NCBI RefSeq assembly: GCF_037969765.1
Contig: NZ_CP150207.1
Location: 1,598,001 to 1,662,000, forward strand
Length of the DNA: 64,000 nt
Direction: 5' to 3'
DNA from: Paenibacillus sp. FSL W8-0186
GTDB taxonomy: Bacteria; Bacillota; Bacilli; Paenibacillales; Paenibacillaceae
A program made the position numbers and the translations under genes. This document shows positions 1-64,000 of the stretch, in pieces. Positions within the stretch are counted from its first letter, which is position 1, and every line of letters begins with the position of its first letter. The notes beneath the pieces were generated by a model. The model was given only the letters and a program-made list of their open reading frames with translations, did no database searches and was not told where the DNA came from.

Positions 1-497
1 ATGTACTTGGCACCAATGGCAGTGTAGTTCATTTATTTAAAAGCCAGATAGCCAATAAAAATCATGTACGCATTACAGATTTGAAAATGACGCGTTTCTT
101 TTTCACACTTCCGGACGCTATCAGCTTGCTATTCAAGGCTTCTATTGAAAGTATCGGCGGGGAAATCTTCGTGATGTCTATGCCGACTTGCCGGATTGTT
201 GATTTAGCAGAGGTGCTGATTGAGGCGTCGGGCAAGGAAAATGTGGAGATTATCGAGTCTGGGATCCGCCCTGGCGAGAAAATACACGAGATTCTGATGA
301 GTGAATACGAGAGCATGACTACCATAGTGTACGATCGAGAATACCTGGTTATTCTCCCCAATTTGGATATTCCAGAATTAAAGGAGCGATACAGCCAGTA
401 CCCTCTTGTTCCGTTTGAGAGCTTCAGCTCGGAGCATAATTTAATGGATAAAGACGAAATCCGGAATTTACTGATTCGCGGAGGGTTCATATCATGA
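1..497 (+). CDS. UDP-sugar 4,6-dehydratase-like protein, 5'-truncated by window
   Basis: C-terminal about 165 residues of a CapD/FnlA-type short-chain dehydrogenase acting on nucleotide-activated N-acetylhexosamine. The reading frame is open from base 3 without a start, so the gene begins upstream of the window. The segment beginning VLGTNGSVV and the later TRFFFTLPDAI, GGEIFVM and RPGEKIHE motifs match, in order, the paralogue at 6703-7692, which is complete. The N-terminal Rossmann glycine loop and catalytic Tyr-Lys are not visible here. Its stop overlaps the next start (ATGA), which indicates translational coupling to the SDR reductase that follows. The family usually makes a 4-keto-6-deoxy sugar used for glycan synthesis. 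Substrate not determinable from sequence. Confidence 0.85.
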   Translation, partial: VLGTNGSVVHLFKSQIANKNHVRITDLKMTRFFFTLPDAISLLFKASIESIGGEIFVMSMPTCRIVDLAEVLIEASGKENVEIIESGIRPGEKIHEILMSEYESMTTIVYDREYLVILPNLDIPELKERYSQYPLVPFESFSSEHNLMDKDEIRNLLIRGGFIS

Positions 498-1321
498 AAA
501 TACTCATCATCGGCGGTAACGGAATGGCAGGTCATGTATTGGTTCGTTATTTCCAGCGGCAGGGGAAGCATCGCGTATTTTATACGACCCGGGACACGAG
601 CGACCCCGGGTCGCTCATTCTTGATGTGGATGACATTTCAGCAGTAGAACGGGCCGTTCAGCTCGTCAGGCCGGATGTCATCATTAATGCCGTAGGTGTG
701 CTGAACCATTTCGCGGCCCAGAATACAATAGCCGCTTACCATATTAACGGATTCCTCCCGCACCGTCTCCGGCGGGCAGCAGACGCGCTGTCTGCCCGGC
801 TAATCCACATTAGTACGGACTGCGTATTCCTTGGTAGTAAAGGGAAGTACACGGAAAATGACTTAACTGACGGTACATCCACCTATGCGGTCACAAAGGC
901 GCTAGGAGAGGTTCGGGATGAGGGGCATCTTACGATTCGGACATCGATAATCGGTCCCGAAATCCGTGATCAGGGCATCGGATTGCTGCAGTGGTTCTTA
1001 GGCCAAAAAGGAAAAGTAAACGGGTATCGTCGCGTTCTCTGGAACGGAGTGACAACGATTCAATTAGCGAAGGCCATCGATTCTGTACTGGACTCCTCCT
1101 TATCCGGGCTGGTGCACCTTGCTCATCCAGAAACCTTCACGAAGCATGATATGCTGAAGCTATTTCAGGAGATTTGGAATAAGCAGGATGTAACCATTGT
1201 TCCCGTGGATCAGCCGGTCATGGATCGCACATTGGTATCGACTCGGAAGGATGTTCATTTTGCCCTGCCTTCTTTTCGCGGCATGATTGAGGAAATGGCT
1301 GACTGGATGGGAAGAACATGA
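494..1321 (+). CDS. SDR sugar-nucleotide reductase, RmlD-like
   Basis: A 275-residue extended SDR protein of the RmlD (dTDP-4-dehydrorhamnose reductase) superfamily. The N-terminal GGNGMAGHVL is the NAD(P)-binding glycine loop, ISTDCVF is the conserved strand before the active site, and YAVTK near residue 132 supplies the catalytic Tyr-x-x-x-Lys. It probably reduces a 4-keto-6-deoxy nucleotide sugar made by the upstream dehydratase, as FnlB/WbjC does after FnlA/WbjB in N-acetylfucosamine synthesis. It lacks the extra C-terminal cupin of the ~370-residue WbjC/CapF type, so the exact product sugar is open. ATGA overlaps at both ends place it inside a tight operon. Confidence 0.8.
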   Translation: MKILIIGGNGMAGHVLVRYFQRQGKHRVFYTTRDTSDPGSLILDVDDISAVERAVQLVRPDVIINAVGVLNHFAAQNTIAAYHINGFLPHRLRRAADALSARLIHISTDCVFLGSKGKYTENDLTDGTSTYAVTKALGEVRDEGHLTIRTSIIGPEIRDQGIGLLQWFLGQKGKVNGYRRVLWNGVTTIQLAKAIDSVLDSSLSGLVHLAHPETFTKHDMLKLFQEIWNKQDVTIVPVDQPVMDRTLVSTRKDVHFALPSFRGMIEEMADWMGRT

Positions 1322-2250
1322 AAGGCACCGTACTAGTTACCGGAGCCGCCGGCTTTACCGGACAGCATGCCTGCAAAAGACTGGCTGAAAAAGGCTATAG
1401 AGTGGCTGCGATTGTTCGATCCCATTCATCCCTTAAAACACTGTCCCCCATAGATCATGTGGATTATCATGTGTGCGATTTGAAGAGGCCGGCAGATATA
1501 TGCGAGCTTGTTCAACGCATATCTCCCCGCTATGTACTTCACCTTGCCGGCAAAAATTCTGTTCCTGAATCCTGGGCCAATCCTATCCTATATATGGAGA
1601 GCAATATATTGGGGACGATTCATTTGTTAAACGCCTTGAGGGAGCGGGAGGGAATCCCCATATTAATTGCTGGCTCGCGCCTGAAATTTGACCTGAGTTT
1701 CCCTGTAGAGCCAACTCATCCTTATGGACTGAGCAAATCCATTCAAGAAGTGATCTCCCTGGCATGGGGGGAACTGTTCCATCAACATGTTATATTGGCA
1801 GAGCCTTGCAATCTTGTCGGTCCCGGCCCATCTACGGGCATTTGCTCCCTGCTGGCGGGATATATTGCCGCGCTGGAACGAGGGAAGCCCAGACCGCGTT
1901 TCCGGCTGTCATCAGCCAGCGCAACAAGGGATTTTCTCGATGTCAGAGATGCGGTAGACGCCTATGAATTGCTTCTGCGCCAAGGAAGTGCGGGCACGGT
2001 GTATCCGGTATGTTCCGGAGTGGAGAGAAGACTTGGTGACGTATGTCAGAGCTTCATTAATTTGGCTGAGACGGAATGTCCGCTCGAGGAAGATGTCCTT
2101 GAAGCAGCAGCAGAAGGTATTCCGGAAAGGGCTGCCCTTATACAGCCTGAGCTGCTGAACAGGATGGGATGGAGTCCGGCAATCCCTTGGGAAGTCTCGG
2201 TAAGCGATATTTTGCAATATTATCGAAGGGAGGAAGCGGATGATTTATGA
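1318..2250 (+). CDS. NAD-dependent epimerase/dehydratase (GDP-mannose dehydratase-like)
   Basis: A 310-residue extended SDR. GAAGFTGQHA at residues 8-17 is the Rossmann glycine motif and YGLSK near residue 139 is the catalytic Tyr/Lys pair. The overall arrangement resembles GDP-mannose 4,6-dehydratase and RMD-type reductases, but one family cannot be fixed by eye. It overlaps the reductase before it (ATGA at 1318) and the glycosyltransferase after it (2247), so all four products are probably made together. Expected role: cytosolic synthesis or interconversion of the nucleotide sugar that the neighbouring transferase uses. Confidence 0.75.
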   Translation: MKGTVLVTGAAGFTGQHACKRLAEKGYRVAAIVRSHSSLKTLSPIDHVDYHVCDLKRPADICELVQRISPRYVLHLAGKNSVPESWANPILYMESNILGTIHLLNALREREGIPILIAGSRLKFDLSFPVEPTHPYGLSKSIQEVISLAWGELFHQHVILAEPCNLVGPGPSTGICSLLAGYIAALERGKPRPRFRLSSASATRDFLDVRDAVDAYELLLRQGSAGTVYPVCSGVERRLGDVCQSFINLAETECPLEEDVLEAAAEGIPERAALIQPELLNRMGWSPAIPWEVSVSDILQYYRREEADDL

Positions 2251-2966
2251 GTGCAAAGGTCAGCATTATCATTCCTTTCTATAACTGCCCTTATATAGAG
2301 CAGGCGGTATCAAGCGCTCTGGCTCAAACTTATTCCAATATTGAAATCATTGTGGTGGACGACGGCTCTACTTCCTACGCGGAGCTCCTCGCGCCTTATA
2401 GGCATCGTATTCATTATCTGGGCAAGCAAAACGGGGGCACGGCTACTGCACTAAACCACGGAATACGCCATGCTTCGGGAGATTATATCGCTTGGCTAAG
2501 CTCGGATGACATATTTTATCCCGAGAAGATCAGCATTCAGCTACATGAGATGCTGCGGCACAAAGCGGTCATTTCCCACACGAATTTCAATTATATCGAT
2601 GAGAGTGGAACAGTGACCCAATTTGGGGCAGGCGCTTTGCCCATGACCCGCCGAGAACTGCTGGAGATATTGACCCGTGGTAATCCTATCAACGGCTGTA
2701 CCGTGATGATCAAGCGCAGCTTGCTTAAGCGGGTAGGACTCTTCGACGAGAGACTCCCTTACACCCATGATTATGATTTATGGTGCCGAATTTTGTTGGC
2801 GGGATACTCATTTCACTATGTGAACCAGCCCTTAATTGCTTATCGCCGCCATCCCGGGATGGGAACGATCCGTCATGAATCTTCCATCGTACAAGAAATT
2901 GCTTCCGTACGCTCCAGATACAGAAGGCCTTTCCATCGCCTGATACACCGCCATCGGGATGTATGA
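2247..2966 (+). CDS. Family 2 glycosyltransferase
   Basis: A 239-residue GT-A fold transferase. The N-terminal VSIIIPFYN, then IIVVDDGS near residue 35, N-G-G-T-A-T-A-L-N near residue 64 and the SSDD metal-site motif near residue 88 are typical of GT2 enzymes; HDYDLWCR near residue 173 is the usual downstream acceptor/base region. No membrane segment is visible, so it should work in the cytosol on a lipid- or protein-linked acceptor. The start overlaps the stop of the preceding SDR gene. It is the last gene of this tight block; a 138-base gap follows with a possible sporulation promoter. Confidence 0.85.
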   Translation: MSAKVSIIIPFYNCPYIEQAVSSALAQTYSNIEIIVVDDGSTSYAELLAPYRHRIHYLGKQNGGTATALNHGIRHASGDYIAWLSSDDIFYPEKISIQLHEMLRHKAVISHTNFNYIDESGTVTQFGAGALPMTRRELLEILTRGNPINGCTVMIKRSLLKRVGLFDERLPYTHDYDLWCRILLAGYSFHYVNQPLIAYRRHPGMGTIRHESSIVQEIASVRSRYRRPFHRLIHRHRDV

Positions 2967-3040
2967 GTTAGATCGGGCTGCAATATTCATATTTATCGTT
3001 TAAAGGCTCGATTTAAGCATATGCCTTATGTTAACTGTCT

Positions 3041-3070
3041 AAGCGATGTTGAATGAACGAGCATATAGTA
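3041..3070 (+). promoter_or_regulatory. Candidate sigma-K-type promoter before the 135-aa protein
   Basis: CATATAGTA at 3062-3070 fits the sigma-K -10 pattern CATAnnnTA exactly and is identical to the element at 9901-9909. Seventeen bases upstream lies AAGC (3041-3044) instead of the usual AC-containing -35, so this is a partial match. Position fits the gene at 3105. Confidence 0.35.
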
Positions 3071-3104
3071 TTGTAACTTTTAAATTTTCAGGAGGTGGCT
3101 TGTT

Positions 3105-3512
3105 TTGGGAACTTTCTTGGATGCAAGAACATCCGTTAATTCAAATCGGCCGGGGTTTCCTGGAACTCCGCTGTCTTCATCGCCGGAGCTATTTGGCATC
3201 ATAGGGCTGCAAACACAAAACGTCCCTAATCCGATCGTTATCCTGCACGGTTCCATAGGAATTCTCGGGGACATCGGTGATGTAGTAACGATTGAAATTG
3301 TACGGGGGGCGACGTACGCTCCCCAGAATGTCATCTATAGAATTGAAAATGTGGTCAGCGAATCTACAGATACCCAATTGACGAACTTTGTGGCTGCTGA
3401 TATTCATGCGCCGGCTGCACCGGAAACCATTTACAGCAGCTACGTGTCCGGCATCTCGACATCGGTTCGAAACGGCCCAGAATCATTCGTCGGCATGGCG
3501 TCAACCCCTTAA
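3105..3512 (+). CDS. Unrecognised 135-aa beta-rich protein within the glycan cluster
   Basis: I do not recognise this family. TTG start with AGGAGGTGG at 3090-3098. The product has no signal peptide or membrane segment and no Cys. It is rich in Pro, Gly, Ser and Thr at both ends, with a central run of alternating hydrophobic residues (IVILHGSIGILGDIGDVVTI) that suggests a beta-sandwich, loosely like the jelly-roll domains of exosporium or coat-surface proteins. It sits alone between a partial sigma-K-like promoter and a strong terminator inside a glycosyltransferase cluster. A reasonable guess is a spore-surface protein, possibly the acceptor of the glycan made by its neighbours; this is inference only. 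Confidence 0.7.
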   Translation: MGTFLDARTSVNSNRPGFPGTPLSSSPELFGIIGLQTQNVPNPIVILHGSIGILGDIGDVVTIEIVRGATYAPQNVIYRIENVVSESTDTQLTNFVAADIHAPAAPETIYSSYVSGISTSVRNGPESFVGMASTP

Positions 3513-3525
3513 TATTGTTCTTGTA

Positions 3526-3568
3526 CGAAAGCTTGTCAGATAAATCAGGCAGGCTTTCGAGCTTTTTC
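3526..3568 (+). terminator. Intrinsic terminator after the 135-aa gene
   Basis: Arms 3526-3540 and 3545-3559 pair over 15 positions with one mismatch and two G-T pairs around a TAAA loop; TTTTT follows at 3563-3567. Confidence 0.8.
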
Positions 3569-3608
3569 TTGAAAAATCTTGAAAGCCGCCTCGGAAAGGA
3601 TGAGGCTA

Positions 3609-4541
3609 ATGAAGCGGCTTAAAATATTATTTATTACGAAAGATTTCAGCCAGTATTTAGAACGGAATTTTCATTATTTGCAGTTGGAGCTGGCGAAGCA
3701 TGCTGATCTGGCGCTTTGTCACGAGGGAGGCAGGCTGGACGAGATTCTGCAACGGATACCGTTTACCCCCGATTTTATCCTGTTGAACGATATGTTTCAC
3801 TCGACGCATTGTCCTCCGGTAGAAGGGGTATTCGATCTGCAAATCCCTTGGGGAATGATTATGCATGACCTCCATGGACATGTTGACAAGCGAAGGGAGT
3901 TTCTGGCTAACAGGCCGGAGAATATCTTTACAATTTACCGCAGCGCTTTTCGCCAAAGATATCCCGAATATGAGGGGAAATTACACTGGCTGCCCCATTT
4001 TGCCGAACCTACCGTATTTCAAAACTATAATCAGCCCAAGGACATTGATATTTTGCTCATGGGAGCCATCAACCGGCGAATATATCCGCTGCGTCATTTA
4101 ATGAAGAATACGTATATGAGAAGGCCGGGCTTTGTCTTTCATAAGCACCCGGGGTATGTCAATTTCGAATCTGATCAACAAGTGCTGGTTGCTCAAAAGT
4201 TTGCCATAGAAGCCAACCGTGCAAAAATCTTTCTGACATGTGATTCTATTTATAAATATTCTTTGCGCAAATACTTCGAAGTGCTGGCCAGTTATACGCT
4301 ATTAATGGCCCCGCCGAACGAGGATTTAAGAGATTTGGGCTTTAGGCCGGGAGTACATTTCGTTGCGATTTCGGAGCGAGATTATGAAGAGAAGGTAGAG
4401 TTCTATTTGCGGCCGGAGAATGATGCCCTGCGTGAGCAAATAACGAGACAAGGCTACGAATTTATTCATGAGAAGCATACGACAGCAGTCCGTGCGCAGA
4501 AACTTCTTACAATTATTCAGAATATAGTGAAAAGCAGATGA
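3609..4541 (+). CDS. CgeB-like family 1 glycosyltransferase
   Basis: About 310 residues. Start chosen at ATG 3609 (MKRLKILFITKDF) because GGAAAGG at 3593-3599 is well spaced for it; an in-frame TTG at 3579 would add ten residues but has no ribosome site. The C-terminal half carries the pattern of CgeB-type GT-B transferases: an asparagine/arginine-rich segment after LLMGAIN, then KYFEVLASYTLLMAPP near residue 226, which matches the nucleotide-sugar site region. In Bacillus subtilis cgeB belongs to late sporulation genes that affect the spore surface. Preceded by a terminator and followed by a promoter-like element, so it may be transcribed with either neighbour. Confidence 0.7.
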   Translation: MKRLKILFITKDFSQYLERNFHYLQLELAKHADLALCHEGGRLDEILQRIPFTPDFILLNDMFHSTHCPPVEGVFDLQIPWGMIMHDLHGHVDKRREFLANRPENIFTIYRSAFRQRYPEYEGKLHWLPHFAEPTVFQNYNQPKDIDILLMGAINRRIYPLRHLMKNTYMRRPGFVFHKHPGYVNFESDQQVLVAQKFAIEANRAKIFLTCDSIYKYSLRKYFEVLASYTLLMAPPNEDLRDLGFRPGVHFVAISERDYEEKVEFYLRPENDALREQITRQGYEFIHEKHTTAVRAQKLLTIIQNIVKSR

Positions 4542-4573
4542 AAATTTAGTCTCGTAACTAAAGCCAGAAGTCC

Positions 4574-4603
4574 AAGCTAATACAATTCCTCCTTCATATA
4601 TTA
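4574..4603 (+). promoter_or_regulatory. Candidate sigma-K-type promoter before the UDP-sugar dehydrogenase
   Basis: CATATATTA at 4595-4603 fits CATAnnnTA. AAGC at 4574-4577 lies 17 bases upstream, the same non-consensus -35 and spacing as at 3041-3070. Confidence 0.3.
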
Positions 4604-4627
4604 CTCTAGCAGTATTGGAGAAGGAGG
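4588..4627 (+). promoter_or_regulatory. Hairpin able to mask the ribosome binding site of 4635
   Basis: CCTCCTTC at 4588-4595 is the exact complement of GAAGGAGG at 4620-4627, which is the Shine-Dalgarno sequence of the next gene. In a read-through transcript the site would be paired; a transcript started from the -10 element at 4595-4603 would lack the 5' arm. Confidence 0.4.
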
Positions 4628-4634
4628 GCTGAAA

Positions 4635-5924
4635 TTGAGTCGAACCATTGCCATTATCGGGCTTGGCTATGTTGGATTGCCTTTGGCTGCAGCGTTCCTC
4701 GAGAAGCAGTATAGTGTCATCGGGATAGATCTGGATCAGGATAAGATTCGGAGTTTGAAAAGAGGCCAAAGCTATATCGCTGATGTTGCGGACGAGGTCA
4801 TCGAAAATGCTGTTCAGCAGGGCAGATTATGCATATCTAATGATTTTAGCAATATTAAATCTGCCGAGTGCATTATTATTTGCGTGCCTACCCCCTTGAC
4901 CAAGGAGCATGTGCCGGATCTTTCCTTTCTTATCGATGCCGCCAAGAGTCTGAAAGATCATTTGCAGCCCGGCCAGCTTGTTACCTTAGAGAGCTCGACC
5001 TATCCTGGAACGACCAGGGAAGTATTATTACCCCTGTTGGAACAAAGCGGACTTACGACGGGCAAGAATCTCTTTATCGGTTTCTCCCCGGAAAGGGTAG
5101 ATCCTGGCAACGAAGAGTTTCCGCTAACAGGTATCCCCAAAATCGTTAGCGGTGTAACGGAAAATTGCGCCAACCGGACGGAACAGCTCTATCAGACTGT
5201 TTTTAGCAAGGTAATTAAAGTGTCCTCCACAGACACGGCTGAAATGACGAAGCTGCTTGAAAATACTTTTCGTTTTGTGAACATCTCTTTCATCAATGAG
5301 TTCGCTGTCTTGTGCGATAAGTTGAACATCAATGTATGGGAAGTCGTGGAAGCAGCCTCTTCCAAGCCGTTCGGATATACAGCATTCTATCCAGGGCCAG
5401 GCATCGGGGGACACTGTATTCCCGTAGATCCGCATTATTTGCAGTGGAAAACGCAGCAAATCGGAGGGAGCAGCTCATTTATAGAGCTTTCTTCCCGCAT
5501 CAACGAAAGCATGCCGGCCTACGTCCTGTCCAAAGTAAAGGAAGCGTTAGGTCATGACGAATTAAAGGGGCACAGAATATTAGTACTGGGGGTAACCTTC
5601 AAGAAGAATGTAGCGGATATTCGGGGCTCCAGTTCAATTGAGCTGATTCGACTGCTTGTCCGGGAGGGAGCTAAGGTATTGTATTACGACCCTTACATTA
5701 AGGAGCTGGATATAGAGGGAGTTGCACTTCAATCAACACGGGCGAGCGAATCGGAGTTTCGTCTTGCGGACTGTGTCATCATTGCCACTGACCACCGGGA
5801 GCTGCCGCTTGTGGAGGTATTGGAGCATTCGCGGCTTGTCTTCGATACACGCAATGCTACGGCAGGCCTGGCCGGAAAGGCCAAAGTTATAGTGCTTGGC
5901 GGAGGGCGGATAGATAAGGCGTAA
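4635..5924 (+). CDS. UDP-glucose/GDP-mannose dehydrogenase family (WecC/TuaD-like)
   Basis: A 429-residue NAD-dependent nucleotide-sugar 6-dehydrogenase that oxidises a UDP-hexose or UDP-N-acetylhexosamine to the uronic acid. GLGYVGLPLA at residues 9-18 is the NAD-binding loop, TPLTKEHVPDLS and ESSTYPGTT are family landmarks, and GPGIGGHCIPVDP near residue 255 holds the catalytic Cys. The C-terminal UDP-binding domain contains LGVTFKKNVADIRGSS. The motif pattern with GGHCIPVDP and SPERVDPGN fits the N-acetyl-sugar (WecC-like) branch better than UDP-glucose dehydrogenase, but this is not certain. TTG start, AAGGAGGG at 4621-4628. Provides an acidic sugar for the cluster's glycan. Confidence 0.88.
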   Translation: MSRTIAIIGLGYVGLPLAAAFLEKQYSVIGIDLDQDKIRSLKRGQSYIADVADEVIENAVQQGRLCISNDFSNIKSAECIIICVPTPLTKEHVPDLSFLIDAAKSLKDHLQPGQLVTLESSTYPGTTREVLLPLLEQSGLTTGKNLFIGFSPERVDPGNEEFPLTGIPKIVSGVTENCANRTEQLYQTVFSKVIKVSSTDTAEMTKLLENTFRFVNISFINEFAVLCDKLNINVWEVVEAASSKPFGYTAFYPGPGIGGHCIPVDPHYLQWKTQQIGGSSSFIELSSRINESMPAYVLSKVKEALGHDELKGHRILVLGVTFKKNVADIRGSSSIELIRLLVREGAKVLYYDPYIKELDIEGVALQSTRASESEFRLADCVIIATDHRELPLVEVLEHSRLVFDTRNATAGLAGKAKVIVLGGGRIDKA

Positions 5925-5967
5925 GAGTAGGCTATAACTTATGAATTAATGAATAGGAGGAATTGGT

Positions 5968-6657
5968 TTGACTAGGCGGCTGGTTATCGATATTCGGTTC
6001 AATAACATGGGCATGTGCAAGGATCGATTGACCCGGCCTTGGGTAGAGCATCGGATCAAGCTGTTTCGGGATTTGACGATGAATAGCCTAATGCACCAAA
6101 CGAATCAGGATTTTCTCACGATGCTTAAATACGACCCAAGATCGCATGACGTGATATATGAGGTGCTTCGCGATCTTCAAATTGATTTGCCGGATAATAT
6201 TCGCTTTGTTCCTGTCGGAGAGATTGATCAGGCGGTTTCTGAATACATTCAAGGAGCGGATGAATTATATATTGCCAGAACAGACTCGGATGATCTGCTC
6301 CATCGGACTTATTTTCAAAGATTGCATGAATATCAGCATCAGCCTGAGACCTGGGCTTTGCTTAATCAGCATGGTTACTACTGGGATCGGGATCATAACG
6401 TAATGGCTCCGAAATTTTATGCTTCCCCGCAATTTTACGTACTGATCTACAACGTCCAAAGTTATTTGAAGGGCGACCGATATACAGTCAGAGACCATGG
6501 CCATGTCATCAAATTTCCGCATGAGAAGCTTGCTGGGCGCAATTGGGTCAACGTCGTGCATTCTACGAATACATCTCCTAAGAAGGTACCGGAGGAGCAG
6601 CGGATGAAGCACGAGGAGATCAAGGCCGTATTGCAGGATTACAAGTCCGGTTTGTAG
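5968..6657 (+). CDS. Putative rhamnosyltransferase-family glycosyltransferase
   Basis: A 229-residue protein resembling the putative rhamnosyltransferase family (GT-A fold). Visible landmarks are the N-terminal VIDIRFNNMG, a TRPWVEHRIKLF segment and ARTDSDDLLH near residue 103, whose D-S-D-D is the likely metal and nucleotide-sugar site. TTG start with AGGAGG at 5955-5960, seven bases away. There is no membrane segment. It lies between the UDP-sugar dehydrogenase and the second dehydratase with gaps of about 45 bases, so it probably belongs to the same transcript. Donor sugar cannot be read from the sequence. Confidence 0.7.
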   Translation: MTRRLVIDIRFNNMGMCKDRLTRPWVEHRIKLFRDLTMNSLMHQTNQDFLTMLKYDPRSHDVIYEVLRDLQIDLPDNIRFVPVGEIDQAVSEYIQGADELYIARTDSDDLLHRTYFQRLHEYQHQPETWALLNQHGYYWDRDHNVMAPKFYASPQFYVLIYNVQSYLKGDRYTVRDHGHVIKFPHEKLAGRNWVNVVHSTNTSPKKVPEEQRMKHEEIKAVLQDYKSGL

Positions 6658-6702
6658 AGGGAAGGCAAGCTCCGGCGGGTCGAAAGAAAGGAAGGTGCTT
6701 TA

Positions 6703-7692
6703 ATGTTTAAGGATAAAATTATTCTTGTAACCGGGGGCACCGGATCGTGGGGAAGGACGTTGACTCGAACACTTCTCCGGGAGAATCCGGCAGAGATCCG
6801 GATTTTCTCCCGTAATGAATATGCTCAAGTGCAAATGCAGCGGGATTTCGGAAATGACCCCCGGCTTAAATTCGTTATTGGCGATGTTCGTGATTATGAC
6901 GCCGTTGAGTCTGGGTGCAAAGGGACAGATTATGTATTTCACTTGGCAGCATTGAAGCACGTTCCAGTATGCGAACATCAGCCAGCAGAGGCTTTGAAGA
7001 CGAATGTTATGGGGACGGAGAATGTTATCCGCGCCAGTATCGCCCAGAAGGTAGCCAAGGTTATTGACGTATCTACCGATAAAGCGGTAGATCCCATCAA
7101 TACGTACGGTATGACAAAGGCGATTGGCGAGAAGTTGATGATTCATGCCAACCTTTTAAGCGAGCATACCCGGTTTACTTGTATTCGTGGTGGCAACGTG
7201 TTGGGGACAAATGGCAGCGTCGTACCGCTGTTCATTCAGCAATTGCAATCGGGTAGAGATCTCACATTAACCCATAGCCTGATGACTCGGTTTTTTCTTA
7301 CAATAAATGAGGCGATTGAATTGCTGCTCAAGGCTGCCAGATCGGCCATCGGCGGCGAGATGTTTGTCATGAAGATGAAAGCCTGCCGTATTACTGACAT
7401 TGCAGATGCGCTAGCCGAGCATTATTTAGGCCATACCGTTCCCTTGCAGGAAATCGGGATGAGGCCCGGGGAAAAGCTGCATGAAGTACTGGTCTCCCGT
7501 TATGAGTCGCCGTACACATACAAATATAACGAGCAATACTTCGTAATCCTTCCGTCCAATCCTTCTGCCCTACTGTTCAAACAATACAATCATCTTCCAC
7601 GGGTAAGTTTTGATGAGTATCATTCGAATGACAGTCTCATTACCAACCAGGAAATCGTCGACCTTCTCCGGGAAGGGGGCTTTCTCTCCTGA
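6703..7692 (+). CDS. UDP-N-acetylglucosamine 4,6-dehydratase family (FnlA/CapE-like)
   Basis: A 329-residue SDR. GGTGSWGRT near residue 10 is the cofactor loop, STDKAVDP near residue 121 and YGMTK near residue 132 form the active site, and RPGEKLHE near residue 260 is the C-terminal substrate-domain motif. This family dehydrates UDP-GlcNAc to a 4-keto-6-deoxy sugar, with or without C5 epimerisation. It is a clear paralogue of the truncated gene at the window start, sharing VLGTNGSVV and the C-terminal REGGF ending. Two copies in one cluster suggest two different deoxy-sugars or duplicated sub-operons. GGAAGGTG upstream of the ATG. Confidence 0.88.
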   Translation: MFKDKIILVTGGTGSWGRTLTRTLLRENPAEIRIFSRNEYAQVQMQRDFGNDPRLKFVIGDVRDYDAVESGCKGTDYVFHLAALKHVPVCEHQPAEALKTNVMGTENVIRASIAQKVAKVIDVSTDKAVDPINTYGMTKAIGEKLMIHANLLSEHTRFTCIRGGNVLGTNGSVVPLFIQQLQSGRDLTLTHSLMTRFFLTINEAIELLLKAARSAIGGEMFVMKMKACRITDIADALAEHYLGHTVPLQEIGMRPGEKLHEVLVSRYESPYTYKYNEQYFVILPSNPSALLFKQYNHLPRVSFDEYHSNDSLITNQEIVDLLREGGFLS

Positions 7693-7709
7693 TTTCAATA
7701 AGCTTATGC

Positions 7710-8771
7710 ATGATCGTCAAAGATGAAGAAAAATTTCTGCCGGAATGCTTAGATTCAGTATGCGGCATTGTTGATGAAATTATTATCGTGGACACCGGCT
7801 CACGAGACAGAACTAAAGAGATTGCCCAAAAGTATACTTCAAAAATTTATGATTTTCCTTGGTGCGATGATTTCTCTGCTGCAAGAAATTACTCATTCGA
7901 GCAGGCAACCCAGGAGTATATTATGTGGCTGGATGCGGACGACATTTTATTGCCAGAAGATCAAGAGAAATTGAAGAAGCTTAAGGAGAGTTTGTCTCCA
8001 AAAAGAGAAGTCGTAATGATGGATTACTGTTTGTCCTTTGATTCTGCGGGAATTCCTCTCGTCTTATCCCGCAGGCATCGCCTTGTCCGAAGGGACAAAA
8101 AATTGAAATGGATCGGAATAGTCCATGAATATATCGACGTTGCAGGAGCGGAGGTTTGTTTTGCCAATGTCGCCGTAGCCCACCGGAGGCAGGGCTCGCA
8201 TGCAGAACGCAATTTACGGATTATTGATAAATGGATTGCTTCTGGCGGCCAGCTGGAAGGGCGGCTGTTGTTGCATTACGGGAGCGAGCTGGCAGATATA
8301 AGCCGATTGGAGGAAGCGGTGGTTCATTTGAATCGATTCCTGCTGCAGCCTGGAAATGCCCTGAGCGATTGTGTACTGGCATGCATCAAATTGGCGGACT
8401 GCTACGAAAACCTGGGGTTGAAGGAGAAAAAGCTGGAGACACTTCTTCGTTCCTTTCAATACGATTCGCCGCAGAGTGAAGTTTGCTGTGCGATCGGTGG
8501 ATGCTTCGAAGAACGAGGACAATGGGAGACAGCGATCTACTGGTATCGTCAGGCTCTCCAAACCGCAGAGGAATTTGTACTTGGGTTTATGGAGAATCGC
8601 AGCTTTCGCACCTGGCTTCCCCACTGCCGGCTTTGTATCTGTTATGCAAAACTAGGGAACCTGGAGAAGGCCGATTGGCATAATGAACATGCGCTCCAGT
8701 ATTTGCCGCAGGATCCGCAGCTCCTAGCCAACCGATCCAAATTCAATAATCTACTTCGGCCTCAAGCTTAG
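7710..8771 (+). CDS. SunS-type family 2 glycosyltransferase with TPR-like C-terminus
   Basis: At least 353 residues: an N-terminal GT2 domain (MIVKDEEKFL, IIIVDTGSRD, WLDADD near residue 75) and a C-terminal helical region of TPR-like repeats (residues about 170-345). Related enzymes include SunS, which glycosylates a peptide Cys. The usual family N-terminus ISLCMIVK is encoded in frame just upstream (ATT at 7692, CTG at 7689), behind GGAAGGGGG at 7671-7679, whereas ATG 7710 has no well-spaced ribosome site. A non-AUG start at 7689 or 7692, overlapping the preceding stop, is therefore plausible. It is the last plus-strand gene of the cluster. Confidence 0.82.
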   Translation: MIVKDEEKFLPECLDSVCGIVDEIIIVDTGSRDRTKEIAQKYTSKIYDFPWCDDFSAARNYSFEQATQEYIMWLDADDILLPEDQEKLKKLKESLSPKREVVMMDYCLSFDSAGIPLVLSRRHRLVRRDKKLKWIGIVHEYIDVAGAEVCFANVAVAHRRQGSHAERNLRIIDKWIASGGQLEGRLLLHYGSELADISRLEEAVVHLNRFLLQPGNALSDCVLACIKLADCYENLGLKEKKLETLLRSFQYDSPQSEVCCAIGGCFEERGQWETAIYWYRQALQTAEEFVLGFMENRSFRTWLPHCRLCICYAKLGNLEKADWHNEHALQYLPQDPQLLANRSKFNNLLRPQA

Positions 8772-8782
8772 GACAATAACAG

Positions 8783-8816
8783 AAAAGCGAAGCGGGATCA
8801 GCCCTGCTTCGCTTTT
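8783..8816. terminator. Bidirectional terminator shared by convergent genes
   Basis: Arms 8783-8793 and 8806-8816 are perfectly complementary (AAAAGCGAAGC and its complement), with further GGG/CCC pairing inside, and give T-runs on both strands. The last codons and stop of the minus-strand gene lie inside the hairpin. Confidence 0.85.
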
Positions 8817-9877
8817 AAATTTAGCAGCATGTTGCGGAAGTCTGCGGCGTATTGCTGCGGAGACATGAAGTTCAATACATATTCGGCTCCTTGATTCCGG
8901 ATATGCTCACGCAACTGTAAATTTTCCATGAGCTCTAGTGCTTGCTGCACCGCGTCATCTTCATTGTCTCGATCAAAAAATTTGCCGGTTTCGTTATGCC
9001 GAATAAAAAAACGCACTCCTTCCGAATCCGTGCTGAGCACGGGACAACGGCACGCGATCGCTTCTGCAACGGCATAGCCGAATCCTTCAAGTACGGAGGT
9101 GGAGAGGAGAAAGCCGCCAGAGTCCCCCACCTGAGATAAATAACCCGGCATTGCGGCATGTGGGGCATTCGCATGAACTTTTATATGATCGTGTAGCCCA
9201 TAAGAGTGCACCTTCTGCCAAAATAATTGAAGTGTTTCCTCTGGGCTGAGCATATCGTCTAAAAATACCCAGAACTCCAAGTTGTGTTTAAGCTCAAACA
9301 GAGATTTGGCGATTTCCAGGAATAAGCCCCAGTTTTTATTGATTTCGAGACGTCCAATCCATGCAATAACAGGCTTTGAAGGAACTTCTCCAGACTGGTA
9401 GCAAAATTTAACAGTATCAAGCGGGTTAGGAAAAGTAAATTTTGAGAGGGAGGGGCAAAACTCGTCAATTAACTGAAGAAGATGCGGGGTAGGGGGCATA
9501 AGTACTCCTTGACAGTTAGCCTGGAGTATGGATGCTCCTTCGTTTAGCGTATTTTTGGCTGCTGTCATTGTTCCGAACCCTTGTGCTTCGAATAATATGG
9601 GGCCAGTATATTTAAGTTTGCGGATTCTTTGCGGCATAAGGTAATCGGAAGTGGCAATAATGGCATCGTATTGAAACATTTGAAGTATTTTGAATAATTC
9701 AGGGTCTGTTGGGGAGATAAAAGTTGGGATGTCCGAGATGTTCTGCAGACCAGAACCTGTGCTTGTATATAGAAGATGTCCCTTGATGGCCACTTCCCGA
9801 AGCGCTTCGCATCGCAGGCGATTTAACGTTTCCACGCCTCCGCTGGGAACATAAAACGTAAACAGAACCTTCATCAT
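8798..9877 (-). CDS. Family 4 glycosyltransferase
   Basis: A 359-residue GT-B transferase. The N-terminal PSGGVETLNR is the flexible acceptor-side loop, AWIGRLEINKN near residue 171 starts the nucleotide-sugar domain, and EGFGYAVAEAIACRCP near residue 265 contains the E-x7-E donor site. No membrane segment. The ATG is preceded by AGGTG. It converges on the plus-strand cluster and shares its terminator, and diverges from the YhcN-like lipoprotein gene. Position suggests participation in the same surface glycan. The donor and acceptor are unknown. Confidence 0.85.
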   Translation of the reverse strand: MMKVLFTFYVPSGGVETLNRLRCEALREVAIKGHLLYTSTGSGLQNISDIPTFISPTDPELFKILQMFQYDAIIATSDYLMPQRIRKLKYTGPILFEAQGFGTMTAAKNTLNEGASILQANCQGVLMPPTPHLLQLIDEFCPSLSKFTFPNPLDTVKFCYQSGEVPSKPVIAWIGRLEINKNWGLFLEIAKSLFELKHNLEFWVFLDDMLSPEETLQLFWQKVHSYGLHDHIKVHANAPHAAMPGYLSQVGDSGGFLLSTSVLEGFGYAVAEAIACRCPVLSTDSEGVRFFIRHNETGKFFDRDNEDDAVQQALELMENLQLREHIRNQGAEYVLNFMSPQQYAADFRNMLLNLKAKQG

Positions 9878-9881
9878 GTGT

Positions 9882-9909
9882 CACCTCGAAAAATGTATAT
9901 CATATAGTA
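9882..9909 (+). promoter_or_regulatory. Candidate sigma-K promoter of the YhcN-like lipoprotein gene
   Basis: CAC at 9882-9884 followed after 16 bases by CATATAGTA at 9901-9909 matches the sigma-K consensus (AC, 16-17 bases, CATAnnnTA) at every specified base. Predicted leader about 100 bases. Confidence 0.55.
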
Positions 9910-10019
9910 CGCGCCGAAAAAATAAGGGTGAGGGTATGTTTACCTGTATGCAGCGACTTTCCCCGGAGCATCCTAACGGATGTTCATTATCCATCACTTT
10001 AAAAACGGGGGATGACTAA

Positions 10020-11279
10020 ATGCGAATAGCCAAAGTTGTTAGCTTGTCTTTGTCGGCAACGCTTATTGCCGGAATGGTCGGATTAACGGGCTGCGGGACT
10101 AGAACCGATAATACGAACATGCGATCTCAAAGCGTCCGCAACAACGGAAATTACGACGTGAATTCCCTGAGAACAGGCGATCGGAATTTCACGCGGAGTC
10201 TTGGCAACGGTCAAAGCGAGCGTATCAACTCGTTGAAGTACAGCCCTGCTTTGAGCAACAAAGTAGCGCAGATGCGAGAGGTTCAATCGGCTCATGTTGT
10301 GGTTACCGATCGCGATGCTTATGTTGCGGTAACCCTTCATGGACAGGGCCATCAAGGTACCGGTACAAGAGCCGGTGGAGTTAATCAAGGGACTACAAGA
10401 TTTGGCAATCAAGGCATGAGCAATTATGGCATGACAAGCACCGGCACGACAGGTACGGGAACTACAGGTCTTGGCAGAACTCCAGGTACTTTCCCTAACG
10501 GTACGGCTGGATTTGGTACGGGAACAGGTTACGGTTATGGAACGAGAACGGGGACTGGCCTTGGAAACGGCACGATAGGATACGGCCCAGGCACTGGCAT
10601 GGGATTAGGTTCGACGGGTTATGGCACAGGTACGGGAACTGGGACAGGTATTGGAGCAGGGACTGGAACCGGGTACGGAACAGGATATGGAACGGGATAC
10701 GGGACCGCTGGTGGAAGAAATTATGATGGGCTTGGCGGAGGACTGATGGGCCGTTCTGGTGTAGCTGGAAGTTTGTTTGATACGACTACCCGCGGAAACA
10801 GAGGGGTAAACGGAATGAATGGCGGCACTGATGGGATGATTGGAATGAAGAGTACGCGCGGCAGAAATACGGTGGATGGTGTAGGAACTACTCGCGGTTT
10901 TGGTACGGGAACTGGGACGGTGGTTGATAATGTGCCACAAAGCGTTAAGGACCATATTTCCAGCGTTGTCAAGAAAACGGCTCCCCATATTCGCAATGTG
11001 CATGTATCCGGCAATCCAGAGTTTATGACCCACGTCAGCAACTACGCGACACAGCATCGCACTGGAGGTACTTTGCAGGGGCATGTAAGAGATTTCGAGC
11101 ATCTGGTTAACCGGATCTTTCCAGGACGTGCTGGTACGATGACAGGTCCGAGCGGATACAGAAATACGGGTACTGGAACAACTGGTACTGGAACGACGGG
11201 TACAGGCACGGGCATGTCCGGTACTACCGGCACAGGAACAGGCAGCGGTACAGGCTTCTCGGGCGGAGTAACCCGATAA
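10020..11279 (+). CDS. YhcN/YlaJ-type sporulation lipoprotein with Gly/Thr-rich insertion
   Basis: A 419-residue lipoprotein. The signal peptide ends in the lipobox LTGC (Cys near residue 25). The first part of a YhcN/YlaJ domain (VQSAHVVVTDRDAYVAVTL) lies at about residues 89-108 and the second part (NVPQSVKDHISSVV through LVNRIFPG) at about 305-375. Between them is a roughly 195-residue low-complexity insert dominated by Gly, Thr and Tyr in GTGTG/GYGTG units; a second GTGTTGTG tract ends the protein. YhcN is a known spore inner-membrane/coat-associated protein of Bacillus. The sigma-K-like promoter upstream and the adjacent glycosyltransferases fit a spore-envelope role. The insert may be a surface spacer or glycosylation-prone region (inference). 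Confidence 0.82.
   Translation: MRIAKVVSLSLSATLIAGMVGLTGCGTRTDNTNMRSQSVRNNGNYDVNSLRTGDRNFTRSLGNGQSERINSLKYSPALSNKVAQMREVQSAHVVVTDRDAYVAVTLHGQGHQGTGTRAGGVNQGTTRFGNQGMSNYGMTSTGTTGTGTTGLGRTPGTFPNGTAGFGTGTGYGYGTRTGTGLGNGTIGYGPGTGMGLGSTGYGTGTGTGTGIGAGTGTGYGTGYGTGYGTAGGRNYDGLGGGLMGRSGVAGSLFDTTTRGNRGVNGMNGGTDGMIGMKSTRGRNTVDGVGTTRGFGTGTGTVVDNVPQSVKDHISSVVKKTAPHIRNVHVSGNPEFMTHVSNYATQHRTGGTLQGHVRDFEHLVNRIFPGRAGTMTGPSGYRNTGTGTTGTGTTGTGTGMSGTTGTGTGSGTGFSGGVTR
10435..10730 (+). repeat. Degenerate GGNACNGG-type coding repeats
   Basis: Short irregular repeats such as GGTACGGGAAC and GGAACGGGATAC encode the Gly/Thr/Tyr insert of the lipoprotein; a second block lies at 11165-11265. Likely to vary in length between strains. 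Confidence 0.7.
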
Positions 11280-11301
11280 GAAGTATATAGTGCTGTGACA
11301 A

Positions 11302-11353
11302 AAAAGCAGCAGCTCAAAGGATGAATATTATTAAATCCTTGGCTGCTGCTTTT
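11302..11353. terminator. Bidirectional terminator between the lipoprotein gene and nagA
   Basis: Arms 11302-11313 and 11342-11353 (AAAAGCAGCAGC and complement) pair perfectly; an inner AAGGAT/ATCCTT stem extends the hairpin. Confidence 0.8.
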
Positions 11354-11368
11354 GATTATGTTTTATGA

Positions 11369-12553
11369 TTATACTTCAAATTTCCGTCCTTTGACCCATG
11401 TATCCTGCAAATTCAAATCCGGGTCGACAAGCAGTAAATCAGCTTGTTTCCCCGTCTCGATGGAGCCGGTAAAATGGTCGATTCGGATCAGTTTGGCAGG
11501 GTTTAAACTGGCTGCTTCCGAGGCTCTTTCGATCGAAAGGCCGACTTCCCGAACCAGATGGCGGAAGCCGCGGATCATAGTCAGGGTGCTGCCCGCAAGC
11601 GTATTATCACTGTCTTTAAGGGTACATACATTGTCCTTAACGACAACAGGAAGGTCACCAAGCATATATTCGCCGTCCCCAAGCCCTGCCGCAGACATGG
11701 CATCGGTGATCAAAATCAGATTGTTGTCGTTCTTCACCTGAGCCAGAAGACGGATGGCTGCATGGTGCACATGAATGCCGTCAGCGATAATTTCCGCACT
11801 GATCCCGGGAGTGCTCAAGACAGCACCGGCCGTACCCGGTTTGCGGTGATGAAGCGGAGTCATCGCATTGAAGGTATGGACGGCATGATGCAGCCCGACC
11901 TGGACGGCCGCCATAATCTCTTCGTAAGTGGCATCAGTATGGCCCGCCGCTGCGACGATGCCCTCTTTGCGAAGGTATCGGGTCAGCTCCAGCGCTCCTT
12001 CTCTTTCCGGGGCAAAGGTTACCTGTTTGATTAGGCCAGGGTATTTATTGTTCCACGCTTCCACCCAGGAACGGTTAGGGGGCACGATATGTGAAGGATT
12101 TTGGGCACCGGGCCATTTTGGGCTGATAAAGGGGCCTTCCAGATGAACGCCTGCCAGCTGAGCATATGGCATGTCTTTTGACATATACTCGTTTACTTTC
12201 TCAAGCACTTCATCAATCACAGCTTGCGGCATCGTCATCGTCGTAGCAAGCATTGATGTCGTGCCTTGGCTGCAGTGCAGCTTCGTAATCGCGTCGAAGG
12301 CTTTCTTGCTGGGAATGGAGAAATCCTCCAGCATGCCACCGTGAACATGAATATCGATAAATCCTGGCAACACGTAGCTTCCTTCAGCATCAACCTTGGA
12401 TGCCGAAGCCGGAGAATCCGAAGGCATTCCTGATGTCGAGCCCACGTATGCAATTAAGCCTTCCTCTACGACCACCGCGCCGTCGTGTATTATGCCTTTT
12501 GGCGTAACGACTTCGGCGTGAGTGATTTGAAAACTCCGGTTCGAGGCAGTCAT
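11369..12553 (-). CDS. nagA: N-acetylglucosamine-6-phosphate deacetylase
   Basis: Amidohydrolase-fold enzyme of 394 residues that removes acetate from GlcNAc-6-phosphate. IDIHVHGG carries the metal-binding His-x-His, EGPFISP and AAGHTDA are family motifs, and ITDAMSAAGL holds the catalytic Asp. Start set at ATG 12553 (MTASNRSF) with GGAGG at 12565-12569; a longer open frame upstream lies inside nagB and is not convincing. The start is two bases after the nagB stop, so the pair should be translated together. Product glucosamine-6-phosphate is the substrate of NagB. The gene ends next to a strong terminator. Confidence 0.95.
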   Translation of the reverse strand: MTASNRSFQITHAEVVTPKGIIHDGAVVVEEGLIAYVGSTSGMPSDSPASASKVDAEGSYVLPGFIDIHVHGGMLEDFSIPSKKAFDAITKLHCSQGTTSMLATTMTMPQAVIDEVLEKVNEYMSKDMPYAQLAGVHLEGPFISPKWPGAQNPSHIVPPNRSWVEAWNNKYPGLIKQVTFAPEREGALELTRYLRKEGIVAAAGHTDATYEEIMAAVQVGLHHAVHTFNAMTPLHHRKPGTAGAVLSTPGISAEIIADGIHVHHAAIRLLAQVKNDNNLILITDAMSAAGLGDGEYMLGDLPVVVKDNVCTLKDSDNTLAGSTLTMIRGFRHLVREVGLSIERASEAASLNPAKLIRIDHFTGSIETGKQADLLLVDPDLNLQDTWVKGRKFEV

Positions 12554-12555
12554 GG

Positions 12556-13284
12556 TTATAGCAACCTCCCGGCATCTTGGTCGACGATGACGACGACGTT
12601 TGGATGAAGCTGCAGGAGGGAGGCAGGACATTGCGTTGTTACAGGGCCCTTAAGTGCTTTAGCCACGATTTCAGCTTTGTCTGCTCCTTTAGCCATCAGC
12701 AGAATTTGCTTCGCCTTCAGAATGGAGCCGATGCCCATCGTAATCGCATGAGTTGGCACTTCGTCGATGGAGTTGAAGTAACGCGCATTAGCTTTGCGGG
12801 TAACCTCGTCCAGCTCGACAACATGTGTCGCAGCCTTCAATTCGTCTGCGGGTTCGTTGAAGCCGATATGGCCGTTGTGGCCAAGGCCAAGAAGCTGCAA
12901 ATCGATTTGTCCTGCTTGCTCTAGAAGCTGGGTATATTCCTCTGCGGCTTTATGCCCATCACCGGATACGCCTGATGGCACATGCGTATTGTTCAAATCG
13001 ATGTCTACATGATTGAACAATTTCTCGTTCATGAATCTGCGGTAGCTTTCTGAGTGATCCTCCGCAAGGCCGATATACTCATCCAGGTTGTAGCTGCGGA
13101 CTTCCTTGAAGCTGACCAGCCCTTGCTTGTGAAGCTCAATCAGATGCTGGTATACTCCGACAGGAGTCCCGCCAGTAGCCAGTCCTAATGCAGCCCGTGG
13201 ATTCGTTTGCAGCAGGCTTGCAATAATTCCTGCTCCGGTCTCATTGAATTGCTGTTCATTGTTTACTTTAATGATATTAAACAT
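12556..13284 (-). CDS. nagB: Glucosamine-6-phosphate deaminase
   Basis: A 242-residue NagB that converts glucosamine-6-phosphate to fructose-6-phosphate and ammonia. LATGGTPVGVYQHL near residue 36 binds the phosphate, NLDEYIGL contains the catalytic Asp and LGLGHNGHIGFNEP near residue 133 is the family signature. The ATG lies one base after the stop of the RpiR-type regulator, with AGGAGG inside the regulator's last codons. Transcribed in the order regulator, nagB, nagA. Confidence 0.96.
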   Translation of the reverse strand: MFNIIKVNNEQQFNETGAGIIASLLQTNPRAALGLATGGTPVGVYQHLIELHKQGLVSFKEVRSYNLDEYIGLAEDHSESYRRFMNEKLFNHVDIDLNNTHVPSGVSGDGHKAAEEYTQLLEQAGQIDLQLLGLGHNGHIGFNEPADELKAATHVVELDEVTRKANARYFNSIDEVPTHAITMGIGSILKAKQILLMAKGADKAEIVAKALKGPVTTQCPASLLQLHPNVVVIVDQDAGRLL

Positions 13285-13285
13285 A

Positions 13286-14125
13286 TTATTCGCCTCCTGT
13301 ACTTTTGCGATAAATTTGAACGTTCTGGTATGAATTTTTCAGTTTGGGCGTATATTCCGTAAATTCCAGACTTACCATTCCCGTGAATAGGATATCAATG
13401 ACATGCAGTTGGGCAATTCTTGAAGCCATATCTCCCCGGCGCATTCCTTCCTCCAGCGAAGAAGAGAACAGCGATATGTCAGCCAGGGATGCAAGGGTGC
13501 TGCTCCCGTATTGGGTTAACGAAAGGGTGATCGCACCGCTGTCTTTGGCACAGCGCAGCGCATCTATCGTCTCCGGCGTTTCTCCAGAATAGGAGATTGC
13601 CATTGCCGCATCGCCTTCGCTTAAGCTGGATGCCGAAGTGATCTGCATGTGTGAATCCGCAAACGCAGTACAATTTTTGCCGATCCGAATAAGCTTCTGG
13701 TAGAAATCCTGCGCGATGACGGAGGACGTAGCCACCCCATAAAGATCGATTCGTTTAGCGCGGCAAAGTATCTCTACCGCTTTCTGGAGCTGGCTGATAT
13801 TCAATAGCCGCGTTGTGTCCGTAATCGAAGCAAGATGATTTGCCTCCATGGCCTGGACGATCCTGTGCAGATCATTGCCCGCGATAATGTCCTGGTAGTG
13901 GCTTTCTGAAGGTTTGTGAGCGAGTTCAAAAGCCAGCTTCATTTTGAAATCGGGAAACCCTTTGAAATGAAACGACTTGCAAAATCTTGTCACTGTGGAT
14001 GGACTGATTCCGCACTCCTCAGCGAGATCAGTAATGCCCATATGGATGACGGAACTAGGGGCGTTTAGAATGTGTTCTGCCAGTCGTCTTTCTTGGGGCG
14101 GCAAGCTGTTCAGTTGTGTAGACAA
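13286..14125 (-). CDS. RpiR/MurR-family regulator of the nag operon
   Basis: About 279 residues: an N-terminal RpiR helix-turn-helix (MGITDLAEECGISPSTVTRFCKSF, shown here only as landmark; residues 30-55) and a C-terminal SIS sugar-phosphate isomerase-like domain (residues about 120-260) with the AISYSGETPET phosphosugar motif. It probably senses GlcNAc-6-P or GlcN-6-P and controls its own operon. The TTG at 14125 has no good ribosome site. In frame upstream, AAGGTGA precedes ATT at 14149, which would give the normal RpiR N-terminus (ILTPILHAL), so an AUU start is possible. Two dyad elements upstream may be its operators. Confidence 0.88.
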   Translation of the reverse strand: MSTQLNSLPPQERRLAEHILNAPSSVIHMGITDLAEECGISPSTVTRFCKSFHFKGFPDFKMKLAFELAHKPSESHYQDIIAGNDLHRIVQAMEANHLASITDTTRLLNISQLQKAVEILCRAKRIDLYGVATSSVIAQDFYQKLIRIGKNCTAFADSHMQITSASSLSEGDAAMAISYSGETPETIDALRCAKDSGAITLSLTQYGSSTLASLADISLFSSSLEEGMRRGDMASRIAQLHVIDILFTGMVSLEFTEYTPKLKNSYQNVQIYRKSTGGE

Positions 14126-14191
14126 CGCATGCAGAATAGGAGTAAGAATGCAAGTTCACCTTCTTTCCTGTAGCAGATACACAATAAGTCA

Positions 14192-14242
14192 ATGAAAATA
14201 ATTTTCGTGAATTTATCAAGTATCATGAAAACTATTTTAGTA
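14192..14242. promoter_or_regulatory. Pair of dyad elements, possible RpiR operators
   Basis: ATGAAAATAATTTTCGTG (14192-14209) and ATGAAAACTATTTTAGTA (14225-14242) are near-copies 33 bases apart, each with TGAAAA/TTTT dyad symmetry. They lie between the nag regulator and the divergent MarR gene. Confidence 0.4.
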
Positions 14243-14400
14243 CATAATAAATTATTCCACTTTATAATGCAAGGTGTTTTATTACACCCAAGTGACACTT
14301 TTGAAACGAATTCCTTGTATTTTTAAGAATCGCATAATACACTAATATTTGCTTAAGCTTACCGGTGTTATCCGTATTAAATCCGATGAGGAGGAATAGC

Positions 14401-14865
14401 GTGGATCCGAATCTCGATCACTATATAGACCGGCTCCAATCGAAGTTTTCGGTAGTCGTCAAGAAGCTGCAAAACGAAATCATGCAGCACCGCGATCTGC
14501 CGTTAACGGGGCCTCAGTTCCATATGCTGTCGCTCATAGCGAAGGAGCGGAGCTGCAATGTCACTTATTTGGCGGAGGCACTGGTCGTGAAGCCGAGCGC
14601 GATCACGGTTATGCTTGACCGTCTCGTTCAGAACGGATACGTCGAACGCAGGCATGATGAACAGGATCGCCGTGCCGTGCTGTTATCCGTTACAGAGCAT
14701 GGCAAGGAAGTGTATGATAAGGCGCGGAAGAAATCCAGGGAAGTGCTGGCCAATTACTTCGCTTGCCTGGATGAGAATGAGAAGGAAGTGCTGGAACGCG
14801 TTATTAATAAGTTTGATGAGGTGGGGCGTTTACGCCTTAAAGAGAAAGAAGCTGGTGAAGCCTAG
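14401..14865 (+). CDS. MarR-family transcriptional regulator
   Basis: A 154-residue winged-helix regulator. The start is GTG 14401 (MDPNLDHYIDRL) because AGGAGG at 14388-14393 is spaced for it; the open frame extends upstream without a better site. LTGPQFHMLSLI, VTYLAEALVVKPSAITVMLDRL (helix-turn-helix at about residues 55-76) and YVERRHDEQDRRAVLLSVT (wing) are classical MarR motifs. No Cys in the region typical for OhrR-type redox sensing near the N-terminus. It diverges from the nag operon and has no obvious target gene beside it. Confidence 0.9.
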   Translation: MDPNLDHYIDRLQSKFSVVVKKLQNEIMQHRDLPLTGPQFHMLSLIAKERSCNVTYLAEALVVKPSAITVMLDRLVQNGYVERRHDEQDRRAVLLSVTEHGKEVYDKARKKSREVLANYFACLDENEKEVLERVINKFDEVGRLRLKEKEAGEA

Positions 14866-15017
14866 AAAGGGAATCGGATAGATCCTAGGAAGTGGCTGGA
14901 TGCCTGTTCCCAGCCCGGCTGGTTGTTTGTATATTATGCGGATTTGCTCGCATTGACGATGTCATCGGGATATTTTGAAATTAAGTTTGGAGTTCTTGTA
15001 TATGGTCAGAGCGATTA

Positions 15018-15040
15018 AGCACCCTTGAGGGTGCTTTTTT
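15018..15040 (+). terminator. Intrinsic terminator downstream of the MarR gene
   Basis: AGCACCC at 15018-15024 pairs with GGGTGCT at 15029-15035 around a TTGA loop, then seven T. Confidence 0.85.
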
Positions 15041-15088
15041 TGTTTCGCTGAAAGTGTGGAGGAGCGGGTTCCACCATGTTGGAGAGGC

Positions 15089-15188
15089 TGCCGAATGCAG
15101 CGCCAACGGACCGTAGTTCCGCTATTTAGGCAAAAAGTTGCCTAATGCAACGTTAAGGGAGCGTAGTTCCGCTATTTGCCTAAAATAG
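15089..15188. repeat. Two 50-bp degenerate direct repeats
   Basis: Units begin at 15089 and 15139 (period 50). Both contain the 17-base core CGTAGTTCCGCTATTT(A/G) after a GAATGCA/TAATGCA start. They look like the dispersed intergenic repeats common in Paenibacillus genomes. Confidence 0.6.
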
Positions 15189-15212
15189 GTCTACGACATG
15201 CGTTTTTTGGCA

Positions 15213-15300
15213 GATAAGAGCATCTGTGTCCGTAAGCTCGTCAAAATCAGCAAAAAGCGGGAATAAGTGCTTTGATGTCCGTTAGCTTCCCGGTCGATTG
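15213..15300. repeat. Second pair of degenerate intergenic repeats
   Basis: Two related units near 15213 and 15261 share ATAAG(A/T)GC, then TGTCCGT(A/T)AGCT, with a period of about 48 bases. They lie directly after the first pair. Confidence 0.45.
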
Positions 15301-15507
15301 GTGCTATTTTGCGCATAAGATACTTTAGTCTTCTTAAGAAATTTAGTTACTTAGAGATACTTTTGGCTTAATGATACATACGTTGCTTTAAATGACTTGT
15401 TGAACCTAGGTAATTCAGGGTTTGACGTGCTAGCTGATGCTTAGTGCGGAAAATCCTTGGACAAACCATCACGTCAGAACTTTACTGGTTCGGGGGTGTT
15501 TTTTCAT

Positions 15508-15537
15508 TTGTAACGCAATCCGCTAACGAGGTAGAAT
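15508..15537 (+). promoter_or_regulatory. Candidate sigma-A promoter for glpK
   Basis: TTGTAA (15508-15513), 18-base spacer, TAGAAT (15532-15537). Gives a leader of about 135 bases before glpK. I see no clear CRE or GlpP-type terminator in the leader. Confidence 0.4.
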
Positions 15538-15649
15538 AAGGTTAATATTTCCGAATTTTAAATCTTTAATGTATTGGAATTCTGCAATTTTAAATGATGC
15601 TGGAACTTGAAAGGGAGAGCATGTTGGGCTCGGGTAATAGCAAAATTGA

Positions 15650-17167
<1,518 letters not shown>

Positions 17168-17170
17168 GGA

Positions 17171-17197
17171 ATGGGCTGCCAAAAGCAGCCCATTTTT
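17171..17197 (+). terminator. Intrinsic terminator of glpK
   Basis: ATGGGCTGC (17171-17179) and GCAGCCCAT (17185-17193) pair perfectly around CAAAA, followed by TTTT. Confidence 0.9.
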
Positions 17198-17208
17198 GCT
17201 TTGTATCG

Positions 17209-17237
17209 CACGCTTACTCGCTGTTTTTCATAATATG
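17209..17237 (+). promoter_or_regulatory. Candidate sigma-K promoter of gerE
   Basis: CAC at 17209-17211, 17-base spacer, CATAATATG at 17229-17237 (one mismatch to CATAnnnTA). In B. subtilis gerE is transcribed by sigma-K, so position and sequence agree. Confidence 0.5.
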
Positions 17238-17299
17238 TTTTGACTGTATCCCTTAACCTTGTTATACCACAAAACCCGAGCAAGGAGGGGTGACGCATT

Positions 17300-17524
17300 T
17301 TGAAAAGCAGCGATCGTAACAGCAAATTTCTGTTGACTCATCGTGAGCGGGAAGTTTTTGAACTCCTCGTGCAGGATAAAACGACGCGCGACATTGCGGG
17401 GCAATTATTCATTAGCGAGAAGACCGTACGAAATCATATTTCTAATGTCATGCAGAAATTGAACGTAAAAGGTCGTGCGCAGGCGGTTGTCGAGCTGATT
17501 AAGCTTGGGGAGCTGAAGATCTGA
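17300..17524 (+). CDS. gerE: Late-sporulation regulator GerE
   Basis: A 74-residue LuxR/FixJ-type DNA-binding protein without receiver domain. LTHREREVFELLVQDKTT and ISEKTVRNHISNVMQKL make up the helix-turn-helix, and length and sequence match B. subtilis GerE closely throughout. GerE acts in the mother cell after sigma-K to adjust coat and spore-surface genes. TTG start with AAGGAGGGG at 17282-17290. Its presence in a window with sigma-K-like promoters and a CgeB-like gene supports the spore-surface reading of the first 10 kb. Confidence 0.93.
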   Translation: MKSSDRNSKFLLTHREREVFELLVQDKTTRDIAGQLFISEKTVRNHISNVMQKLNVKGRAQAVVELIKLGELKI

Positions 17525-17556
17525 CGGTTTGGGCAAAACACGTCAAAAATCGTAAG

Positions 17557-17602
17557 CCTTCTAATTCCTTGTCCGGAGAGGAAAGGAACTAGGAGGTTTT
17601 TT
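17557..17602 (+). terminator. Intrinsic terminator of gerE
   Basis: Arms 17557-17570 and 17583-17596 pair over 14 positions with two G-T pairs; TTTTTT follows at 17597-17602. Confidence 0.85.
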
Positions 17603-17638
17603 GTTGTTTGAGGCTGATGAAGGAATTCTAGTTTGGGG

Positions 17639-17667
17639 TTGATAATTCCTTATTTTCCATATATTAT
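17639..17667 (+). promoter_or_regulatory. Candidate sigma-A promoter of the thiC leader
   Basis: TTGATA (17639-17644), 17-base spacer, TATTAT (17662-17667); start expected near 17674, just before the riboswitch. Confidence 0.55.
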
Positions 17668-17684
17668 ATATTGGTGAATTGAAT

Positions 17685-17776
17685 AAACGGGAGCTTGGGC
17701 CAACCAGGCTGAGAGGATAGCTAATGCGCTGTCGACCGTAATACCTGATCTGGGTAATGCCAGCGGAGGAAACGTT
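17685..17776 (+). promoter_or_regulatory. TPP riboswitch (THI element)
   Basis: The conserved aptamer motifs are present in order: GGCTGAGAGG at 17707-17716, ACCTGATCTGGGTAATGCCA at about 17743-17762 and GCGGAGGAAACG after it. AACG/CGTT near 17686 and 17772 can form the closing P1 stem. It binds thiamine pyrophosphate and controls thiC. Confidence 0.95.
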
Positions 17777-17795
17777 CGAGCCTTTGTGTACACAG

Positions 17796-17823
17796 AGACC
17801 GCTTCTTTCGTTGCGGTCTTTTT
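17796..17823 (+). terminator. Riboswitch expression-platform terminator
   Basis: AGACCGC (17796-17802) pairs with GCGGTCT (17813-17819), then TTTT. Located 20 bases after the aptamer and 60 before thiC, as expected for transcription attenuation by TPP. Confidence 0.88.
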
Positions 17824-17870
17824 GTGTTGCACTTGGCAGCAGCATCTCCGCTTGAACCCATTCATTCTAA

Positions 17871-19664
<1,794 letters not shown>

Positions 19665-19785
19665 AATTTTATTCGAAATCATATGACGAATGACATACAG
19701 AAATCGAAAGATTGAATATAATAAGGGTTGTACGCAGATGGTTCCTGATTTATCAAGCTTAGGTATGTAGGCTGTCGTGCACTAA

Positions 19786-19960
19786 ATGGAATTCATGTAT
19801 CTAATCGCACTCTAAGTGAATGGTTTAAAGGATTAAATGGATTTTACGCACCTAAAACCAAGAATCCAGCCATGGTTGACAATTCCTTTACTTCTAACGA
19901 CATGAAATCCATTTAAATCCATCTTTCCTTCTTTGCTGCAGAAATGAACTGCTATAAATC
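19786..19960. repeat. AAATGGA-type degenerate repeats
   Basis: AAATGGAATTCATGTATCTAA near 19786 and AAATGGATTTTACGCACCTAA near 19843 are related direct copies; ATGAAATCCATTTAAATCCA near 19901-19921 is inverted relative to them. A similar GAAATGGATTTAATTGG occurs near 40000. Confidence 0.45.
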
Positions 19961-19964
19961 CATT

Positions 19965-20000
19965 TATAATAAGTTGAACTTTCTAGATCAACTTATTATA
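19965..20000. repeat. Perfect 13-bp inverted repeat
   Basis: TATAATAAGTTGA (19965-19977) and its exact complement (19988-20000) flank a 10-base loop. AT-rich stem directly before the stronger terminator. Confidence 0.7.
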
Positions 20001-20001
20001 G

Positions 20002-20053
20002 CCATAAAACCATCCAGCCCCTTCCATACGGAGGGGGCTGGATGGTTTTATGG
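20002..20053. terminator. Bidirectional terminator, 20-bp perfect stem
   Basis: Positions 20002-20021 are exactly complementary to 20034-20053, loop of 12. A-rich and T-rich ends give termination in both directions for thiC and the M20 dipeptidase gene. Confidence 0.85.
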
Positions 20054-20062
20054 TCACCTGTG

Positions 20063-21418
20063 CTAGAGCGAATTCAGATAGTCTACGATCGTTAGCAGCC
20101 CTTTATCGAAATTCTCCAGATTGAAGTGCTCGTTGGGAGCATGGAGATTCTCGTCGGGAAGCCCGAAGCCCATCATGACGGCCGGGGCATTCAGGACGCG
20201 CGACAATGTTTCGACAATTGGTATAGAGCCGCCGTCGTGCGTAAAGAGGGCGCGGGTGCCGTATACGCGTTCGTATGCGTCCGCGGCTTTCTGCAGCATC
20301 GGATTCGCAGGATTGATAGTGAACGCCCGGGCTTTCTCGACTTGGACGATGTTCAACTTGGCGCCAGGCTGTACGTGCTGCTTGAGGTGCGCCTCGATTT
20401 TATCCAGAATATCCTGAGGATCCTGATTGCCGACTAAACGGCACGTAATTTTGGCGTGAGCTTCCTTTGGAATGACGGTTTTGGAGCCTTCGCCTTGGAA
20501 TCCGCCGTATACCCCATTCAATTCCAGCGTTGGACGGGCACCGGTCCGTTCCACGAAGCTATAGCCTTCCTCGCCATAGAGCGTGTCTAGACCCAGGTCG
20601 GCTTTTAATTTGTCCTCGTTGAATGGCTGCTTGGCAAATTCCTCACGCATGGCAGGAGTCAACTCCGGCACTCCTTCATAGAAGCCCTCCACGGCTACTC
20701 TACCCTTGTCGTCATGCAGCGAGGACAGTAGGGAGACTATCGCATGCAGCGCATTCGGTACGCCGCCTCCGAAGGTTCCCGAGTGCAGATCCGTATTGGC
20801 GGTGTGCACTGTGACTTCCAGGGAGCAAAGGCCGCGAAGCCCGATGCAGATCGCTGGTTTGCCAGGCTCCAGCAGAGCCGTATCGGAGATGAGTACGACA
20901 TCGGCCGCTAGCTTTTCCTTATGCTCATCCAAGTAGGGCGGAAGGTTAGGGCTGGCGATTTCCTCCTCGCCTTCAATGCAAAACTTAATGTTGACCGGGA
21001 GCTGCTTCTCTTCCTTTAATATAGCCTCCACAGCTTTGATGTGCAGAAACAGCTGGCCTTTATCGTCTGTTGCTCCGCGGGCATACAGCTTGCCGTCCCG
21101 GATCGTTGGCTCGAACGGAGGGGTCTCCCATAAGTGCAGCGGATCTACCGGTTGAACGTCATAGTGCCCGTAAACGAGCACGGTTGGTTTTCCTGGAGCA
21201 TGCAGATGGTCTGCGTAAATAATCGGGTGTCCCTTGGTTGGGATGATTTCCACATTCTCCAGTCCTGCGCTCGATAGTGAGCTGGAAATCCACTCTGCTG
21301 CCCTGGCTATATCCGGCTTATGCTCGGATAGGGCGGAAATGCTTGGTATCGTTAGCAATTGCTTAAGTTCGTCTAAATGCTGTTCTCTGTGTTGTTGAAA
21401 ATAGGATTCATAGCTCAT
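20063..21418 (-). CDS. M20-family dipeptidase
   Basis: A 451-residue cytosolic metallopeptidase of the M20/M25/M40 family. GHYDVQPVDP near residue 84 supplies the first metal His and Asp, ATDDKGQ near residue 115 the bridging Asp, and CIEGEEEIASP near residue 148 the catalytic Glu pair; a lid/dimerisation domain containing TDLHSGTFGGGVPNALHA follows. The overall layout fits the broad-specificity dipeptidase group rather than ArgE or DapE. GGAGG lies upstream of the ATG. Monocistronic on the minus strand. Confidence 0.9.
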   Translation of the reverse strand: MSYESYFQQHREQHLDELKQLLTIPSISALSEHKPDIARAAEWISSSLSSAGLENVEIIPTKGHPIIYADHLHAPGKPTVLVYGHYDVQPVDPLHLWETPPFEPTIRDGKLYARGATDDKGQLFLHIKAVEAILKEEKQLPVNIKFCIEGEEEIASPNLPPYLDEHKEKLAADVVLISDTALLEPGKPAICIGLRGLCSLEVTVHTANTDLHSGTFGGGVPNALHAIVSLLSSLHDDKGRVAVEGFYEGVPELTPAMREEFAKQPFNEDKLKADLGLDTLYGEEGYSFVERTGARPTLELNGVYGGFQGEGSKTVIPKEAHAKITCRLVGNQDPQDILDKIEAHLKQHVQPGAKLNIVQVEKARAFTINPANPMLQKAADAYERVYGTRALFTHDGGSIPIVETLSRVLNAPAVMMGFGLPDENLHAPNEHFNLENFDKGLLTIVDYLNSL

Positions 21419-21677
21419 CGTTGATCATATCCTCCCGGACTTTTTTGTGACTCCTTTAGTTTACTACGTTTTGCCCGCTAACACGAATACAAAGAGACAG
21501 TACTGTTAGTCTAACCGTGCGGATCATTTGTCATGTGAATTTGACAGATTTTATTAATAATCTCGTTAATTTTATTTTTCTTTAATGTACGATATCACTA
21601 ATTCTGGTACTCTCTTTAAAGAGAGCTCAATTTTGAGAGCTTGGGTTGTTAGTAGATTGAAGGGAGTTATTGCGTAA

Positions 21678-22934
21678 ATGGATGATAAAGATAAGAAGGA
21701 ACTGGAATCAGTAGAGGGGGCAGAACAAGAGCAAGGAAGCGATTCTGCTGAACCGGGAACAGCTGATGAGGCAGTAACGGGATCGGATACAGGAGCTGGA
21801 ACCGAAGAAGGCGTAAATGCAGATGACAGCAAGGAGGCAGAAGCGGCTGCTGAAGGTAGTGCGGAAGCAGAAGCTCAGGTAGACTTCACGGAACCGGAAG
21901 CTGTTCAAGCGATCGAGGCGATTGAGCCAACACAGGCTGCGGCCAAGCCGGATTATTTTTTTGACGGACAAGCCAATACAGGGGCAGGATCTACGCCACC
22001 CCCATCTTCCAGTTCGTCCAAAGCGTGGCCGATCATCTCTCTGATTCTAGCCGCTGGGCTGGTGATTGCATTGGTATTTCCACTGCTGAATAACAAGAAG
22101 GATGTTGTGGCTACGGTTAACGGTACTAAAATTACGCAGGATGAACTGTATAATGAACTTGTGAAGGCTGGCGGCGGAGAGCAAGCCAAGCAAGCGCTGA
22201 ATGCTATGGTTATGAAGACTTTGATCACGCAGGAGGCCAAGAAAAAGAATATCGTAGTGACGGAAGAAGATATCAACGCGGAAATCGATAACTATATCAA
22301 ATCCTTCGGCAGCCTTGAAATGCTGGAGCAAATGCTTCAGCAGTATGGCATGACGATGGATGATTTGAAGCAGGACTCCGAAATGAATGTCATGATTACC
22401 AAGCTGCTTGAGGATAAAACGAACGTGACAGAAGACGAAGTAAAGCAAACTTTCGAAACGTATAAAGAGTCCTTCAGCACTCCTGAGCAGGTCCGGGCTT
22501 CTATCATATTGGTAGAGACCGAAGATGAGGCTAACGAGGTCATTCAGCAGTTGAAGAACGGCAAGGATTTTGCCGAGATTGCTAAGGACAAGTCGCTGGA
22601 TACCTTCACCAAGGATTCGGGCGGGGATACAGGATTCTTTGAACGTGGACAAGTGGAGCCTGCCGTCGAGGAGGCCGCATTTAAGCTGCAGCAGGATGAA
22701 ATCAGCGGCGCCGTTAAGACTGACGAGGGATACAAAGTCATTAAATTGACCGACCGTAAGGAAGCCAAAGAGGGTACGTTTGAAGAGAATAAAGAAGAGA
22801 TTCGCAAGGGCTTGGTAGCGCAGCAAGTTCAGGAACTGTTCGGGGATTGGTATAATGAACTAGAGAGCCAAGCGAAGATCACTAATAAACTGACGGGTGC
22901 GGATACAGCGAACAGCGATAATTCCGCAAGCTAA
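21678..22934 (+). CDS. Membrane-anchored PrsA/SurA-like peptidyl-prolyl isomerase
   Basis: A 418-residue type II membrane protein. Residues 1-113 form a very acidic Glu/Ala/Asp-rich cytoplasmic tail, residues about 115-136 are the single membrane helix, then a SurA-N-like chaperone part and a parvulin rotamase domain at about 267-365 (PEQVRASIILVETEDEAN, DSGGDTGFFERGQVEPA). It should help fold exported proteins outside the membrane. It lacks the lipobox of classic PrsA, and the long acidic tail is unusual. The ATG at 21678 follows AAGGGAG. Confidence 0.85.
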   Translation: MDDKDKKELESVEGAEQEQGSDSAEPGTADEAVTGSDTGAGTEEGVNADDSKEAEAAAEGSAEAEAQVDFTEPEAVQAIEAIEPTQAAAKPDYFFDGQANTGAGSTPPPSSSSSKAWPIISLILAAGLVIALVFPLLNNKKDVVATVNGTKITQDELYNELVKAGGGEQAKQALNAMVMKTLITQEAKKKNIVVTEEDINAEIDNYIKSFGSLEMLEQMLQQYGMTMDDLKQDSEMNVMITKLLEDKTNVTEDEVKQTFETYKESFSTPEQVRASIILVETEDEANEVIQQLKNGKDFAEIAKDKSLDTFTKDSGGDTGFFERGQVEPAVEEAAFKLQQDEISGAVKTDEGYKVIKLTDRKEAKEGTFEENKEEIRKGLVAQQVQELFGDWYNELESQAKITNKLTGADTANSDNSAS

Positions 22935-22964
22935 TTTTTGAGCAAAGAAGAATTCGACTCAAGG

Positions 22965-22999
22965 ATAGCCGGCGTCTCCTAAATAGGGATGCTGGCTAT
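22965..22999 (+). terminator. Possible terminator hairpin after the PrsA-like gene
   Basis: Arms 22965-22976 and 22988-22999 pair over 12 positions with two G-T pairs. The T-run is weak (ATTTTC ten bases later). Confidence 0.45.
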
Positions 23000-23126
23000 T
23001 GCTGCATTTTCGTCCTGATGGCGAGGAGCTTGCTGCAGATGTCAATTTCGATTGCAAGTTGCGGAGTTTATGTATAACCTTATGAATAGATGATTTCTTT
23101 GTATAGGTAGGAGAGGAGTAGTTCTG

Positions 23127-23870
23127 ATGGCGGAGTGGTATGAACGCAGCTTCGGTGAAGATTATTTACTTGTCTATAAACATCGCGACGTGCAAGGAGC
23201 GAAACGCGAAGTACATACGATGATTTCTTGGCTGGATTTGCCTGCAGGGGCAAAGGTGCTAGATCTTTGCTGCGGCATGGGACGACACTCCATGGCGTTG
23301 GTTGAAGCGGGTTACGAGGTTACGGGAGTGGATTTATCGGACGTGCTGCTGCGGGAGGCGCGGAAAAATGATCCCAATGGCCGCGTTATCTGGCTAAAGG
23401 GCGATATGCGCCAATTGCCGCTTGAGAGCGGTTTTGACGCCGTTGTCAACCTGTTCTCTTCCTTTGGCTACTTTGAGGAGGATACGGAGCATATCAAGGT
23501 ATTAAAGGAAATTCGCAGAGTATTGAAGCCGGGCGGACAATTTATTATTGATTTCCTAAATCCGGCATATACGGTGGAGCATCTGGTGCCTCGCTCCGAG
23601 CGGGTGGATGAAGGACAGCACATTATAGAAGAGCGCAGCATCCAGAACGGATACGTGAAGAAACATATAACGATCCGGAATATGGACTCGGGGACGACGG
23701 ATGAACCGAGACATTATTTGGAACGAATCAAACTGTATAATCGGGCGGATTTTACCGAAATGTTGAATAACAGCGGCCTGCAATTGGAGCATGTTTATGG
23801 GGGCTACGGCGATATTCCCTATGAGCCGGAAACGTCTCCCCGCATGATCATGGTCGGTAGATCCCTATGA
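23127..23870 (+). CDS. Class I SAM-dependent methyltransferase
   Basis: A 247-residue Rossmann-fold methyltransferase. VLDLCCGMGRHSMAL near residue 46 is the SAM-binding motif I, VTGVDLSDVLL motif II, and LKEIRRVLKPGGQFIIDF near residue 117 the motif III region. Substrate not identifiable. Strong ribosome site, and the stop overlaps the start of the MBL hydrolase (ATGA), so they form a two-gene operon. Confidence 0.85.
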   Translation: MAEWYERSFGEDYLLVYKHRDVQGAKREVHTMISWLDLPAGAKVLDLCCGMGRHSMALVEAGYEVTGVDLSDVLLREARKNDPNGRVIWLKGDMRQLPLESGFDAVVNLFSSFGYFEEDTEHIKVLKEIRRVLKPGGQFIIDFLNPAYTVEHLVPRSERVDEGQHIIEERSIQNGYVKKHITIRNMDSGTTDEPRHYLERIKLYNRADFTEMLNNSGLQLEHVYGGYGDIPYEPETSPRMIMVGRSL

Positions 23871-24877
23871 CGGCCAGGCGATTTCAGGAGTGGGCCGAGG
23901 CTGGTGTGATTCAAATTCCAATTTCCATGGCTCCGCCGCTGCGGCAGGTGAACAGTTATCTGCTTCGCGGTCCAGAGGGAGTCACTATTATAGATCCAGG
24001 GCCGCGAACGGATGTGACGGAGCAGGAATGGAAAGAAGTCTTAAGGGAGCTTGGGCTTCAACCAGCCGATATTGCAGCGATTGTCCTCACCCATCATCAC
24101 CCCGATCATTTCGGACTGGCCGGGTATTTGCAGCAATTGACCCAAGCTCCGGTCTACATGTCCGCTCGCTCGTATGAAGAAGCCGAGCGAATGTGGGGAG
24201 CGAAAAGTACGGTTAATGAGGCGCTGCCCGCCCTGTTTCGGCAGCATGGCATGCCTGAAGAGTGGTTGAGCCAGCTGCCGTCGCATTTGCACAGCTTTAT
24301 GGCTCAAGTGACGCCTTTCCCCGAAGTTACTTTTGTAATGGAAGGCAGCCCAATCGCCATGGGAGGGGGGAACTGGGAGCCTATTGTTACCGGCGGTCAT
24401 GCTCCCGGTCATATGTCGTATTATAATCGGAGCAGCAAAATCATGATCTGCGGCGATGCCGTACTGCCGCAAATATCTCCCAACATCAGCTTAGTGCCCG
24501 GCAGCGAGCCGGATCCGCTGCAGTCCTTTATGGATAGCTTGAAGCGGTTGGGTGCTTACGAAGTCAGTATGGCTTTTCCAGGACACCGCAGTCCGTTTGA
24601 TTATTTCAATGAGCGGATTCGTTTGTTAATCCAGCATCATGAGCAGCGGTTGGAGCGAATGGAACAGCTGCTGCTGGAGAAGCCAATGACAGGCTTCGAG
24701 GTGTGCAGCGCCGTATTTGGAACCAAGCTGGGCATCCATCAAATGCGGTTTGCGATGTCGGAGACTCTGGCTCATTTGCTTGAGCTTGTCCGCCAAGGCC
24801 GCACGGCCTTGGAAGAGACGGGCTGGAACGGGGAGCTCCAATTCAGGGCATTGCAGGAATCTTATAGAACTCGTTAG
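23867..24877 (+). CDS. MBL-fold metallo-hydrolase
   Basis: A 336-residue metallo-beta-lactamase-fold protein. LTHHHPDHFGLAG near residue 74 gives the H-x-H-x-D-H zinc site, GGHAPGHMSYY near residue 178 the third metal His and ICGDAVLP the metal Asp. It has the long C-terminal helical extension (residues about 240-336) common to the LACTB2-like group, which includes some RNases and thioesterase-like enzymes. Substrate unknown. Coupled to the methyltransferase before it. Confidence 0.85.
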   Translation: MTARRFQEWAEAGVIQIPISMAPPLRQVNSYLLRGPEGVTIIDPGPRTDVTEQEWKEVLRELGLQPADIAAIVLTHHHPDHFGLAGYLQQLTQAPVYMSARSYEEAERMWGAKSTVNEALPALFRQHGMPEEWLSQLPSHLHSFMAQVTPFPEVTFVMEGSPIAMGGGNWEPIVTGGHAPGHMSYYNRSSKIMICGDAVLPQISPNISLVPGSEPDPLQSFMDSLKRLGAYEVSMAFPGHRSPFDYFNERIRLLIQHHEQRLERMEQLLLEKPMTGFEVCSAVFGTKLGIHQMRFAMSETLAHLLELVRQGRTALEETGWNGELQFRALQESYRTR

Positions 24878-24897
24878 AGGCGTTTGATTACTAAAAT

Positions 24898-24931
24898 AAG
24901 AACAAGCCGCGCATTAACGCAGCTTGTTCTT
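24898..24931. terminator. Bidirectional terminator
   Basis: AAGAACAAGC (24898-24907) pairs with its complement at 24922-24931, with an inner GCG/CGC stem. Serves the MBL gene and the convergent pgpA-like gene. Confidence 0.75.
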
Positions 24932-24952
24932 TATTTTCTCGGCAAGTAAGAT

Positions 24953-25513
24953 TTAGCGGTCCGAATCGATCGTTTCTTCGCCCTGTTCCTTCTCGCGCTC
25001 CGCCTGTTTGCGGTGGGCGATCCGGCTGCTCGCTGAAGCGGCAATGGCTCCAACGATATCGTCAAGAAACGTGTTGCAGGGGCCTAGGCTTTTATCGTTC
25101 AGCCGCTCCAAGACGCCGGGTTTAAGCTTGTCCACATAGCCATAGTTCGTAAAACCGATGCTTCCGTAAACGTTAACGATGGAGAATGCTAAAATTTCAT
25201 CGACGCCGTACAAACCTTCGTCATTGGCGATCATATCCTGCAGCTCTGGAATCAGAAGCCCTTGCTCTGCCAAAATATCCAGTTGAATGCCTGTCAGCAC
25301 GGCATTTTGGACCTCTCTCTTGCTGAGAACCTGCTCCACGTTGTGGATGCACTCCTCCATAGTCAGGTTTGGGTAATACTTCTGCTGCAGCAGCATAACC
25401 AGCTCGGCAATTTCGCCGAGTGTCACCCCGCGTTTATGCAGCCACTCCATGGTGGCATCAGCTACCTTTTTACTGTTCAAAGTATAAGGCACTTTTGCTT
25501 TTGGTTGGTCCAT
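24953..25513 (-). CDS. Phosphatidylglycerophosphatase A-family protein (YutG-like)
   Basis: About 186 residues. The motifs YGSIGFTNYGYVDK and GPCNTFLDDIVGAIAASASSRIAHR match the PgpA-like family of Bacilli (B. subtilis YutG), proposed to dephosphorylate phosphatidylglycerophosphate. Two in-frame ATGs exist; 25513 is chosen because AGGTG at 25521-25525 is well spaced for it, while ATG 25519 abuts the site. It diverges from gerM. Confidence 0.8.
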   Translation of the reverse strand: MDQPKAKVPYTLNSKKVADATMEWLHKRGVTLGEIAELVMLLQQKYYPNLTMEECIHNVEQVLSKREVQNAVLTGIQLDILAEQGLLIPELQDMIANDEGLYGVDEILAFSIVNVYGSIGFTNYGYVDKLKPGVLERLNDKSLGPCNTFLDDIVGAIAASASSRIAHRKQAEREKEQGEETIDSDR

Positions 25514-25678
25514 CCCCATTCACCTCTACCCCTCTTATATGATGTTCATGTGCTTGAATCGTCTGACTCGGCTAAGATGCAGTGTGTCCACTTCCGGGAA
25601 AAATTAGTTATTTTTCAAGAAGGGGCTCGTATATATAGTAATACAAACCTTAGAAAAATGTTAGGGAGGACCCTGGTC

Positions 25679-26740
25679 ATGAATTGGAACCGCTCATTAC
25701 GCAATACTGCCGTAGCGGGAATGCTCGCGCTTCCGTTATTGCTGACAGCCTGTAATCCTTTTGCCGCAAAATCGTCGGGTCAAATCGATCCTCCGCCTGC
25801 AGATGTTGAATACGAGATGCTGAGGAATCTTGAAGCGCAAGATCAGACAAGCCTGAGTACGGACGGTTTAATGTCCACCGTCTATTTGGAGAACGAGCAC
25901 GGTTTACTTGCTCCGGTAGCCCTGCGGCTGCCTGATGAAGACAGCAGCACGCAGTTGACAAGGGCACTGGAGAGCTTGGTGAAGGACGGTCCTTACGCCA
26001 AGCTTATTCCGGAAGGATTTACTGGTGTGCTGCCGGAAGGGACGGAAGTCGAGGCCGTTACGCTGCAGAAGGATCAGCAGCTGGCAATCGTTGAATTCAC
26101 GGAGCCATTCACAAATTACGATGCCCGTGATGAGCGCAAGATTATGGAGGCTCTTGCCTGGACGTTAACGGAGAATCCGGACGTTCAGCAGGTTCAGCTC
26201 TGGGTTGACGGAGCCAAATTGAACGAAATGCCTGTGGATGGGACGCCTCTGGATCGGCCATTGACGCGTGCTTTAGGCATCAACTTGGAAATCAGCAGCG
26301 GCACAAGCCTTTCGCTGAGCAGTCCGGTCACTGTGTATTTCTCAGCTGCGACACCGGAGGGAGTGCAATATTTTGTACCGGTTACCCGTTTTGTCTCAAG
26401 TACCACCGACCGGGTTCAATCGGCGCTGCATGAGCTGATTAAAGGACCGGCCCAGGGCGAAGGACTGGAGCGGGTCGTAACGGATAATACTAGCGTCGAC
26501 AGTATTGACGTATCCCAGGATGGGATCGTTACTGTAGCAATCAGTGACGATATGTTTGAGCCCGGGGAGAGAGTTCCCGCCCAAATGCTGCAATCGCTTG
26601 TTCTTACCGTAACGGAGAATACACAGAAAGAACAGGTACGGATCTGGCTGAATGGCGAAAAAGATGTCATTGGGCTTGATAACCAGAAATACAGCGAGCC
26701 GGTTTCCAGGCCGGAAACCATTAACGAAATCCCTCTGTGA
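25679..26740 (+). CDS. gerM: Sporulation/germination lipoprotein GerM
   Basis: A 353-residue lipoprotein with lipobox LLTAC (Cys near residue 22) and two consecutive GerMN domains at about residues 70-175 and 215-335 (LARALESLVKDGP-like and SALHELIKGPAQGEGL helices, each before a VDGAKL/LNGEKD strand). In Bacillus, GerM sits in the mother-cell outer membrane side of the engulfment channel complex. Start at ATG 25679 with GGGAGG upstream; a longer open frame to 25262 runs through the promoter region and is not used. In B. subtilis gerM is also upstream of rph, as here, which strongly supports the call. Confidence 0.93.
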   Translation: MNWNRSLRNTAVAGMLALPLLLTACNPFAAKSSGQIDPPPADVEYEMLRNLEAQDQTSLSTDGLMSTVYLENEHGLLAPVALRLPDEDSSTQLTRALESLVKDGPYAKLIPEGFTGVLPEGTEVEAVTLQKDQQLAIVEFTEPFTNYDARDERKIMEALAWTLTENPDVQQVQLWVDGAKLNEMPVDGTPLDRPLTRALGINLEISSGTSLSLSSPVTVYFSAATPEGVQYFVPVTRFVSSTTDRVQSALHELIKGPAQGEGLERVVTDNTSVDSIDVSQDGIVTVAISDDMFEPGERVPAQMLQSLVLTVTENTQKEQVRIWLNGEKDVIGLDNQKYSEPVSRPETINEIPL

Positions 26741-26769
26741 TGCTGTAATGACGATGCTTCGATTGCTTA

Positions 26770-26800
26770 TTGGGCTTGCTGCGGCAAGTCCAATTCTGTT
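26770..26800 (+). terminator. Possible terminator of gerM
   Basis: 26770-26779 pairs with 26784-26793 (one G-T pair) around TGCG; a short T-rich tail follows. Confidence 0.55.
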
Positions 26801-26949
26801 ATACAGGCATTTAGGCTTATGGAGCACCGTTCTGCGAAAGGGGAATACAGATAAATGGCGAGGAAGGAATGGAATGGTGATTTTATGCTTACACTTTGGT
26901 AGAATAGGGAAAGCGTAAAGACAGCATGAAACGTAGGAGGCGGGTTACG

Positions 26950-27708
26950 ATGAGAATAAACGGGCGTGAAGCAAACGAGCGGCGGCCATTGAACTTAACA
27001 GTAAATATTAACAAGTATGCAGAAGGATCCGTATACATCGAGGTTGGAGACACGAAGGTAATATGCACGGCTACCGTCGAAGAGAAGGTGCCGATGTTCA
27101 TGAAAGGCCAGGGCAAAGGTTGGGTAACTGCAGAATACGCTATGCTTCCCCGGGCAACCCACTCCCGTAACCAGCGCGAATCGGCACGCGGCAAGCAAAG
27201 CGGACGGACAATGGAAATCCAGCGTTTGATCGGCAGAGCTCTGCGTTCCATCGTTGATTTGCAAGCCCTTGGCGAGCGGTCGATCACCATTGACTGCGAT
27301 GTGCTGCAAGCCGATGGAGGAACACGTACCACGTCGATTACTGGTGCATTCGTTGCTCTGGCACTGGCAGTGAACAAGATCGTGCAGAAGCACGCTTTGC
27401 CAGTATTCCCCATCACCGATTATCTGGCTTCCGTCAGCGTCGGTATCGTCGGCCAGGAGACGCTGCTGGATCTTAATTACGACGAGGACTCCAAGGCCAA
27501 GGTGGATATGAATGTAGTTATGACGGGGCAAGGCCAGTTCGTCGAAGTGCAGGGGACCGGCGAAGAGAATCCATTTTCCCGGGAAGAACTGAATAAAATG
27601 CTCGAGCTTGCAGAGAAAGGCATCCGCGAAATGATTCAAATTCAGCGTGAAGCGCTCGGACCCATCGCCATGAAGATTGGAAGCAAGCAATCGGGAGCGG
27701 ATATATGA
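26950..27708 (+). CDS. rph: Ribonuclease PH
   Basis: A 252-residue phosphorolytic exoribonuclease that trims tRNA 3' ends. [12 protein letters not shown] at the start, [47 protein letters not shown] (split landmark at about residues 95-130) and [20 protein letters not shown] are RNase PH signatures. The ATG at 26950 follows AGGAGG; an open frame from 26926 includes the ribosome site itself and is rejected. Stop overlaps rdgB. Confidence 0.97.
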
Positions 27709-28340
27709 ACCATAGCCAGGAATCAGTTATTATTGTAGCCACCCGGAATCAGGGGAAAGTGAGGGAATTTGCCCATGCGCTTGCCTTTTTGGGCAAGCCC
27801 GTGAAGAGCATGTACGACTATCCCGAGGTTCCGGAAGTGGTCGAGGACGGCAAGACGTTTGCGGAGAACGCACGCAAGAAGGCAAAGGAAGTGGGCGATT
27901 TCCTTGGCCAGACTGTGCTGGCCGATGATTCGGGGTTATGCGTGGACAAGCTGGAAGGCGCGCCTGGCGTTTATTCGGCTCGCTATGCTGGGGAAGGGGC
28001 TTCGGATGAGGACAACAATGCTAAGCTTCTGAGCGAATTGGAGCACATGCGGCTAGGGGAAGATACGGAGCAGCCGCTGCTTAGCACGGCCCGGTTCGTG
28101 TGTCATCTTGCCCTGTATAATCCGGCGACGGGGGAGTTTACAGAGGCTTCTGGAACGGTGGAAGGCTGGATTACATCAGAGCCGGCCGGAGAAGGCGGAT
28201 TCGGATATGATCCGCTGTTTTATCTGCCGGAGTACGAGAAAACCCTTGCCGAGCTAACCGTCTCGGAGAAGCAGGCGATCAGCCATCGCGGTGCGGCATT
28301 ACGCCAGCTGGCCCAGCAAATGGAGGACATGAATAAATAA
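27705..28340 (+). CDS. rdgB: XTP/dITP pyrophosphatase (RdgB/HAM1 family)
   Basis: A 211-residue nucleotide-pool cleaning enzyme that hydrolyses dITP and XTP to monophosphates. [13 protein letters not shown] near the N-terminus, [24 protein letters not shown] near residue 67 and [15 protein letters not shown] near residue 163 are the family motifs. Starts inside the rph stop (ATGA); the rph-rdgB pair is conserved in Bacillales. Confidence 0.96.
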
Positions 28341-28713
28341 GAAGCCCCGGCAGTGCGGAGGCTTCTGAGAAATTGATTACGTAATGAAGTTGCTATAACC
28401 CCTTTAAGTGACCGTATACGAGCCTGTTCATTTCCTTAAGAACGGACTGAATGCTAACTTAAAGGGGGTTTTTAGCATGACACGGTTGTGGCCGGTATGC
28501 TACTGAAGCTGGTTGTTTTCATTGTTATCTTTACGGCGGCTATAATAAAAAAACCAACAGTCATTAAGCAGGCGAATTTGACGCCGGTCTTTTTTATGAA
28601 AGGCGCGCATCATCTGGTTGCTGAGCCAATTGGGCAATACAATCTCCTCCCGACTTTTCCCTATGTACGTTAGCATATGGGGAGAAGCCGTGAAGTGTGC
28701 AGGTCCATGAACT
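28341..28713. other. 373-base intergenic region after rdgB
   Basis: Contains the structured element at 28392-28476. The rest (28480-28713) holds an imperfect inverted pair, CTGGTTGTTTT near 28507 and AAAACCAACAG near 28550, and no gene I can support. Confidence 0.5.
28392..28476 (+). terminator. Terminator-like structured RNA with 47-base apical domain
   Basis: Positions 28397-28409 pair with 28457-28470 (one bulged G), closed by GCTA/TAGC at 28392-28395 and 28473-28476; TTTTT lies within the 3' end. The interior forms a second stem (28421-28429 with 28440-28448). Probably ends the rph-rdgB transcript. Confidence 0.5.
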
Positions 28714-29064
28714 CTATTGGCCCTCTTCTTCGTACCATTGCTCTAGCTGGGCCTGCAGCGCGCGAATTTCCGTAAGCAAAGAGATCAAGGGATAATTCTC
28801 TTCTTGTATTGCGGAGAATGCAGCTTCAAGCTCATTGATGTAGGCTAAGCCGCTTGTAATTTGCAGCGATTCCTGCAGCAGATCAAGCTGGTCGCATTCG
28901 GCAATCGCTTGCGGCAGAGATGGAACCTGGGCCGCGGTTAGCTTATCGATTTCTTTGTTCAGGCGCAAATTGAGGGCGCTTAGCTGGTAAGCGTAATCCG
29001 CAGGCATTTCTACAAAACGCAAATCGCTGCCCTGCTGCAAAATGACATATCTCATTAAGGACAT
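28714..29064 (-). CDS. Hypothetical helical protein, 116 aa
   Basis: I do not recognise this family. The product is acidic, mostly helical, rich in Leu, Gln and Glu, without signal peptide, membrane segment or Cys residues except one (AECDQL). It could form a coiled coil at about residues 28-110. AAGGAG lies 11 bases upstream of ATG 29064, and the frame has no competitor. It diverges from the sprT gene. Confidence 0.65.
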   Translation of the reverse strand: MSLMRYVILQQGSDLRFVEMPADYAYQLSALNLRLNKEIDKLTAAQVPSLPQAIAECDQLDLLQESLQITSGLAYINELEAAFSAIQEENYPLISLLTEIRALQAQLEQWYEEEGQ

Positions 29065-29192
29065 TTGTTTACAGTCTCCTTTTCAATTATTGCTACTTGA
29101 CAGTGTAGCTTAACAGGAAGTTAGAATTCAAGTACAAAGCGTGTTTGATCGAGGCCAGGAATATGAATGGCGGCAAGTAAGGGGGGATTTTC

Positions 29193-29666
29193 ATGACGGA
29201 TGAACAACTACAGGCCTGGGTCGAGGAGATTTCGCTTCGCAGCTTTGGGTTGCCTTTTCGCCATGAAGCCAGGTTTAACCGGAGGCTCAGATCGACAGGC
29301 GGCAGATATTTCATGAAGTCCCACCATATCGAGATTAATCCGGCCCAGCTGGCTGCTTACGGGGTAGAGGAAGTGGAGAAAATCATTAAGCATGAGCTAT
29401 GCCATTATCATTTGCATATTATGGGCAGAGGCTACAGACACCGGGACCCGGAATTCAAAGCGTTATTAAATCGGGTAGGGGGAAGCAGATACTGTCAATC
29501 GCTGCCTGGAGACCAGGGCAGAAGAACATTGCCTTATCGGTATATGCTCAAGTGTACAAGCTGCGGTATGGAATATTTGCGCAAACGCCGCGTTGATCCT
29601 CGGCGATACCGCTGCGGTAAATGCTCGGGAAGCCTTCATCTGTCGAGTTATGGGCAGCAGAATTGA
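29193..29666 (+). CDS. sprT: SprT-family zinc metalloprotein
   Basis: A 157-residue SprT-like protein (YdcK type). KHELCHYHLHIMG near residue 68 provides the HExxH-like zinc site (H-E-L-C-H), followed by RHRDPEFKALL. A C-terminal zinc ribbon has CTSCG near residue 126 and CGKCSG near residue 143. The eukaryotic homologue Spartan cleaves DNA-protein crosslinks; bacterial function is not settled. Start at ATG 29193 with GGGGGATT upstream. Confidence 0.88.
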   Translation: MTDEQLQAWVEEISLRSFGLPFRHEARFNRRLRSTGGRYFMKSHHIEINPAQLAAYGVEEVEKIIKHELCHYHLHIMGRGYRHRDPEFKALLNRVGGSRYCQSLPGDQGRRTLPYRYMLKCTSCGMEYLRKRRVDPRRYRCGKCSGSLHLSSYGQQN

Positions 29667-29735
29667 AGTAAATTGAAATAAGCACCAGAGCTGAAATGTG
29701 GTATACTACAAAAAAAGATAGGGAAGTGATCTATT

Positions 29736-29981
29736 ATGGCCAAGTCCAAAGCCAAACGAATGCGCGACAAATTAACGCGTGAAGGCAGACGCAACCCGGA
29801 ATTGGGGAGAAGCCCCTTTGCCGCAGCAGATTTAAGAACGAGAAGAACCAAAACCAAGCAAGAGCTGTTAAATCAAAGTAAGCATAAACAGAAGAACCTG
29901 ATCTCTTATTATGGAGATGATGGTTCTTTTTTGTTGGCAAGAAGCAGCTCGGCTTGTCATATATATGAAGTGGGAGCGTAA
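29736..29981 (+). CDS. brfA: YqkK/BrfA-like alternative ribosome-rescue factor
   Basis: An 81-residue, very basic protein: MAKSKAKRMRDKL, EGRRNPELGRSPFA, DLRTRRTKTKQELL, then SYYGDDGSFLL. From memory this matches B. subtilis YqkK, renamed BrfA, which recruits RF2 to ribosomes stalled on non-stop mRNA. BrfA is known to be made from a truncated mRNA because transcription ends before the stop codon. Exactly that layout is visible here: an intrinsic terminator at 29892-29932 lies inside the frame, 49 bases before the stop, so most transcripts would encode only about 63-65 residues and lack a stop codon. Its product would then be limited by tmRNA and rise when tmRNA fails. GGGAAGTGAT precedes the ATG. 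Confidence 0.68.
   Translation: MAKSKAKRMRDKLTREGRRNPELGRSPFAAADLRTRRTKTKQELLNQSKHKQKNLISYYGDDGSFLLARSSSACHIYEVGA
29892..29932 (+). terminator. Intrinsic terminator inside the BrfA-like coding sequence
   Basis: AAGAACC (29892-29898) pairs with GGTTCTT (29922-29928); ATCTC/GAGAT form an inner stem; T-run to 29932. The reading frame continues 49 bases beyond. Confidence 0.75.
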
Positions 29982-30044
29982 GGATCCAAATGGGAGAGGA
30001 GCAGCCGGCCCCGAAGAGCAATATGCGGACGGAGGCGAAGCAAA

Positions 30045-30125
30045 ATGAGTGCAGAGATGCTGATTCAACTGCTAGTACTTATCGTCATGCTCATCGAACT
30101 GGCGCGGCACCGAAAGGATTCCTGA
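30045..30125 (+). CDS. 26-aa hydrophobic small protein, possible holin-like/type I toxin
   Basis: A short frame too small for automatic tracks. It starts at ATG 30045 with GGAGG at 30031-30035, nine bases away, and encodes MSAEMLIQLL, then VLIVMLIEL and a basic tail ARHRKDS. One membrane helix followed by positive charges is the plan of the putative holin-like toxins and small type I toxins of Bacilli. A hairpin follows at 30135-30161. No antisense RNA could be identified by eye. It could instead be a chance frame, but the ribosome site and terminator argue for a real gene. Confidence 0.5.
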   Translation: MSAEMLIQLLVLIVMLIELARHRKDS

Positions 30126-30134
30126 AGTTCCGTG

Positions 30135-30161
30135 AAGGTCTGGCCTTTGGTGCCAGGCCTT
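30135..30161 (+). terminator. Hairpin after the 26-aa ORF
   Basis: AAGGTCTGGC (30135-30144) pairs with GCCAGGCCTT (30152-30161) with one G-T pair; weak T-rich tail. Confidence 0.5.
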
Positions 30162-30190
30162 TCCAACCCTTTTATGGCATGTCCATATTC

Positions 30191-30219
30191 TTGACTTTGC
30201 ATCAAAATCATGATAAATT
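30191..30219 (+). promoter_or_regulatory. Candidate promoter of the tRNA-Asn/Ser unit
   Basis: TTGACT (30191-30196), 17-base spacer, TAAATT (30214-30219). Confidence 0.45.
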
Positions 30220-30250
30220 ATACCGTAAATCTATAGTAAACAATTAGCGT

Positions 30251-30326
30251 TCCCCGATAGCTCAGTCGGTAGAGCACTCGACTGTTAATCGAGTTGTCAC
30301 AGGTTCGAGTCCTGTTCGGGGAGCCA
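30251..30326 (+). tRNA. tRNA-Asn (GTT)
   Basis: Acceptor arms TCCCCGA and TCGGGGA, anticodon stem CTCGA/TCGAG with loop CTGTTAA (anticodon GTT), T-arm GGTTCGAGTCC, CCA encoded at 30324-30326. Confidence 0.97.
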
Positions 30327-30333
30327 TGTCTTT

Positions 30334-30425
30334 GGAGAGATACCCAAGTGGCTATAAGGGGACCCTCTGCTAAGGGGTTAGACTGCGTAAGCGGTGCGAG
30401 GGTTCGAATCCCTCTCTCTCCGCCA
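30334..30425 (+). tRNA. tRNA-Ser (GCT)
   Basis: Acceptor arms GGAGAGA and TCTCTCC, anticodon loop CTGCTAA (anticodon GCT), long variable arm typical of class II tRNAs, T-loop GGTTCGAATCC, CCA encoded. Eight bases after tRNA-Asn, so co-transcribed. Confidence 0.97.
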
Positions 30426-30441
30426 CTATAGATTGAATCAT

Positions 30442-30472
30442 AAAGCCAAAGTTCTGATGGGCTTTTTTTTAT
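30442..30472 (+). terminator. Intrinsic terminator after tRNA-Ser
   Basis: AAAGCC (30442-30447) pairs with GGCTTT (30460-30465); long T-run to 30470. Confidence 0.7.
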
Positions 30473-30492
30473 TTCTATTATAAAAAAAGGGG

Positions 30493-30521
30493 TTGCCAAC
30501 GCTCGCGAACTTTGCTATACT
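30493..30521 (+). promoter_or_regulatory. Sigma-A promoter of the tRNA-Glu/Leu unit
   Basis: TTGCCA (30493-30498), 17-base spacer, TATACT (30516-30521), about 48 bases before tRNA-Glu. Confidence 0.75.
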
Positions 30522-30568
30522 CATTTTTGTTGTCGCTCCAAAAAAGACTTCACCTTAATTATAAATAT

Positions 30569-30643
30569 GGCCCGTTGGTCAAGGGGTTAAGACACCTCCC
30601 TTTCACGGAGGTAACAGGGGTTCGAATCCCCTACGGGTCACCA
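30569..30643 (+). tRNA. tRNA-Glu (TTC)
   Basis: Acceptor arms GGCCCGT and ACGGGTC, anticodon stem CCTCC/GGAGG with loop CTTTCAC (anticodon TTC), T-arm GGGTTCGAATCCC, CCA encoded at 30641-30643. Confidence 0.96.
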
Positions 30644-30812
30644 CTTTCATATATATGCTTCAGTAGGGTGAGAATCCCTTGGGGGTTCGTCGGAGCATCG
30701 GCTTCGGTAGGAATACTTCGCAGTCTCGAACGGAGAGAGAGTATCCCCTACGGGTCACCACTTTCATATATATGCTTCAGTAGGGTGAGAATCCCTTGGG
30801 GGTTCGTCGGAG
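30626..30812 (+). repeat. Perfect 70-bp direct repeat carrying the tRNA-Glu 3' end
   Basis: 30626-30695 and 30743-30812 are identical. Each copy begins with the last 18 bases of tRNA-Glu including CCA (ATCCCCTACGGGTCACCA). Offset 117 bases. The second copy has no upstream tRNA body. Confidence 0.9.
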
Positions 30813-30836
30813 TATTGAAGTATTATAACTTAATAT

Positions 30837-30919
30837 GCGGTCGTGGTGGAATGGCAGACACGCTATCTTGAGGGGGTAGTGGGTGTATACCCGTGGAGGT
30901 TCGAGTCCTCTCGACCGCA
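30837..30919 (+). tRNA. tRNA-Leu (GAG), copy 1
   Basis: Acceptor arms GCGGTCG and CGACCGC, anticodon stem CTATC/GGTAG with loop TTGAGGG (anticodon GAG), long variable arm, T-arm GGTTCGAGTCC. CCA not encoded. Identical to the gene at 34469-34551. Confidence 0.95.
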
Positions 30920-30934
30920 TTGATAACAAAGGGA

Positions 30935-30970
30935 AGAACCTTGCGTAAGCAGGGTTCTTTTGAACTTTTT
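30935..30970 (+). terminator. Intrinsic terminator of the tRNA-Glu/Leu unit
   Basis: AGAACCTTGC (30935-30944) pairs with GCAGGGTTCT (30949-30958), one G-T pair, GTAA loop, T-rich tail. Confidence 0.8.
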
Positions 30971-31028
30971 ATTACATCGAAATATATAGTAAAAGCAGCT
31001 TAAGGAATCTACATACGGTAAAAAGAAA

Positions 31029-31055
31029 AGCATCCTCGCCATTGGCGAGGATGCT
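31029..31055 (-). terminator. Intrinsic terminator of the HAD gene
   Basis: AGCATCCTCGCC (31029-31040) and its complement (31044-31055), ATT loop; the T-run is on the minus strand (AAAAGAAAA at 31021-31029). Confidence 0.85.
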
Positions 31056-31068
31056 CTATAATGGAGAC

Positions 31069-31926
31069 TTAAAGATCTAGAAGCGTATTTAAGGCATAGG
31101 CAACTCCGTGTTCGTTGTTACTGCGGGTAGTCAAAGTGCTTAGCCGCTTGACTTCCTCGACGGCGTTGCCCATCGCTACCTTTGTTCCAGCAATCTGAAA
31201 CATGGAAATATCATTATAACTGTCACCGATAACGATCGTATCAGCCATGTCGATATCGTAATAGGAAGCCAGAAATTGAAGGGCGCTTCCCTTGTCTGTT
31301 TCGGTCGATATGATTTCTAGCGTATGCTTGGCAGCGGCCGTTGTATGGACGAAAGGCTGATCGCGGAAATGATGGCGAATTCGATCCAGCTTCGCATCAT
31401 CATAAGTAAAAATTAACAGTTTATAAATGGGGCTCCCGGCTTGTACCACCTCACGAAGATCATCAATTTGCTTGAAGCCGAATTGTTGAAACTGGGTTTG
31501 CACACCGGCCTGCAGCGTATCTGCGTCGATGTCGGGATTGGCGCTGACAAGGATATCGATTTCGGCCTGGAGCTTGCCTTCTCCGCCACATGGTGAATAA
31601 ATGTCCTCCGGGCAAAATATTTCGAAATATACGTCCTGCTCCAATAAGTAACTTATGGATTCAGCAGCAATGGGGTGGGGAATCGGAGTCTCGTTCAGAA
31701 GACGTCCGCGCTCATCGTGGACAGCAGCTCCATTGGATGAAATGATCGGAATGGATAGATCCTCGCCAATTATTCCTTTCACATCAAAGCGGGCTCTGCC
31801 TGTGCATATCGTTACTTTATGATCCTCGCCGGACAAAATATTGCGAATGGCCGCGAGGCCCTCTGTGCTAGGCTTGCTCTCGGCGGTGAGCAAGGTTCCG
31901 TCCAAATCGATAGCAATTAATTTCAT
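31069..31926 (-). CDS. Cof-type HAD-superfamily hydrolase
   Basis: A 285-residue class IIB HAD phosphatase. The N-terminal IAIDLDGTLL is motif I with the nucleophile Asp, ISSNGAAV is the motif II region, DKGSALQFLASYYDI carries the motif III Lys and VIGDSYNDISMF near residue 236 motif IV. Members dephosphorylate small sugar phosphates or flavin intermediates; substrate not predictable. Monocistronic with its own terminator. Confidence 0.9.
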   Translation of the reverse strand: MKLIAIDLDGTLLTAESKPSTEGLAAIRNILSGEDHKVTICTGRARFDVKGIIGEDLSIPIISSNGAAVHDERGRLLNETPIPHPIAAESISYLLEQDVYFEIFCPEDIYSPCGGEGKLQAEIDILVSANPDIDADTLQAGVQTQFQQFGFKQIDDLREVVQAGSPIYKLLIFTYDDAKLDRIRHHFRDQPFVHTTAAAKHTLEIISTETDKGSALQFLASYYDIDMADTIVIGDSYNDISMFQIAGTKVAMGNAVEEVKRLSTLTTRSNNEHGVAYALNTLLDL

Positions 31927-32120
31927 GCATATAGCCTCCCTATAGCTTGTTCTGCGGTTGCTTGCTAAGAGTATAAAGTATGAAAATGATTTCAGGTCAA
32001 TACAAGGAAACTATGTTACTATAAATCATAGGTAAGCAGGGCGGAAAACCCAGCATTTTATTGGAGTGCCGCTTGAATTTATATAAAGATAAAAGAACAA
32101 CTTAGGAGCAGGATGGGTAA

Positions 32121-32438
32121 ATGGAATCTCAACTTTGGATTATTCTTCTCATTGGAGCAGGTACTTATTTGTTTCGCGCAGGTTCGCTTGTGCTTGGAAG
32201 CAGGGTACAATGGTCGGAACGGACTAAGGAATGGCTTTCTTACGTGTCCCCCGCAGTTCTGGGTGCCTTGCTAGGGCCTTTATTATTGCTGGACGAGGGG
32301 CAGTGGGTGCCCATTAGGGATAATATTATGCTGTTAGCGGCCATACCAACGATAGCAGTAGCCTGGTGGACGCGGCGGTTGCTCTTGACTGTAACGGCAG
32401 GCATCGCCTGTTTTGCTGTATTATATTATTTCATGTGA
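32121..32438 (+). CDS. azlD: AzlD-family branched-chain amino-acid exporter subunit
   Basis: A 105-residue integral membrane protein with about four helices. LLIGAGTYLFRAG near the N-terminus and LSYVSPAVLGALLGPLLL are AzlD signatures. AzlD and AzlC together export branched-chain amino acids or analogues. The gene is followed after 14 bases by azlC. In B. subtilis and most operons azlC precedes azlD, so this order is inverted. Confidence 0.85.
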   Translation: MESQLWIILLIGAGTYLFRAGSLVLGSRVQWSERTKEWLSYVSPAVLGALLGPLLLLDEGQWVPIRDNIMLLAAIPTIAVAWWTRRLLLTVTAGIACFAVLYYFM

Positions 32439-32452
32439 CAGGAGATATAAGC

Positions 32453-33163
32453 ATGAGTCGAAGAGATAGAGTAGCTTTGGCGTTAAAGGATGTGCTGCCA
32501 ATCATGCTGGCATATTTTCCTTTATCGATTACGTTTGGTGTCTTGGCAGCTGCGAGCGGGGTGCCCTGGCATACGTCGATCTTTAGCTCGATATGGATTT
32601 ATTCCGGAGGGGCCCAGTTTATGCTTATCAGCATGCTGGATACGGCGACGGCTCCAGCTACAATCATCGCCACCATCCTGCTTGTGAATATGCGGCATAT
32701 TCTGTATGGTGCCACAATGGGGCCGAATTTGGCGCATTGGCGGGAGCCATTGAAATGGCTGGCGGCGGTAGGATTAACGGACGAGAGTTTTGTCGTAACT
32801 TACAACCGTGCCGCTGCCGGCGAAAAGCTGGCGCCTTCCTATTATTTGACCTTTGCGCTGGCGGCATACGGATCATGGATTGCAGGTACGGTTGTCGGTG
32901 CGGGAATCGGCGGGATTGTTCCCTCAGAGGCCGCCGCTGTGCTTAGCTTTGCGCTTCCAGCGCTGTTCCTGGCACTATTGTTTGCTGGCGAGCGTACCCT
33001 TCCGCATTTGCTGGCAGCCTGCACAGGAGCGGGATTAGCTACGCTGGCAGGGCTCATGAATTTAGGCGGAATCGGCCTTATCGCTGGGGGGCTTGTCGGG
33101 GCTACGGCAGGCCAACTGCTGTACAGGCAAAAGAGCAGAATCAGCAAACAAGCCAAAAGCTAA
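32453..33163 (+). CDS. azlC: AzlC-family branched-chain amino-acid exporter
   Basis: A 236-residue membrane protein with several helices. ALKDVLPIMLAYFPLSITFGVLA, SIWIYSGGAQFMLISML and LVNMRHILYGATMGP are AzlC landmarks (given as three separate segments along the first 95 residues). Start at ATG 32453 with AGGAGAT upstream; the longer open frame from 32366 runs antiphase through azlD and is not used. Confidence 0.9.
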   Translation: MSRRDRVALALKDVLPIMLAYFPLSITFGVLAAASGVPWHTSIFSSIWIYSGGAQFMLISMLDTATAPATIIATILLVNMRHILYGATMGPNLAHWREPLKWLAAVGLTDESFVVTYNRAAAGEKLAPSYYLTFALAAYGSWIAGTVVGAGIGGIVPSEAAAVLSFALPALFLALLFAGERTLPHLLAACTGAGLATLAGLMNLGGIGLIAGGLVGATAGQLLYRQKSRISKQAKS

Positions 33164-33185
33164 TATCCGGATACTAGCGTTAGCC

Positions 33186-33821
33186 CTAGTCCTCATTTAC
33201 GGGTAAATCAAGGATTGAAGAATATTTGGGATACAAGACACGGATGCAATCCGGGCATATATCATGAGTAAATTCCGCATGAGTATTCCTGATCAGGAAG
33301 TTCTCGATATCGTCCCAGTGGTTATCTTCGTCCTTGATTCGCTTGCATACCGCACAGATCGGAAGCAGACCGCGCAGCGTGCGGATTTGCGTGATAATTT
33401 CTACAAGCTGCAGTTCATATTTCTTATAACGCGTCATATCTATGCAGCTCAGGACAACGCCGCCAATACAGTTCTCTTCCATAAGCGGAATAACCTCCAA
33501 TTGGAACCATATCGTTTCTTGCGACAACGACAAATGAATGTGGAATTCCTTGCTATAGAAAGAACAGTCCCCTTGGAGGATGTTATTCAGCTGAGAAAGG
33601 AACATCGGGGCATTAGGGCACACATCCCGATTGTCCGGATTCTTTAGAAACTCGATAAGATTTAATCCGGGCCGATCCCATAAAGGAGATAGGCCCAACT
33701 GCGCGGCTTTCTTTGCCCAGGTTGGGTTCACCTGCTGGATGGTACCTTGGGAATCGGTTATGGCCAGGCTTTGGTTCAGGGACTGGGCAGCCGAAATCCA
33801 TAAAGACGGACTATGGGTCAT
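33186..33821 (-). CDS. PAS-domain sensor-like protein with C-terminal Cys pairs
   Basis: About 211 residues. An N-terminal PAS domain (SLAITDSQGTIQQVNPTWA near residue 17 to GGVVLSCIDMTRYKK near residue 125) is followed by a short linker helix and the motif LLPICAVCKRI...WDDIENF...ICPDC, which recurs after PAS domains in many signalling proteins and looks like a zinc-binding or thiol pair. No output domain is present, so it may be a degraded or stand-alone sensor. Start at ATG 33821; GTG 33830 abuts AGGA and is unlikely. Confidence 0.75.
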   Translation of the reverse strand: MTHSPSLWISAAQSLNQSLAITDSQGTIQQVNPTWAKKAAQLGLSPLWDRPGLNLIEFLKNPDNRDVCPNAPMFLSQLNNILQGDCSFYSKEFHIHLSLSQETIWFQLEVIPLMEENCIGGVVLSCIDMTRYKKYELQLVEIITQIRTLRGLLPICAVCKRIKDEDNHWDDIENFLIRNTHAEFTHDICPDCIRVLYPKYSSILDLPVNED

Positions 33822-33974
33822 CGCGAACACTCCTATCTGAAATTACTAAAGGATAGATGCTGTCCTGGCTATTGTCACCGTGTGCGGGATCAAGAAGTGA
33901 AGGACCTGGATGGTCTATGATATAATGGCCTGGAAGGATTGCCCAAGACATAAAGAGGTTTAATCAAATTATAC

Positions 33975-34015
33975 ACGCAAATGCGTAATTTTACAACAAA
34001 ATGACGTAAAAACGT
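33975..34015. promoter_or_regulatory. Two near-palindromes, possible XRE operators
   Basis: ACGCAAATGCGT (33975-33986) and ACGTAAAAACGT (34004-34015) are related 12-bp dyads 29 bases apart, just upstream of the XRE gene's ribosome site. Confidence 0.45.
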
Positions 34016-34043
34016 AATAGTTTTGCGAAGGAGGGCCGAAGAG

Positions 34044-34406
34044 TTGTCTATTTATGAAAGGATCGAATCGCTCATCAAAAGCAAAGCTATGACCAAGAAG
34101 GAATTCTGCAAGGAACTTGGCATCAGCACCGGAAACTTGGGCGACTGGAAGCGCGGCAAATCTTCGCCCGGCACGAATAAGCTCATCGATATTGCCGCGT
34201 ATTTCGATGTGAGTCTGGATTGGCTGATGACCGGCCGGGAACGCGAAGCAGTACAGGTGCATGAGGAAAGAGAAGCCTATGCTGCGGACGAGCCGGACTG
34301 GAACCGCCTTAGCAGCCGTCTGACAGAGCGTGAGAAGGCTTTTATTCAGGAGTATCTGGAGTTTACCGAATACCGCAGAAAGTTAAAGAGGATGGGAGGA
34401 AAATAA
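34044..34406 (+). CDS. XRE-family transcriptional regulator
   Basis: A 120-residue protein with an N-terminal Cro/CI helix-turn-helix (MTKKEFCKELGISTGNLGDWKRG at about residues 16-38, followed by SSPGTNKLIDIAAYFDVSLDWLMTG) and a charged C-terminal tail. TTG 34044 is chosen as start because GAAGGAGGG (34027-34035) is correctly spaced; the longer frame from 34023 includes the ribosome site. Paired dyads upstream suggest autoregulation. The next gene is a tRNA; no target gene is obvious. Confidence 0.85.
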   Translation: MSIYERIESLIKSKAMTKKEFCKELGISTGNLGDWKRGKSSPGTNKLIDIAAYFDVSLDWLMTGREREAVQVHEEREAYAADEPDWNRLSSRLTEREKAFIQEYLEFTEYRRKLKRMGGK

Positions 34407-34412
34407 TAACAC

Positions 34413-34441
34413 TTTACTTTTAGTTACCGCGGCGATATAAT
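34413..34441 (+). promoter_or_regulatory. Sigma-A promoter of tRNA-Leu copy 2
   Basis: TTTACT (34413-34418), 17-base spacer, consensus TATAAT (34436-34441), 27 bases before the tRNA. Confidence 0.8.
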
Positions 34442-34468
34442 ATAAAATGTTCGCTTCAAACATAACCT

Positions 34469-34551
34469 GCGGTCGTGGTGGAATGGCAGACACGCTATCT
34501 TGAGGGGGTAGTGGGTGTATACCCGTGGAGGTTCGAGTCCTCTCGACCGCA
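34469..34551 (+). tRNA. tRNA-Leu (GAG), copy 2
   Basis: All 83 bases are identical to the gene at 30837-30919, including anticodon GAG and absence of encoded CCA. Flanks differ. Confidence 0.95.
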
Positions 34552-34566
34552 TATGGCAAATGAAGA

Positions 34567-34614
34567 AAAGCCGTTTCTTTAGTAGATTATATCTGCTGGA
34601 GAGACGGCTTTTTT
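34567..34614 (+). terminator. Intrinsic terminator of tRNA-Leu copy 2
   Basis: AAAAGCCGT near 34567-34574 pairs with ACGGCTTTT ending at 34612, extended inner pairing, six T. Confidence 0.8.
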
Positions 34615-34649
34615 GCTGTGAATTGGATCTGGATCATTCTCGAAGCCGA

Positions 34650-34710
34650 CTGACAGGTTTAACATTCAGAGAACAATTATTTGACATTCCCCTAAAGATT
34701 GGGATTTACA
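34650..34710 (+). promoter_or_regulatory. PhoP-box-like hexamer array and promoter
   Basis: TTAACA (34659-34664), AGAACA (34670-34675) and TTGACA (34681-34686) repeat with an 11-base period, with CTGACA at 34650-34655 before them. This is the layout of Bacillus PhoP boxes (TTAACA-like hexamers, 5-base spacing). TTGACA may double as -35 with TTTACA at 34705-34710 as -10. Confidence 0.55.
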
Positions 34711-34747
34711 CTCGTAATAGTTCTGAACATTGTTGGGAGGAGATTTA

Positions 34748-36466
34748 GTGAATAAACTACTGAAAGGCTTGGCAATCGGCGGGTTGGTATTATCCGTTGT
34801 TTCCGCCGGAACATTGGCAACAGCGAAGGAGAATACCTCGGGGGCGGCAGTCTCGAAAGGGCAGTCCAAAAATTTGATCGTTCTGATCGGGGACGGCATG
34901 GGGCCGGCGCAAGTATCGGCGGCTCGTTATTTTCAACAATACGAGAATAATGTAAAAAGCCTGAATTTAGATCCGTATTATGTGGGACAAGCGACGACGT
35001 ATGCGGATCGCGGGGAAGACGGCGGGCAAATCGTCTCCGGAATTGTGACGGATTCGGCCTCTGCGGGCACGGCATTTGCGACGGGAAATAAAACGTATAA
35101 CGCAGGTATCAGCGTCTCCAACGAAGACGTCTCCAGACCGTTTGCCTCCGTGCTTGAAGCCGCTGAGCTGAATGGCAAATCGACAGGTCTCGTTACGACT
35201 GCGCGTATCACCCATGCCACTCCGGCCGTATACGCTTCGCATGTGCGCAACCGTGACAACGAGAACGCAATCGCATCGCAGTATCTGGATAGCGGGATCG
35301 ATGTGCTGTTTGGCGGGGGCGAATCATTTTTCCTGACAAAAGAAGAAAAAGGCAAGCGCAGCGATAAAAATCTCCTTCCTGAATTCGAGGCCAAAGGCTA
35401 TAAAGTTGTAAAAACAGGACAAAGCCTGGGCAAGCTGTCTGCCAAGGATTCCAAAGTGCTGGGATTGTTCGGAAGCTCCCACGTTGCTTACGTGCCGGAT
35501 CGTACGGCTGAAGTTCCAAGCCTGGCTGAGATGACCTCGAAGGCGCTCGAAATTTTGTCCGCCAACGAGAATGGGTTCGCTATCATGATCGAGGGAGGAC
35601 GCATCGACCATGCCGGCCATGCGAACGATCTGCCAACGATGGTTCAAGAAGTGATTGATTTTGACGAGGCCTTTAAGGTGGCGATTGAATTCGCCAAGAA
35701 GGACGGAAATACGTCGGTCGTCGTTACCGCGGATCATGAAACGGGCGGCCTGTCCTTATCCAGGGACAACATTTACGAGCTTAATGTAGATCTATGGAAT
35801 CAACAGAAGAATTCCTCCGAGAGCTTGGTAACGGTTTTGAATGAGGCAAAAACGATCGCGGACGTTAAGAAAATCGTTGCAGACAATACTTGGATTACTG
35901 ATCTGACTGATGAAGAGGCGCAATACATCCTCGATGGCGACGGCTCCTCTTATAAACGTGAAGGCGGGTATAACGCCGTCATCTCCAAGCGTCTGCTTGT
36001 CGGCTGGTCCGGTCACGGGCATTCCGCTGTGGATGTAGGCGTGTGGGCTTACGGGCCGATCGCCGAGAAAGTAAAGGGTCAAATCGACAATACGCGGATC
36101 GCTACTGCTAGCGCTGAGGTGCTGGGCGTTGACTTGCAACAAGCGACGGCTAACCTGCAAGCGAAGCATCTGTATCCAAAATTCAAAATTAACCGCAGTA
36201 ATGAAGTTCTCTATCCGGCCAAAGCGTTAACGGAAGCTCTTGGAGGCAAGTACCAGGTTGCAAACGGCATAGCTACGATCAGCGGCAAGGGCGGCACGGT
36301 TACTGTGGATTTGAACGCGAAGAAGGCTAAATTGAACGGAAAAGACTCCTCGATTTCCGTAGATATTGATAATGATGTGCTGTACCTTCCGTTAACGGCA
36401 TTTAGTCAAGTATCGGGACAACCCTTGAAGTGGGACGCTCTGTCCGAACGGATTGTACTAAAATAA
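34748..36466 (+). CDS. Secreted alkaline phosphatase with C-terminal stalk domain
   Basis: A 572-residue exported enzyme. A signal peptide (residues 1-25, ending near SAGTLATA) precedes the alkaline phosphatase domain: IVLIGDGMGPAQ binds metal, TDSASAGTAFATGNKT near residue 101 carries the Ser nucleophile, and GGRIDHAGHAND, VVTADHETGG and WSGHGHSAVDVG supply the remaining metal ligands. The last ~95 residues form a copper-amine-oxidase-N-like stalk domain (KALTEALGGKYQVANGIATI), typical of Paenibacillus surface proteins. GTG start at 34748 with GGGAGGAG. A PhoP-box-like array upstream suggests induction by phosphate starvation. Releases inorganic phosphate from organic esters outside the cell. 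Confidence 0.92.
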   Translation: MNKLLKGLAIGGLVLSVVSAGTLATAKENTSGAAVSKGQSKNLIVLIGDGMGPAQVSAARYFQQYENNVKSLNLDPYYVGQATTYADRGEDGGQIVSGIVTDSASAGTAFATGNKTYNAGISVSNEDVSRPFASVLEAAELNGKSTGLVTTARITHATPAVYASHVRNRDNENAIASQYLDSGIDVLFGGGESFFLTKEEKGKRSDKNLLPEFEAKGYKVVKTGQSLGKLSAKDSKVLGLFGSSHVAYVPDRTAEVPSLAEMTSKALEILSANENGFAIMIEGGRIDHAGHANDLPTMVQEVIDFDEAFKVAIEFAKKDGNTSVVVTADHETGGLSLSRDNIYELNVDLWNQQKNSSESLVTVLNEAKTIADVKKIVADNTWITDLTDEEAQYILDGDGSSYKREGGYNAVISKRLLVGWSGHGHSAVDVGVWAYGPIAEKVKGQIDNTRIATASAEVLGVDLQQATANLQAKHLYPKFKINRSNEVLYPAKALTEALGGKYQVANGIATISGKGGTVTVDLNAKKAKLNGKDSSISVDIDNDVLYLPLTAFSQVSGQPLKWDALSERIVLK

Positions 36467-36556
36467 CGATAAAACATACAAATGGGGATGCCCAGCTGGG
36501 AAACAGGGGAATGTGCTTCTCCTGTTTTCCTGTATTTTCATATAGGAGGAAAGAAT

Positions 36557-37261
36557 ATGCTGCTTATTCAAGGGGTGAAGAAAGGGTTCCATGTAGGCGG
36601 AAACCGTATTCCGATCCTTGACATTCCGCGGTGGGACGTCGGGCGCGGGGAGAAAATAGCGATCATCGGACCAAGCGGCTCTGGAAAAAGCACCTTGCTT
36701 CATATTATTAGCGGAATTCTCCGGGCGGACGAAGGGGAGGTGCATATCGACGGGCAAGCGCTCCATCGCATGACGGAGCCGGCGAGGGACAGCTTTCGCG
36801 CCAGCCGCATCGGCTATATCCTGCAGGATTTTCACCTGATTCCCTCGCTTTCGGCTAGGCAGAATGTCGAAATTGTGATGCCTGCCCAAATGGGTGCCGC
36901 AGAGCGGCGAAAACGCATCGATCATTGGTTCGAGCGGGTTGGGCTCGGCGATCGCAGCCGCCATTTGCCGTCACAGCTGTCCCGGGGACAGCAGCAGCGC
37001 GTCGCGATCATTCGGGCGCTGGTCAATGAGCCGCCGATCGTCTTGGCGGATGAGCCTACAGGCAGCCTGGACTGGGAAACGGCGGACGAAGTGACGGATT
37101 TGCTGCTCGAGCTTTGCCGCGAAGAACAGCATACATTAATCGTCGTAACGCATGATCTGAATATGGCAAACCGTTTTCCGAGACGGGTCCATATTGGCGA
37201 AATCAATCAGATCAGCGGAGTGAAGCGTTTGGCCGAAAGTCGGGAGGAGAGGGCGATATGA
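36557..37261 (+). CDS. ABC transporter ATP-binding protein (MacB/LolD type)
   Basis: A 234-residue nucleotide-binding subunit. GPSGSGKST near residue 38 is Walker A, LSRGQQQRVAI the signature and VLADEPTGSLD the Walker B with D-loop. The ADEPTGSLD form is typical of the MacB/LolD/FtsE group that pairs with FtsX-like permeases. ATG 36557 with AGGAGG seven bases before it; overlaps the permease start (ATGA at 37258). Confidence 0.93.
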   Translation: MLLIQGVKKGFHVGGNRIPILDIPRWDVGRGEKIAIIGPSGSGKSTLLHIISGILRADEGEVHIDGQALHRMTEPARDSFRASRIGYILQDFHLIPSLSARQNVEIVMPAQMGAAERRKRIDHWFERVGLGDRSRHLPSQLSRGQQQRVAIIRALVNEPPIVLADEPTGSLDWETADEVTDLLLELCREEQHTLIVVTHDLNMANRFPRRVHIGEINQISGVKRLAESREERAI

Positions 37262-38481
37262 ACTTTTTTCACCTCATCCTAAGAAATATGCTGCACCGGA
37301 AATTTCTGTCCCTCCTGACGATTCTGTCGGTAACGGCCACGGTCGCATTCGTCCTGCTTCTCTCGTTATCCAAGGCGAGCGTTGAACAAGGGGCACAGAA
37401 GGGATACGGTCCATTTGACGTTGTCGTGGGCGCGCAGGGAAGCCAGACTCAGTTGGTGCTGAATACCTTCTATCACATTGGCGCTCCTGTCGGGAATATT
37501 CCTGGCCGTATAATGGATATGGTTCTGGAGGACAGCGGGGTCGAAAAGGCTTATGCCATCACAACTGGCGATAACTATAACGGTTTTCCGATTGTGGGTG
37601 TTAACCCGGAATATTTTCTAACCCGGTATGGCGACCAGAAGCTGCAGGAAGGAAGCTTATACAGCGAGACTGGCGAAGTGGTCGTCGGGGCCTATGTGGC
37701 TCGAATGCTCGGGCTGCGGGCAGGAGATACCTTTACGGGGGCGCACGGATTGGTCGAAGGCGCACATCATGCGGACATGGACGACGAAGGTCATGGCGAA
37801 TCAGGCGAACATCATGATGACCACGAAAGCTTCATTTATACGGTAAAGGGCATTCTGCCCGTGTTGAATACCCCGGATGATCGTGCGGTCTTCACGACCT
37901 TGGACTACGCTTGGGCGGTCCATGGCCAGGTGCCGGGAGAGAGGGAGATTACGGCAATTCTGATCAAACCGGCCAGCCTGCTCGGTGCGCAGGGATTAAA
38001 AACTAAACTCGAGGGCATGCCTCAAGTCCAGGCCGTGTATACAAGCAAAGCTGTAGCGGATGTGGTAAATCTCGTGGATCAAGGGGCCGGGATCATTGAG
38101 GTGGTGACGATGCTTTGTGTCATCCTGGCTGCCATATCAATTCTGCTGTCGCTTATCGCAGCTGTCAATGAAAGAACAAAGGACGTGGGTCTCCTGCGTC
38201 TGCTCGGAAAATCAAAAACCTACGTGCTGATGACACTGGTCGGGGAAGGGATATTGGTAACGGCGGCGGGGCTTGTCTTGGGACTCCTGGCCGGGCATGC
38301 AGCGAGTTATGTTCTGAAAGATGCGCTGTTCAGTTATGCCGGCATCCAGATCACTCCTTTTCAATGGAGTGCTGATCATATCATGATTGCGGCGGCAACA
38401 CTGGCGATTGGTGCCCTTGCATCCCTGGGACCGGCCCTGCGGTTGTACCGGATGGATTCATTGTCGCTATTCAAAGCGTAA
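37258..38481 (+). CDS. FtsX/MacB-like ABC permease with His-rich extracellular loop
   Basis: A 407-residue permease: one N-terminal helix (residues about 17-37), a large external domain, then three helices near the C-terminus (about 280-400), as in MacB-type mechanotransmission proteins. Residues about 169-192 of the external domain are strikingly rich in His and Asp (AHHADMDDEGHGESGEHHDD), a likely divalent-metal-binding loop. Together with the coupled ATPase and the following lipoprotein this suggests a metal-related transport or sensing complex, comparable in gene content to the Vibrio Zrg-type zinc operon as I remember it. Metal identity is inference. Confidence 0.85.
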   Translation: MNFFHLILRNMLHRKFLSLLTILSVTATVAFVLLLSLSKASVEQGAQKGYGPFDVVVGAQGSQTQLVLNTFYHIGAPVGNIPGRIMDMVLEDSGVEKAYAITTGDNYNGFPIVGVNPEYFLTRYGDQKLQEGSLYSETGEVVVGAYVARMLGLRAGDTFTGAHGLVEGAHHADMDDEGHGESGEHHDDHESFIYTVKGILPVLNTPDDRAVFTTLDYAWAVHGQVPGEREITAILIKPASLLGAQGLKTKLEGMPQVQAVYTSKAVADVVNLVDQGAGIIEVVTMLCVILAAISILLSLIAAVNERTKDVGLLRLLGKSKTYVLMTLVGEGILVTAAGLVLGLLAGHAASYVLKDALFSYAGIQITPFQWSADHIMIAAATLAIGALASLGPALRLYRMDSLSLFKA

Positions 38482-38495
38482 GGAGGTATCCTGGA

Positions 38496-39407
38496 TTGAA
38501 AAAAATAATACTCGTACTGCCGATTCTCGCTGCCGTCGTTTTGCTGCAAGCGTGCGGTCAGAAAGAACTGGCCAGCGAACAAGCAGGTTCGTTTGCGGCC
38601 GCAACAAACCACAGCCCGGCAGCAGTTACGCCAAATTCTTATGACCCTTTATCTACAGGTAAAGAAGCTAATGCAGTGGTCAAGGCGCCGGAGGACCCAC
38701 CTGCTGATGAAGAGGAAGATATAGACGGGTTGGAGCAGCCGGCTAATGGGGATGATATTGTTAAGGCGGAGCTTCCTGCAGAGGAGCTAGCCGCGCAGGT
38801 ACTTCCTGTCCCCGAAGCGAAACCGATCGTTAATGCGGGGGACGGAAGCAAGGCGGCCGAACCTTCTGCAGCCCCACCGGAGAGCGAGGCGCCAGAAAGC
38901 CGGGCGTCAGTTTCGGCTGAGAAGAACGTGAAGGAGGGCGCCAAGCAGACTGCGGCAATTGCAGCTCCCAAAGCGGAGGCAGCAGCAGTGACTGCGAAGG
39001 AAAATAAGCCGCAAGCTGCAGAGGAGACGAAGACAACGGGGCCAATGAAGATCGGCTGGTCGGAATTTTTTGATGGGGATGACCAAACGACGCCTTCGGA
39101 CCGCTTCTGGGATCTCAGCGGTTCTACCGTAACGATTAAGGGATTTATGGGTGAGGTGCTGTCCTTTGAGAAAAACTGGTTTCTGCTTATCCCCGAGCCC
39201 GGCGCGGAATGCCCTTTTGACAATGGAGACGAGACCTATTGGAACAAGATCATGATCGTGTTTGTGCCAGAAGATGTGAAGCTGAGATATAAGTCGGAGC
39301 CGCTGGAGATCACAGGCCGTCTCGACGTCGGTATTAAAATCGACGAGTCGGGATATAAAACGATGTTCCGTCTGTATGACGCCTCCTTCAAGGAGATCAA
39401 ATCCTAA
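38496..39407 (+). CDS. Lipoprotein with DUF3299-like C-terminal domain
   Basis: A 303-residue lipoprotein with lipobox LLQAC (Cys near residue 20). A long Ala/Glu/Pro-rich linker (residues about 25-175) leads to a compact C-terminal domain with WSEFFDGDD, VTIKGFMGEVL and NWFLLIPEPGAECPF. The pattern of a G-x-x-G strand followed by FLLIP-x-x-GAEC resembles DUF3299 proteins that accompany FtsX-type ABC systems in zinc-related operons. TTG start with AAGGAGG, 14 bases after the permease gene. Probably the external partner of the transporter. Confidence 0.75.
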   Translation: MKKIILVLPILAAVVLLQACGQKELASEQAGSFAAATNHSPAAVTPNSYDPLSTGKEANAVVKAPEDPPADEEEDIDGLEQPANGDDIVKAELPAEELAAQVLPVPEAKPIVNAGDGSKAAEPSAAPPESEAPESRASVSAEKNVKEGAKQTAAIAAPKAEAAAVTAKENKPQAAEETKTTGPMKIGWSEFFDGDDQTTPSDRFWDLSGSTVTIKGFMGEVLSFEKNWFLLIPEPGAECPFDNGDETYWNKIMIVFVPEDVKLRYKSEPLEITGRLDVGIKIDESGYKTMFRLYDASFKEIKS

Positions 39408-39505
39408 CGGGGGAACAGGAGAATAAACAGGGCAGGCGTTTCAAACCGGTCTTATTGCTTTAAATGGACAATGACCCGAATTTTTTAACAAGGAGGGAAC
39501 GATTC

Positions 39506-39931
39506 ATGGAAGCAATGTATACGGCAACAGCTACGATTCAGGGAGGAAGATCTGGCACCGTGGAGACTTCGGACGGGGCGTTGAAGCTGGAACTGAGCAT
39601 GCCCAAAGCAATGGGAGGACAAGGCGGCTCCGGCACTAACCCGGAGGAGCTGTTCGCGGCCGGATATGGCGCTTGTTTCGCCAGCGCTCTGGAGCATGTA
39701 GCAGAACAAGACGGCATACAGCTGGAGCAGGCAATCGTGAAGCATCATGTGAGCATCGGCAAGGATCCTGCAGATGGCGGATTCCAATTAGCCGTGGCCA
39801 TCGATGCGCAAATTCCGGGAGTAGAGCGCGGCACAGCCCAACAATTGCTTCATAAGGCGCATGATTTTTGCCCTTATTCGAAGGCGACGCGAGGCAATAT
39901 CGAGGTGAAGCTGAACTTAATCGAAGGTTAA
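39506..39931 (+). CDS. ohr: Organic hydroperoxide resistance protein (Ohr/OsmC family)
   Basis: A 141-residue peroxidase. AAGYGACFASALEHVA near residue 51 holds the peroxidatic Cys and HDFCPYSKATRGNIEV near residue 119 the resolving Cys. Reduces organic peroxides with lipoyl or thiol partners. Start at ATG 39506 with AAGGAGGG upstream; the frame is open further upstream to 39464 without a ribosome site. No OhrR beside it. Confidence 0.93.
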   Translation: MEAMYTATATIQGGRSGTVETSDGALKLELSMPKAMGGQGGSGTNPEELFAAGYGACFASALEHVAEQDGIQLEQAIVKHHVSIGKDPADGGFQLAVAIDAQIPGVERGTAQQLLHKAHDFCPYSKATRGNIEVKLNLIEG

Positions 39932-39938
39932 TGATATG

Positions 39939-39985
39939 AAAAGACTTCTCATGGGCAATACTGTTCTGGAGAAGTCTTTTTGTCA
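39939..39985 (+). terminator. Intrinsic terminator of ohr
   Basis: AAAAGACTTCT (39939-39949) and complement (39970-39980), then TTTTT. Confidence 0.8.
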
Positions 39986-40096
39986 CGTTGAAATGGATTT
40001 AATTGGCATTCAATTCCAAGTTGACACACCGTAAAAAATTATTTAATATGTCTAAGTACTAAATAGGACTTAAATCTGATAATACGGGTGATGACC

Positions 40097-40375
40097 ATGT
40101 CTTACAGACCGAGTGTACAGAACGTGACTAAGGCCAGCAGCAACGAAAAAGAAGGACTGTATGAATTCATCGTCACAATGGCTGATGGCTCAGCGTGCCG
40201 GGTATTTTTCCACCGGAATCCGGAGTGGCGGCTTACGAACGTCAGCCGGCTTCAGAGAACACCTTGTCCGGTATGCCGCAAAGATTTCATTTGCAAATGC
40301 ATGGACAAATTCAGCGGAGAGATTAAGCAGCAATTGGATGACGGTCAGTGGATTGAGAAGGCGCTGGCTCAGTAA
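40097..40375 (+). CDS. Hypothetical Cys-cluster small protein
   Basis: About 92 residues; I do not recognise the family. The start is taken at ATG 40097 because GGTGAT precedes it; GTG 40088 and ATG 40091 are in frame. Cys residues cluster in CPVCRKDFICKC near residue 57, which could bind zinc or act as a thiol switch. No membrane segment. Monocistronic between two terminators. Confidence 0.65.
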   Translation: MSYRPSVQNVTKASSNEKEGLYEFIVTMADGSACRVFFHRNPEWRLTNVSRLQRTPCPVCRKDFICKCMDKFSGEIKQQLDDGQWIEKALAQ

Positions 40376-40440
40376 GATAGCAGTCAATCAACGTTGGGAG
40401 ACGGGCTCGTAGAGGGATCTATGGGACGTTCATAAGATTG

Positions 40441-40493
40441 AAAAGCAAGCGGGTCGACCAAGGAGTTTCCTTGGCTGACCCGCTTGCTTTTTT
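40441..40493. terminator. Bidirectional-looking terminator, 15-bp stem
   Basis: AAAAGCAAGCGGGTC (40441-40455) and complement (40477-40491) with inner CAAGGA/TCCTTG stem, T-run to 40493. Confidence 0.85.
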
Positions 40494-40544
40494 CGTTTGT
40501 CCGAAGTCATGCTATAATTGCAATAAAAGCGAGGTGAAGGAACG

Positions 40545-40976
40545 ATGGCGCAAACTTCGGGACAGCACGATAACGTCGTCCTGTTTGATGGCGTATGCCA
40601 TTTATGCCAGGGAGCCGTTAAATTTATAATCAGAAGGGACCCAGAACGCCGCTTTCGGTTCGCTTCCCTCCAATCAGAAGCTGGGGAGAGAATATTGCAG
40701 GGCAGCCGGCGCCCGGACATTTCTCCTGATCGGATAAACACAATTGTCCTGTATCAGAACGGCGTTTATTATACGCGTTCATCCGCTGCGCTGCGAATCG
40801 CAAAAGGATTGCGGTATCCTTGGCCGCTTGCCTTTGGATTCATTATTGTACCGCGATTTATACGGGATGCCGTATACCGCATCGTTGCGGCTAATCGCTA
40901 TCGCTGGTTCGGCAAGGACGAGACATGCCTTGTGCCCACGAAAGAGAATAAGGAACGATTTTTGCAGGATGGATAA
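40545..40976 (+). CDS. DCC-family thiol-disulfide oxidoreductase (DUF393)
   Basis: A 143-residue protein with VVLFDGVCHLCQGAVKFI at the N-terminus: the D-x-x-C-x-x-C motif that names the DCC family. RFASLQSEAG, SSAALRIAKGL and a hydrophobic C-terminal segment follow, as usual. Redox role is presumed from the CxxC; substrate unknown. AGGTGAAGG precedes the ATG. Confidence 0.9.
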   Translation: MAQTSGQHDNVVLFDGVCHLCQGAVKFIIRRDPERRFRFASLQSEAGERILQGSRRPDISPDRINTIVLYQNGVYYTRSSAALRIAKGLRYPWPLAFGFIIVPRFIRDAVYRIVAANRYRWFGKDETCLVPTKENKERFLQDG

Positions 40977-40994
40977 TCATCTTCAGAAAAAGCC

Positions 40995-41023
40995 TTGCGA
41001 GAGTCAGAGAAGTATGTTATTCT
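40995..41023 (+). promoter_or_regulatory. Candidate sigma-A promoter of the Tad operon
   Basis: TTGCGA (40995-41000), 17-base spacer, TATTCT (41018-41023). It lies upstream of the 41052-41097 hairpin. Confidence 0.4.
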
Positions 41024-41051
41024 AACTGTAAATTTCAGGGATGAACGACGG

Positions 41052-41097
41052 AAGCACCGTCCAACAACCGCATCTGCGGTTATTGGACGGTGCTTTA
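41052..41097 (+). terminator. Long terminator-like hairpin in the Tad leader
   Basis: 41052-41064 pairs exactly with 41083-41095 and 41066-41072 with 41075-41081; the 3' tail is only CTTTATT. It may end the DCC transcript or attenuate the Tad operon. Confidence 0.65.
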
Positions 41098-41115
41098 TTG
41101 CGTTCTTGAAAGGTT

Positions 41116-42282
41116 GTGATAAGGGTGGTTCCAGTTCGGCTTGTTCTGGCCGCTAGGGATGAGCAGTATATCGAGCCTTTTTTGCATTATGTCCGCCACA
41201 GCGAGTTTGACCGCCGCTTTTCCGTAACGGCTTTCAGCCGCGAGGATGCTTTCGTGCGGCATATGGAATCGAGCCGGCTTTACGCAGATGCCGTTTTGGC
41301 CGAGAAATCGTTTCTTGAAGCGTGGCTGGGTAGCGGGGAGACGCCCCAAGTTCCATATATTCATCTTGAGGAGGAGGGGACTGCGAAAGGTTGCGGAAAG
41401 AGCATTTCCAAGTATCAGCCGCTGCCTTTGCTTCTAACGGCGGTACTGGAATATGCGAGGGGAGGAGCCGCAGTCAGGGAGCCGGTGGATGGCAAGGCGC
41501 TTGTCGTCGGAGTATATTCCGCAGTAGGCGGATGCGGCAAGACAACGGTGGCCGCTCATCTTGTAAAGCAGCTTGCCGGAGAAGGCCGCAAGGTATTTTA
41601 TCTGAATCTGGAAACGATCAGCAGCGGCATATTATCCGAAAATTCTTCTGTACAGGAAGGGCAGCATCGTACCCATGGCCTTGCCCGGCTTCTATACGAC
41701 TTGAAGGCGGCGGGGGAGCGGGGCGAGCCTATAAATCAACCGGTCTCGTCTTATGCGTACAGGCATCCGGCCCTTGAAGGCGATACATTTGGGCCAGTGG
41801 ACAATTTAAATGAAATGCTGGAAATGGAGTCCGGGGATACTGCTCGGCTGATTGATTTTATTGCGGACAGCGGACTTTATGATGTCATCGTCGCCGATGC
41901 CGATTCGTATCCTAATGCGCGAACGGAAACGGTGCTGGATCGTGCCGACAAGCTGGTCTGGCTGCTGGCCGACGAAGAGAATGTGGTGCGCAAGAGCGGA
42001 TTATGGATATCTCACATGGAACGGTCAAATCCAGAACGCTGTCGCTTGATTATGGGAAAAGCATTGTTCGCGGTGAACCGGTGCATGGGGGAAGCGGGTC
42101 TGTCGCTGCCAAGACCTGGCATGACAGCAGAGATCGTGTTACCTAATATACCTTCCTGGAATCAGGGGGCGGGACAAGGGGCCATAATGCAATCCCCGGT
42201 TTTTCAGAAGGAAATTCTTAAGCTTAGCCGCAGTCTATACAGCTGGGGTCATGCGCTTGGAATTGGGGGAGCATCGGGGTGA
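41116..42282 (+). CDS. tadZ: TadZ/CpaE-like pilus-localisation ATPase
   Basis: A 388-residue protein: an N-terminal receiver-like region (residues about 1-90) without clear phospho-Asp set, then a MinD/ParA-fold ATPase with deviant Walker A VGGCGKTTVAAHL near residue 137 and ADADSYPNA near residue 258. In Tad systems such proteins place the pilus machine at a pole. First gene of the Tad operon; GTG start at 41116 (AAAGG very near) or GTG 41125. Its stop overlaps the GTG of the next gene. Confidence 0.82.
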   Translation: MIRVVPVRLVLAARDEQYIEPFLHYVRHSEFDRRFSVTAFSREDAFVRHMESSRLYADAVLAEKSFLEAWLGSGETPQVPYIHLEEEGTAKGCGKSISKYQPLPLLLTAVLEYARGGAAVREPVDGKALVVGVYSAVGGCGKTTVAAHLVKQLAGEGRKVFYLNLETISSGILSENSSVQEGQHRTHGLARLLYDLKAAGERGEPINQPVSSYAYRHPALEGDTFGPVDNLNEMLEMESGDTARLIDFIADSGLYDVIVADADSYPNARTETVLDRADKLVWLLADEENVVRKSGLWISHMERSNPERCRLIMGKALFAVNRCMGEAGLSLPRPGMTAEIVLPNIPSWNQGAGQGAIMQSPVFQKEILKLSRSLYSWGHALGIGGASG

Positions 42283-43538
42283 CGGAGGTTTTTTTTACGG
42301 AGCTGCGCGCAAGCATTCGCTCGGGACTGGATATGACATCAACGCTATCTGACTCGCAGCTGATGGATTACATTGAACGCCGTGTTCTTTCAGATAGCGG
42401 ACTTAATGAGTTGACGGCTTCTGAGAAGCGTAAATGGGTGCGCAGGCTTTATGACTCTTTTCGGGGACTTGATGTGCTTCAGCCTCTCGTAGACGACCGG
42501 TCAGTGTCTGAAATCATGATCAACAGCCACGAGGAAATTTTTATTGAACAAAATGGCCAGGTACGGCGGATTGATGTGCGCTTTGAATCGCAGGAGAAGC
42601 TGGAGGACATGATTCAGAACATTGTTTCTACGGTAAACCGTGTCGTGAATGACTCCTCGCCGATCGTGGATGCAAGGCTTCCGGGCGGGTCGCGGGTGAA
42701 TATTGTGCTTCCTCCGATAGCCCTCAAGGGGCCCACCATGACGATCCGCAAGTTTCCGGAGCAGCCTGTAACGATGGAGCGGCTGGTGGAATGGGGTTCG
42801 CTGACCGAAGAGGCGGCTCTTTTTCTGCAAGGTCTCGTCAAAGGGAAATACAACATTTTTATTAGCGGGGGAACGGGGTCCGGGAAGACCACTTTTCTAA
42901 ACGCACTTTCGCAATATATTCCGCCGGATGAACGGGTGATTACGATTGAAGATTCGGCGGAGCTGCGGATCGTCACGGTGCCGAACCTAGTTTCGCTGGA
43001 GACACGCAATGCCAATACGGAAGGAAAAGGAGAAATCTCGGTTCGTGATTTGATTCGAGCTTCACTGCGAATGAGGCCTAACCGGATTATTGTCGGCGAG
43101 GTACGCGGCAGCGAAACGATCGATATGCTGCAGGCGATGAACACAGGACATGACGGGAGCTTGTCAACCGGCCACGCTAACAGCACGAAGGACATGATTA
43201 GCCGGCTGGAGACGATGGTACTGAGCGGGGCTGCACTGCCTGTTCAAGTGGTACGCCAGCAAATCGGCTCGGCGATTGATATATTTGTTCATTTATCCAG
43301 GCTGAGGGACCGATCACGCAGGGTCATGGAAATATCGGAAGTACGCGGTCTTGTCGAGGGGGAGGTGATGCTGAATCCGTTATTTGTTTTTCAGGAAGAA
43401 GCAGAGATCGAGGGGAAAATCCGCGGAAGGCTGACAAAGCGGAGTAGCCTGGCGAATCTCGACAAGCTGCGTATGGCGGGGATTGATTTGGAACAGGAGC
43501 TTGTACAAGCGAAAATGGCAGGAGGCGGGAACGCATAA
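42279..43538 (+). CDS. tadA: TadA/CpaF-type secretion ATPase
   Basis: A 419-residue hexameric type II/IV secretion ATPase that powers pilus assembly and retraction. GGTGSGKTTFLNAL near residue 199 is Walker A, RVITIEDSAELRI the Asp box, LRMRPNRIIVGEVRGSE the Walker B region and TGHDGSLSTGHANS the His box. GTG start overlapping the TadZ stop; the stop TAA shares a base with the next ATG. Confidence 0.96.
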   Translation: MTEVFFTELRASIRSGLDMTSTLSDSQLMDYIERRVLSDSGLNELTASEKRKWVRRLYDSFRGLDVLQPLVDDRSVSEIMINSHEEIFIEQNGQVRRIDVRFESQEKLEDMIQNIVSTVNRVVNDSSPIVDARLPGGSRVNIVLPPIALKGPTMTIRKFPEQPVTMERLVEWGSLTEEAALFLQGLVKGKYNIFISGGTGSGKTTFLNALSQYIPPDERVITIEDSAELRIVTVPNLVSLETRNANTEGKGEISVRDLIRASLRMRPNRIIVGEVRGSETIDMLQAMNTGHDGSLSTGHANSTKDMISRLETMVLSGAALPVQVVRQQIGSAIDIFVHLSRLRDRSRRVMEISEVRGLVEGEVMLNPLFVFQEEAEIEGKIRGRLTKRSSLANLDKLRMAGIDLEQELVQAKMAGGGNA

Positions 43539-44338
43539 TGAAATTGGGGTTTGGATTAATCCGCAGACCTTCGCCCCCGGGGAGTGAGGCGGAAGGGCTG
43601 CCGGATTATCAGAACTACGTACTGTCGGGAAAGCAAACTATGCTCTGCCTGGCTGCAGGGGCCGTATTGTTTACGGCTGTCGGATATATCTTTTTCCATT
43701 CCTGGCTGCTGGCGCTTCTGCTTGCCGGCGCGGCGGTGTTTGTCCCGAAGCCGTGGAGCAGGTACCTGCTTCGTAGGCGAAGGGAAGCGCTCAGCCTGAA
43801 TTTTAAACAGGCGCTTTATTCATTGTCCTCCTCGCTGGCAGCAGGCCGTTCCGTCGAGAACGGATTTCGCGAAGCGATTCAGGATCTTCGGCTGCTGTAT
43901 CCAGACGGCAAAAATGATCTCATGATCGAGCTTGGGATCATATGCACCCGGATGGAGTACGGGGAGCCGATCGAGGATGCGCTGCAGGATTTCAGCAGAC
44001 GGGCGGGCATGGAGGACATCAGCAATTTTGCGGATGTGTTTACGACCTGTAAACGCTCCGGAGGCGATTTGGTAGAAGTTGTGAGAAGAACCTCATCTAT
44101 TATTAGCGAGAAGCTGGAAATCAGCCAGGAAATCAGCGTCATGATTGCTCAGAAGCGCTTTGAGGCCAAGGCGATGCTGGCATCGCCGGTCCTGTTTCTA
44201 TTATTTATGGATTTAACTTCTCCAGACTATATGCAGCCGCTGCATCAAGGCGCCGGACTGGTCATTTCGTCGGCTGCCCTAATGCTGTTTGCCGTAAGCG
44301 CCTGGATCATGATGAAGATCATGGATATCCGGGTTTAG
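43538..44338 (+). CDS. tadB: TadB-like inner-membrane platform protein
   Basis: A 266-residue T2SF-domain membrane protein. Two helices near residues 32-72, a cytoplasmic domain with SLSSSLAAGRSVENGF and GDLVEVVRRT, then helices near 210-260. Forms the membrane platform for the pilus with TadC. Overlaps the ATPase stop by one base. Confidence 0.9.
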   Translation: MKLGFGLIRRPSPPGSEAEGLPDYQNYVLSGKQTMLCLAAGAVLFTAVGYIFFHSWLLALLLAGAAVFVPKPWSRYLLRRRREALSLNFKQALYSLSSSLAAGRSVENGFREAIQDLRLLYPDGKNDLMIELGIICTRMEYGEPIEDALQDFSRRAGMEDISNFADVFTTCKRSGGDLVEVVRRTSSIISEKLEISQEISVMIAQKRFEAKAMLASPVLFLLFMDLTSPDYMQPLHQGAGLVISSAALMLFAVSAWIMMKIMDIRV

Positions 44339-44357
44339 GAGGGGTGCTCATATTGAC

Positions 44358-45233
44358 ATGAACTTGCTGTGGGGAATTTTGGCGATCGTCCTCCTTCTGG
44401 CCTGGCTGCTGCTGTACAGTCAAACGTCGCGGCGGTATCCCGGCGCTGTAAAACTGCAGATGGATGGCATCCGGCTGCAAAAATTGGCTCCTCCCATGCT
44501 TTATGTGCTGGAGCGGATCCAGGTGTCGCAAAGATTTCCGCTGTTCTTCTTCAAAATCCAGCGTTCGGTCAGGCAGATTAACGGCCAGCAGCGCGGCGGG
44601 GAGTATACGCTGCTGTTCTTGGCGGAGATGCTTACCTACAGTTATCTGCTGCTCATTGGCGGCTGCTTGATTTCAATAGCGATGGAGGGGGAAGCCAGCG
44701 GGTTCCTCATCGGGTTCCTGCTCGCCGTTCTGCTGCCTGTCGCGCTAATTAGCGACTTGCACAGCAAGGTGAAGCGGCGGGAACAGCAGATTCTGCTTGA
44801 ATTGCCAGAGCTGTTGAATAAAATCGTCCTGCTTGTCGGCGCCGGCTCGACAGTTCAGCAGGCGATCAAGCATTGCCTGGAACGGAAGCGCGGGCAAGAG
44901 AGCCATCCTTTGTATCGCGAGCTGTTTCAAATGCAGCGGGAATGCGAAGGAGGATATTCCTTTGCTCAGGCTATGGAAGGCTTTAGCAAACGCTGCGGCA
45001 TCCAGGAGGTGTCCGCATTTACGACGGCGGTATTGCTGAATTTTCGCCGCGGCGGCAGCGATTTCGTGATGGCGCTTCGCGATCTGTCCCATTCGCTATG
45101 GGAGAAACGGAAAGCGGTCGGCAAGACCCTGGGAGAGCAGGCTTCATCCAAACTGGTTTTTCCAATGGTGCTGTTGTTTTTAATAATTGTTATTTTGGTG
45201 GGGACTCCCGCATTCCTGATTATGGATCTGTAG
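44358..45233 (+). CDS. tadC: TadC-like inner-membrane platform protein
   Basis: A 291-residue second T2SF protein: N-terminal helix at residues 3-22, helices around 95-135, cytoplasmic domain with ELPELLNKIVLLVGAGSTVQQAI and RRGGSDFVMALRDLS, and a C-terminal helix at about 265-288. AGGAGGGG lies upstream of ATG 44358. Partner of TadB. Confidence 0.9.
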   Translation: MNLLWGILAIVLLLAWLLLYSQTSRRYPGAVKLQMDGIRLQKLAPPMLYVLERIQVSQRFPLFFFKIQRSVRQINGQQRGGEYTLLFLAEMLTYSYLLLIGGCLISIAMEGEASGFLIGFLLAVLLPVALISDLHSKVKRREQQILLELPELLNKIVLLVGAGSTVQQAIKHCLERKRGQESHPLYRELFQMQRECEGGYSFAQAMEGFSKRCGIQEVSAFTTAVLLNFRRGGSDFVMALRDLSHSLWEKRKAVGKTLGEQASSKLVFPMVLLFLIIVILVGTPAFLIMDL

Positions 45234-45262
45234 CTTTTATTAATTCGAGGAGGGGTTTGCTG

Positions 45263-45460
45263 ATGTTAGAGGTATTGCGCGGAAGAATGGGAGAGCTTTG
45301 GCGGGATGAAGACGGTCTCGGTATGCTCGAGATGATTTTGATCATCGCGGTCATCGTTATTATTGCCGTGATCTTTCGTAAGGAGTTGAAGGCGATTGTT
45401 GAAAATCTGCTGTCCAAGGCTGACAAGAAGACGGACTCCTTTATGGACGGCGGAGAATAG
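45263..45460 (+). CDS. flp: Flp1-type IVb pilin
   Basis: A 65-residue prepilin. After a short charged leader the sequence GLGMLEMILIIAVIVIIAV gives a cleavage site after Gly with Glu at mature position 5 and a long hydrophobic helix, the hallmark of type IVb pilins. The start ATG 45263 follows AGGAGGGG; the longer open frame from 45098 lies in tadC. This is the presumed major pilus subunit, processed by the A24 peptidase at 49348. Confidence 0.9.
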   Translation: MLEVLRGRMGELWRDEDGLGMLEMILIIAVIVIIAVIFRKELKAIVENLLSKADKKTDSFMDGGE

Positions 45461-46113
45461 TGAAGCTGCTGCGAAACAAGGATGGGAACTTTACGATAGA
45501 AGCCTCGCTTGTATTTCCGGTCATATTTTTTACGCTACTGCTGCTGCTGTTTTTTTGCATGTATTTATACCAAAATGCGGTGTTGGGCCATACGGCTTTC
45601 GCAGCTGCCGAGCGCAGCGCCTTTGTATGGGATAACAGCTACCGCGAACCAAAGACTGGGGCTTATGAGGACGATCAGTATGATTCGCTGTACTGGCGAA
45701 TACATGACGATGGGATGCTGCAGCTTCTCTTCGGATCGTTTGGCGGAAATTCCCTGGCTGTATTGGAGCTGCCAAGCAGTACAGAGTCCAGCGGCAATCT
45801 GCCATTGAAGAAGCTCGGAAATATCGGCCGTAAAATTCCGGCTGGGATGGAAGGGCAAATGATATACGATAACAGGCTGCTGTTTCGTAAAGTTTCCGTA
45901 ACACTACACCGGAACATCCCCCTTGCTCCGCTGGAGACTGTCATTGGGGACGTCAGGCAAGCAGGGCATTCCGCTTCTTATATTGTAGAGCCGGTGGAAT
46001 GGATCCGCACCGTTGATCTTGTCCGTTATTACGGAGCGAGGTTTAAAGGAACAGGCAAGGAGCATGTCGGTCAGGCCGACGCGGGGAAAGCGCTGAAACT
46101 ATATGCGAAATAA
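45460..46113 (+). CDS. TadE-like pseudopilin/pilus assembly protein
   Basis: A 217-residue protein with the TadE N-terminus NFTIEASLVFPVIFFTLLLL (Glu at position 5 after a possible cleavage point) and a soluble C-terminal part. GTG start at 45460 overlaps the pilin stop by one base. Likely minor pilin-like component of the Tad machine. Confidence 0.82.
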   Translation: MKLLRNKDGNFTIEASLVFPVIFFTLLLLLFFCMYLYQNAVLGHTAFAAAERSAFVWDNSYREPKTGAYEDDQYDSLYWRIHDDGMLQLLFGSFGGNSLAVLELPSSTESSGNLPLKKLGNIGRKIPAGMEGQMIYDNRLLFRKVSVTLHRNIPLAPLETVIGDVRQAGHSASYIVEPVEWIRTVDLVRYYGARFKGTGKEHVGQADAGKALKLYAK

Positions 46114-46137
46114 GGCCTCATCTTGAAGGGGGTTCCT

Positions 46138-48363
46138 ATGTTGGACAAGCGCCGATCAGAACAGGGGGCAGTAACGGTATTTCTGATTGTTATTTTTGCG
46201 GCTGTTTTTGCTTTTGTGGCGATTTTTATTGATTTCGCCAGAATGTCGGCACTGCAGGCGCGAACGGAGGGGCTCGCTCATGCGGCAGCACGTTCCGTTC
46301 TATCTGCGTACGATAAGCAGCTGCTGGAGAAATACGGATTGTTTGCGTTCGGTGAGACGGATGAAAATTATTTAATGTCCAAGGTGCTCCAGGACAACTT
46401 TCAGCTGGCCATACGGAGCGATGATCTGCCTATCCTGGGAGCACAATTGGATTCTTCCGCCGTAGAATTGCTGCGACCCCTGGGGTACTACTCGGTCTTC
46501 AGACGGCAAATTCGCGAGGAAATGAAATATAAGGCACCAGTTGATTTTGCGATTGAGGTCGTTAACAAATTCAAGCCGATATCTCAGATCATGAAAGAGG
46601 CCTCCAACACGGTGGATTTACTTAGCAAGCTTCAAAGGTTGTATGATCAGAGGGAGGATAAATTGGATCAATTGCTGTCTGCGCAGAAGCAAGCCGCTTC
46701 GTCGGCCAAGGGATATACAGACCGCCTATCCCGGGGGAATTATACGTACATTCCGGATCATTTGCTGGGAGGCCGCATTCGCCTGATAGCTGATGCGGCC
46801 TCCCAATATAACGACTATTTGGCCAAAGCGGAGGAGGATCGGGATAGGGAGCCATCCGAACGTATATACTCCGAACTGCTGGAGGATTACCGGAATGATA
46901 CTGGGAGGGTCTTTAGAGGACTCTCGCAAACTGATCAGGAGGCCGCAGCTCAGCATGCTCAACAGCTATCCTCGGCTAGAGATTTGCTTGAAGGGATACG
47001 GGAAATCAATGAGCAAATGCGTCTGGTCATCAAGGAGTCCGAGAGCAGGACGGCACAGCATGGATATGATTCCGTATCCCGGGGACTAAGCATTGGAGGA
47101 GACGAAGCAGTCTCCGGCGAGGCGGAAATCGCCGAAATCCGCGGCAGGAGCGAGGACTTGTTGTTGCAGACAACGCTTTTAGAGGATTTGGAAGCAGGGA
47201 TCGAAGCCCAAGAGGCGAGCTTCAACAGCGCTCATCAAGCGGTTGTCACCCTGTTAACAAAATCCTCAGCTATCGGTGCCGCATCTTTTGGCAGCGCCAG
47301 CGGTTTTAAATCGGAGACGGTGCATGCCAGCCGGGAAATCGATCGATATCTGCGGACTTATTCCGATCCAGGGAGCGGTAATGCGCTGCAGCAAGTTCAA
47401 ACCAAAGTAGAGGCTCATCGCTCAAGCGACGCACAGCGCAAGCAGACAGAACAGCAAGCTGCTGCAGAACTAAAGCATGCGTTCAGTTTGCTTCGGCAGA
47501 TCGAAGAACTTAAGAACAAAATGGGGGAGCATCAGAAGCAATTCGATGTGCTGAGGTCTTATTTTGATAACAATCGCGCCTTAAATCAAGATCATTCCGC
47601 GGAAACGGGACAAAGTATCCGGGGTCGCAATCCAGATCCATACGAGGCGGGCGAGCAAGCCATGGGGGGCATGGATGTTTTGTACGCTTCCTTGTCTGAA
47701 ATGATGTCCGGCATAACGGACAATGGCTATCAGACAGAGTATGTTGTCAGTTACTTTGATTTCTTCGACGTCAGCACGCTTAAGGAGCTTATGGAAGGCC
47801 GATCGGATAAGCTGGATGCGATGATAGAACAATTTGCCCCGCAGCGGCAGGAGGTAGAATATATATTGTACGGTTTTCATAATCCAGCAGGAAATGTTGC
47901 CGCTGCCTACGGTGAAATATTCACTATGCGTCTTGCGATCCGTACGATGGAGGGACTCATCAAGCATGCGAGCAAGGTCAACCCGCTGTTGATTTTGGCC
48001 TCCGCCTTACTTTACGGAGTTGTTGAGGCCGTCAAGGATATGGTGCGGCTATGTCAAAAGGGAGGCTTACAGCTTAGCAATTATTTGAGAGTCGAATTAA
48101 CGTACAGGGATCACCTTCGGTTATTTCTGCTGCTCCACGGTACCAGCGACCAACGCCTGTCGCGGATGTTATCGGTAGTTCGTTTTAATACAGGCATCAA
48201 TCCCGATGAACGGGCTACTTATATTCAAGGGGAAGTAACCGTAGCTTTGCCATTATGGTTCTTGCCGGGAGTGTCCAAAGCCATTGGCAGCGCCGGCGCT
48301 TTACAGGGACGAGTGGAAGGAAGCCGATATTATGCCGTCAAGCAAGCGCATTATTCATATTGA
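46138..48363 (+). CDS. TadG-like large pilus assembly protein
   Basis: A 741-residue membrane-anchored protein. The N-terminus GAVTVFLIVIFAAVFAFVAI is the TadE/TadG helix; DFARMSALQARTEGLAHAAA and LLEKYGLFAFG follow. Residues about 150-480 are largely coiled coil, then a C-terminal hydrophobic part (PLLILASALLYGVVEAV near residue 617). ATG 46138 with AAGGGGG; an in-frame ATG at 46123 has no site. Coupled to the next gene by a 32-base overlap. Confidence 0.8.
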   Translation: MLDKRRSEQGAVTVFLIVIFAAVFAFVAIFIDFARMSALQARTEGLAHAAARSVLSAYDKQLLEKYGLFAFGETDENYLMSKVLQDNFQLAIRSDDLPILGAQLDSSAVELLRPLGYYSVFRRQIREEMKYKAPVDFAIEVVNKFKPISQIMKEASNTVDLLSKLQRLYDQREDKLDQLLSAQKQAASSAKGYTDRLSRGNYTYIPDHLLGGRIRLIADAASQYNDYLAKAEEDRDREPSERIYSELLEDYRNDTGRVFRGLSQTDQEAAAQHAQQLSSARDLLEGIREINEQMRLVIKESESRTAQHGYDSVSRGLSIGGDEAVSGEAEIAEIRGRSEDLLLQTTLLEDLEAGIEAQEASFNSAHQAVVTLLTKSSAIGAASFGSASGFKSETVHASREIDRYLRTYSDPGSGNALQQVQTKVEAHRSSDAQRKQTEQQAAAELKHAFSLLRQIEELKNKMGEHQKQFDVLRSYFDNNRALNQDHSAETGQSIRGRNPDPYEAGEQAMGGMDVLYASLSEMMSGITDNGYQTEYVVSYFDFFDVSTLKELMEGRSDKLDAMIEQFAPQRQEVEYILYGFHNPAGNVAAAYGEIFTMRLAIRTMEGLIKHASKVNPLLILASALLYGVVEAVKDMVRLCQKGGLQLSNYLRVELTYRDHLRLFLLLHGTSDQRLSRMLSVVRFNTGINPDERATYIQGEVTVALPLWFLPGVSKAIGSAGALQGRVEGSRYYAVKQAHYSY

Positions 48364-49333
48364 GTCTGCTGACAAAACCTCTAGCGGGAGCATCGTGCTG
48401 GAAGCTTCGCTTGTACTGCCTATCTTCATTATGATCATGTTTTTCTTCATTTACATGGTTCAAATGTCGGTCTATTCCATACAATTGCACAGCGTTGCTT
48501 CCAATGCGGTAAGGCATATATCCGCGCATATATATCCCGTTGCTTTGGCCGTTGACCAGTATTCGGTGCAAAACAACAGAGGGGGTAAGAACGATGGCGG
48601 CGCTGTAGGGCAAGGGAGCGTGTTCGATTGGAATATGCCCAAATTATCGCTGGCGGAATGGGCCGGGCAATATGCCGATAAGCTTCCCGAACCTCTATCC
48701 CTGTGGATTATGGATGCGGCAGCCAAGGGGGATGAACCGCTGAGCGACCTGAAGAACAACGTGCTGGAAGCAGTTCTTGATCCTGTAGTAAAACCAATGT
48801 TGCAGCCGTTTGTGCAGGATACAGTGCTTAGCGAGCGGCGGCTGCATGTGAGCAGAATTACTGTCCCTGATCTGAAGACGGGGAGGAGCCCGTACTTCGG
48901 AATCGAGTTAAGCTATGAACTGCCGATTCAAGTGCCCCTCAGCAATCGGAAAATCGTGCTTCAGGCGAGGGCGCAGGAACGGCTCTGGGTTGGGGATACG
49001 GGGGAGCTGAAGAAGGATACAAGCGGGGAGCAGGCCGAGGGACGGGCTCCGGTGATTTTGAGCAAGCCGAATCCGGCCTATGCCGGCCGTAAAGCGCTGG
49101 TCAGCGCCCAGGTTGAGCCGGGGGCGATCGTCAAGTTGACGGTTTATTACAAGAGTGGGGTAAGCCAGGCCAAATTTCTGGGGGAAGCTTCTGCGGATGA
49201 AAACGGCATTGTGGAGTGGCAGTGGCTTGTCGGCGGCAATACGACGCCCGGTACTTGGACATTCGTGGTCGAGACAGAGGACGGGCTGCGTACAACAGCG
49301 GAGTTCGTTGTTGAAAGTCCGAACAAAAAATGA
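48332..49333 (+). CDS. TadE-like protein with C-terminal Ig-like domain
   Basis: About 333 residues. SIVLEASLVLPIFIMIMFFF near residue 20 is a TadE-type N-terminal helix with Glu at the expected place. The last ~95 residues (PNPAYAGRKALVSAQVEPGA to TTAEFVVESP) read as an Ig-like beta-sandwich, an addition not usual for TadE. ATG 48332 has GGAAGG upstream and lies 32 bases inside the preceding gene. The stop overlaps the frame of the peptidase gene (ATGA). Confidence 0.8.
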   Translation: MPSSKRIIHIESADKTSSGSIVLEASLVLPIFIMIMFFFIYMVQMSVYSIQLHSVASNAVRHISAHIYPVALAVDQYSVQNNRGGKNDGGAVGQGSVFDWNMPKLSLAEWAGQYADKLPEPLSLWIMDAAAKGDEPLSDLKNNVLEAVLDPVVKPMLQPFVQDTVLSERRLHVSRITVPDLKTGRSPYFGIELSYELPIQVPLSNRKIVLQARAQERLWVGDTGELKKDTSGEQAEGRAPVILSKPNPAYAGRKALVSAQVEPGAIVKLTVYYKSGVSQAKFLGEASADENGIVEWQWLVGGNTTPGTWTFVVETEDGLRTTAEFVVESPNKK

Positions 49334-49347
49334 CGAGGAGAGCTGCT

Positions 49348-49860
49348 ATGCATGTTGAAATTTGGGGCTGCTTTTTATTGCTTGCTGCTGCGTTCATTAC
49401 CGATATTCGCTCGATGAAAATCCCCAATGTGATTACAATAACCGGTACGGTGCTTGGTATCGCATATCATGGGATTTCCGGCGGGGCAGCAGGTTTTATA
49501 TTTGCCGTAAAGGGCGCTGCTGTCGGCTTTGGCGTAATGGCAGTATTGTATGCGGTGCGGGCCGTAGGCGGAGGTGACGTGAAGCTGTTTGCAGGAATCG
49601 GAGCTTGGGTTGGCGTACCGCTGACATTATCCGTGCTGATGTATTCGATTCTGGCTGCCGGCTGCATTGGCATCTTGATTCTGATTTGCAGAAGAGAAGC
49701 AGTGAGGCGGCTTGGCGGCATACTGCGCAGTGTCCTGGGAGTCATTATGCTGCGCAGTATAAGTCCGATCCGATCCATTGCAGCGCAGGATAAGCCGCTG
49801 ACCTTTCCGTTCATGCTAGCAGTGTTGCCCGGTGCCATCATGGCAGTCTATTATTTTTAG
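49348..49860 (+). CDS. tadV: A24-family prepilin peptidase (TadV/CpaA-like)
   Basis: About 170 residues, several membrane helices. The two catalytic Asp sites are visible: AAFITDIRSMKIPN near residue 14 and VGGGDVKLF near residue 72 (G-x-G-D). Cleaves prepilin leaders of the Flp1 pilin and TadE-like proteins. ATG 49348 is preceded by AGGAGAG; the upstream ATG 49330 overlaps the previous stop and lacks a spaced site. Confidence 0.92.
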   Translation: MHVEIWGCFLLLAAAFITDIRSMKIPNVITITGTVLGIAYHGISGGAAGFIFAVKGAAVGFGVMAVLYAVRAVGGGDVKLFAGIGAWVGVPLTLSVLMYSILAAGCIGILILICRREAVRRLGGILRSVLGVIMLRSISPIRSIAAQDKPLTFPFMLAVLPGAIMAVYYF

Positions 49861-49880
49861 GGGCAGGGAGTGAGCTTTCG

Positions 49881-51527
49881 TTGAAAGGGATAGTAACTGA
49901 TTTTGTCAGAAATGATGGGACATATATGGTGGTTAATACGGAAGATGGGCTGCATGCAGAGCTGTTGAACGAGGTACAGCGGAGTATGGTGAATTCGGTA
50001 GCGATCCCCCATCTGCTGCGGCTGGAAGTGAGAGAGATTGATTTTAACGTTACGCTGCATTATGAGATTACCGGAAAAAGAATGCTGTCGCAGTGCCTGA
50101 AAAGCGATTGGATGACGATGACGGAATTCTACAGCATTTCGCTGCAAATCGTTAAAGTTCTCGATAGCAGCAAGGAATATATGCTCTCTTCCGGAAATTA
50201 TCTCTTGGATGAAGATCATATTTTTGTGGAAGATTTATTGCCGAGCGGTACCATCTATCTGGCTTATCTGCCTTTGCTCCATATGCCTCCAGATCATTCC
50301 ATTGCCCAATCTATGCTGCATCTCGTCAACCGTATGATGACAAGGGTTAAGAATATAGAGGGAAGTGGCATCCAGAAAATTATCGGTTTATGTGGGGGAG
50401 AGCAGTTCTCGGTAACCGGGTTAAAGAATTTACTGATATCACTGCTGCTCGAGGAAGATTCTAGTGAAGGGCAGGGATCAAACGTACATATCCGTGATAC
50501 CGGGAGAAGACCACGTGAGTTAGATGCTCCTGAAGTGCCGATGCCGCCGAATTCCAAAAATACATTCCAAGTACCGTTTGCCGCTCCTGAACCAAGCTCA
50601 AGCTTAATTCCTAGCCGGATAAATGCAATGTCCTCTGCCAGCATTTACGAAGGAGCTTTTATGGAAGAAGAGGGAGGAATATATGAGGAGGAGGCGGAGA
50701 GCCGGACAGAAATTAAACCTGCATATATATGGCTAGGCGCTGCGTTACTGGTTGCGCTCATCTGGAAGCTTGCGTATTTGGATGGGTCTGCTGGCAATGG
50801 ACTTTACATTAGTGCGGGATCATCGCTGGCTGTAATATTCATTGCGCTGCTAATCCAGAGCGGAAAATTTGACTTGGTTCGTTTTTTTAGGGACAAGGGC
50901 AATGAGGAAGGGGATTTTCAAATTGAGGATAATGTTCGTTTAGCTGGGGAGGAGGAACATGAAAAATCTAGGTTCACCAAACGCCGCAAGCCAGAGCGGT
51001 ATGAGGAGAAATGGAGATGGAACGCCCCGTCCCCCTCCTCATCTATTGCGCCTTCTCCAATTAGGTCATCCGAATCCTATGAATCAATTCAGACACCGGT
51101 ATCCAAGCCGTATCGTGAGCATGTTGAATTGGAGCCGCCCGCCGCGGCTTCCCCGGCAACCGTATTGTTGAAGGATATATCGAAGGAGGAGCAACCGCAG
51201 GCTGGTAGCGTAAACTATTTGGAGAAAATAACCTCATCAGGTGCCGGATTTGAACGAATCCTTTTATCCAAAGGCAGCTTTATAATCGGCCGTTCTGAGG
51301 AATTAGCCCAATATGTGGAGAAGCAGTCCGGGGTATCCCGGGCTCATGTCGAGCTTATGATCCTGGAAGGTGATTGCCGCATCAAGGATTTAGGCTCCAG
51401 AAACGGCACCAAGTTAAACGGCGAACTGATTGCGCCTTACAAAGACTATCCGCTCGAACCCGGAGATTCGTTTACCATGGCCGAGGTTACGTTTCGTTAC
51501 GGTAGAGAGATTCGAAATTCGGCATGA
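49881..51527 (+). CDS. DUF6382-FHA membrane protein of the Tad operon
   Basis: A 548-residue protein. Residues about 1-190 resemble the DUF6382 domain; two adjacent membrane helices lie near 280-325; a Pro/Ser-rich linker follows; residues about 455-545 are an FHA domain with SFIIGRSEE, VSRAHVEL and DLGSRNGTKLNG, which binds phosphothreonine. TTG start with GGCAGGGAG. FHA proteins at the end of Tad operons probably link the machine to Ser/Thr phosphorylation; no kinase gene is in the window. Confidence 0.85.
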   Translation: MKGIVTDFVRNDGTYMVVNTEDGLHAELLNEVQRSMVNSVAIPHLLRLEVREIDFNVTLHYEITGKRMLSQCLKSDWMTMTEFYSISLQIVKVLDSSKEYMLSSGNYLLDEDHIFVEDLLPSGTIYLAYLPLLHMPPDHSIAQSMLHLVNRMMTRVKNIEGSGIQKIIGLCGGEQFSVTGLKNLLISLLLEEDSSEGQGSNVHIRDTGRRPRELDAPEVPMPPNSKNTFQVPFAAPEPSSSLIPSRINAMSSASIYEGAFMEEEGGIYEEEAESRTEIKPAYIWLGAALLVALIWKLAYLDGSAGNGLYISAGSSLAVIFIALLIQSGKFDLVRFFRDKGNEEGDFQIEDNVRLAGEEEHEKSRFTKRRKPERYEEKWRWNAPSPSSSIAPSPIRSSESYESIQTPVSKPYREHVELEPPAAASPATVLLKDISKEEQPQAGSVNYLEKITSSGAGFERILLSKGSFIIGRSEELAQYVEKQSGVSRAHVELMILEGDCRIKDLGSRNGTKLNGELIAPYKDYPLEPGDSFTMAEVTFRYGREIRNSA

Positions 51528-51551
51528 CGAAGGGAAAGAAAATGGGTTAAT

Positions 51552-51615
51552 AAAACATGTTTGCATGGCCCGTTGTTACAATCTGGACAGCGGGCTTACC
51601 GGTCTTTGTTTAAAT
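51552..51615 (+). repeat. 64-bp element, copy 1 (terminator-like)
   Basis: Aligns without gaps to 52367-52430 with 43 of 64 identical bases. GCCCGTTGT (51568-51576) pairs with ACAGCGGGC (51587-51595), so it may end the Tad transcript. Confidence 0.65.
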
Positions 51616-51620
51616 CGGGA

Positions 51621-52256
51621 TCATACTTTATTTTCTAATGAATTAAAGTAATCGATTATTTCCTTAGAAGGAGTTGCTTCTATGCACCAATACTCTTCAG
51701 TCCTGTTTTCTTCTTCACCATAAGATATTTTTATATACATATTCCGATAAAAATCAGTGATCTGTTTATTTATTGTTTCCTTATTAATAACGTAACCTCT
51801 AAACAAACTTAATCCGAAAGGCTCTTTATTAGGCTTGAGGTTCGTTTCGGTATCATTTAGCGCATTTGTAGTTGTCAGGTCACCGGTTAAAAGATAATCA
51901 ATCATACTTGGCTCCAAAGTAAATGATTGAATGACATTTTTCAGTTCTTCTGTATAGTTATCCATTACAATTTCATAAATGAAACGATCATCGTCTTCCT
52001 CATGATTAAAAGTGACAGTTGCAGATATATTGTACTTTTTACTTGATTGAATTTTTTTAAAAACATTTTTGTCTTGGGATATTTTCTTTTCTAAATCTTC
52101 TTTTTCAGAAATTTTTGTATATTCATCAGTCCGAATCTCACTTTTAGTAGTGTTTGTTATATTCTCCCCGGCGTTGAAAGGGGTATTTTTGTCGCAAGCT
52201 ACAGCTATTAACAAGAAAGTTGAGAATATAATGAGAAAATGAATTTTGCATTTCAT
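51621..52256 (-). CDS. AT-rich orphan lipoprotein
   Basis: A 211-residue lipoprotein of no family I recognise. Signal peptide with lipobox-like IAVAC (Cys near residue 21); the mature part is rich in Lys, Asn, Thr, Ile and Glu and has no further membrane segment. Base and codon use are far more AT-rich than any neighbour, which suggests horizontal acquisition. It lies alone on the minus strand between the Tad operon and a TIGR01777 gene, and the 64-bp elements flank it on both sides. GGAGG lies just before the ATG. Function unknown. Confidence 0.75.
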   Translation of the reverse strand: MKCKIHFLIIFSTFLLIAVACDKNTPFNAGENITNTTKSEIRTDEYTKISEKEDLEKKISQDKNVFKKIQSSKKYNISATVTFNHEEDDDRFIYEIVMDNYTEELKNVIQSFTLEPSMIDYLLTGDLTTTNALNDTETNLKPNKEPFGLSLFRGYVINKETINKQITDFYRNMYIKISYGEEENRTEEYWCIEATPSKEIIDYFNSLENKV

Positions 52257-52315
52257 TATATAAAACCTCCATGCTATTCAACTAATAAATTAAGATTGTA
52301 TTACATAAATATTTA

Positions 52316-52345
52316 GCCCTCCAAAGAACATATTCTTTGGAGGGC
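52316..52345. repeat. Perfect 13-bp hairpin upstream of the orphan lipoprotein gene
   Basis: GCCCTCCAAAGAA (52316-52328) and complement (52333-52345), four-base loop; no good T-run on either strand, so not a classic terminator. Confidence 0.6.
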
Positions 52346-52366
52346 CTTAAATCAAGTGATCGTAAA

Positions 52367-52430
52367 AAAATATGTATGCACAGCCCGCTGTCTCTGCATA
52401 GACGACGGGCTTATTGGCGTGTCTTCAAAT
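52367..52430. repeat. 64-bp element, copy 2
   Basis: Second copy of the element at 51552-51615. It has GCCCG/CGGGC hairpin arms and covers the end of the minus-strand epimerase gene, for which it may be the terminator (T-run on the minus strand). Confidence 0.6.
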
Positions 52431-53346
52431 TCGCTGCAGCCGATTCCAGTTCCGGATATTGAAAATGGAAACCGTGCTGCAAAGCCGCTTGGGGCAGGAC
52501 CCTTTGTCCTTCCAGCAGCAGAACGGACATTTCACCAAGCATCGTCCTTAATGCGAAGGCTGGCAGTGGAAGCCAGTATGGCCTGCGGTGAACCCGGCTG
52601 ACAATCCTGCCGAATTCGTCATTGGTCACGGGGTTTGGGCTTACTGCGTTGACAGCGCCTTCGACTTCCGAATGCTTCACACAGAAATCGATCAACGCTA
52701 CGATATCTTGGATATGAATCCAGGGGACCCACTGTCTGCCAGACCCGATTTTACCGCCAGCTCCAAACAGAATAGGAAGGCGCATGAGTGGATAGGCTCC
52801 GCCCTTATTACCGAGCACTACGCCCGTACGCAGCTTTACGAGCCGAATACCACGAAAACCATCCTCCGCAGCGGTTTCCCACTGTCGGGTCACGTTTGCG
52901 AGAAAGTCATCCGCTTCAGGCTGGGAGTTCTCATCAAATGTATCCGTTAGAGATGTTCCGTATATTCCAACGGCCGAGCCTTGAATGATAACTTCAGGTT
53001 TGCTGTTCAAAGACTGTACCCATTTAGCCGTCAAATCGGTTGTTTGCAGCCTCGAATGCAAAATGCTGTCTTTGGCTCTGCCGGTCCAGCGCTGATTCAG
53101 GGAAGTGCCGGCGAGGTTGACAACTGCATCCACCTCGATCCCGCGCGAAGAAGGCTGTGCAAGCTGCTCCCAGGTCAGGTAGTCAAGGGGAGCGGCCCCC
53201 TCTCTAGCTTGAGACTTGGGATCACCTTGGCTGTGCTGCTCGGGCTTGCCGCGCGTGATGACCGCAACATGATGTCCCTGCTGCTGCCAATAGGAGGCTA
53301 AAGCGTTCCCGATGAATCCCGTTCCCCCGGTAATATAGATTTTCAT
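52411..53346 (-). CDS. TIGR01777/YfcH-family NAD-dependent epimerase
   Basis: A 311-residue atypical SDR. ITGGTGFIGNALA at residues 4-16 is the cofactor loop; VDAVVNLAGTSLNQRWT and GSAVGIYGTS replace the usual SDR landmarks, as in the YfcH/SDR39U1 family; GRQWVPWIHIQDIVALI and a C-terminal DUF1731-like part follow. Start at ATG 53346 with AGGAGGG; the longer frame from 53382 has no site. Cellular role not settled. Confidence 0.88.
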   Translation of the reverse strand: MKIYITGGTGFIGNALASYWQQQGHHVAVITRGKPEQHSQGDPKSQAREGAAPLDYLTWEQLAQPSSRGIEVDAVVNLAGTSLNQRWTGRAKDSILHSRLQTTDLTAKWVQSLNSKPEVIIQGSAVGIYGTSLTDTFDENSQPEADDFLANVTRQWETAAEDGFRGIRLVKLRTGVVLGNKGGAYPLMRLPILFGAGGKIGSGRQWVPWIHIQDIVALIDFCVKHSEVEGAVNAVSPNPVTNDEFGRIVSRVHRRPYWLPLPAFALRTMLGEMSVLLLEGQRVLPQAALQHGFHFQYPELESAAANLKTRQ

Positions 53347-53442
53347 AGCGATCCCTCCTAGAAATTTTTCCGCGATAGTCATAAGAAAAACATCCGGCTA
53401 GCGGGCGTTCTTCAGACGTCGCGACCGGATGTATAATTTGTT

Positions 53443-53916
53443 CTATTTGTTGATCAAATGCTGATAGGGGCGGTAGTCGATATTGCTCTTTTCCAAAAAG
53501 TTCATCAGGAATTTGTAATCCCGCTTTGGCGTCGCTACGATATAGCCTTTGATACAGTGATCCTGCGTAACCTCGGAAGCTTCCTCCTGCAGGGCAATTT
53601 TGCCGATTTCCGCGGCAATCGAATGCTTGGCGATATCCCGGAACGGGGTAGGTACGGGCTGTACCAGTAGATCAAGGAATGCCTTCGCTTCATCCGTCCA
53701 CAAATGCCGGCTTTTCTCGACCCAATGATTTTGCCAATCAAGCTTGGACATGCCGTCCGCCTTGGGGAGCACCTTCAGAAATTTGCGGAACATGAAAAAA
53801 CCGCCGATGCACATGACGCCGAGCATGACGAATCCCCAGAATGCGATCGAGTTCATAAACCAGCGATTCGGCCCTGCCGAAGCCAGTGCAAGCCAAGTGA
53901 TGTTCAAGTGCGGCAT
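53443..53916 (-). CDS. DUF2621-family membrane protein
   Basis: About 157 residues with one N-terminal membrane helix (FWGFVMLGVMCIGGFFMF near residue 26) and a conserved soluble part: DWQNHWVEKSRHLW, VPTPFRDIAKHSIAAEIGKIAL and YIVATPKRDYKFL. Matches the DUF2621 family of Bacillales. ATG 53916 is chosen; GAGGTG lies nine bases before it, and the alternative GTG 53928 is part of that site. Function unknown. Confidence 0.8.
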   Translation of the reverse strand: MPHLNITWLALASAGPNRWFMNSIAFWGFVMLGVMCIGGFFMFRKFLKVLPKADGMSKLDWQNHWVEKSRHLWTDEAKAFLDLLVQPVPTPFRDIAKHSIAAEIGKIALQEEASEVTQDHCIKGYIVATPKRDYKFLMNFLEKSNIDYRPYQHLINK

Positions 53917-54052
53917 CGATTCATTCACCTCGAATAATTAGTCCTTAAAACCCTTCAATCTTTAAGAATTATACCTTATTTGTGGATTTATATCGATATT
54001 CAAGATAAAATAGGTTTGTTTAAAGAACGTTGTCCATAAGGGGGATAAAGAA

Positions 54053-55168
54053 ATGTTAAAAATAGGTTCGCATGTCTCGTTCTCGGACAAGGGGCTATTA
54101 ACCGCAACGGAGGAGGCCGCATCTTACGGCTCCAGCTCGTTCATGATATATACCGGCGCACCGCAGAATACGCGCCGCAAACCGATCGAATCGATGAATA
54201 TCGAGGACGGCAAGGCCGCGATGGCCGTTGCCGGCATTGACGAAATTGTCGTTCACGCGCCTTATATCATCAATCTGGGCTCTTATAAGTCGAACACGTA
54301 CCAGCTGGCAGTAGACTTCCTGCAAGAGGAAATCCGCCGCACCCATGCGCTGGGCGTGCGAAATATCGTGCTTCACCCGGGCGCATTCACGGATAAAGAT
54401 GCCGAATACGGCATTAACCGGATCGCCGAAGGCTTGAATGAGGTGTTGAACGGAACAGATGAAACGGAAGTTAACATCGCGTTGGAAACGATGGCTGGCA
54501 AAGGGACGGAAATGGGACGCAGCTTCGAGGAAATCGCCGCGATCATCGATAAAGTCCAGCGTAATGAGCGTCTGACGATTTGCTTGGACACCTGCCACAT
54601 CCATGATGCCGGCTACGATATCGTCAATGATCTCGACGGCGTGCTGCACCAGTTCGATCAGCTGGTCGGCTTGAACCGGATCGCCGTCGTGCACGTCAAT
54701 GACAGTAAAAACCCGATGGGGGCGCGGAAAGACCGCCATACGCCCGTCGGAACCGGATGGATCGGATTCGAGGCGCTTAACCGCGTGGTGCATCACGAAT
54801 TGCTGCAGGGGCGTCCGTTTATTCTGGAGACGCCTTGGATCGGCAAGGAAGCCAAAACCCAGCGGCCGATGTATGAAGTCGAAATCGCCCTGCTTCGGGG
54901 GAGCGTGCCTGAGAGATTCGGCGATTCCTTCCTGTCGGAAATAGAGATGCTGAGCAGCTTCTTTGCAAAACGCGATATTGAACAGCGTGCGTTCGTGCTG
55001 GATACCTGGAAATTGCTCAAGGATGACGCCAAAGCAAGAAAGGCGGATCCGCGCGAACCGCTGGAGCGCCTCTATGATCTCGTATTGGAAGCCAATTTGT
55101 TCCCGGATTACAGCGAGGAGCAAATCAATTTCCGGCTGATCGGCTGGCTTGCAGCCAAAGGCCTGTAA
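54053..55168 (+). CDS. nfo: Endonuclease IV (Nfo) with C-terminal extension
   Basis: A 371-residue TIM-barrel AP endonuclease, longer than the usual ~280-300. Zinc ligands are visible in [65 protein letters not shown] and FILETPW. The family barrel ends near residue 285; about 85 extra residues follow, beginning near [13 protein letters not shown] and ending WLAAKGL, predicted helical. Incises DNA at abasic sites. GGGGGA before the ATG. The extension may be lineage-specific or a substrate/partner domain. Confidence 0.9.
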
Positions 55169-55240
55169 ATCACAGCATAAAATAGAATCAAGACCAAAAT
55201 CAGTTGTTTACAATAGTTAGCGGGAGGATTTGAGAGAAAG

Positions 55241-56140
55241 ATGGATATACATGTAAAATCAGGCGCAAGACCTGTCAAACCTTATGAGAATCACCGGGCG
55301 CGGATGTTGATTTCCTGTCCGGACGGGCCTGGTATCGTGGCCGCGGTGTCGGATTTCCTGCATCAGCATGGCGCAAACATCGTGCAGTCGGACCAGTATA
55401 CGATGGATCCCGAAGGCGGCATGTTCTTCATGCGGATCGAATTCGATCTCGAGCGGCTGCATGACAATCTGGCGCAACTAAAGCAGGATTTTGCGGTGAT
55501 TGCCGCCAAATTCGAGATGAAGTGGGAAATCTATCCGCTGAATGAGAAGAAGAAGCTGGCTATTTTTGTCTCGAAAGAGGATCACTGCCTCGTAGAATTG
55601 CTGTGGCAATGGCAGGCCGGGGATCTGGATGCGGAAATTTCCATGGTCATCAGCAATCATCCCGATAATAAAGAATACGTCGAATCGTTCGGCATTCCTT
55701 TCTATCACATTCCGGTTACGCCGGATACGAAGAAGGAAGCCGAGCAGAAGCAGCTGGAACTGGTTAACGGGAAGGTCGATCTAATCGTGCTGGCCAGATA
55801 CATGCAAATTTTGTCCCCTGCTCTGATCGAGCCTTACCGGAACCGGATCATTAATATTCACCACTCGTTCCTGCCGGCCTTCGTAGGCGGCAAACCGTAC
55901 GCCCAAGCCTATGACCGCGGCGTGAAAATCATCGGCGCAACCGCTCATTACGTCACCGAGGAACTGGATGGCGGACCGATTATTGAGCAGGACGTTCAGC
56001 GCGTTAGCCACCGTGATGACGTTGGCGAGCTCAAGCGGATCGGCCGCACTATTGAAAGAGTCGTTCTGGCCCGGGCCGTTAAATGGCATATCGAGGACCG
56101 CATTCTCGTGCATCAGAATAAAACTGTCGTATTCAGCTAA
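55241..56140 (+). CDS. purU: Formyltetrahydrofolate deformylase
   Basis: A 299-residue enzyme that hydrolyses 10-formyl-THF to THF and formate. An N-terminal ACT domain (CPDGPGIVAAVSDFL near residue 28) is followed by a formyltransferase-fold domain with NIHHSFLPAFVGGKPYAQA (active-site Asn and His) and ELDGGPIIEQD (active-site Asp). Normal length is about 280-300. GGGAGG upstream. Confidence 0.95.
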   Translation: MDIHVKSGARPVKPYENHRARMLISCPDGPGIVAAVSDFLHQHGANIVQSDQYTMDPEGGMFFMRIEFDLERLHDNLAQLKQDFAVIAAKFEMKWEIYPLNEKKKLAIFVSKEDHCLVELLWQWQAGDLDAEISMVISNHPDNKEYVESFGIPFYHIPVTPDTKKEAEQKQLELVNGKVDLIVLARYMQILSPALIEPYRNRIINIHHSFLPAFVGGKPYAQAYDRGVKIIGATAHYVTEELDGGPIIEQDVQRVSHRDDVGELKRIGRTIERVVLARAVKWHIEDRILVHQNKTVVFS

Positions 56141-56169
56141 TAGCAAACAAGAATATTAAATTACCTTAA

Positions 56170-56223
56170 CAACTAGAAAGCCGTCTCAGTTGGCATGCCT
56201 GTCATACTGGACGGCTTTAGTTG
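56170..56223 (+). terminator. Terminator after purU
   Basis: CAACTA and AAGCCGTC arms on the left pair with GACGGCTT and TAGTTG on the right; T-poor tail. Confidence 0.6.
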
Positions 56224-56353
56224 TATGTTTTTCGCGGATACTTGTAAGTTGCTGCCGTTTTATGCAGAAAAATAGAAGCCGGCTTGTAAACATTTTGCGG
56301 TTGAATACGTCCTTATATATAGGGTCATTTTCATGATGAGAGGAGAGAATCAT

Positions 56354-58723
56354 TTGTTCTTATATGACAAGAAAAGGGGAACCCTGGCTATGCTGTGGCT
56401 CTTAACCGCCATAATTGCGCTGCTGCCGGGGGTTGTTAGTCCTCAAGCTGTCCATGCGGCGGAGCCGTCGATCAGCATGAAGACGGAAGTCGGCTACGAT
56501 GGCCATTACAAAATTGGAGAATGGACGCCGCTAAAAATTACGCTGACCAGCGACACGGATATTTCCGGGGAACTCGTCGTTCAAACGGAATACCCGTACA
56601 ATTCCAATCGAGCTTCATACGCGGCAAAAGTCGATTTGCCGGCGGGTACACCAAAGGAAGTCACTTTCGGCATCCTAGGAACATCCTTTCATAAAGATAA
56701 CAACTCGATTCGTTTCTATAAAGATTCGGCAGAAAAGGGGAAGTACATCCCCTTTCAAGCTTCGACCCCGTATTTGAATGCCAGCGGGGACAATGGCACC
56801 TTGATCGGTGTTCTCGCTTCGGATCCAGACAGCATGAACTTTCTAAATGTGCTGAACGGCAAGGGGAAGGACGTGAAGGTTATTCCGCTCAAAGCGGAGC
56901 AGCTGCCCGAGGACGGCGTGCTGCTGGAGGGGTTGGATATTCTCGTCATCAACAACTACCCGGCGGGCAATCTCGGGGATAAGCGAACGGATGCGATTAA
57001 AGCGTGGGTGAAGTCAGGGGGAACGCTTGTATTGGGCGGAGGCGCTGGTTATGCGAAAACGGTCCAGGGGCTCGAGGATTTGTCGCCCGTAGACTATTCG
57101 GGCCTTGCCGATGTCACCTCGCTGCAGGAATTGGAGAAAGCGACAGGCAAGTTGATTTCTCTGGATGGGGCCTTCCCTGTTTCGGCTGCCAAGCTGAAGG
57201 AGGGGGCACGAACAATCGTAATAGGCGAGCAGCCGCTGTTCGCCTCCTGGAACGTGAGCAGGGGCAGCGTTATTTATGCCGCTTACGATGTCTCCATGGA
57301 GCCATTGCAATCGTGGTCCGGTCATGCTGATATATGGAATAAGGTACTTCAGCAGCATTCCCCGTTGGCTTCGGCTTCGCAAGGCAATATGCCTGGGAAG
57401 GGGGAATTGGCGCAAAGAATCAACTATTTACTGGACTATTTCCCGAGCCTTACGTTGCCTCCTTATTCCCTGCTGCTCTGGCTGCTGCTGGGATATGCTG
57501 TCATCGTTGCGCCAGGGCTCTATTTCGTACTGAAAAAGCTCGATAAACGCGAGTGGGCCTGGCTGCTCATTCCGGTTATTGCCGTATTAGCCAGCGGTGG
57601 CATCTATGTGGCCGGCACGACGGGGAAAAGCACGCTGCGCACGAACACGCTCAGCATCGTCGAATTGAATGGCCACGGGTATGCCGAGCGAAGCACGTCC
57701 ACGGCATTATTCATCCCGCGAAGCGGCGATTACAAACTAAGCTTTCCGGCTGGCACGCACATCACAGTGCAGCGTGAAGACGGACTTATTTCCGGCGGAC
57801 AGGCGGCTGACTCGGAGCGGCAGCTGATTCGGTTCGGTGACAGCGGTACGTCTGTCGATTTAAAGGGAATGACGCATCGCTCCCTGGCCAAGTTAACCGT
57901 GAGGCAGCTGGAGGACCGGCAGCTGGGCCAGGTGGAGTTCGATATCTCCATTAACGAACAGGGTGTTCCTCAAGGGACAGTGACTAACAAGACTATTGCG
58001 GATTTAACGGACACGGCGATTATTTTGAACGATAAAATGTATCTGCTTGGCGATATCGCCAGAAATCAGACGGCAGCGATTACCTCCTTGCCGTTGACCA
58101 TCAACCACTATGATTACGGCTACTTCATATTTCCTTCCCAGGGCAATCGCCTGGAGGATATGAAGCTGGAGCGGCCCCGCGGTCTCATTAACGCCTATTT
58201 TAGCCGAAACAATATGACGGATAACTATGCCTTTATCGGCTGGAGCCAGGATGAGCTGCTGAATTATGAGGTGAATGGCAAAAAAGTAGCCGCCGACCCG
58301 CTGAACATGTGGGTTCAGCGTATTGAGCCGGAAATCCATAAAGACGGACAGTGGAACATACCTTATGGTTATATCGCGCCTTCCGTCAGCAAGGCGACTT
58401 CCTCGGACTGGGGATACGAAACAAGCCGCAGCATTCATATGTCCGGGGGCGAGATGGAGCTCGAATACACTTTGCCGAATATGAAATATTCGGAGCTTGC
58501 CATGCGCCAGAACAACCGGGGGTACAACATGACCGTGGCGGTATGGAACGCGTCCAAGGGGGAGGCTGAGCCGATCCAATGGAATCAAGGGACAGCGCAG
58601 CTTCCTCAGCCGATCGAGCAATACCTGGTTGGGGGAACAACGCTGCGCCTTATCGTCACGGCGCAGGATTGGAGCAGTTTCGACCTGCCCGAAATCTCTG
58701 TAAAGGGGAGCAGCAGCCAATGA
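56354..58723 (+). CDS. Exported membrane protein of the ABC/MoxR cluster
   Basis: About 789 residues. TTG 56354 is preferred as start because AGAGGAGAG (56338-56346) is correctly spaced; ATG 56333 has no site. A signal peptide ends near VHAAEPS. An external beta-rich domain, then a GATase1-like alpha/beta fold (GLDILVINNYPAG, GGTLVLGGGAGY at about residues 190-240), two or three membrane helices near 370-420 and another large beta-rich domain to the end. Such proteins accompany ABC-2-type transporters and MoxR/DUF58 genes. Function unknown; the catalytic triad of true amidotransferases is not evident. Stop overlaps the ABC ATPase start. Confidence 0.75.
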   Translation: MFLYDKKRGTLAMLWLLTAIIALLPGVVSPQAVHAAEPSISMKTEVGYDGHYKIGEWTPLKITLTSDTDISGELVVQTEYPYNSNRASYAAKVDLPAGTPKEVTFGILGTSFHKDNNSIRFYKDSAEKGKYIPFQASTPYLNASGDNGTLIGVLASDPDSMNFLNVLNGKGKDVKVIPLKAEQLPEDGVLLEGLDILVINNYPAGNLGDKRTDAIKAWVKSGGTLVLGGGAGYAKTVQGLEDLSPVDYSGLADVTSLQELEKATGKLISLDGAFPVSAAKLKEGARTIVIGEQPLFASWNVSRGSVIYAAYDVSMEPLQSWSGHADIWNKVLQQHSPLASASQGNMPGKGELAQRINYLLDYFPSLTLPPYSLLLWLLLGYAVIVAPGLYFVLKKLDKREWAWLLIPVIAVLASGGIYVAGTTGKSTLRTNTLSIVELNGHGYAERSTSTALFIPRSGDYKLSFPAGTHITVQREDGLISGGQAADSERQLIRFGDSGTSVDLKGMTHRSLAKLTVRQLEDRQLGQVEFDISINEQGVPQGTVTNKTIADLTDTAIILNDKMYLLGDIARNQTAAITSLPLTINHYDYGYFIFPSQGNRLEDMKLERPRGLINAYFSRNNMTDNYAFIGWSQDELLNYEVNGKKVAADPLNMWVQRIEPEIHKDGQWNIPYGYIAPSVSKATSSDWGYETSRSIHMSGGEMELEYTLPNMKYSELAMRQNNRGYNMTVAVWNASKGEAEPIQWNQGTAQLPQPIEQYLVGGTTLRLIVTAQDWSSFDLPEISVKGSSSQ

Positions 58724-59658
58724 TCGAGATACGTAATTTAACTAAAACTTACGGCGGTTTCGAAGCGCTGAAGTCGGTGAATATTTCCATTTCCAAAGGA
58801 ACCGTATTCGGCTTTGTCGGGCCGAACGGAGCAGGCAAATCAACGACGATGTCGATCCTGGCAACGCTGCTGCTGCCGACCTCCGGCACGGCATCGGTAG
58901 GCGGCTTCGAGGTGACTGAGCAGCCGCATGAGGTACGCAAGAGAATAGGTTATATGCCGGACTTCTTCGGGGTATACGACCAATTCAGAACGACGGAATA
59001 CCTGCATTTCTACGGAGCCAGTTACGGGATTCCGCGGCCTGAACGCGAGAAGCTTATTCCGCAGCTGCTGGACTTGGTTAATTTAAGCGATAAACGGGAT
59101 GCCTATGTGGACAGCTTGTCCCGCGGCATGAAGCAGCGGCTGTGCCTGGCTCGCTGCCTCGTGCATGACCCGGACGTGCTCATCCTTGATGAGCCGGCAT
59201 CCGGTCTGGATCCGCGGGCGCGGATCGAAATGAGAGAGATTTTGAAAGAGCTGAAGCTGATGGGCAAGACGATTATCATTTCATCGCATATTCTGCCCGA
59301 GCTTGCGGAGATGGTGGATGAGATCGGCGTCATTGAGCACGGTGAGATGGTTGCTCAAGGCAAGGTGGCTGACATTCAAAATCGCCTGCGTGTCAAGCGG
59401 GTGCTGCATATTCGTGTCATGGACCGCGGAGATGAGCTCGCCGCCATGCTGCGGGATGAGCGTCATGTCAGCCAGGTGCTGAGCGACGAAACAGGGGTTC
59501 ATGTGCATTTCGGCGGCGGGGACGCCGAGCAGGCCCAGCTGCTGAACAAAGTCATCGGCGCAGGCTATGGGGTCGTATCTTTCCATGAAGCACAGACGAA
59601 TCTCGAGGATGTATTCCTGGAGATCACGAAGGGGGGCGCGTCAGATGGATTGGCGTAG
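58720..59658 (+). CDS. ABC transporter ATP-binding protein (ABC-2/GldA type)
   Basis: A 312-residue ATPase. GPNGAGKSTTM near residue 35 is Walker A, LSRGMKQRLCLARCL the signature and LILDEPASGLDP Walker B; a C-terminal ~80-residue accessory domain follows. The start is ATG 58720 with GGGGAG upstream, overlapping the previous stop (ATGA). Pairs with the permease at 59645. Confidence 0.92.
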   Translation: MIEIRNLTKTYGGFEALKSVNISISKGTVFGFVGPNGAGKSTTMSILATLLLPTSGTASVGGFEVTEQPHEVRKRIGYMPDFFGVYDQFRTTEYLHFYGASYGIPRPEREKLIPQLLDLVNLSDKRDAYVDSLSRGMKQRLCLARCLVHDPDVLILDEPASGLDPRARIEMREILKELKLMGKTIIISSHILPELAEMVDEIGVIEHGEMVAQGKVADIQNRLRVKRVLHIRVMDRGDELAAMLRDERHVSQVLSDETGVHVHFGGGDAEQAQLLNKVIGAGYGVVSFHEAQTNLEDVFLEITKGGASDGLA

Positions 59659-60586
59659 AATTCTAATCAATCCCGTGATGGATAAGGAGTTCAGACTGAG
59701 AATGCGCACCTCCCGTTCCGCGGTGACGGTGTTGGCATACGTACTGGTCATGGGACTTCTGGCGATGGGCATCATCTATGTCATGATGAGCAGCGGGGCC
59801 GGATTGTCAGGGCGGATCGATCCAGGCACCAGCCGCGTCATGTTCTACGCGCTCAGCATCGCCCAGCTTGTTCTCATCGCATTTATGACGCCTGCGTTAA
59901 CGGCGGGGGTCATAAGCGGGGAGCGGGAGAAGCAGACACTGAACATGCTGCTGACGACACAGCAGAGCTCGTCGACGATTATTTTGAGCAAACTGGTATC
60001 CTCCTTGAGTTTCATGACGCTTGTCATTTTGGCGACGCTGCCTGTGTACAGCATTGCGTTTCTTTACGGGGGAGTCGCCCCGAAGCAGCTTGTATTCGTT
60101 TTTCTGTTTTATTTGTTTATCATGCTGCTGCTCGGTTCGCTGGGTGTGCTGTTCTCTACGCTGTTCAAGCGGACGATCGTCGCGGTCATTATGACTTATG
60201 GCGTAGGGCTTGTTATTTTCCTCATTACCGGGATCGTTTACTTGCTTGCCATGGGCGTAGTTCAAGCTAACTATTATGCTTCAGGGACGACGATGGCGCC
60301 GGATTATTCGTGGATCGGATTCATTCTCGGGCTTAATCCTGCGGGAGCATTGATCAGCATTTTTGAACCTTCGTTTTCGGATTCCATTTTTCTGACGCGG
60401 TGGGGCAGCCAGCAAGCCGGTGCGCCGATCCAGCTGTGGCAGGAGTTCCTGCTTGTATACAGTGTTGTCATTATATTGGCGCTATGGCTGGCCATCCGTT
60501 ATATTCGCCCGGTCAGACGAGCCAGGATCAAGAAGCGGCTGCAGACGGACTGGGAACCGCAGGAGCATGAGCAGGCAGAGAAATAA
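59645..60586 (+). CDS. ABC-2-type transporter permease
   Basis: A 313-residue membrane protein with about six helices (near residues 25-48, 68-90, 115-140, 145-170, 178-205 and 280-300). AGVISGEREKQTLNMLLTT is the conserved coupling-helix region of ABC-2 permeases. Start at ATG 59645 inside the ATPase's last codons. Substrate unknown. Confidence 0.9.
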   Translation: MDWRRILINPVMDKEFRLRMRTSRSAVTVLAYVLVMGLLAMGIIYVMMSSGAGLSGRIDPGTSRVMFYALSIAQLVLIAFMTPALTAGVISGEREKQTLNMLLTTQQSSSTIILSKLVSSLSFMTLVILATLPVYSIAFLYGGVAPKQLVFVFLFYLFIMLLLGSLGVLFSTLFKRTIVAVIMTYGVGLVIFLITGIVYLLAMGVVQANYYASGTTMAPDYSWIGFILGLNPAGALISIFEPSFSDSIFLTRWGSQQAGAPIQLWQEFLLVYSVVIILALWLAIRYIRPVRRARIKKRLQTDWEPQEHEQAEK

Positions 60587-60643
60587 ACAATAGCCGCTTT
60601 AGGTAATGGGTTGCAGAACGATGGAGGAAGGGAGGCGGGCAGC

Positions 60644-62317
60644 ATGAAGGAAATTTACGAGCAGCTTAACATCGTCCGGCGCCGCATGCAGTGGCTCGAA
60701 GCCTGGAAAGGGACCCGCTGCGGACTGCTTGCCGGGCTTGGAGCCGCGCTGCTGTGGCTTGCCGCCGGGCGTTTGTGGCCGCTGGAAGGCTTGCTGTGGC
60801 AAGGGGCGGGGCTAGTCGTGCTCTTTGCGCTGTCCGGGCTGCTATGGGGATACTTTGCCAAACGAGTGTCTTTGCCGGAGGCAGCTCGCATGATGGACCG
60901 GGCGATTGCCGATGAAGAGCCGCGCGACGACATGGCGACGGCTTTGGCGTATGGCGAATCCGACGCGTTAGCGGCAAAATGGCAGCGGGCGCAGGCCGCT
61001 CAATACGGTTCGGCCTACATTAAGGAAATCAAGCGGCGTCTGCCATTCCCGGTTCGCCGTAAATTTTGGCTCTCGGCCGCCTGCCTGTTCATGGCGCTTG
61101 TCATTTTGGCCATCCTGCCGAATCCGATGCAGCAGGAGATCGCGAAGCGCAAGGAGCAAAGGGAGTGGGTGAACGCTCAGCAGCAAGAGACGGAGGAAAA
61201 GCTGATGGAGCTGGAGGCGCGCAAGCTTGAGCCCATCGCGAAGGAGGCGCTGGCGAAGGAAATCGCCGAGCTGCGGCGGGCGCTGGAACTCAGTAAAGAA
61301 CCGGAAGAGGCGCTGGATAGCGTAGAGCATGCGATGAAGAGCTTGAAGGAAATGTCCGACAAAATAGAGCTGAAGCAGCAGGAAATGGAGAAGTGGCTGG
61401 AGGACTGGAAAGCCAATCCGCTTTCCCAGGGCCTGGCGGAGTCGCTGAAGCAGCAAAATCAGCAGAGCCTAAGTGAGAAAATGGAGGAATTCCGAAAAAA
61501 GGCTGCTGCCATGTCCACCGAGGAGCGCAAGCGTCTTGCTGAGGATTTGCAGCAAATTGCAGAGGCCGCTCCTCAGAATGATGAGAAGGCTCAGCGTCTT
61601 GCCGAAGCTCTAAAAAAAGCAGCTGAAGCGCTTGAGAAGGGAAATCCGCAAGAAATAGAGCAGGCTCTGGAGCTGCTGGAGCAAGCGATCCAAGAGAGTA
61701 TGGCCGGCCTGAAATCCGACCTTAACCAAGCTGAGGCTGCCGCCGCTTTGGCCGCCGCGCTGGCTAAGCAAGGGATGGGGCTGGCGGAGCAGATGGCTGC
61801 CTCCGGGCTCGCGGTATCCGATACGTGGAGCATGGGTGGAATCGCCGAGCAGTGGGCCGGCGAAGCTATGCTGGCCGGCGGGGAACCGGGAAGCGGGGCA
61901 TCCGGCGAAGGCGGAGCTGGCGGAAGTTCGGGACAGGGTCAAGGTCAAGGTCAGGGCAGTGGCCAGGGTAGTGGCCAGGGTAGTGGTCAGGGCTCTGGCT
62001 CTGGAAGAGGCAGCGGTAACGGAAGCGGCGGCCAGGGCGCTGGACTCGGCAGCGGCGGGCGCGAGCTCGTGACGACGCCGCGTGATCTGAAGGGCAGCGG
62101 AAACGTTGAGCGGGACAGCGGCGAAATTCACGGCGGCGGCGGAGACGTGCAAAAGGGCGGCAAATCGCCCGTATTTGACGGCGTGAGCCGGCCCTATGAC
62201 GAGGTGTACAGCGACTACGCTGCCGAGGCCAAGCGCTCTCTGGAGCGGAGCGAGCTTCCGATAAGCGTGCAGAGCCTGGTGGAGAGCTATTTTACGGAAA
62301 TAGACCCGGGATATTAG
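60644..62317 (+). CDS. Coiled-coil membrane protein with Gly/Ser-Gln repeats
   Basis: About 557 residues. Membrane helices near residues 28-70 and 135-155 precede a long charged coiled coil (about 160-395, rich in Glu, Lys, Gln, Ala) and a low-complexity tract of GQGQGQGSGQGS type (about 425-475). The C-terminus (VSRPYDEVYSDYAAEAKRSL, SYFTEIDPGY) resembles the end of DUF4175-like proteins. ATG 60644 has GGGAGG upstream. It sits between the ABC permease and MoxR genes; role unknown, probably envelope-related. Confidence 0.75.
   Translation: MKEIYEQLNIVRRRMQWLEAWKGTRCGLLAGLGAALLWLAAGRLWPLEGLLWQGAGLVVLFALSGLLWGYFAKRVSLPEAARMMDRAIADEEPRDDMATALAYGESDALAAKWQRAQAAQYGSAYIKEIKRRLPFPVRRKFWLSAACLFMALVILAILPNPMQQEIAKRKEQREWVNAQQQETEEKLMELEARKLEPIAKEALAKEIAELRRALELSKEPEEALDSVEHAMKSLKEMSDKIELKQQEMEKWLEDWKANPLSQGLAESLKQQNQQSLSEKMEEFRKKAAAMSTEERKRLAEDLQQIAEAAPQNDEKAQRLAEALKKAAEALEKGNPQEIEQALELLEQAIQESMAGLKSDLNQAEAAAALAAALAKQGMGLAEQMAASGLAVSDTWSMGGIAEQWAGEAMLAGGEPGSGASGEGGAGGSSGQGQGQGQGSGQGSGQGSGQGSGSGRGSGNGSGGQGAGLGSGGRELVTTPRDLKGSGNVERDSGEIHGGGGDVQKGGKSPVFDGVSRPYDEVYSDYAAEAKRSLERSELPISVQSLVESYFTEIDPGY
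61930..62035 (+). repeat. Tandem GGTCAGGGC/GGCCAGGGT coding repeats
   Basis: Six- and twelve-base units such as CAGGGTAGTGGC repeat in tandem and encode the Gly-Ser-Gln tract. Confidence 0.8.
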
Positions 62318-62342
62318 TTGAGGATGAGGAGAAGGGGGACTT

Positions 62343-63338
62343 ATGATGTTGGAAGCAAATGCGCAGGTGGAGTCGTGGAAAAATACGATATCCGGCGTGC
62401 GGGAGCAGATTGGAAAAGTGATCGTGGGCCAGGAGGAAATCGTAGAGCAGCTGCTCTGGTGCGTTTTTGCCGGCGGACATGCGCTGCTTGAAGGCATTCC
62501 GGGACTCGGAAAGACAATGCTCGTCCGGACGATCGCCGATACGCTCGACCTTTCATTCTCGCGAATTCAGTTTACGCCCGACCTGATGCCGAGCGATATT
62601 ACCGGAACGAATGTCATTCGCTTCGGCCCGCAGGGCAGCACGGATACCGTCTTTCAGCCCGGGCCCGTATTCAGCAGCATCGTACTTGCGGACGAGATTA
62701 ACCGGGCTACGCCGAAGACGCAGAGCGCTATGCTTGAGGCGATGCAGGAGCAGACGGTTACCGTCGGCGGAGAGACACACAGGCTGCCGCAGCCGTTTTT
62801 TGTGCTGGCGACGCAGAATCCGCTGGAGAACGAAGGGACTTATCCTTTGCCGGAGGCGCAGCTGGATCGCTTCCTGCTGAAGATCCATGTCAGTTACCCC
62901 TCGCCTGACGAGTTGAAGGAGATCGTCCGCCGTACGACCTCCAGCAGCCAGCCGACGGCCGACAAGCTGGCCTCGGCCAGCGAGCTGCTGGAAATCAGGC
63001 AGGCCGCGAAAGAGGTCCTGCTTGCCGACGATGTGCTGGATTACGGTGTGCGCCTGCTGATGATGACTCATCCGGAGGAGGTCTCGGCGCCGGATTCTGT
63101 CCGCAAGTATTTACGCTTCGGATCCGGACCGCGAGGAATCCAGTCCATCGTATCGGTGGCGAAGGTAAGAGCGATCTCCAAAGGAAGGATGCATGTATCC
63201 ACGGGAGATATTGCAGCGGTTGCCGTTCCTGCGCTGCGCCACCGTCTGTTTCTGAATTTCGAGGGGCAAGCGCTGGGAATTTCCACGGATTCACTGATTG
63301 AGGATATTCTGTCCGCGCTTGAGGGGGGAAGAAGATGA
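62343..63338 (+). CDS. MoxR-family AAA+ ATPase
   Basis: A 331-residue MoxR ATPase. LLEGIPGLGKTMLV near residue 42 is Walker A, VLADEINRATPKTQSAML the Walker B and following helix, LATQNPLENEGTYPLPEAQLDRF sensor 1 region. MoxR ATPases work as chaperones with vWA proteins. AGAAGGGGG precedes ATG 62343 (62346 equally possible). Stop overlaps the DUF58 gene. Confidence 0.95.
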   Translation: MMLEANAQVESWKNTISGVREQIGKVIVGQEEIVEQLLWCVFAGGHALLEGIPGLGKTMLVRTIADTLDLSFSRIQFTPDLMPSDITGTNVIRFGPQGSTDTVFQPGPVFSSIVLADEINRATPKTQSAMLEAMQEQTVTVGGETHRLPQPFFVLATQNPLENEGTYPLPEAQLDRFLLKIHVSYPSPDELKEIVRRTTSSSQPTADKLASASELLEIRQAAKEVLLADDVLDYGVRLLMMTHPEEVSAPDSVRKYLRFGSGPRGIQSIVSVAKVRAISKGRMHVSTGDIAAVAVPALRHRLFLNFEGQALGISTDSLIEDILSALEGGRR

Positions 63339-64000
63339 GCGAGCCTCTGCTTCCGCCGTCTCTTCTCCCCCGCCTGGAGCGGCTGTCGATTGCGTCCAAG
63401 CGCCGGGTGCGCGGAACGATGCAGGGCAAGAGGCGCTCCAGCCGGTTTGGCTCGTCCCTGGAATTTGCCGATTACCGCGAATACGCGCCAGGGGACGACA
63501 TCCGCCGCTTCGACTGGGGCGTCTATTCGCGGACGGGCCGTCCTTTCGTCCGACAGTATTGGGACGAGCAGGAGCTGCAGGTTAGTCTGTATGTAGACGC
63601 ATCCGCCTCGATGGATTTTGGGGGCGGCGGGGCGTCCGGCCCGGCGGACGGGCTAACGTCTGATGATAACAAGTCTGACGGGAACCAACCCGGCAGAAAT
63701 CCAACCGGCCGGAACAAAGCAGACCGGAACAAGCTGATATATGCGAAGCGGCTTGCCGCTTCGGTTGGCTATATGGCGCTAGCGTCATATGACCGCGTGC
63801 AGGCAGCCGTTTTCGACTCGGAGGTAGATAGGCAGCTGCCGCCTGTACGCGGGAAAGCCTCGGCCGCCCGGTTGTTTTCGTTTCTGCAATCGGCAGAGCC
63901 CGGCGGCGAGGGCCGGTTGTCCCAGGCGCTGCGTCAGCCCAAAGCGCTTCCGAAGCAGCCGGGAATGACCTGGATTTTTTCTGATTTCTGGCTGGACGGG
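63335..64000 (+). CDS. DUF58 (vWA-like) protein, 3'-truncated by window
   Basis: The first 222 residues of a DUF58 protein; the frame is open to the last base. RGTMQGKRRSSRFGSSLEFADYREYAPGDDIRRFDW is the DUF58 signature region (residues about 28-63), followed by SLYVDASASMDFG, the MIDAS-like metal motif. Directly after it is a hydrophilic insertion of about 35 residues rich in Gly, Asn, Asp and Arg before KLIYAKRLAASVGY resumes the fold. ATGA overlap with the MoxR gene indicates a joint complex. Confidence 0.9.
   Translation, partial: MSEPLLPPSLLPRLERLSIASKRRVRGTMQGKRRSSRFGSSLEFADYREYAPGDDIRRFDWGVYSRTGRPFVRQYWDEQELQVSLYVDASASMDFGGGGASGPADGLTSDDNKSDGNQPGRNPTGRNKADRNKLIYAKRLAASVGYMALASYDRVQAAVFDSEVDRQLPPVRGKASAARLFSFLQSAEPGGEGRLSQALRQPKALPKQPGMTWIFSDFWLDG

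Follow-up and report, generated by a model that had tools for sequence, protein, structure and literature searches.

A BrfA-type ribosome-rescue gene in Paenibacillus with a conserved terminator-like hairpin inside its reading frame

The window, as we call the whole 64,000-nucleotide stretch of Paenibacillus sp. FSL W8-0186 DNA that was analysed, contains a small gene, brfA, whose reading frame passes through a hairpin and a T-run before it reaches its stop codon. The features of the locus are given below with what each call is based on.

29193..29666, + strand: sprT-like gene directly 5' of brfA, a neighbour and not a part of the mechanism (Pfam PF10263)
29699..29707, + strand: candidate extended -10 promoter box TGGTATACT, without a good -35 (sequence)
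29720..29731, + strand: ribosome-binding site AGGGAAGTGATC (sequence)
29736..29981, + strand: brfA open reading frame, ATG start, 81 codons plus TAA (open reading frame list, translation, match to PDB 6szs_y)
29736..29930, + strand: codons 1-65, ending in GDDGSF, the expected translated part of a terminated non-stop mRNA (predicted from the T-run position)
29891..29929, + strand: terminator hairpin within the brfA frame (fold, synonymous recoding, covariation)
29927..29932, + strand: T-run TTTTTT of the terminator, with the mRNA 3' end expected there or a few bases beyond (sequence)
29931..29981, + strand: tail of the frame with its TAA, past the T-run and probably rarely transcribed (codon-position pattern, tail identity)

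The candidate promoter box sits between the sprT-like gene and brfA. A promoter scan does not have the TGGTATACT box at 29699..29707 among its calls; by eye, TATACT- or TATAAT-like boxes are found at a comparable distance 5' of brfA in most of 30 loci, and a AAGGAGTGAT-type ribosome-binding motif is likewise seen in most of them. In several of the leaders of L023-L030 (75 nt or less 5' of brfA), an inverted repeat can be made out by eye between the TATAAT-like box and the ribosome-binding site, followed in L028 by a T-run; these repeats are possibly a second control point. On the 3' side of brfA the window carries tRNA genes. Two further small frames lie nearby, neither of which has a Pfam match. 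One, of 116 amino acids, lies opposite sprT (28714-29064, - strand) and has a counterpart at the corresponding position in 21 of 80 named loci. The other (30045-30125, + strand) has 26 codons for the hydrophobic peptide MSAEMLIQLLVLIVMLIELARHRKDS; it is preceded by a ribosome-binding-like GGAGGCGAAGC and followed by a GC-rich inverted repeat, and it is found in the same place in L031-L033. Elsewhere in the window, a TPP riboswitch (17677-17788, + strand) is barely above its gathering score (55.6 vs 54.3 bits).

Used as a single-sequence query, the window protein matches the BrfA chain of PDB 6szs_y at an E-value of 1.1e-5, in a gap-free alignment of residues 1-54 that pairs R25 and K49-H50. 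A family profile of 35 rows, some of them from Bacillus-like genomes and with the B. subtilis protein left out, retrieves B. subtilis BrfA at an E-value of 8.3e-17, and the sole other row stands at 0.92. Both searches bear out the sequence-only reading, which had called the product a YqkK/BrfA-like protein. Arg25, reported in all BrfA sequences (PMC6881298), is invariant in the 35 alignment rows, and 161 of 163 homologues have R at residue 25; the exceptions are L009, which is read from an upstream start codon, and L178, which has a two-residue insertion. The window protein also has the basic C-terminal part SKHKQKN with K49-H50, an mRNA-channel trait of BrfA, and 147 of the 163 homologues have a K followed by H or Y somewhere from residue 41 to the T-run. 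No Pfam or NCBIfam model covers the protein, and a match to the splicing factor SYF2 (E-value 0.038) was rejected as chance similarity in basic sequence. Among 24 relatives in the protein collection, those shown with a name are “hypothetical” or “uncharacterized,” and one of them is also named YqkK (Paenibacillus lentus); a further brfA match lies at 718434-718676 of the P. woosongensis record NZ_WNZW01000001.1. From these comparisons we identify the window gene as BrfA, a new member of a kind already known.

With B. subtilis BrfA (YqkK; PMC6881298, PDB 6szs) the window protein shares residues 1-54 without gaps, R25, R36, K49-H50 and its size. The two also have in common an in-frame terminator at about codon 62-65 and a genome with tmRNA, SmpB and RF2. 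They differ in the tail of the frame, which is longer here (81 codons vs 71 in B. subtilis), and in position, since brfA follows sprT in Paenibacillus and Saccharibacillus records, unlike in B. subtilis. They also differ in the central segment, SPFAAADLRTR here vs PSFSTHGR in B. subtilis. In the latter, F31, H34 and R36 contact RF2 Trp318 and A1492 (PMC6881298). The window protein has A31 and R34, with F28 nearby; only R36 of the three contacts is kept, and the engagement of RF2 must therefore differ in detail. These contacts are reported in one species and are not a family-defining trait. Across the family the central segment comes in several versions, of the FxxxDLRTR, WNGVNPV, DYGAISQH, PSFSTHER and RKPQTQVV types, and low interspecies compatibility has been reported (PMC6881298). 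One genus by handle (g8) has two very different BrfA types, MAKSAA...LRTRRTKTK (L028/L026; genomes G061, G132) and MARTQTQK...SQHTRIT (L195/L197; G050, G039), both with the in-frame terminator. This pair could be due to replacement, transfer or old paralogy.

We also asked which rescue partners the genome holds. A tmRNA gene is found at C1:207071-207434, above the family cut-off; matches to RF00023 below the cut-off also occur in archaea, so only those above it were counted. SmpB and RqcH are present. There are two PF00472 genes, one of which is RF2, matching the 6szs RF2 chain at an E-value of 7.4e-163, while the other reads as RF1; no third gene of this release factor family was found in the genome. 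ArfB (YaeJ) resembles BrfA in rescuing non-stop ribosomes, and it has a GGQ hydrolase domain of its own; BrfA is expected to work with RF2 as its partner, not RF1. An ArfB identity was rejected on the grounds that the window protein has no Pfam domain and that only two PF00472 genes exist in the genome. ArfA was rejected as well: Pfam PF03889 has no match in the whole genome (an E. coli positive control matched), and the window protein has no Pfam match. The likeness to E. coli ArfA would lie in RF2-dependent rescue, an origin from non-stop mRNA and being held down by trans-translation (PMC6881298, PMC8012679), whereas fold and contacts differ between ArfA and BrfA according to PMC6881298.

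The hairpin within the frame is far more stable than expected by chance. The RNA of 29885-29940 folds at -19.7 kcal/mol against a shuffle mean of -8.15 (z = -5.27), and none of 200 shuffles is as good. When brfA was recoded synonymously, none of 300 versions reached the real hairpin-plus-T score of -17.2, and 8 reached -9.5. The hairpin is therefore not a by-product of the protein sequence. A simple consensus terminator scan of 28600-31100 missed it, returning three sites against a shuffle mean of 2.8, which we attribute to the bulged stem. The sequence-only reading had put a hairpin and a T-run within the frame, 5' of its stop, and we find them there: hairpin at 29891-29929, T-run at 29927-29932 and TAA at 29979-29981, 46 nt beyond the T-run. 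It had also predicted that the active form ends near GDDGSF, at about residue 65, in agreement with the position of the T-run.

How widely is this gene distributed? Used as the sole query, the window protein has matches in 48 of 197 genomes of the family. A 17-row profile matches 171 of 392 genomes of the order and 55 of 398 of the class, and the 35-row profile matches 219 of 296 genomes of the order, 60 of 299 of the class and 10 of 398 of the phylum, none of those 10 lying outside the class (threshold E 0.001, E-values per genome; the genome samples overlap, and some absences may be diverged copies that were missed). Scanning the named genomes with a sequence pattern gave 125 confirmed relatives, and 80 of these were retained; the named relatives come from Paenibacillus, Saccharibacillus, Brevibacillus, Cytobacillus, Neobacillus, Fictibacillus, Virgibacillus, Ornithinibacillus, Lederbergia and others. 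In 25 of the 80 named loci sprT lies directly 5' of brfA, and these are 25 of the 27 loci labelled Paenibacillus or Saccharibacillus. The remaining two, L088 and L104, are titled Paenibacillus sp.; their BrfA resembles the Cytobacillus (L091) or Neobacillus copies, and the labels may be wrong. In the fetched flanks of the other named loci, none of five queries made from the window neighbours was found. The hairpin is kept in loci without these neighbours; the terminator tracks the gene and not its neighbourhood.

Across Bacilli, 162 of 170 distinct homologues carry an in-frame hairpin with a T-run (at least 5 T in 8) before their stop, at nearly the same codon; distinct means differing in the first 150 nt, and since many of the genes are closely related they are not 170 independent cases. 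L231, which runs off its contig, was excluded from the 170. That the hairpin would be conserved ahead of the stop among homologues had been proposed as a check by the sequence-only reading, and the alignment upholds it. By set, the in-frame terminator is present in 30 of 30 loci, 80 of 80 named loci and 35 of 40 regions around more distant matches. In 158 genes the T-run begins at codon 58-71 (median 63.7), with one exception, L069, for which the search took a second terminator at codon 82; in the same 158 genes the stop follows 7-274 nt past the T-run (median 40). The T-run begins near codon 56 in L202, L229 and L232. L202 and L232 are two BrfA-like copies in one genome (G302), and in both the frame continues past the terminator into a similar hydrophobic stretch. 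As a control we examined 144 other open reading frames, each at least 120 amino acids long, in 40 of the 80 named loci: 13 contain a hairpin-plus-T that reaches at least -9.5 kcal/mol within codons 41-90, compared with all 80 of the named brfA genes, whose T-runs all fall within codons 41-90 although the search extended to codon 110.

The stems themselves appear to covary across brfA homologues. In 47 distinct hairpins of 37 nt, 371 of 376 outer-stem cells are paired, and 1,000 column shuffles average 350.7 and reach 358 at most; the hairpins were chosen by folding and the sequences are related, which overstates their independence. There are 94 distinct outer arm pairs, for example AAGAACCAT/ATGGTTCTT, AAGGACGAT/ATCGTCCTT and AAGGTCGAC/ATCGACCTT. 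The protein, in turn, is constrained only as far as the T-run. Identity is 0.61 in the core and 0.13 just beyond the T-run (1,325 non-independent pairs). Among five close relatives, substitutions at the three codon positions, summed over 10 pairs, number 50/30/183 in codons 1-50 vs 31/37/24 in the tail. Such an end of coding constraint at the T-run is expected if most messages end there. Past the T-run the gene's own frame meets a stop after a median of 10.5 codons, compared with 12 in the other two frames (P = 0.011); stops are thus met a little earlier in the gene's frame, and this gives no sign that a long tail is selected for. The Saccharibacillus tail VDEK..AC is conserved, and its DNA carries, by eye, a promoter-like TTGAC box before tRNA genes. 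The same DNA is read in one frame in L026 and in another in L024 and L028. We rejected it as a coding tail, given the promoter-like DNA and the two reading frames.

Eight of the 170 homologues lack the in-frame order. In L190 and L192 the stop lies at the hairpin foot, 30-35 nt short of the T-run, and in L194 the frame ends at codon 54, with the stop within the hairpin. L203, L234 and L235 (genomes G554, G369 and G394, of one genus by handle) keep the hairpin with a TAA inside it, and the terminated mRNA would therefore contain a stop codon; we read these three as a natural escape from the non-stop circuit, in which BrfA should be made independently of tmRNA. A terminator was not found by the search in L198 and L230. 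Absence of tmRNA was considered as a cause of the lost order and rejected: five of the eight such genomes were tested (G288, G472, G253, G414, G554), and all five have SmpB and a tmRNA over the family cut-off.

In B. subtilis, BrfA together with RF2 rescues non-stop ribosomes, termination within brfA has been shown with a downstream lacZ, the truncated mRNA and SsrA tagging of the product have been shown, and BrfA accumulates only without SmpB (PMC6881298). By analogy, transcription of brfA in the window would normally stop at the in-frame hairpin. The mRNA would then have no stop codon, so that the ribosome would stall at about codon 65. As long as trans-translation works, the product would receive an SsrA tag and be degraded; an overload or loss of tmRNA-SmpB would let untagged BrfA of approximately 65 residues accumulate and take over rescue. 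This small basic protein would enter the empty mRNA channel and the A site of a ribosome stalled at a stop-less mRNA end and make RF2 release the peptide. The DNA itself provides the homology, the terminator-like structure in frame, its conservation and covariation, the loss of constraint beyond it and the presence of tmRNA, SmpB and RF2. Every sequence feature required for a circuit of the B. subtilis type is present here. RF2 recruitment, termination in vivo, tagging and induction are predicted from B. subtilis. The sequence-only reading had proposed that the same circuit exists in this organism. The BrfA homology, the terminator conservation and the three partners support that proposal, with the truncated mRNA, tagging and induction carried over from B. 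subtilis, and we consider a self-limiting non-stop rescue circuit built on BrfA very probably the best explanation.

Could the hairpin instead be an ordinary gene-end terminator that the frame overruns by drift of the stop codon, with no control of BrfA by trans-translation? The tail is not conserved as protein, as such an accident would have it, and the genes with a stop at the hairpin foot (L190, L192) or inside the hairpin (L194, L203, L234, L235) indicate that the order is not indispensable. Yet in 162 of the 170 genes no stop occurs before the T-run, while the other two frames past the T-run stop after a median of 12 codons, and in B. subtilis a gene arranged in this way has been shown to be functional (PMC6881298). 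An accidental overrun is therefore improbable in our judgment. The hairpin might also serve mainly as an RNase III site, the non-stop mRNA being made by cleavage, like that of E. coli arfA. For arfA a comparable outcome is known, and PMC11633108 ascribes an RNase III site to brfA; PMC8874680, on the other hand, gives a terminator in place of the RNase III site. Cleavage is further opposed by the T-run that follows the stem in all 162 genes (by the search criterion) and by the internal termination seen with lacZ in B. subtilis (PMC6881298), and we regard it as very improbable. That the 81-residue read-through protein is the working form, its amount merely reduced by the hairpin, seems to us scarcely credible. 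Five close relatives do have part of the tail and the position of the stop in common, but in these same five the third-position excess of the core is missing from the tail, tail identity is low among homologues in general, and the conserved tail of Saccharibacillus has promoter-like DNA whose frame differs between species.

Having weighed these alternatives, we return to the self-limiting BrfA circuit and to its range. Published accounts give BrfA a narrow distribution. One review states that it is limited to the Bacillus genus (PMC8874680), and another gives its occurrence as B. subtilis (PMC8327144). Among 2,633 Firmicutes genomes a 2024 survey records arfA in 5, and it mentions 10 species in the B. 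subtilis group (PMC11633108); we read its arfA column as including brfA. In a search of the open literature for BrfA and YqkK, the titles and abstract starts among the matches listed gave no wider range for BrfA and no paper pairing it with Paenibacillus. The novelty is thus one of range: by our genome searches BrfA appears far more widespread than in the published accounts cited. We lean towards the view that BrfA, far from being confined to Bacillus, is an old RF2-dependent system of ribosome rescue that is widespread within Bacilli, in Paenibacillales, Brevibacillus and Bacillaceae, with a near-universal terminator and an RF2-opening segment that exists in several versions, and that some lineages have left the circuit, their BrfA being independent of tmRNA.

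Should most Paenibacillales and many Bacillales indeed carry BrfA, it would be wrong to think that release-factor-dependent rescue is missing from nearly all Firmicutes beyond the B. subtilis group. For these groups, predictions of where tmRNA is essential and of how tmRNA inhibitors would fare as antibiotics would then change. The lineages without the terminator order offer natural experiments on the reason for the circuit, and the conserved in-frame terminator provides a sequence signature by which self-limiting rescue genes may be found.
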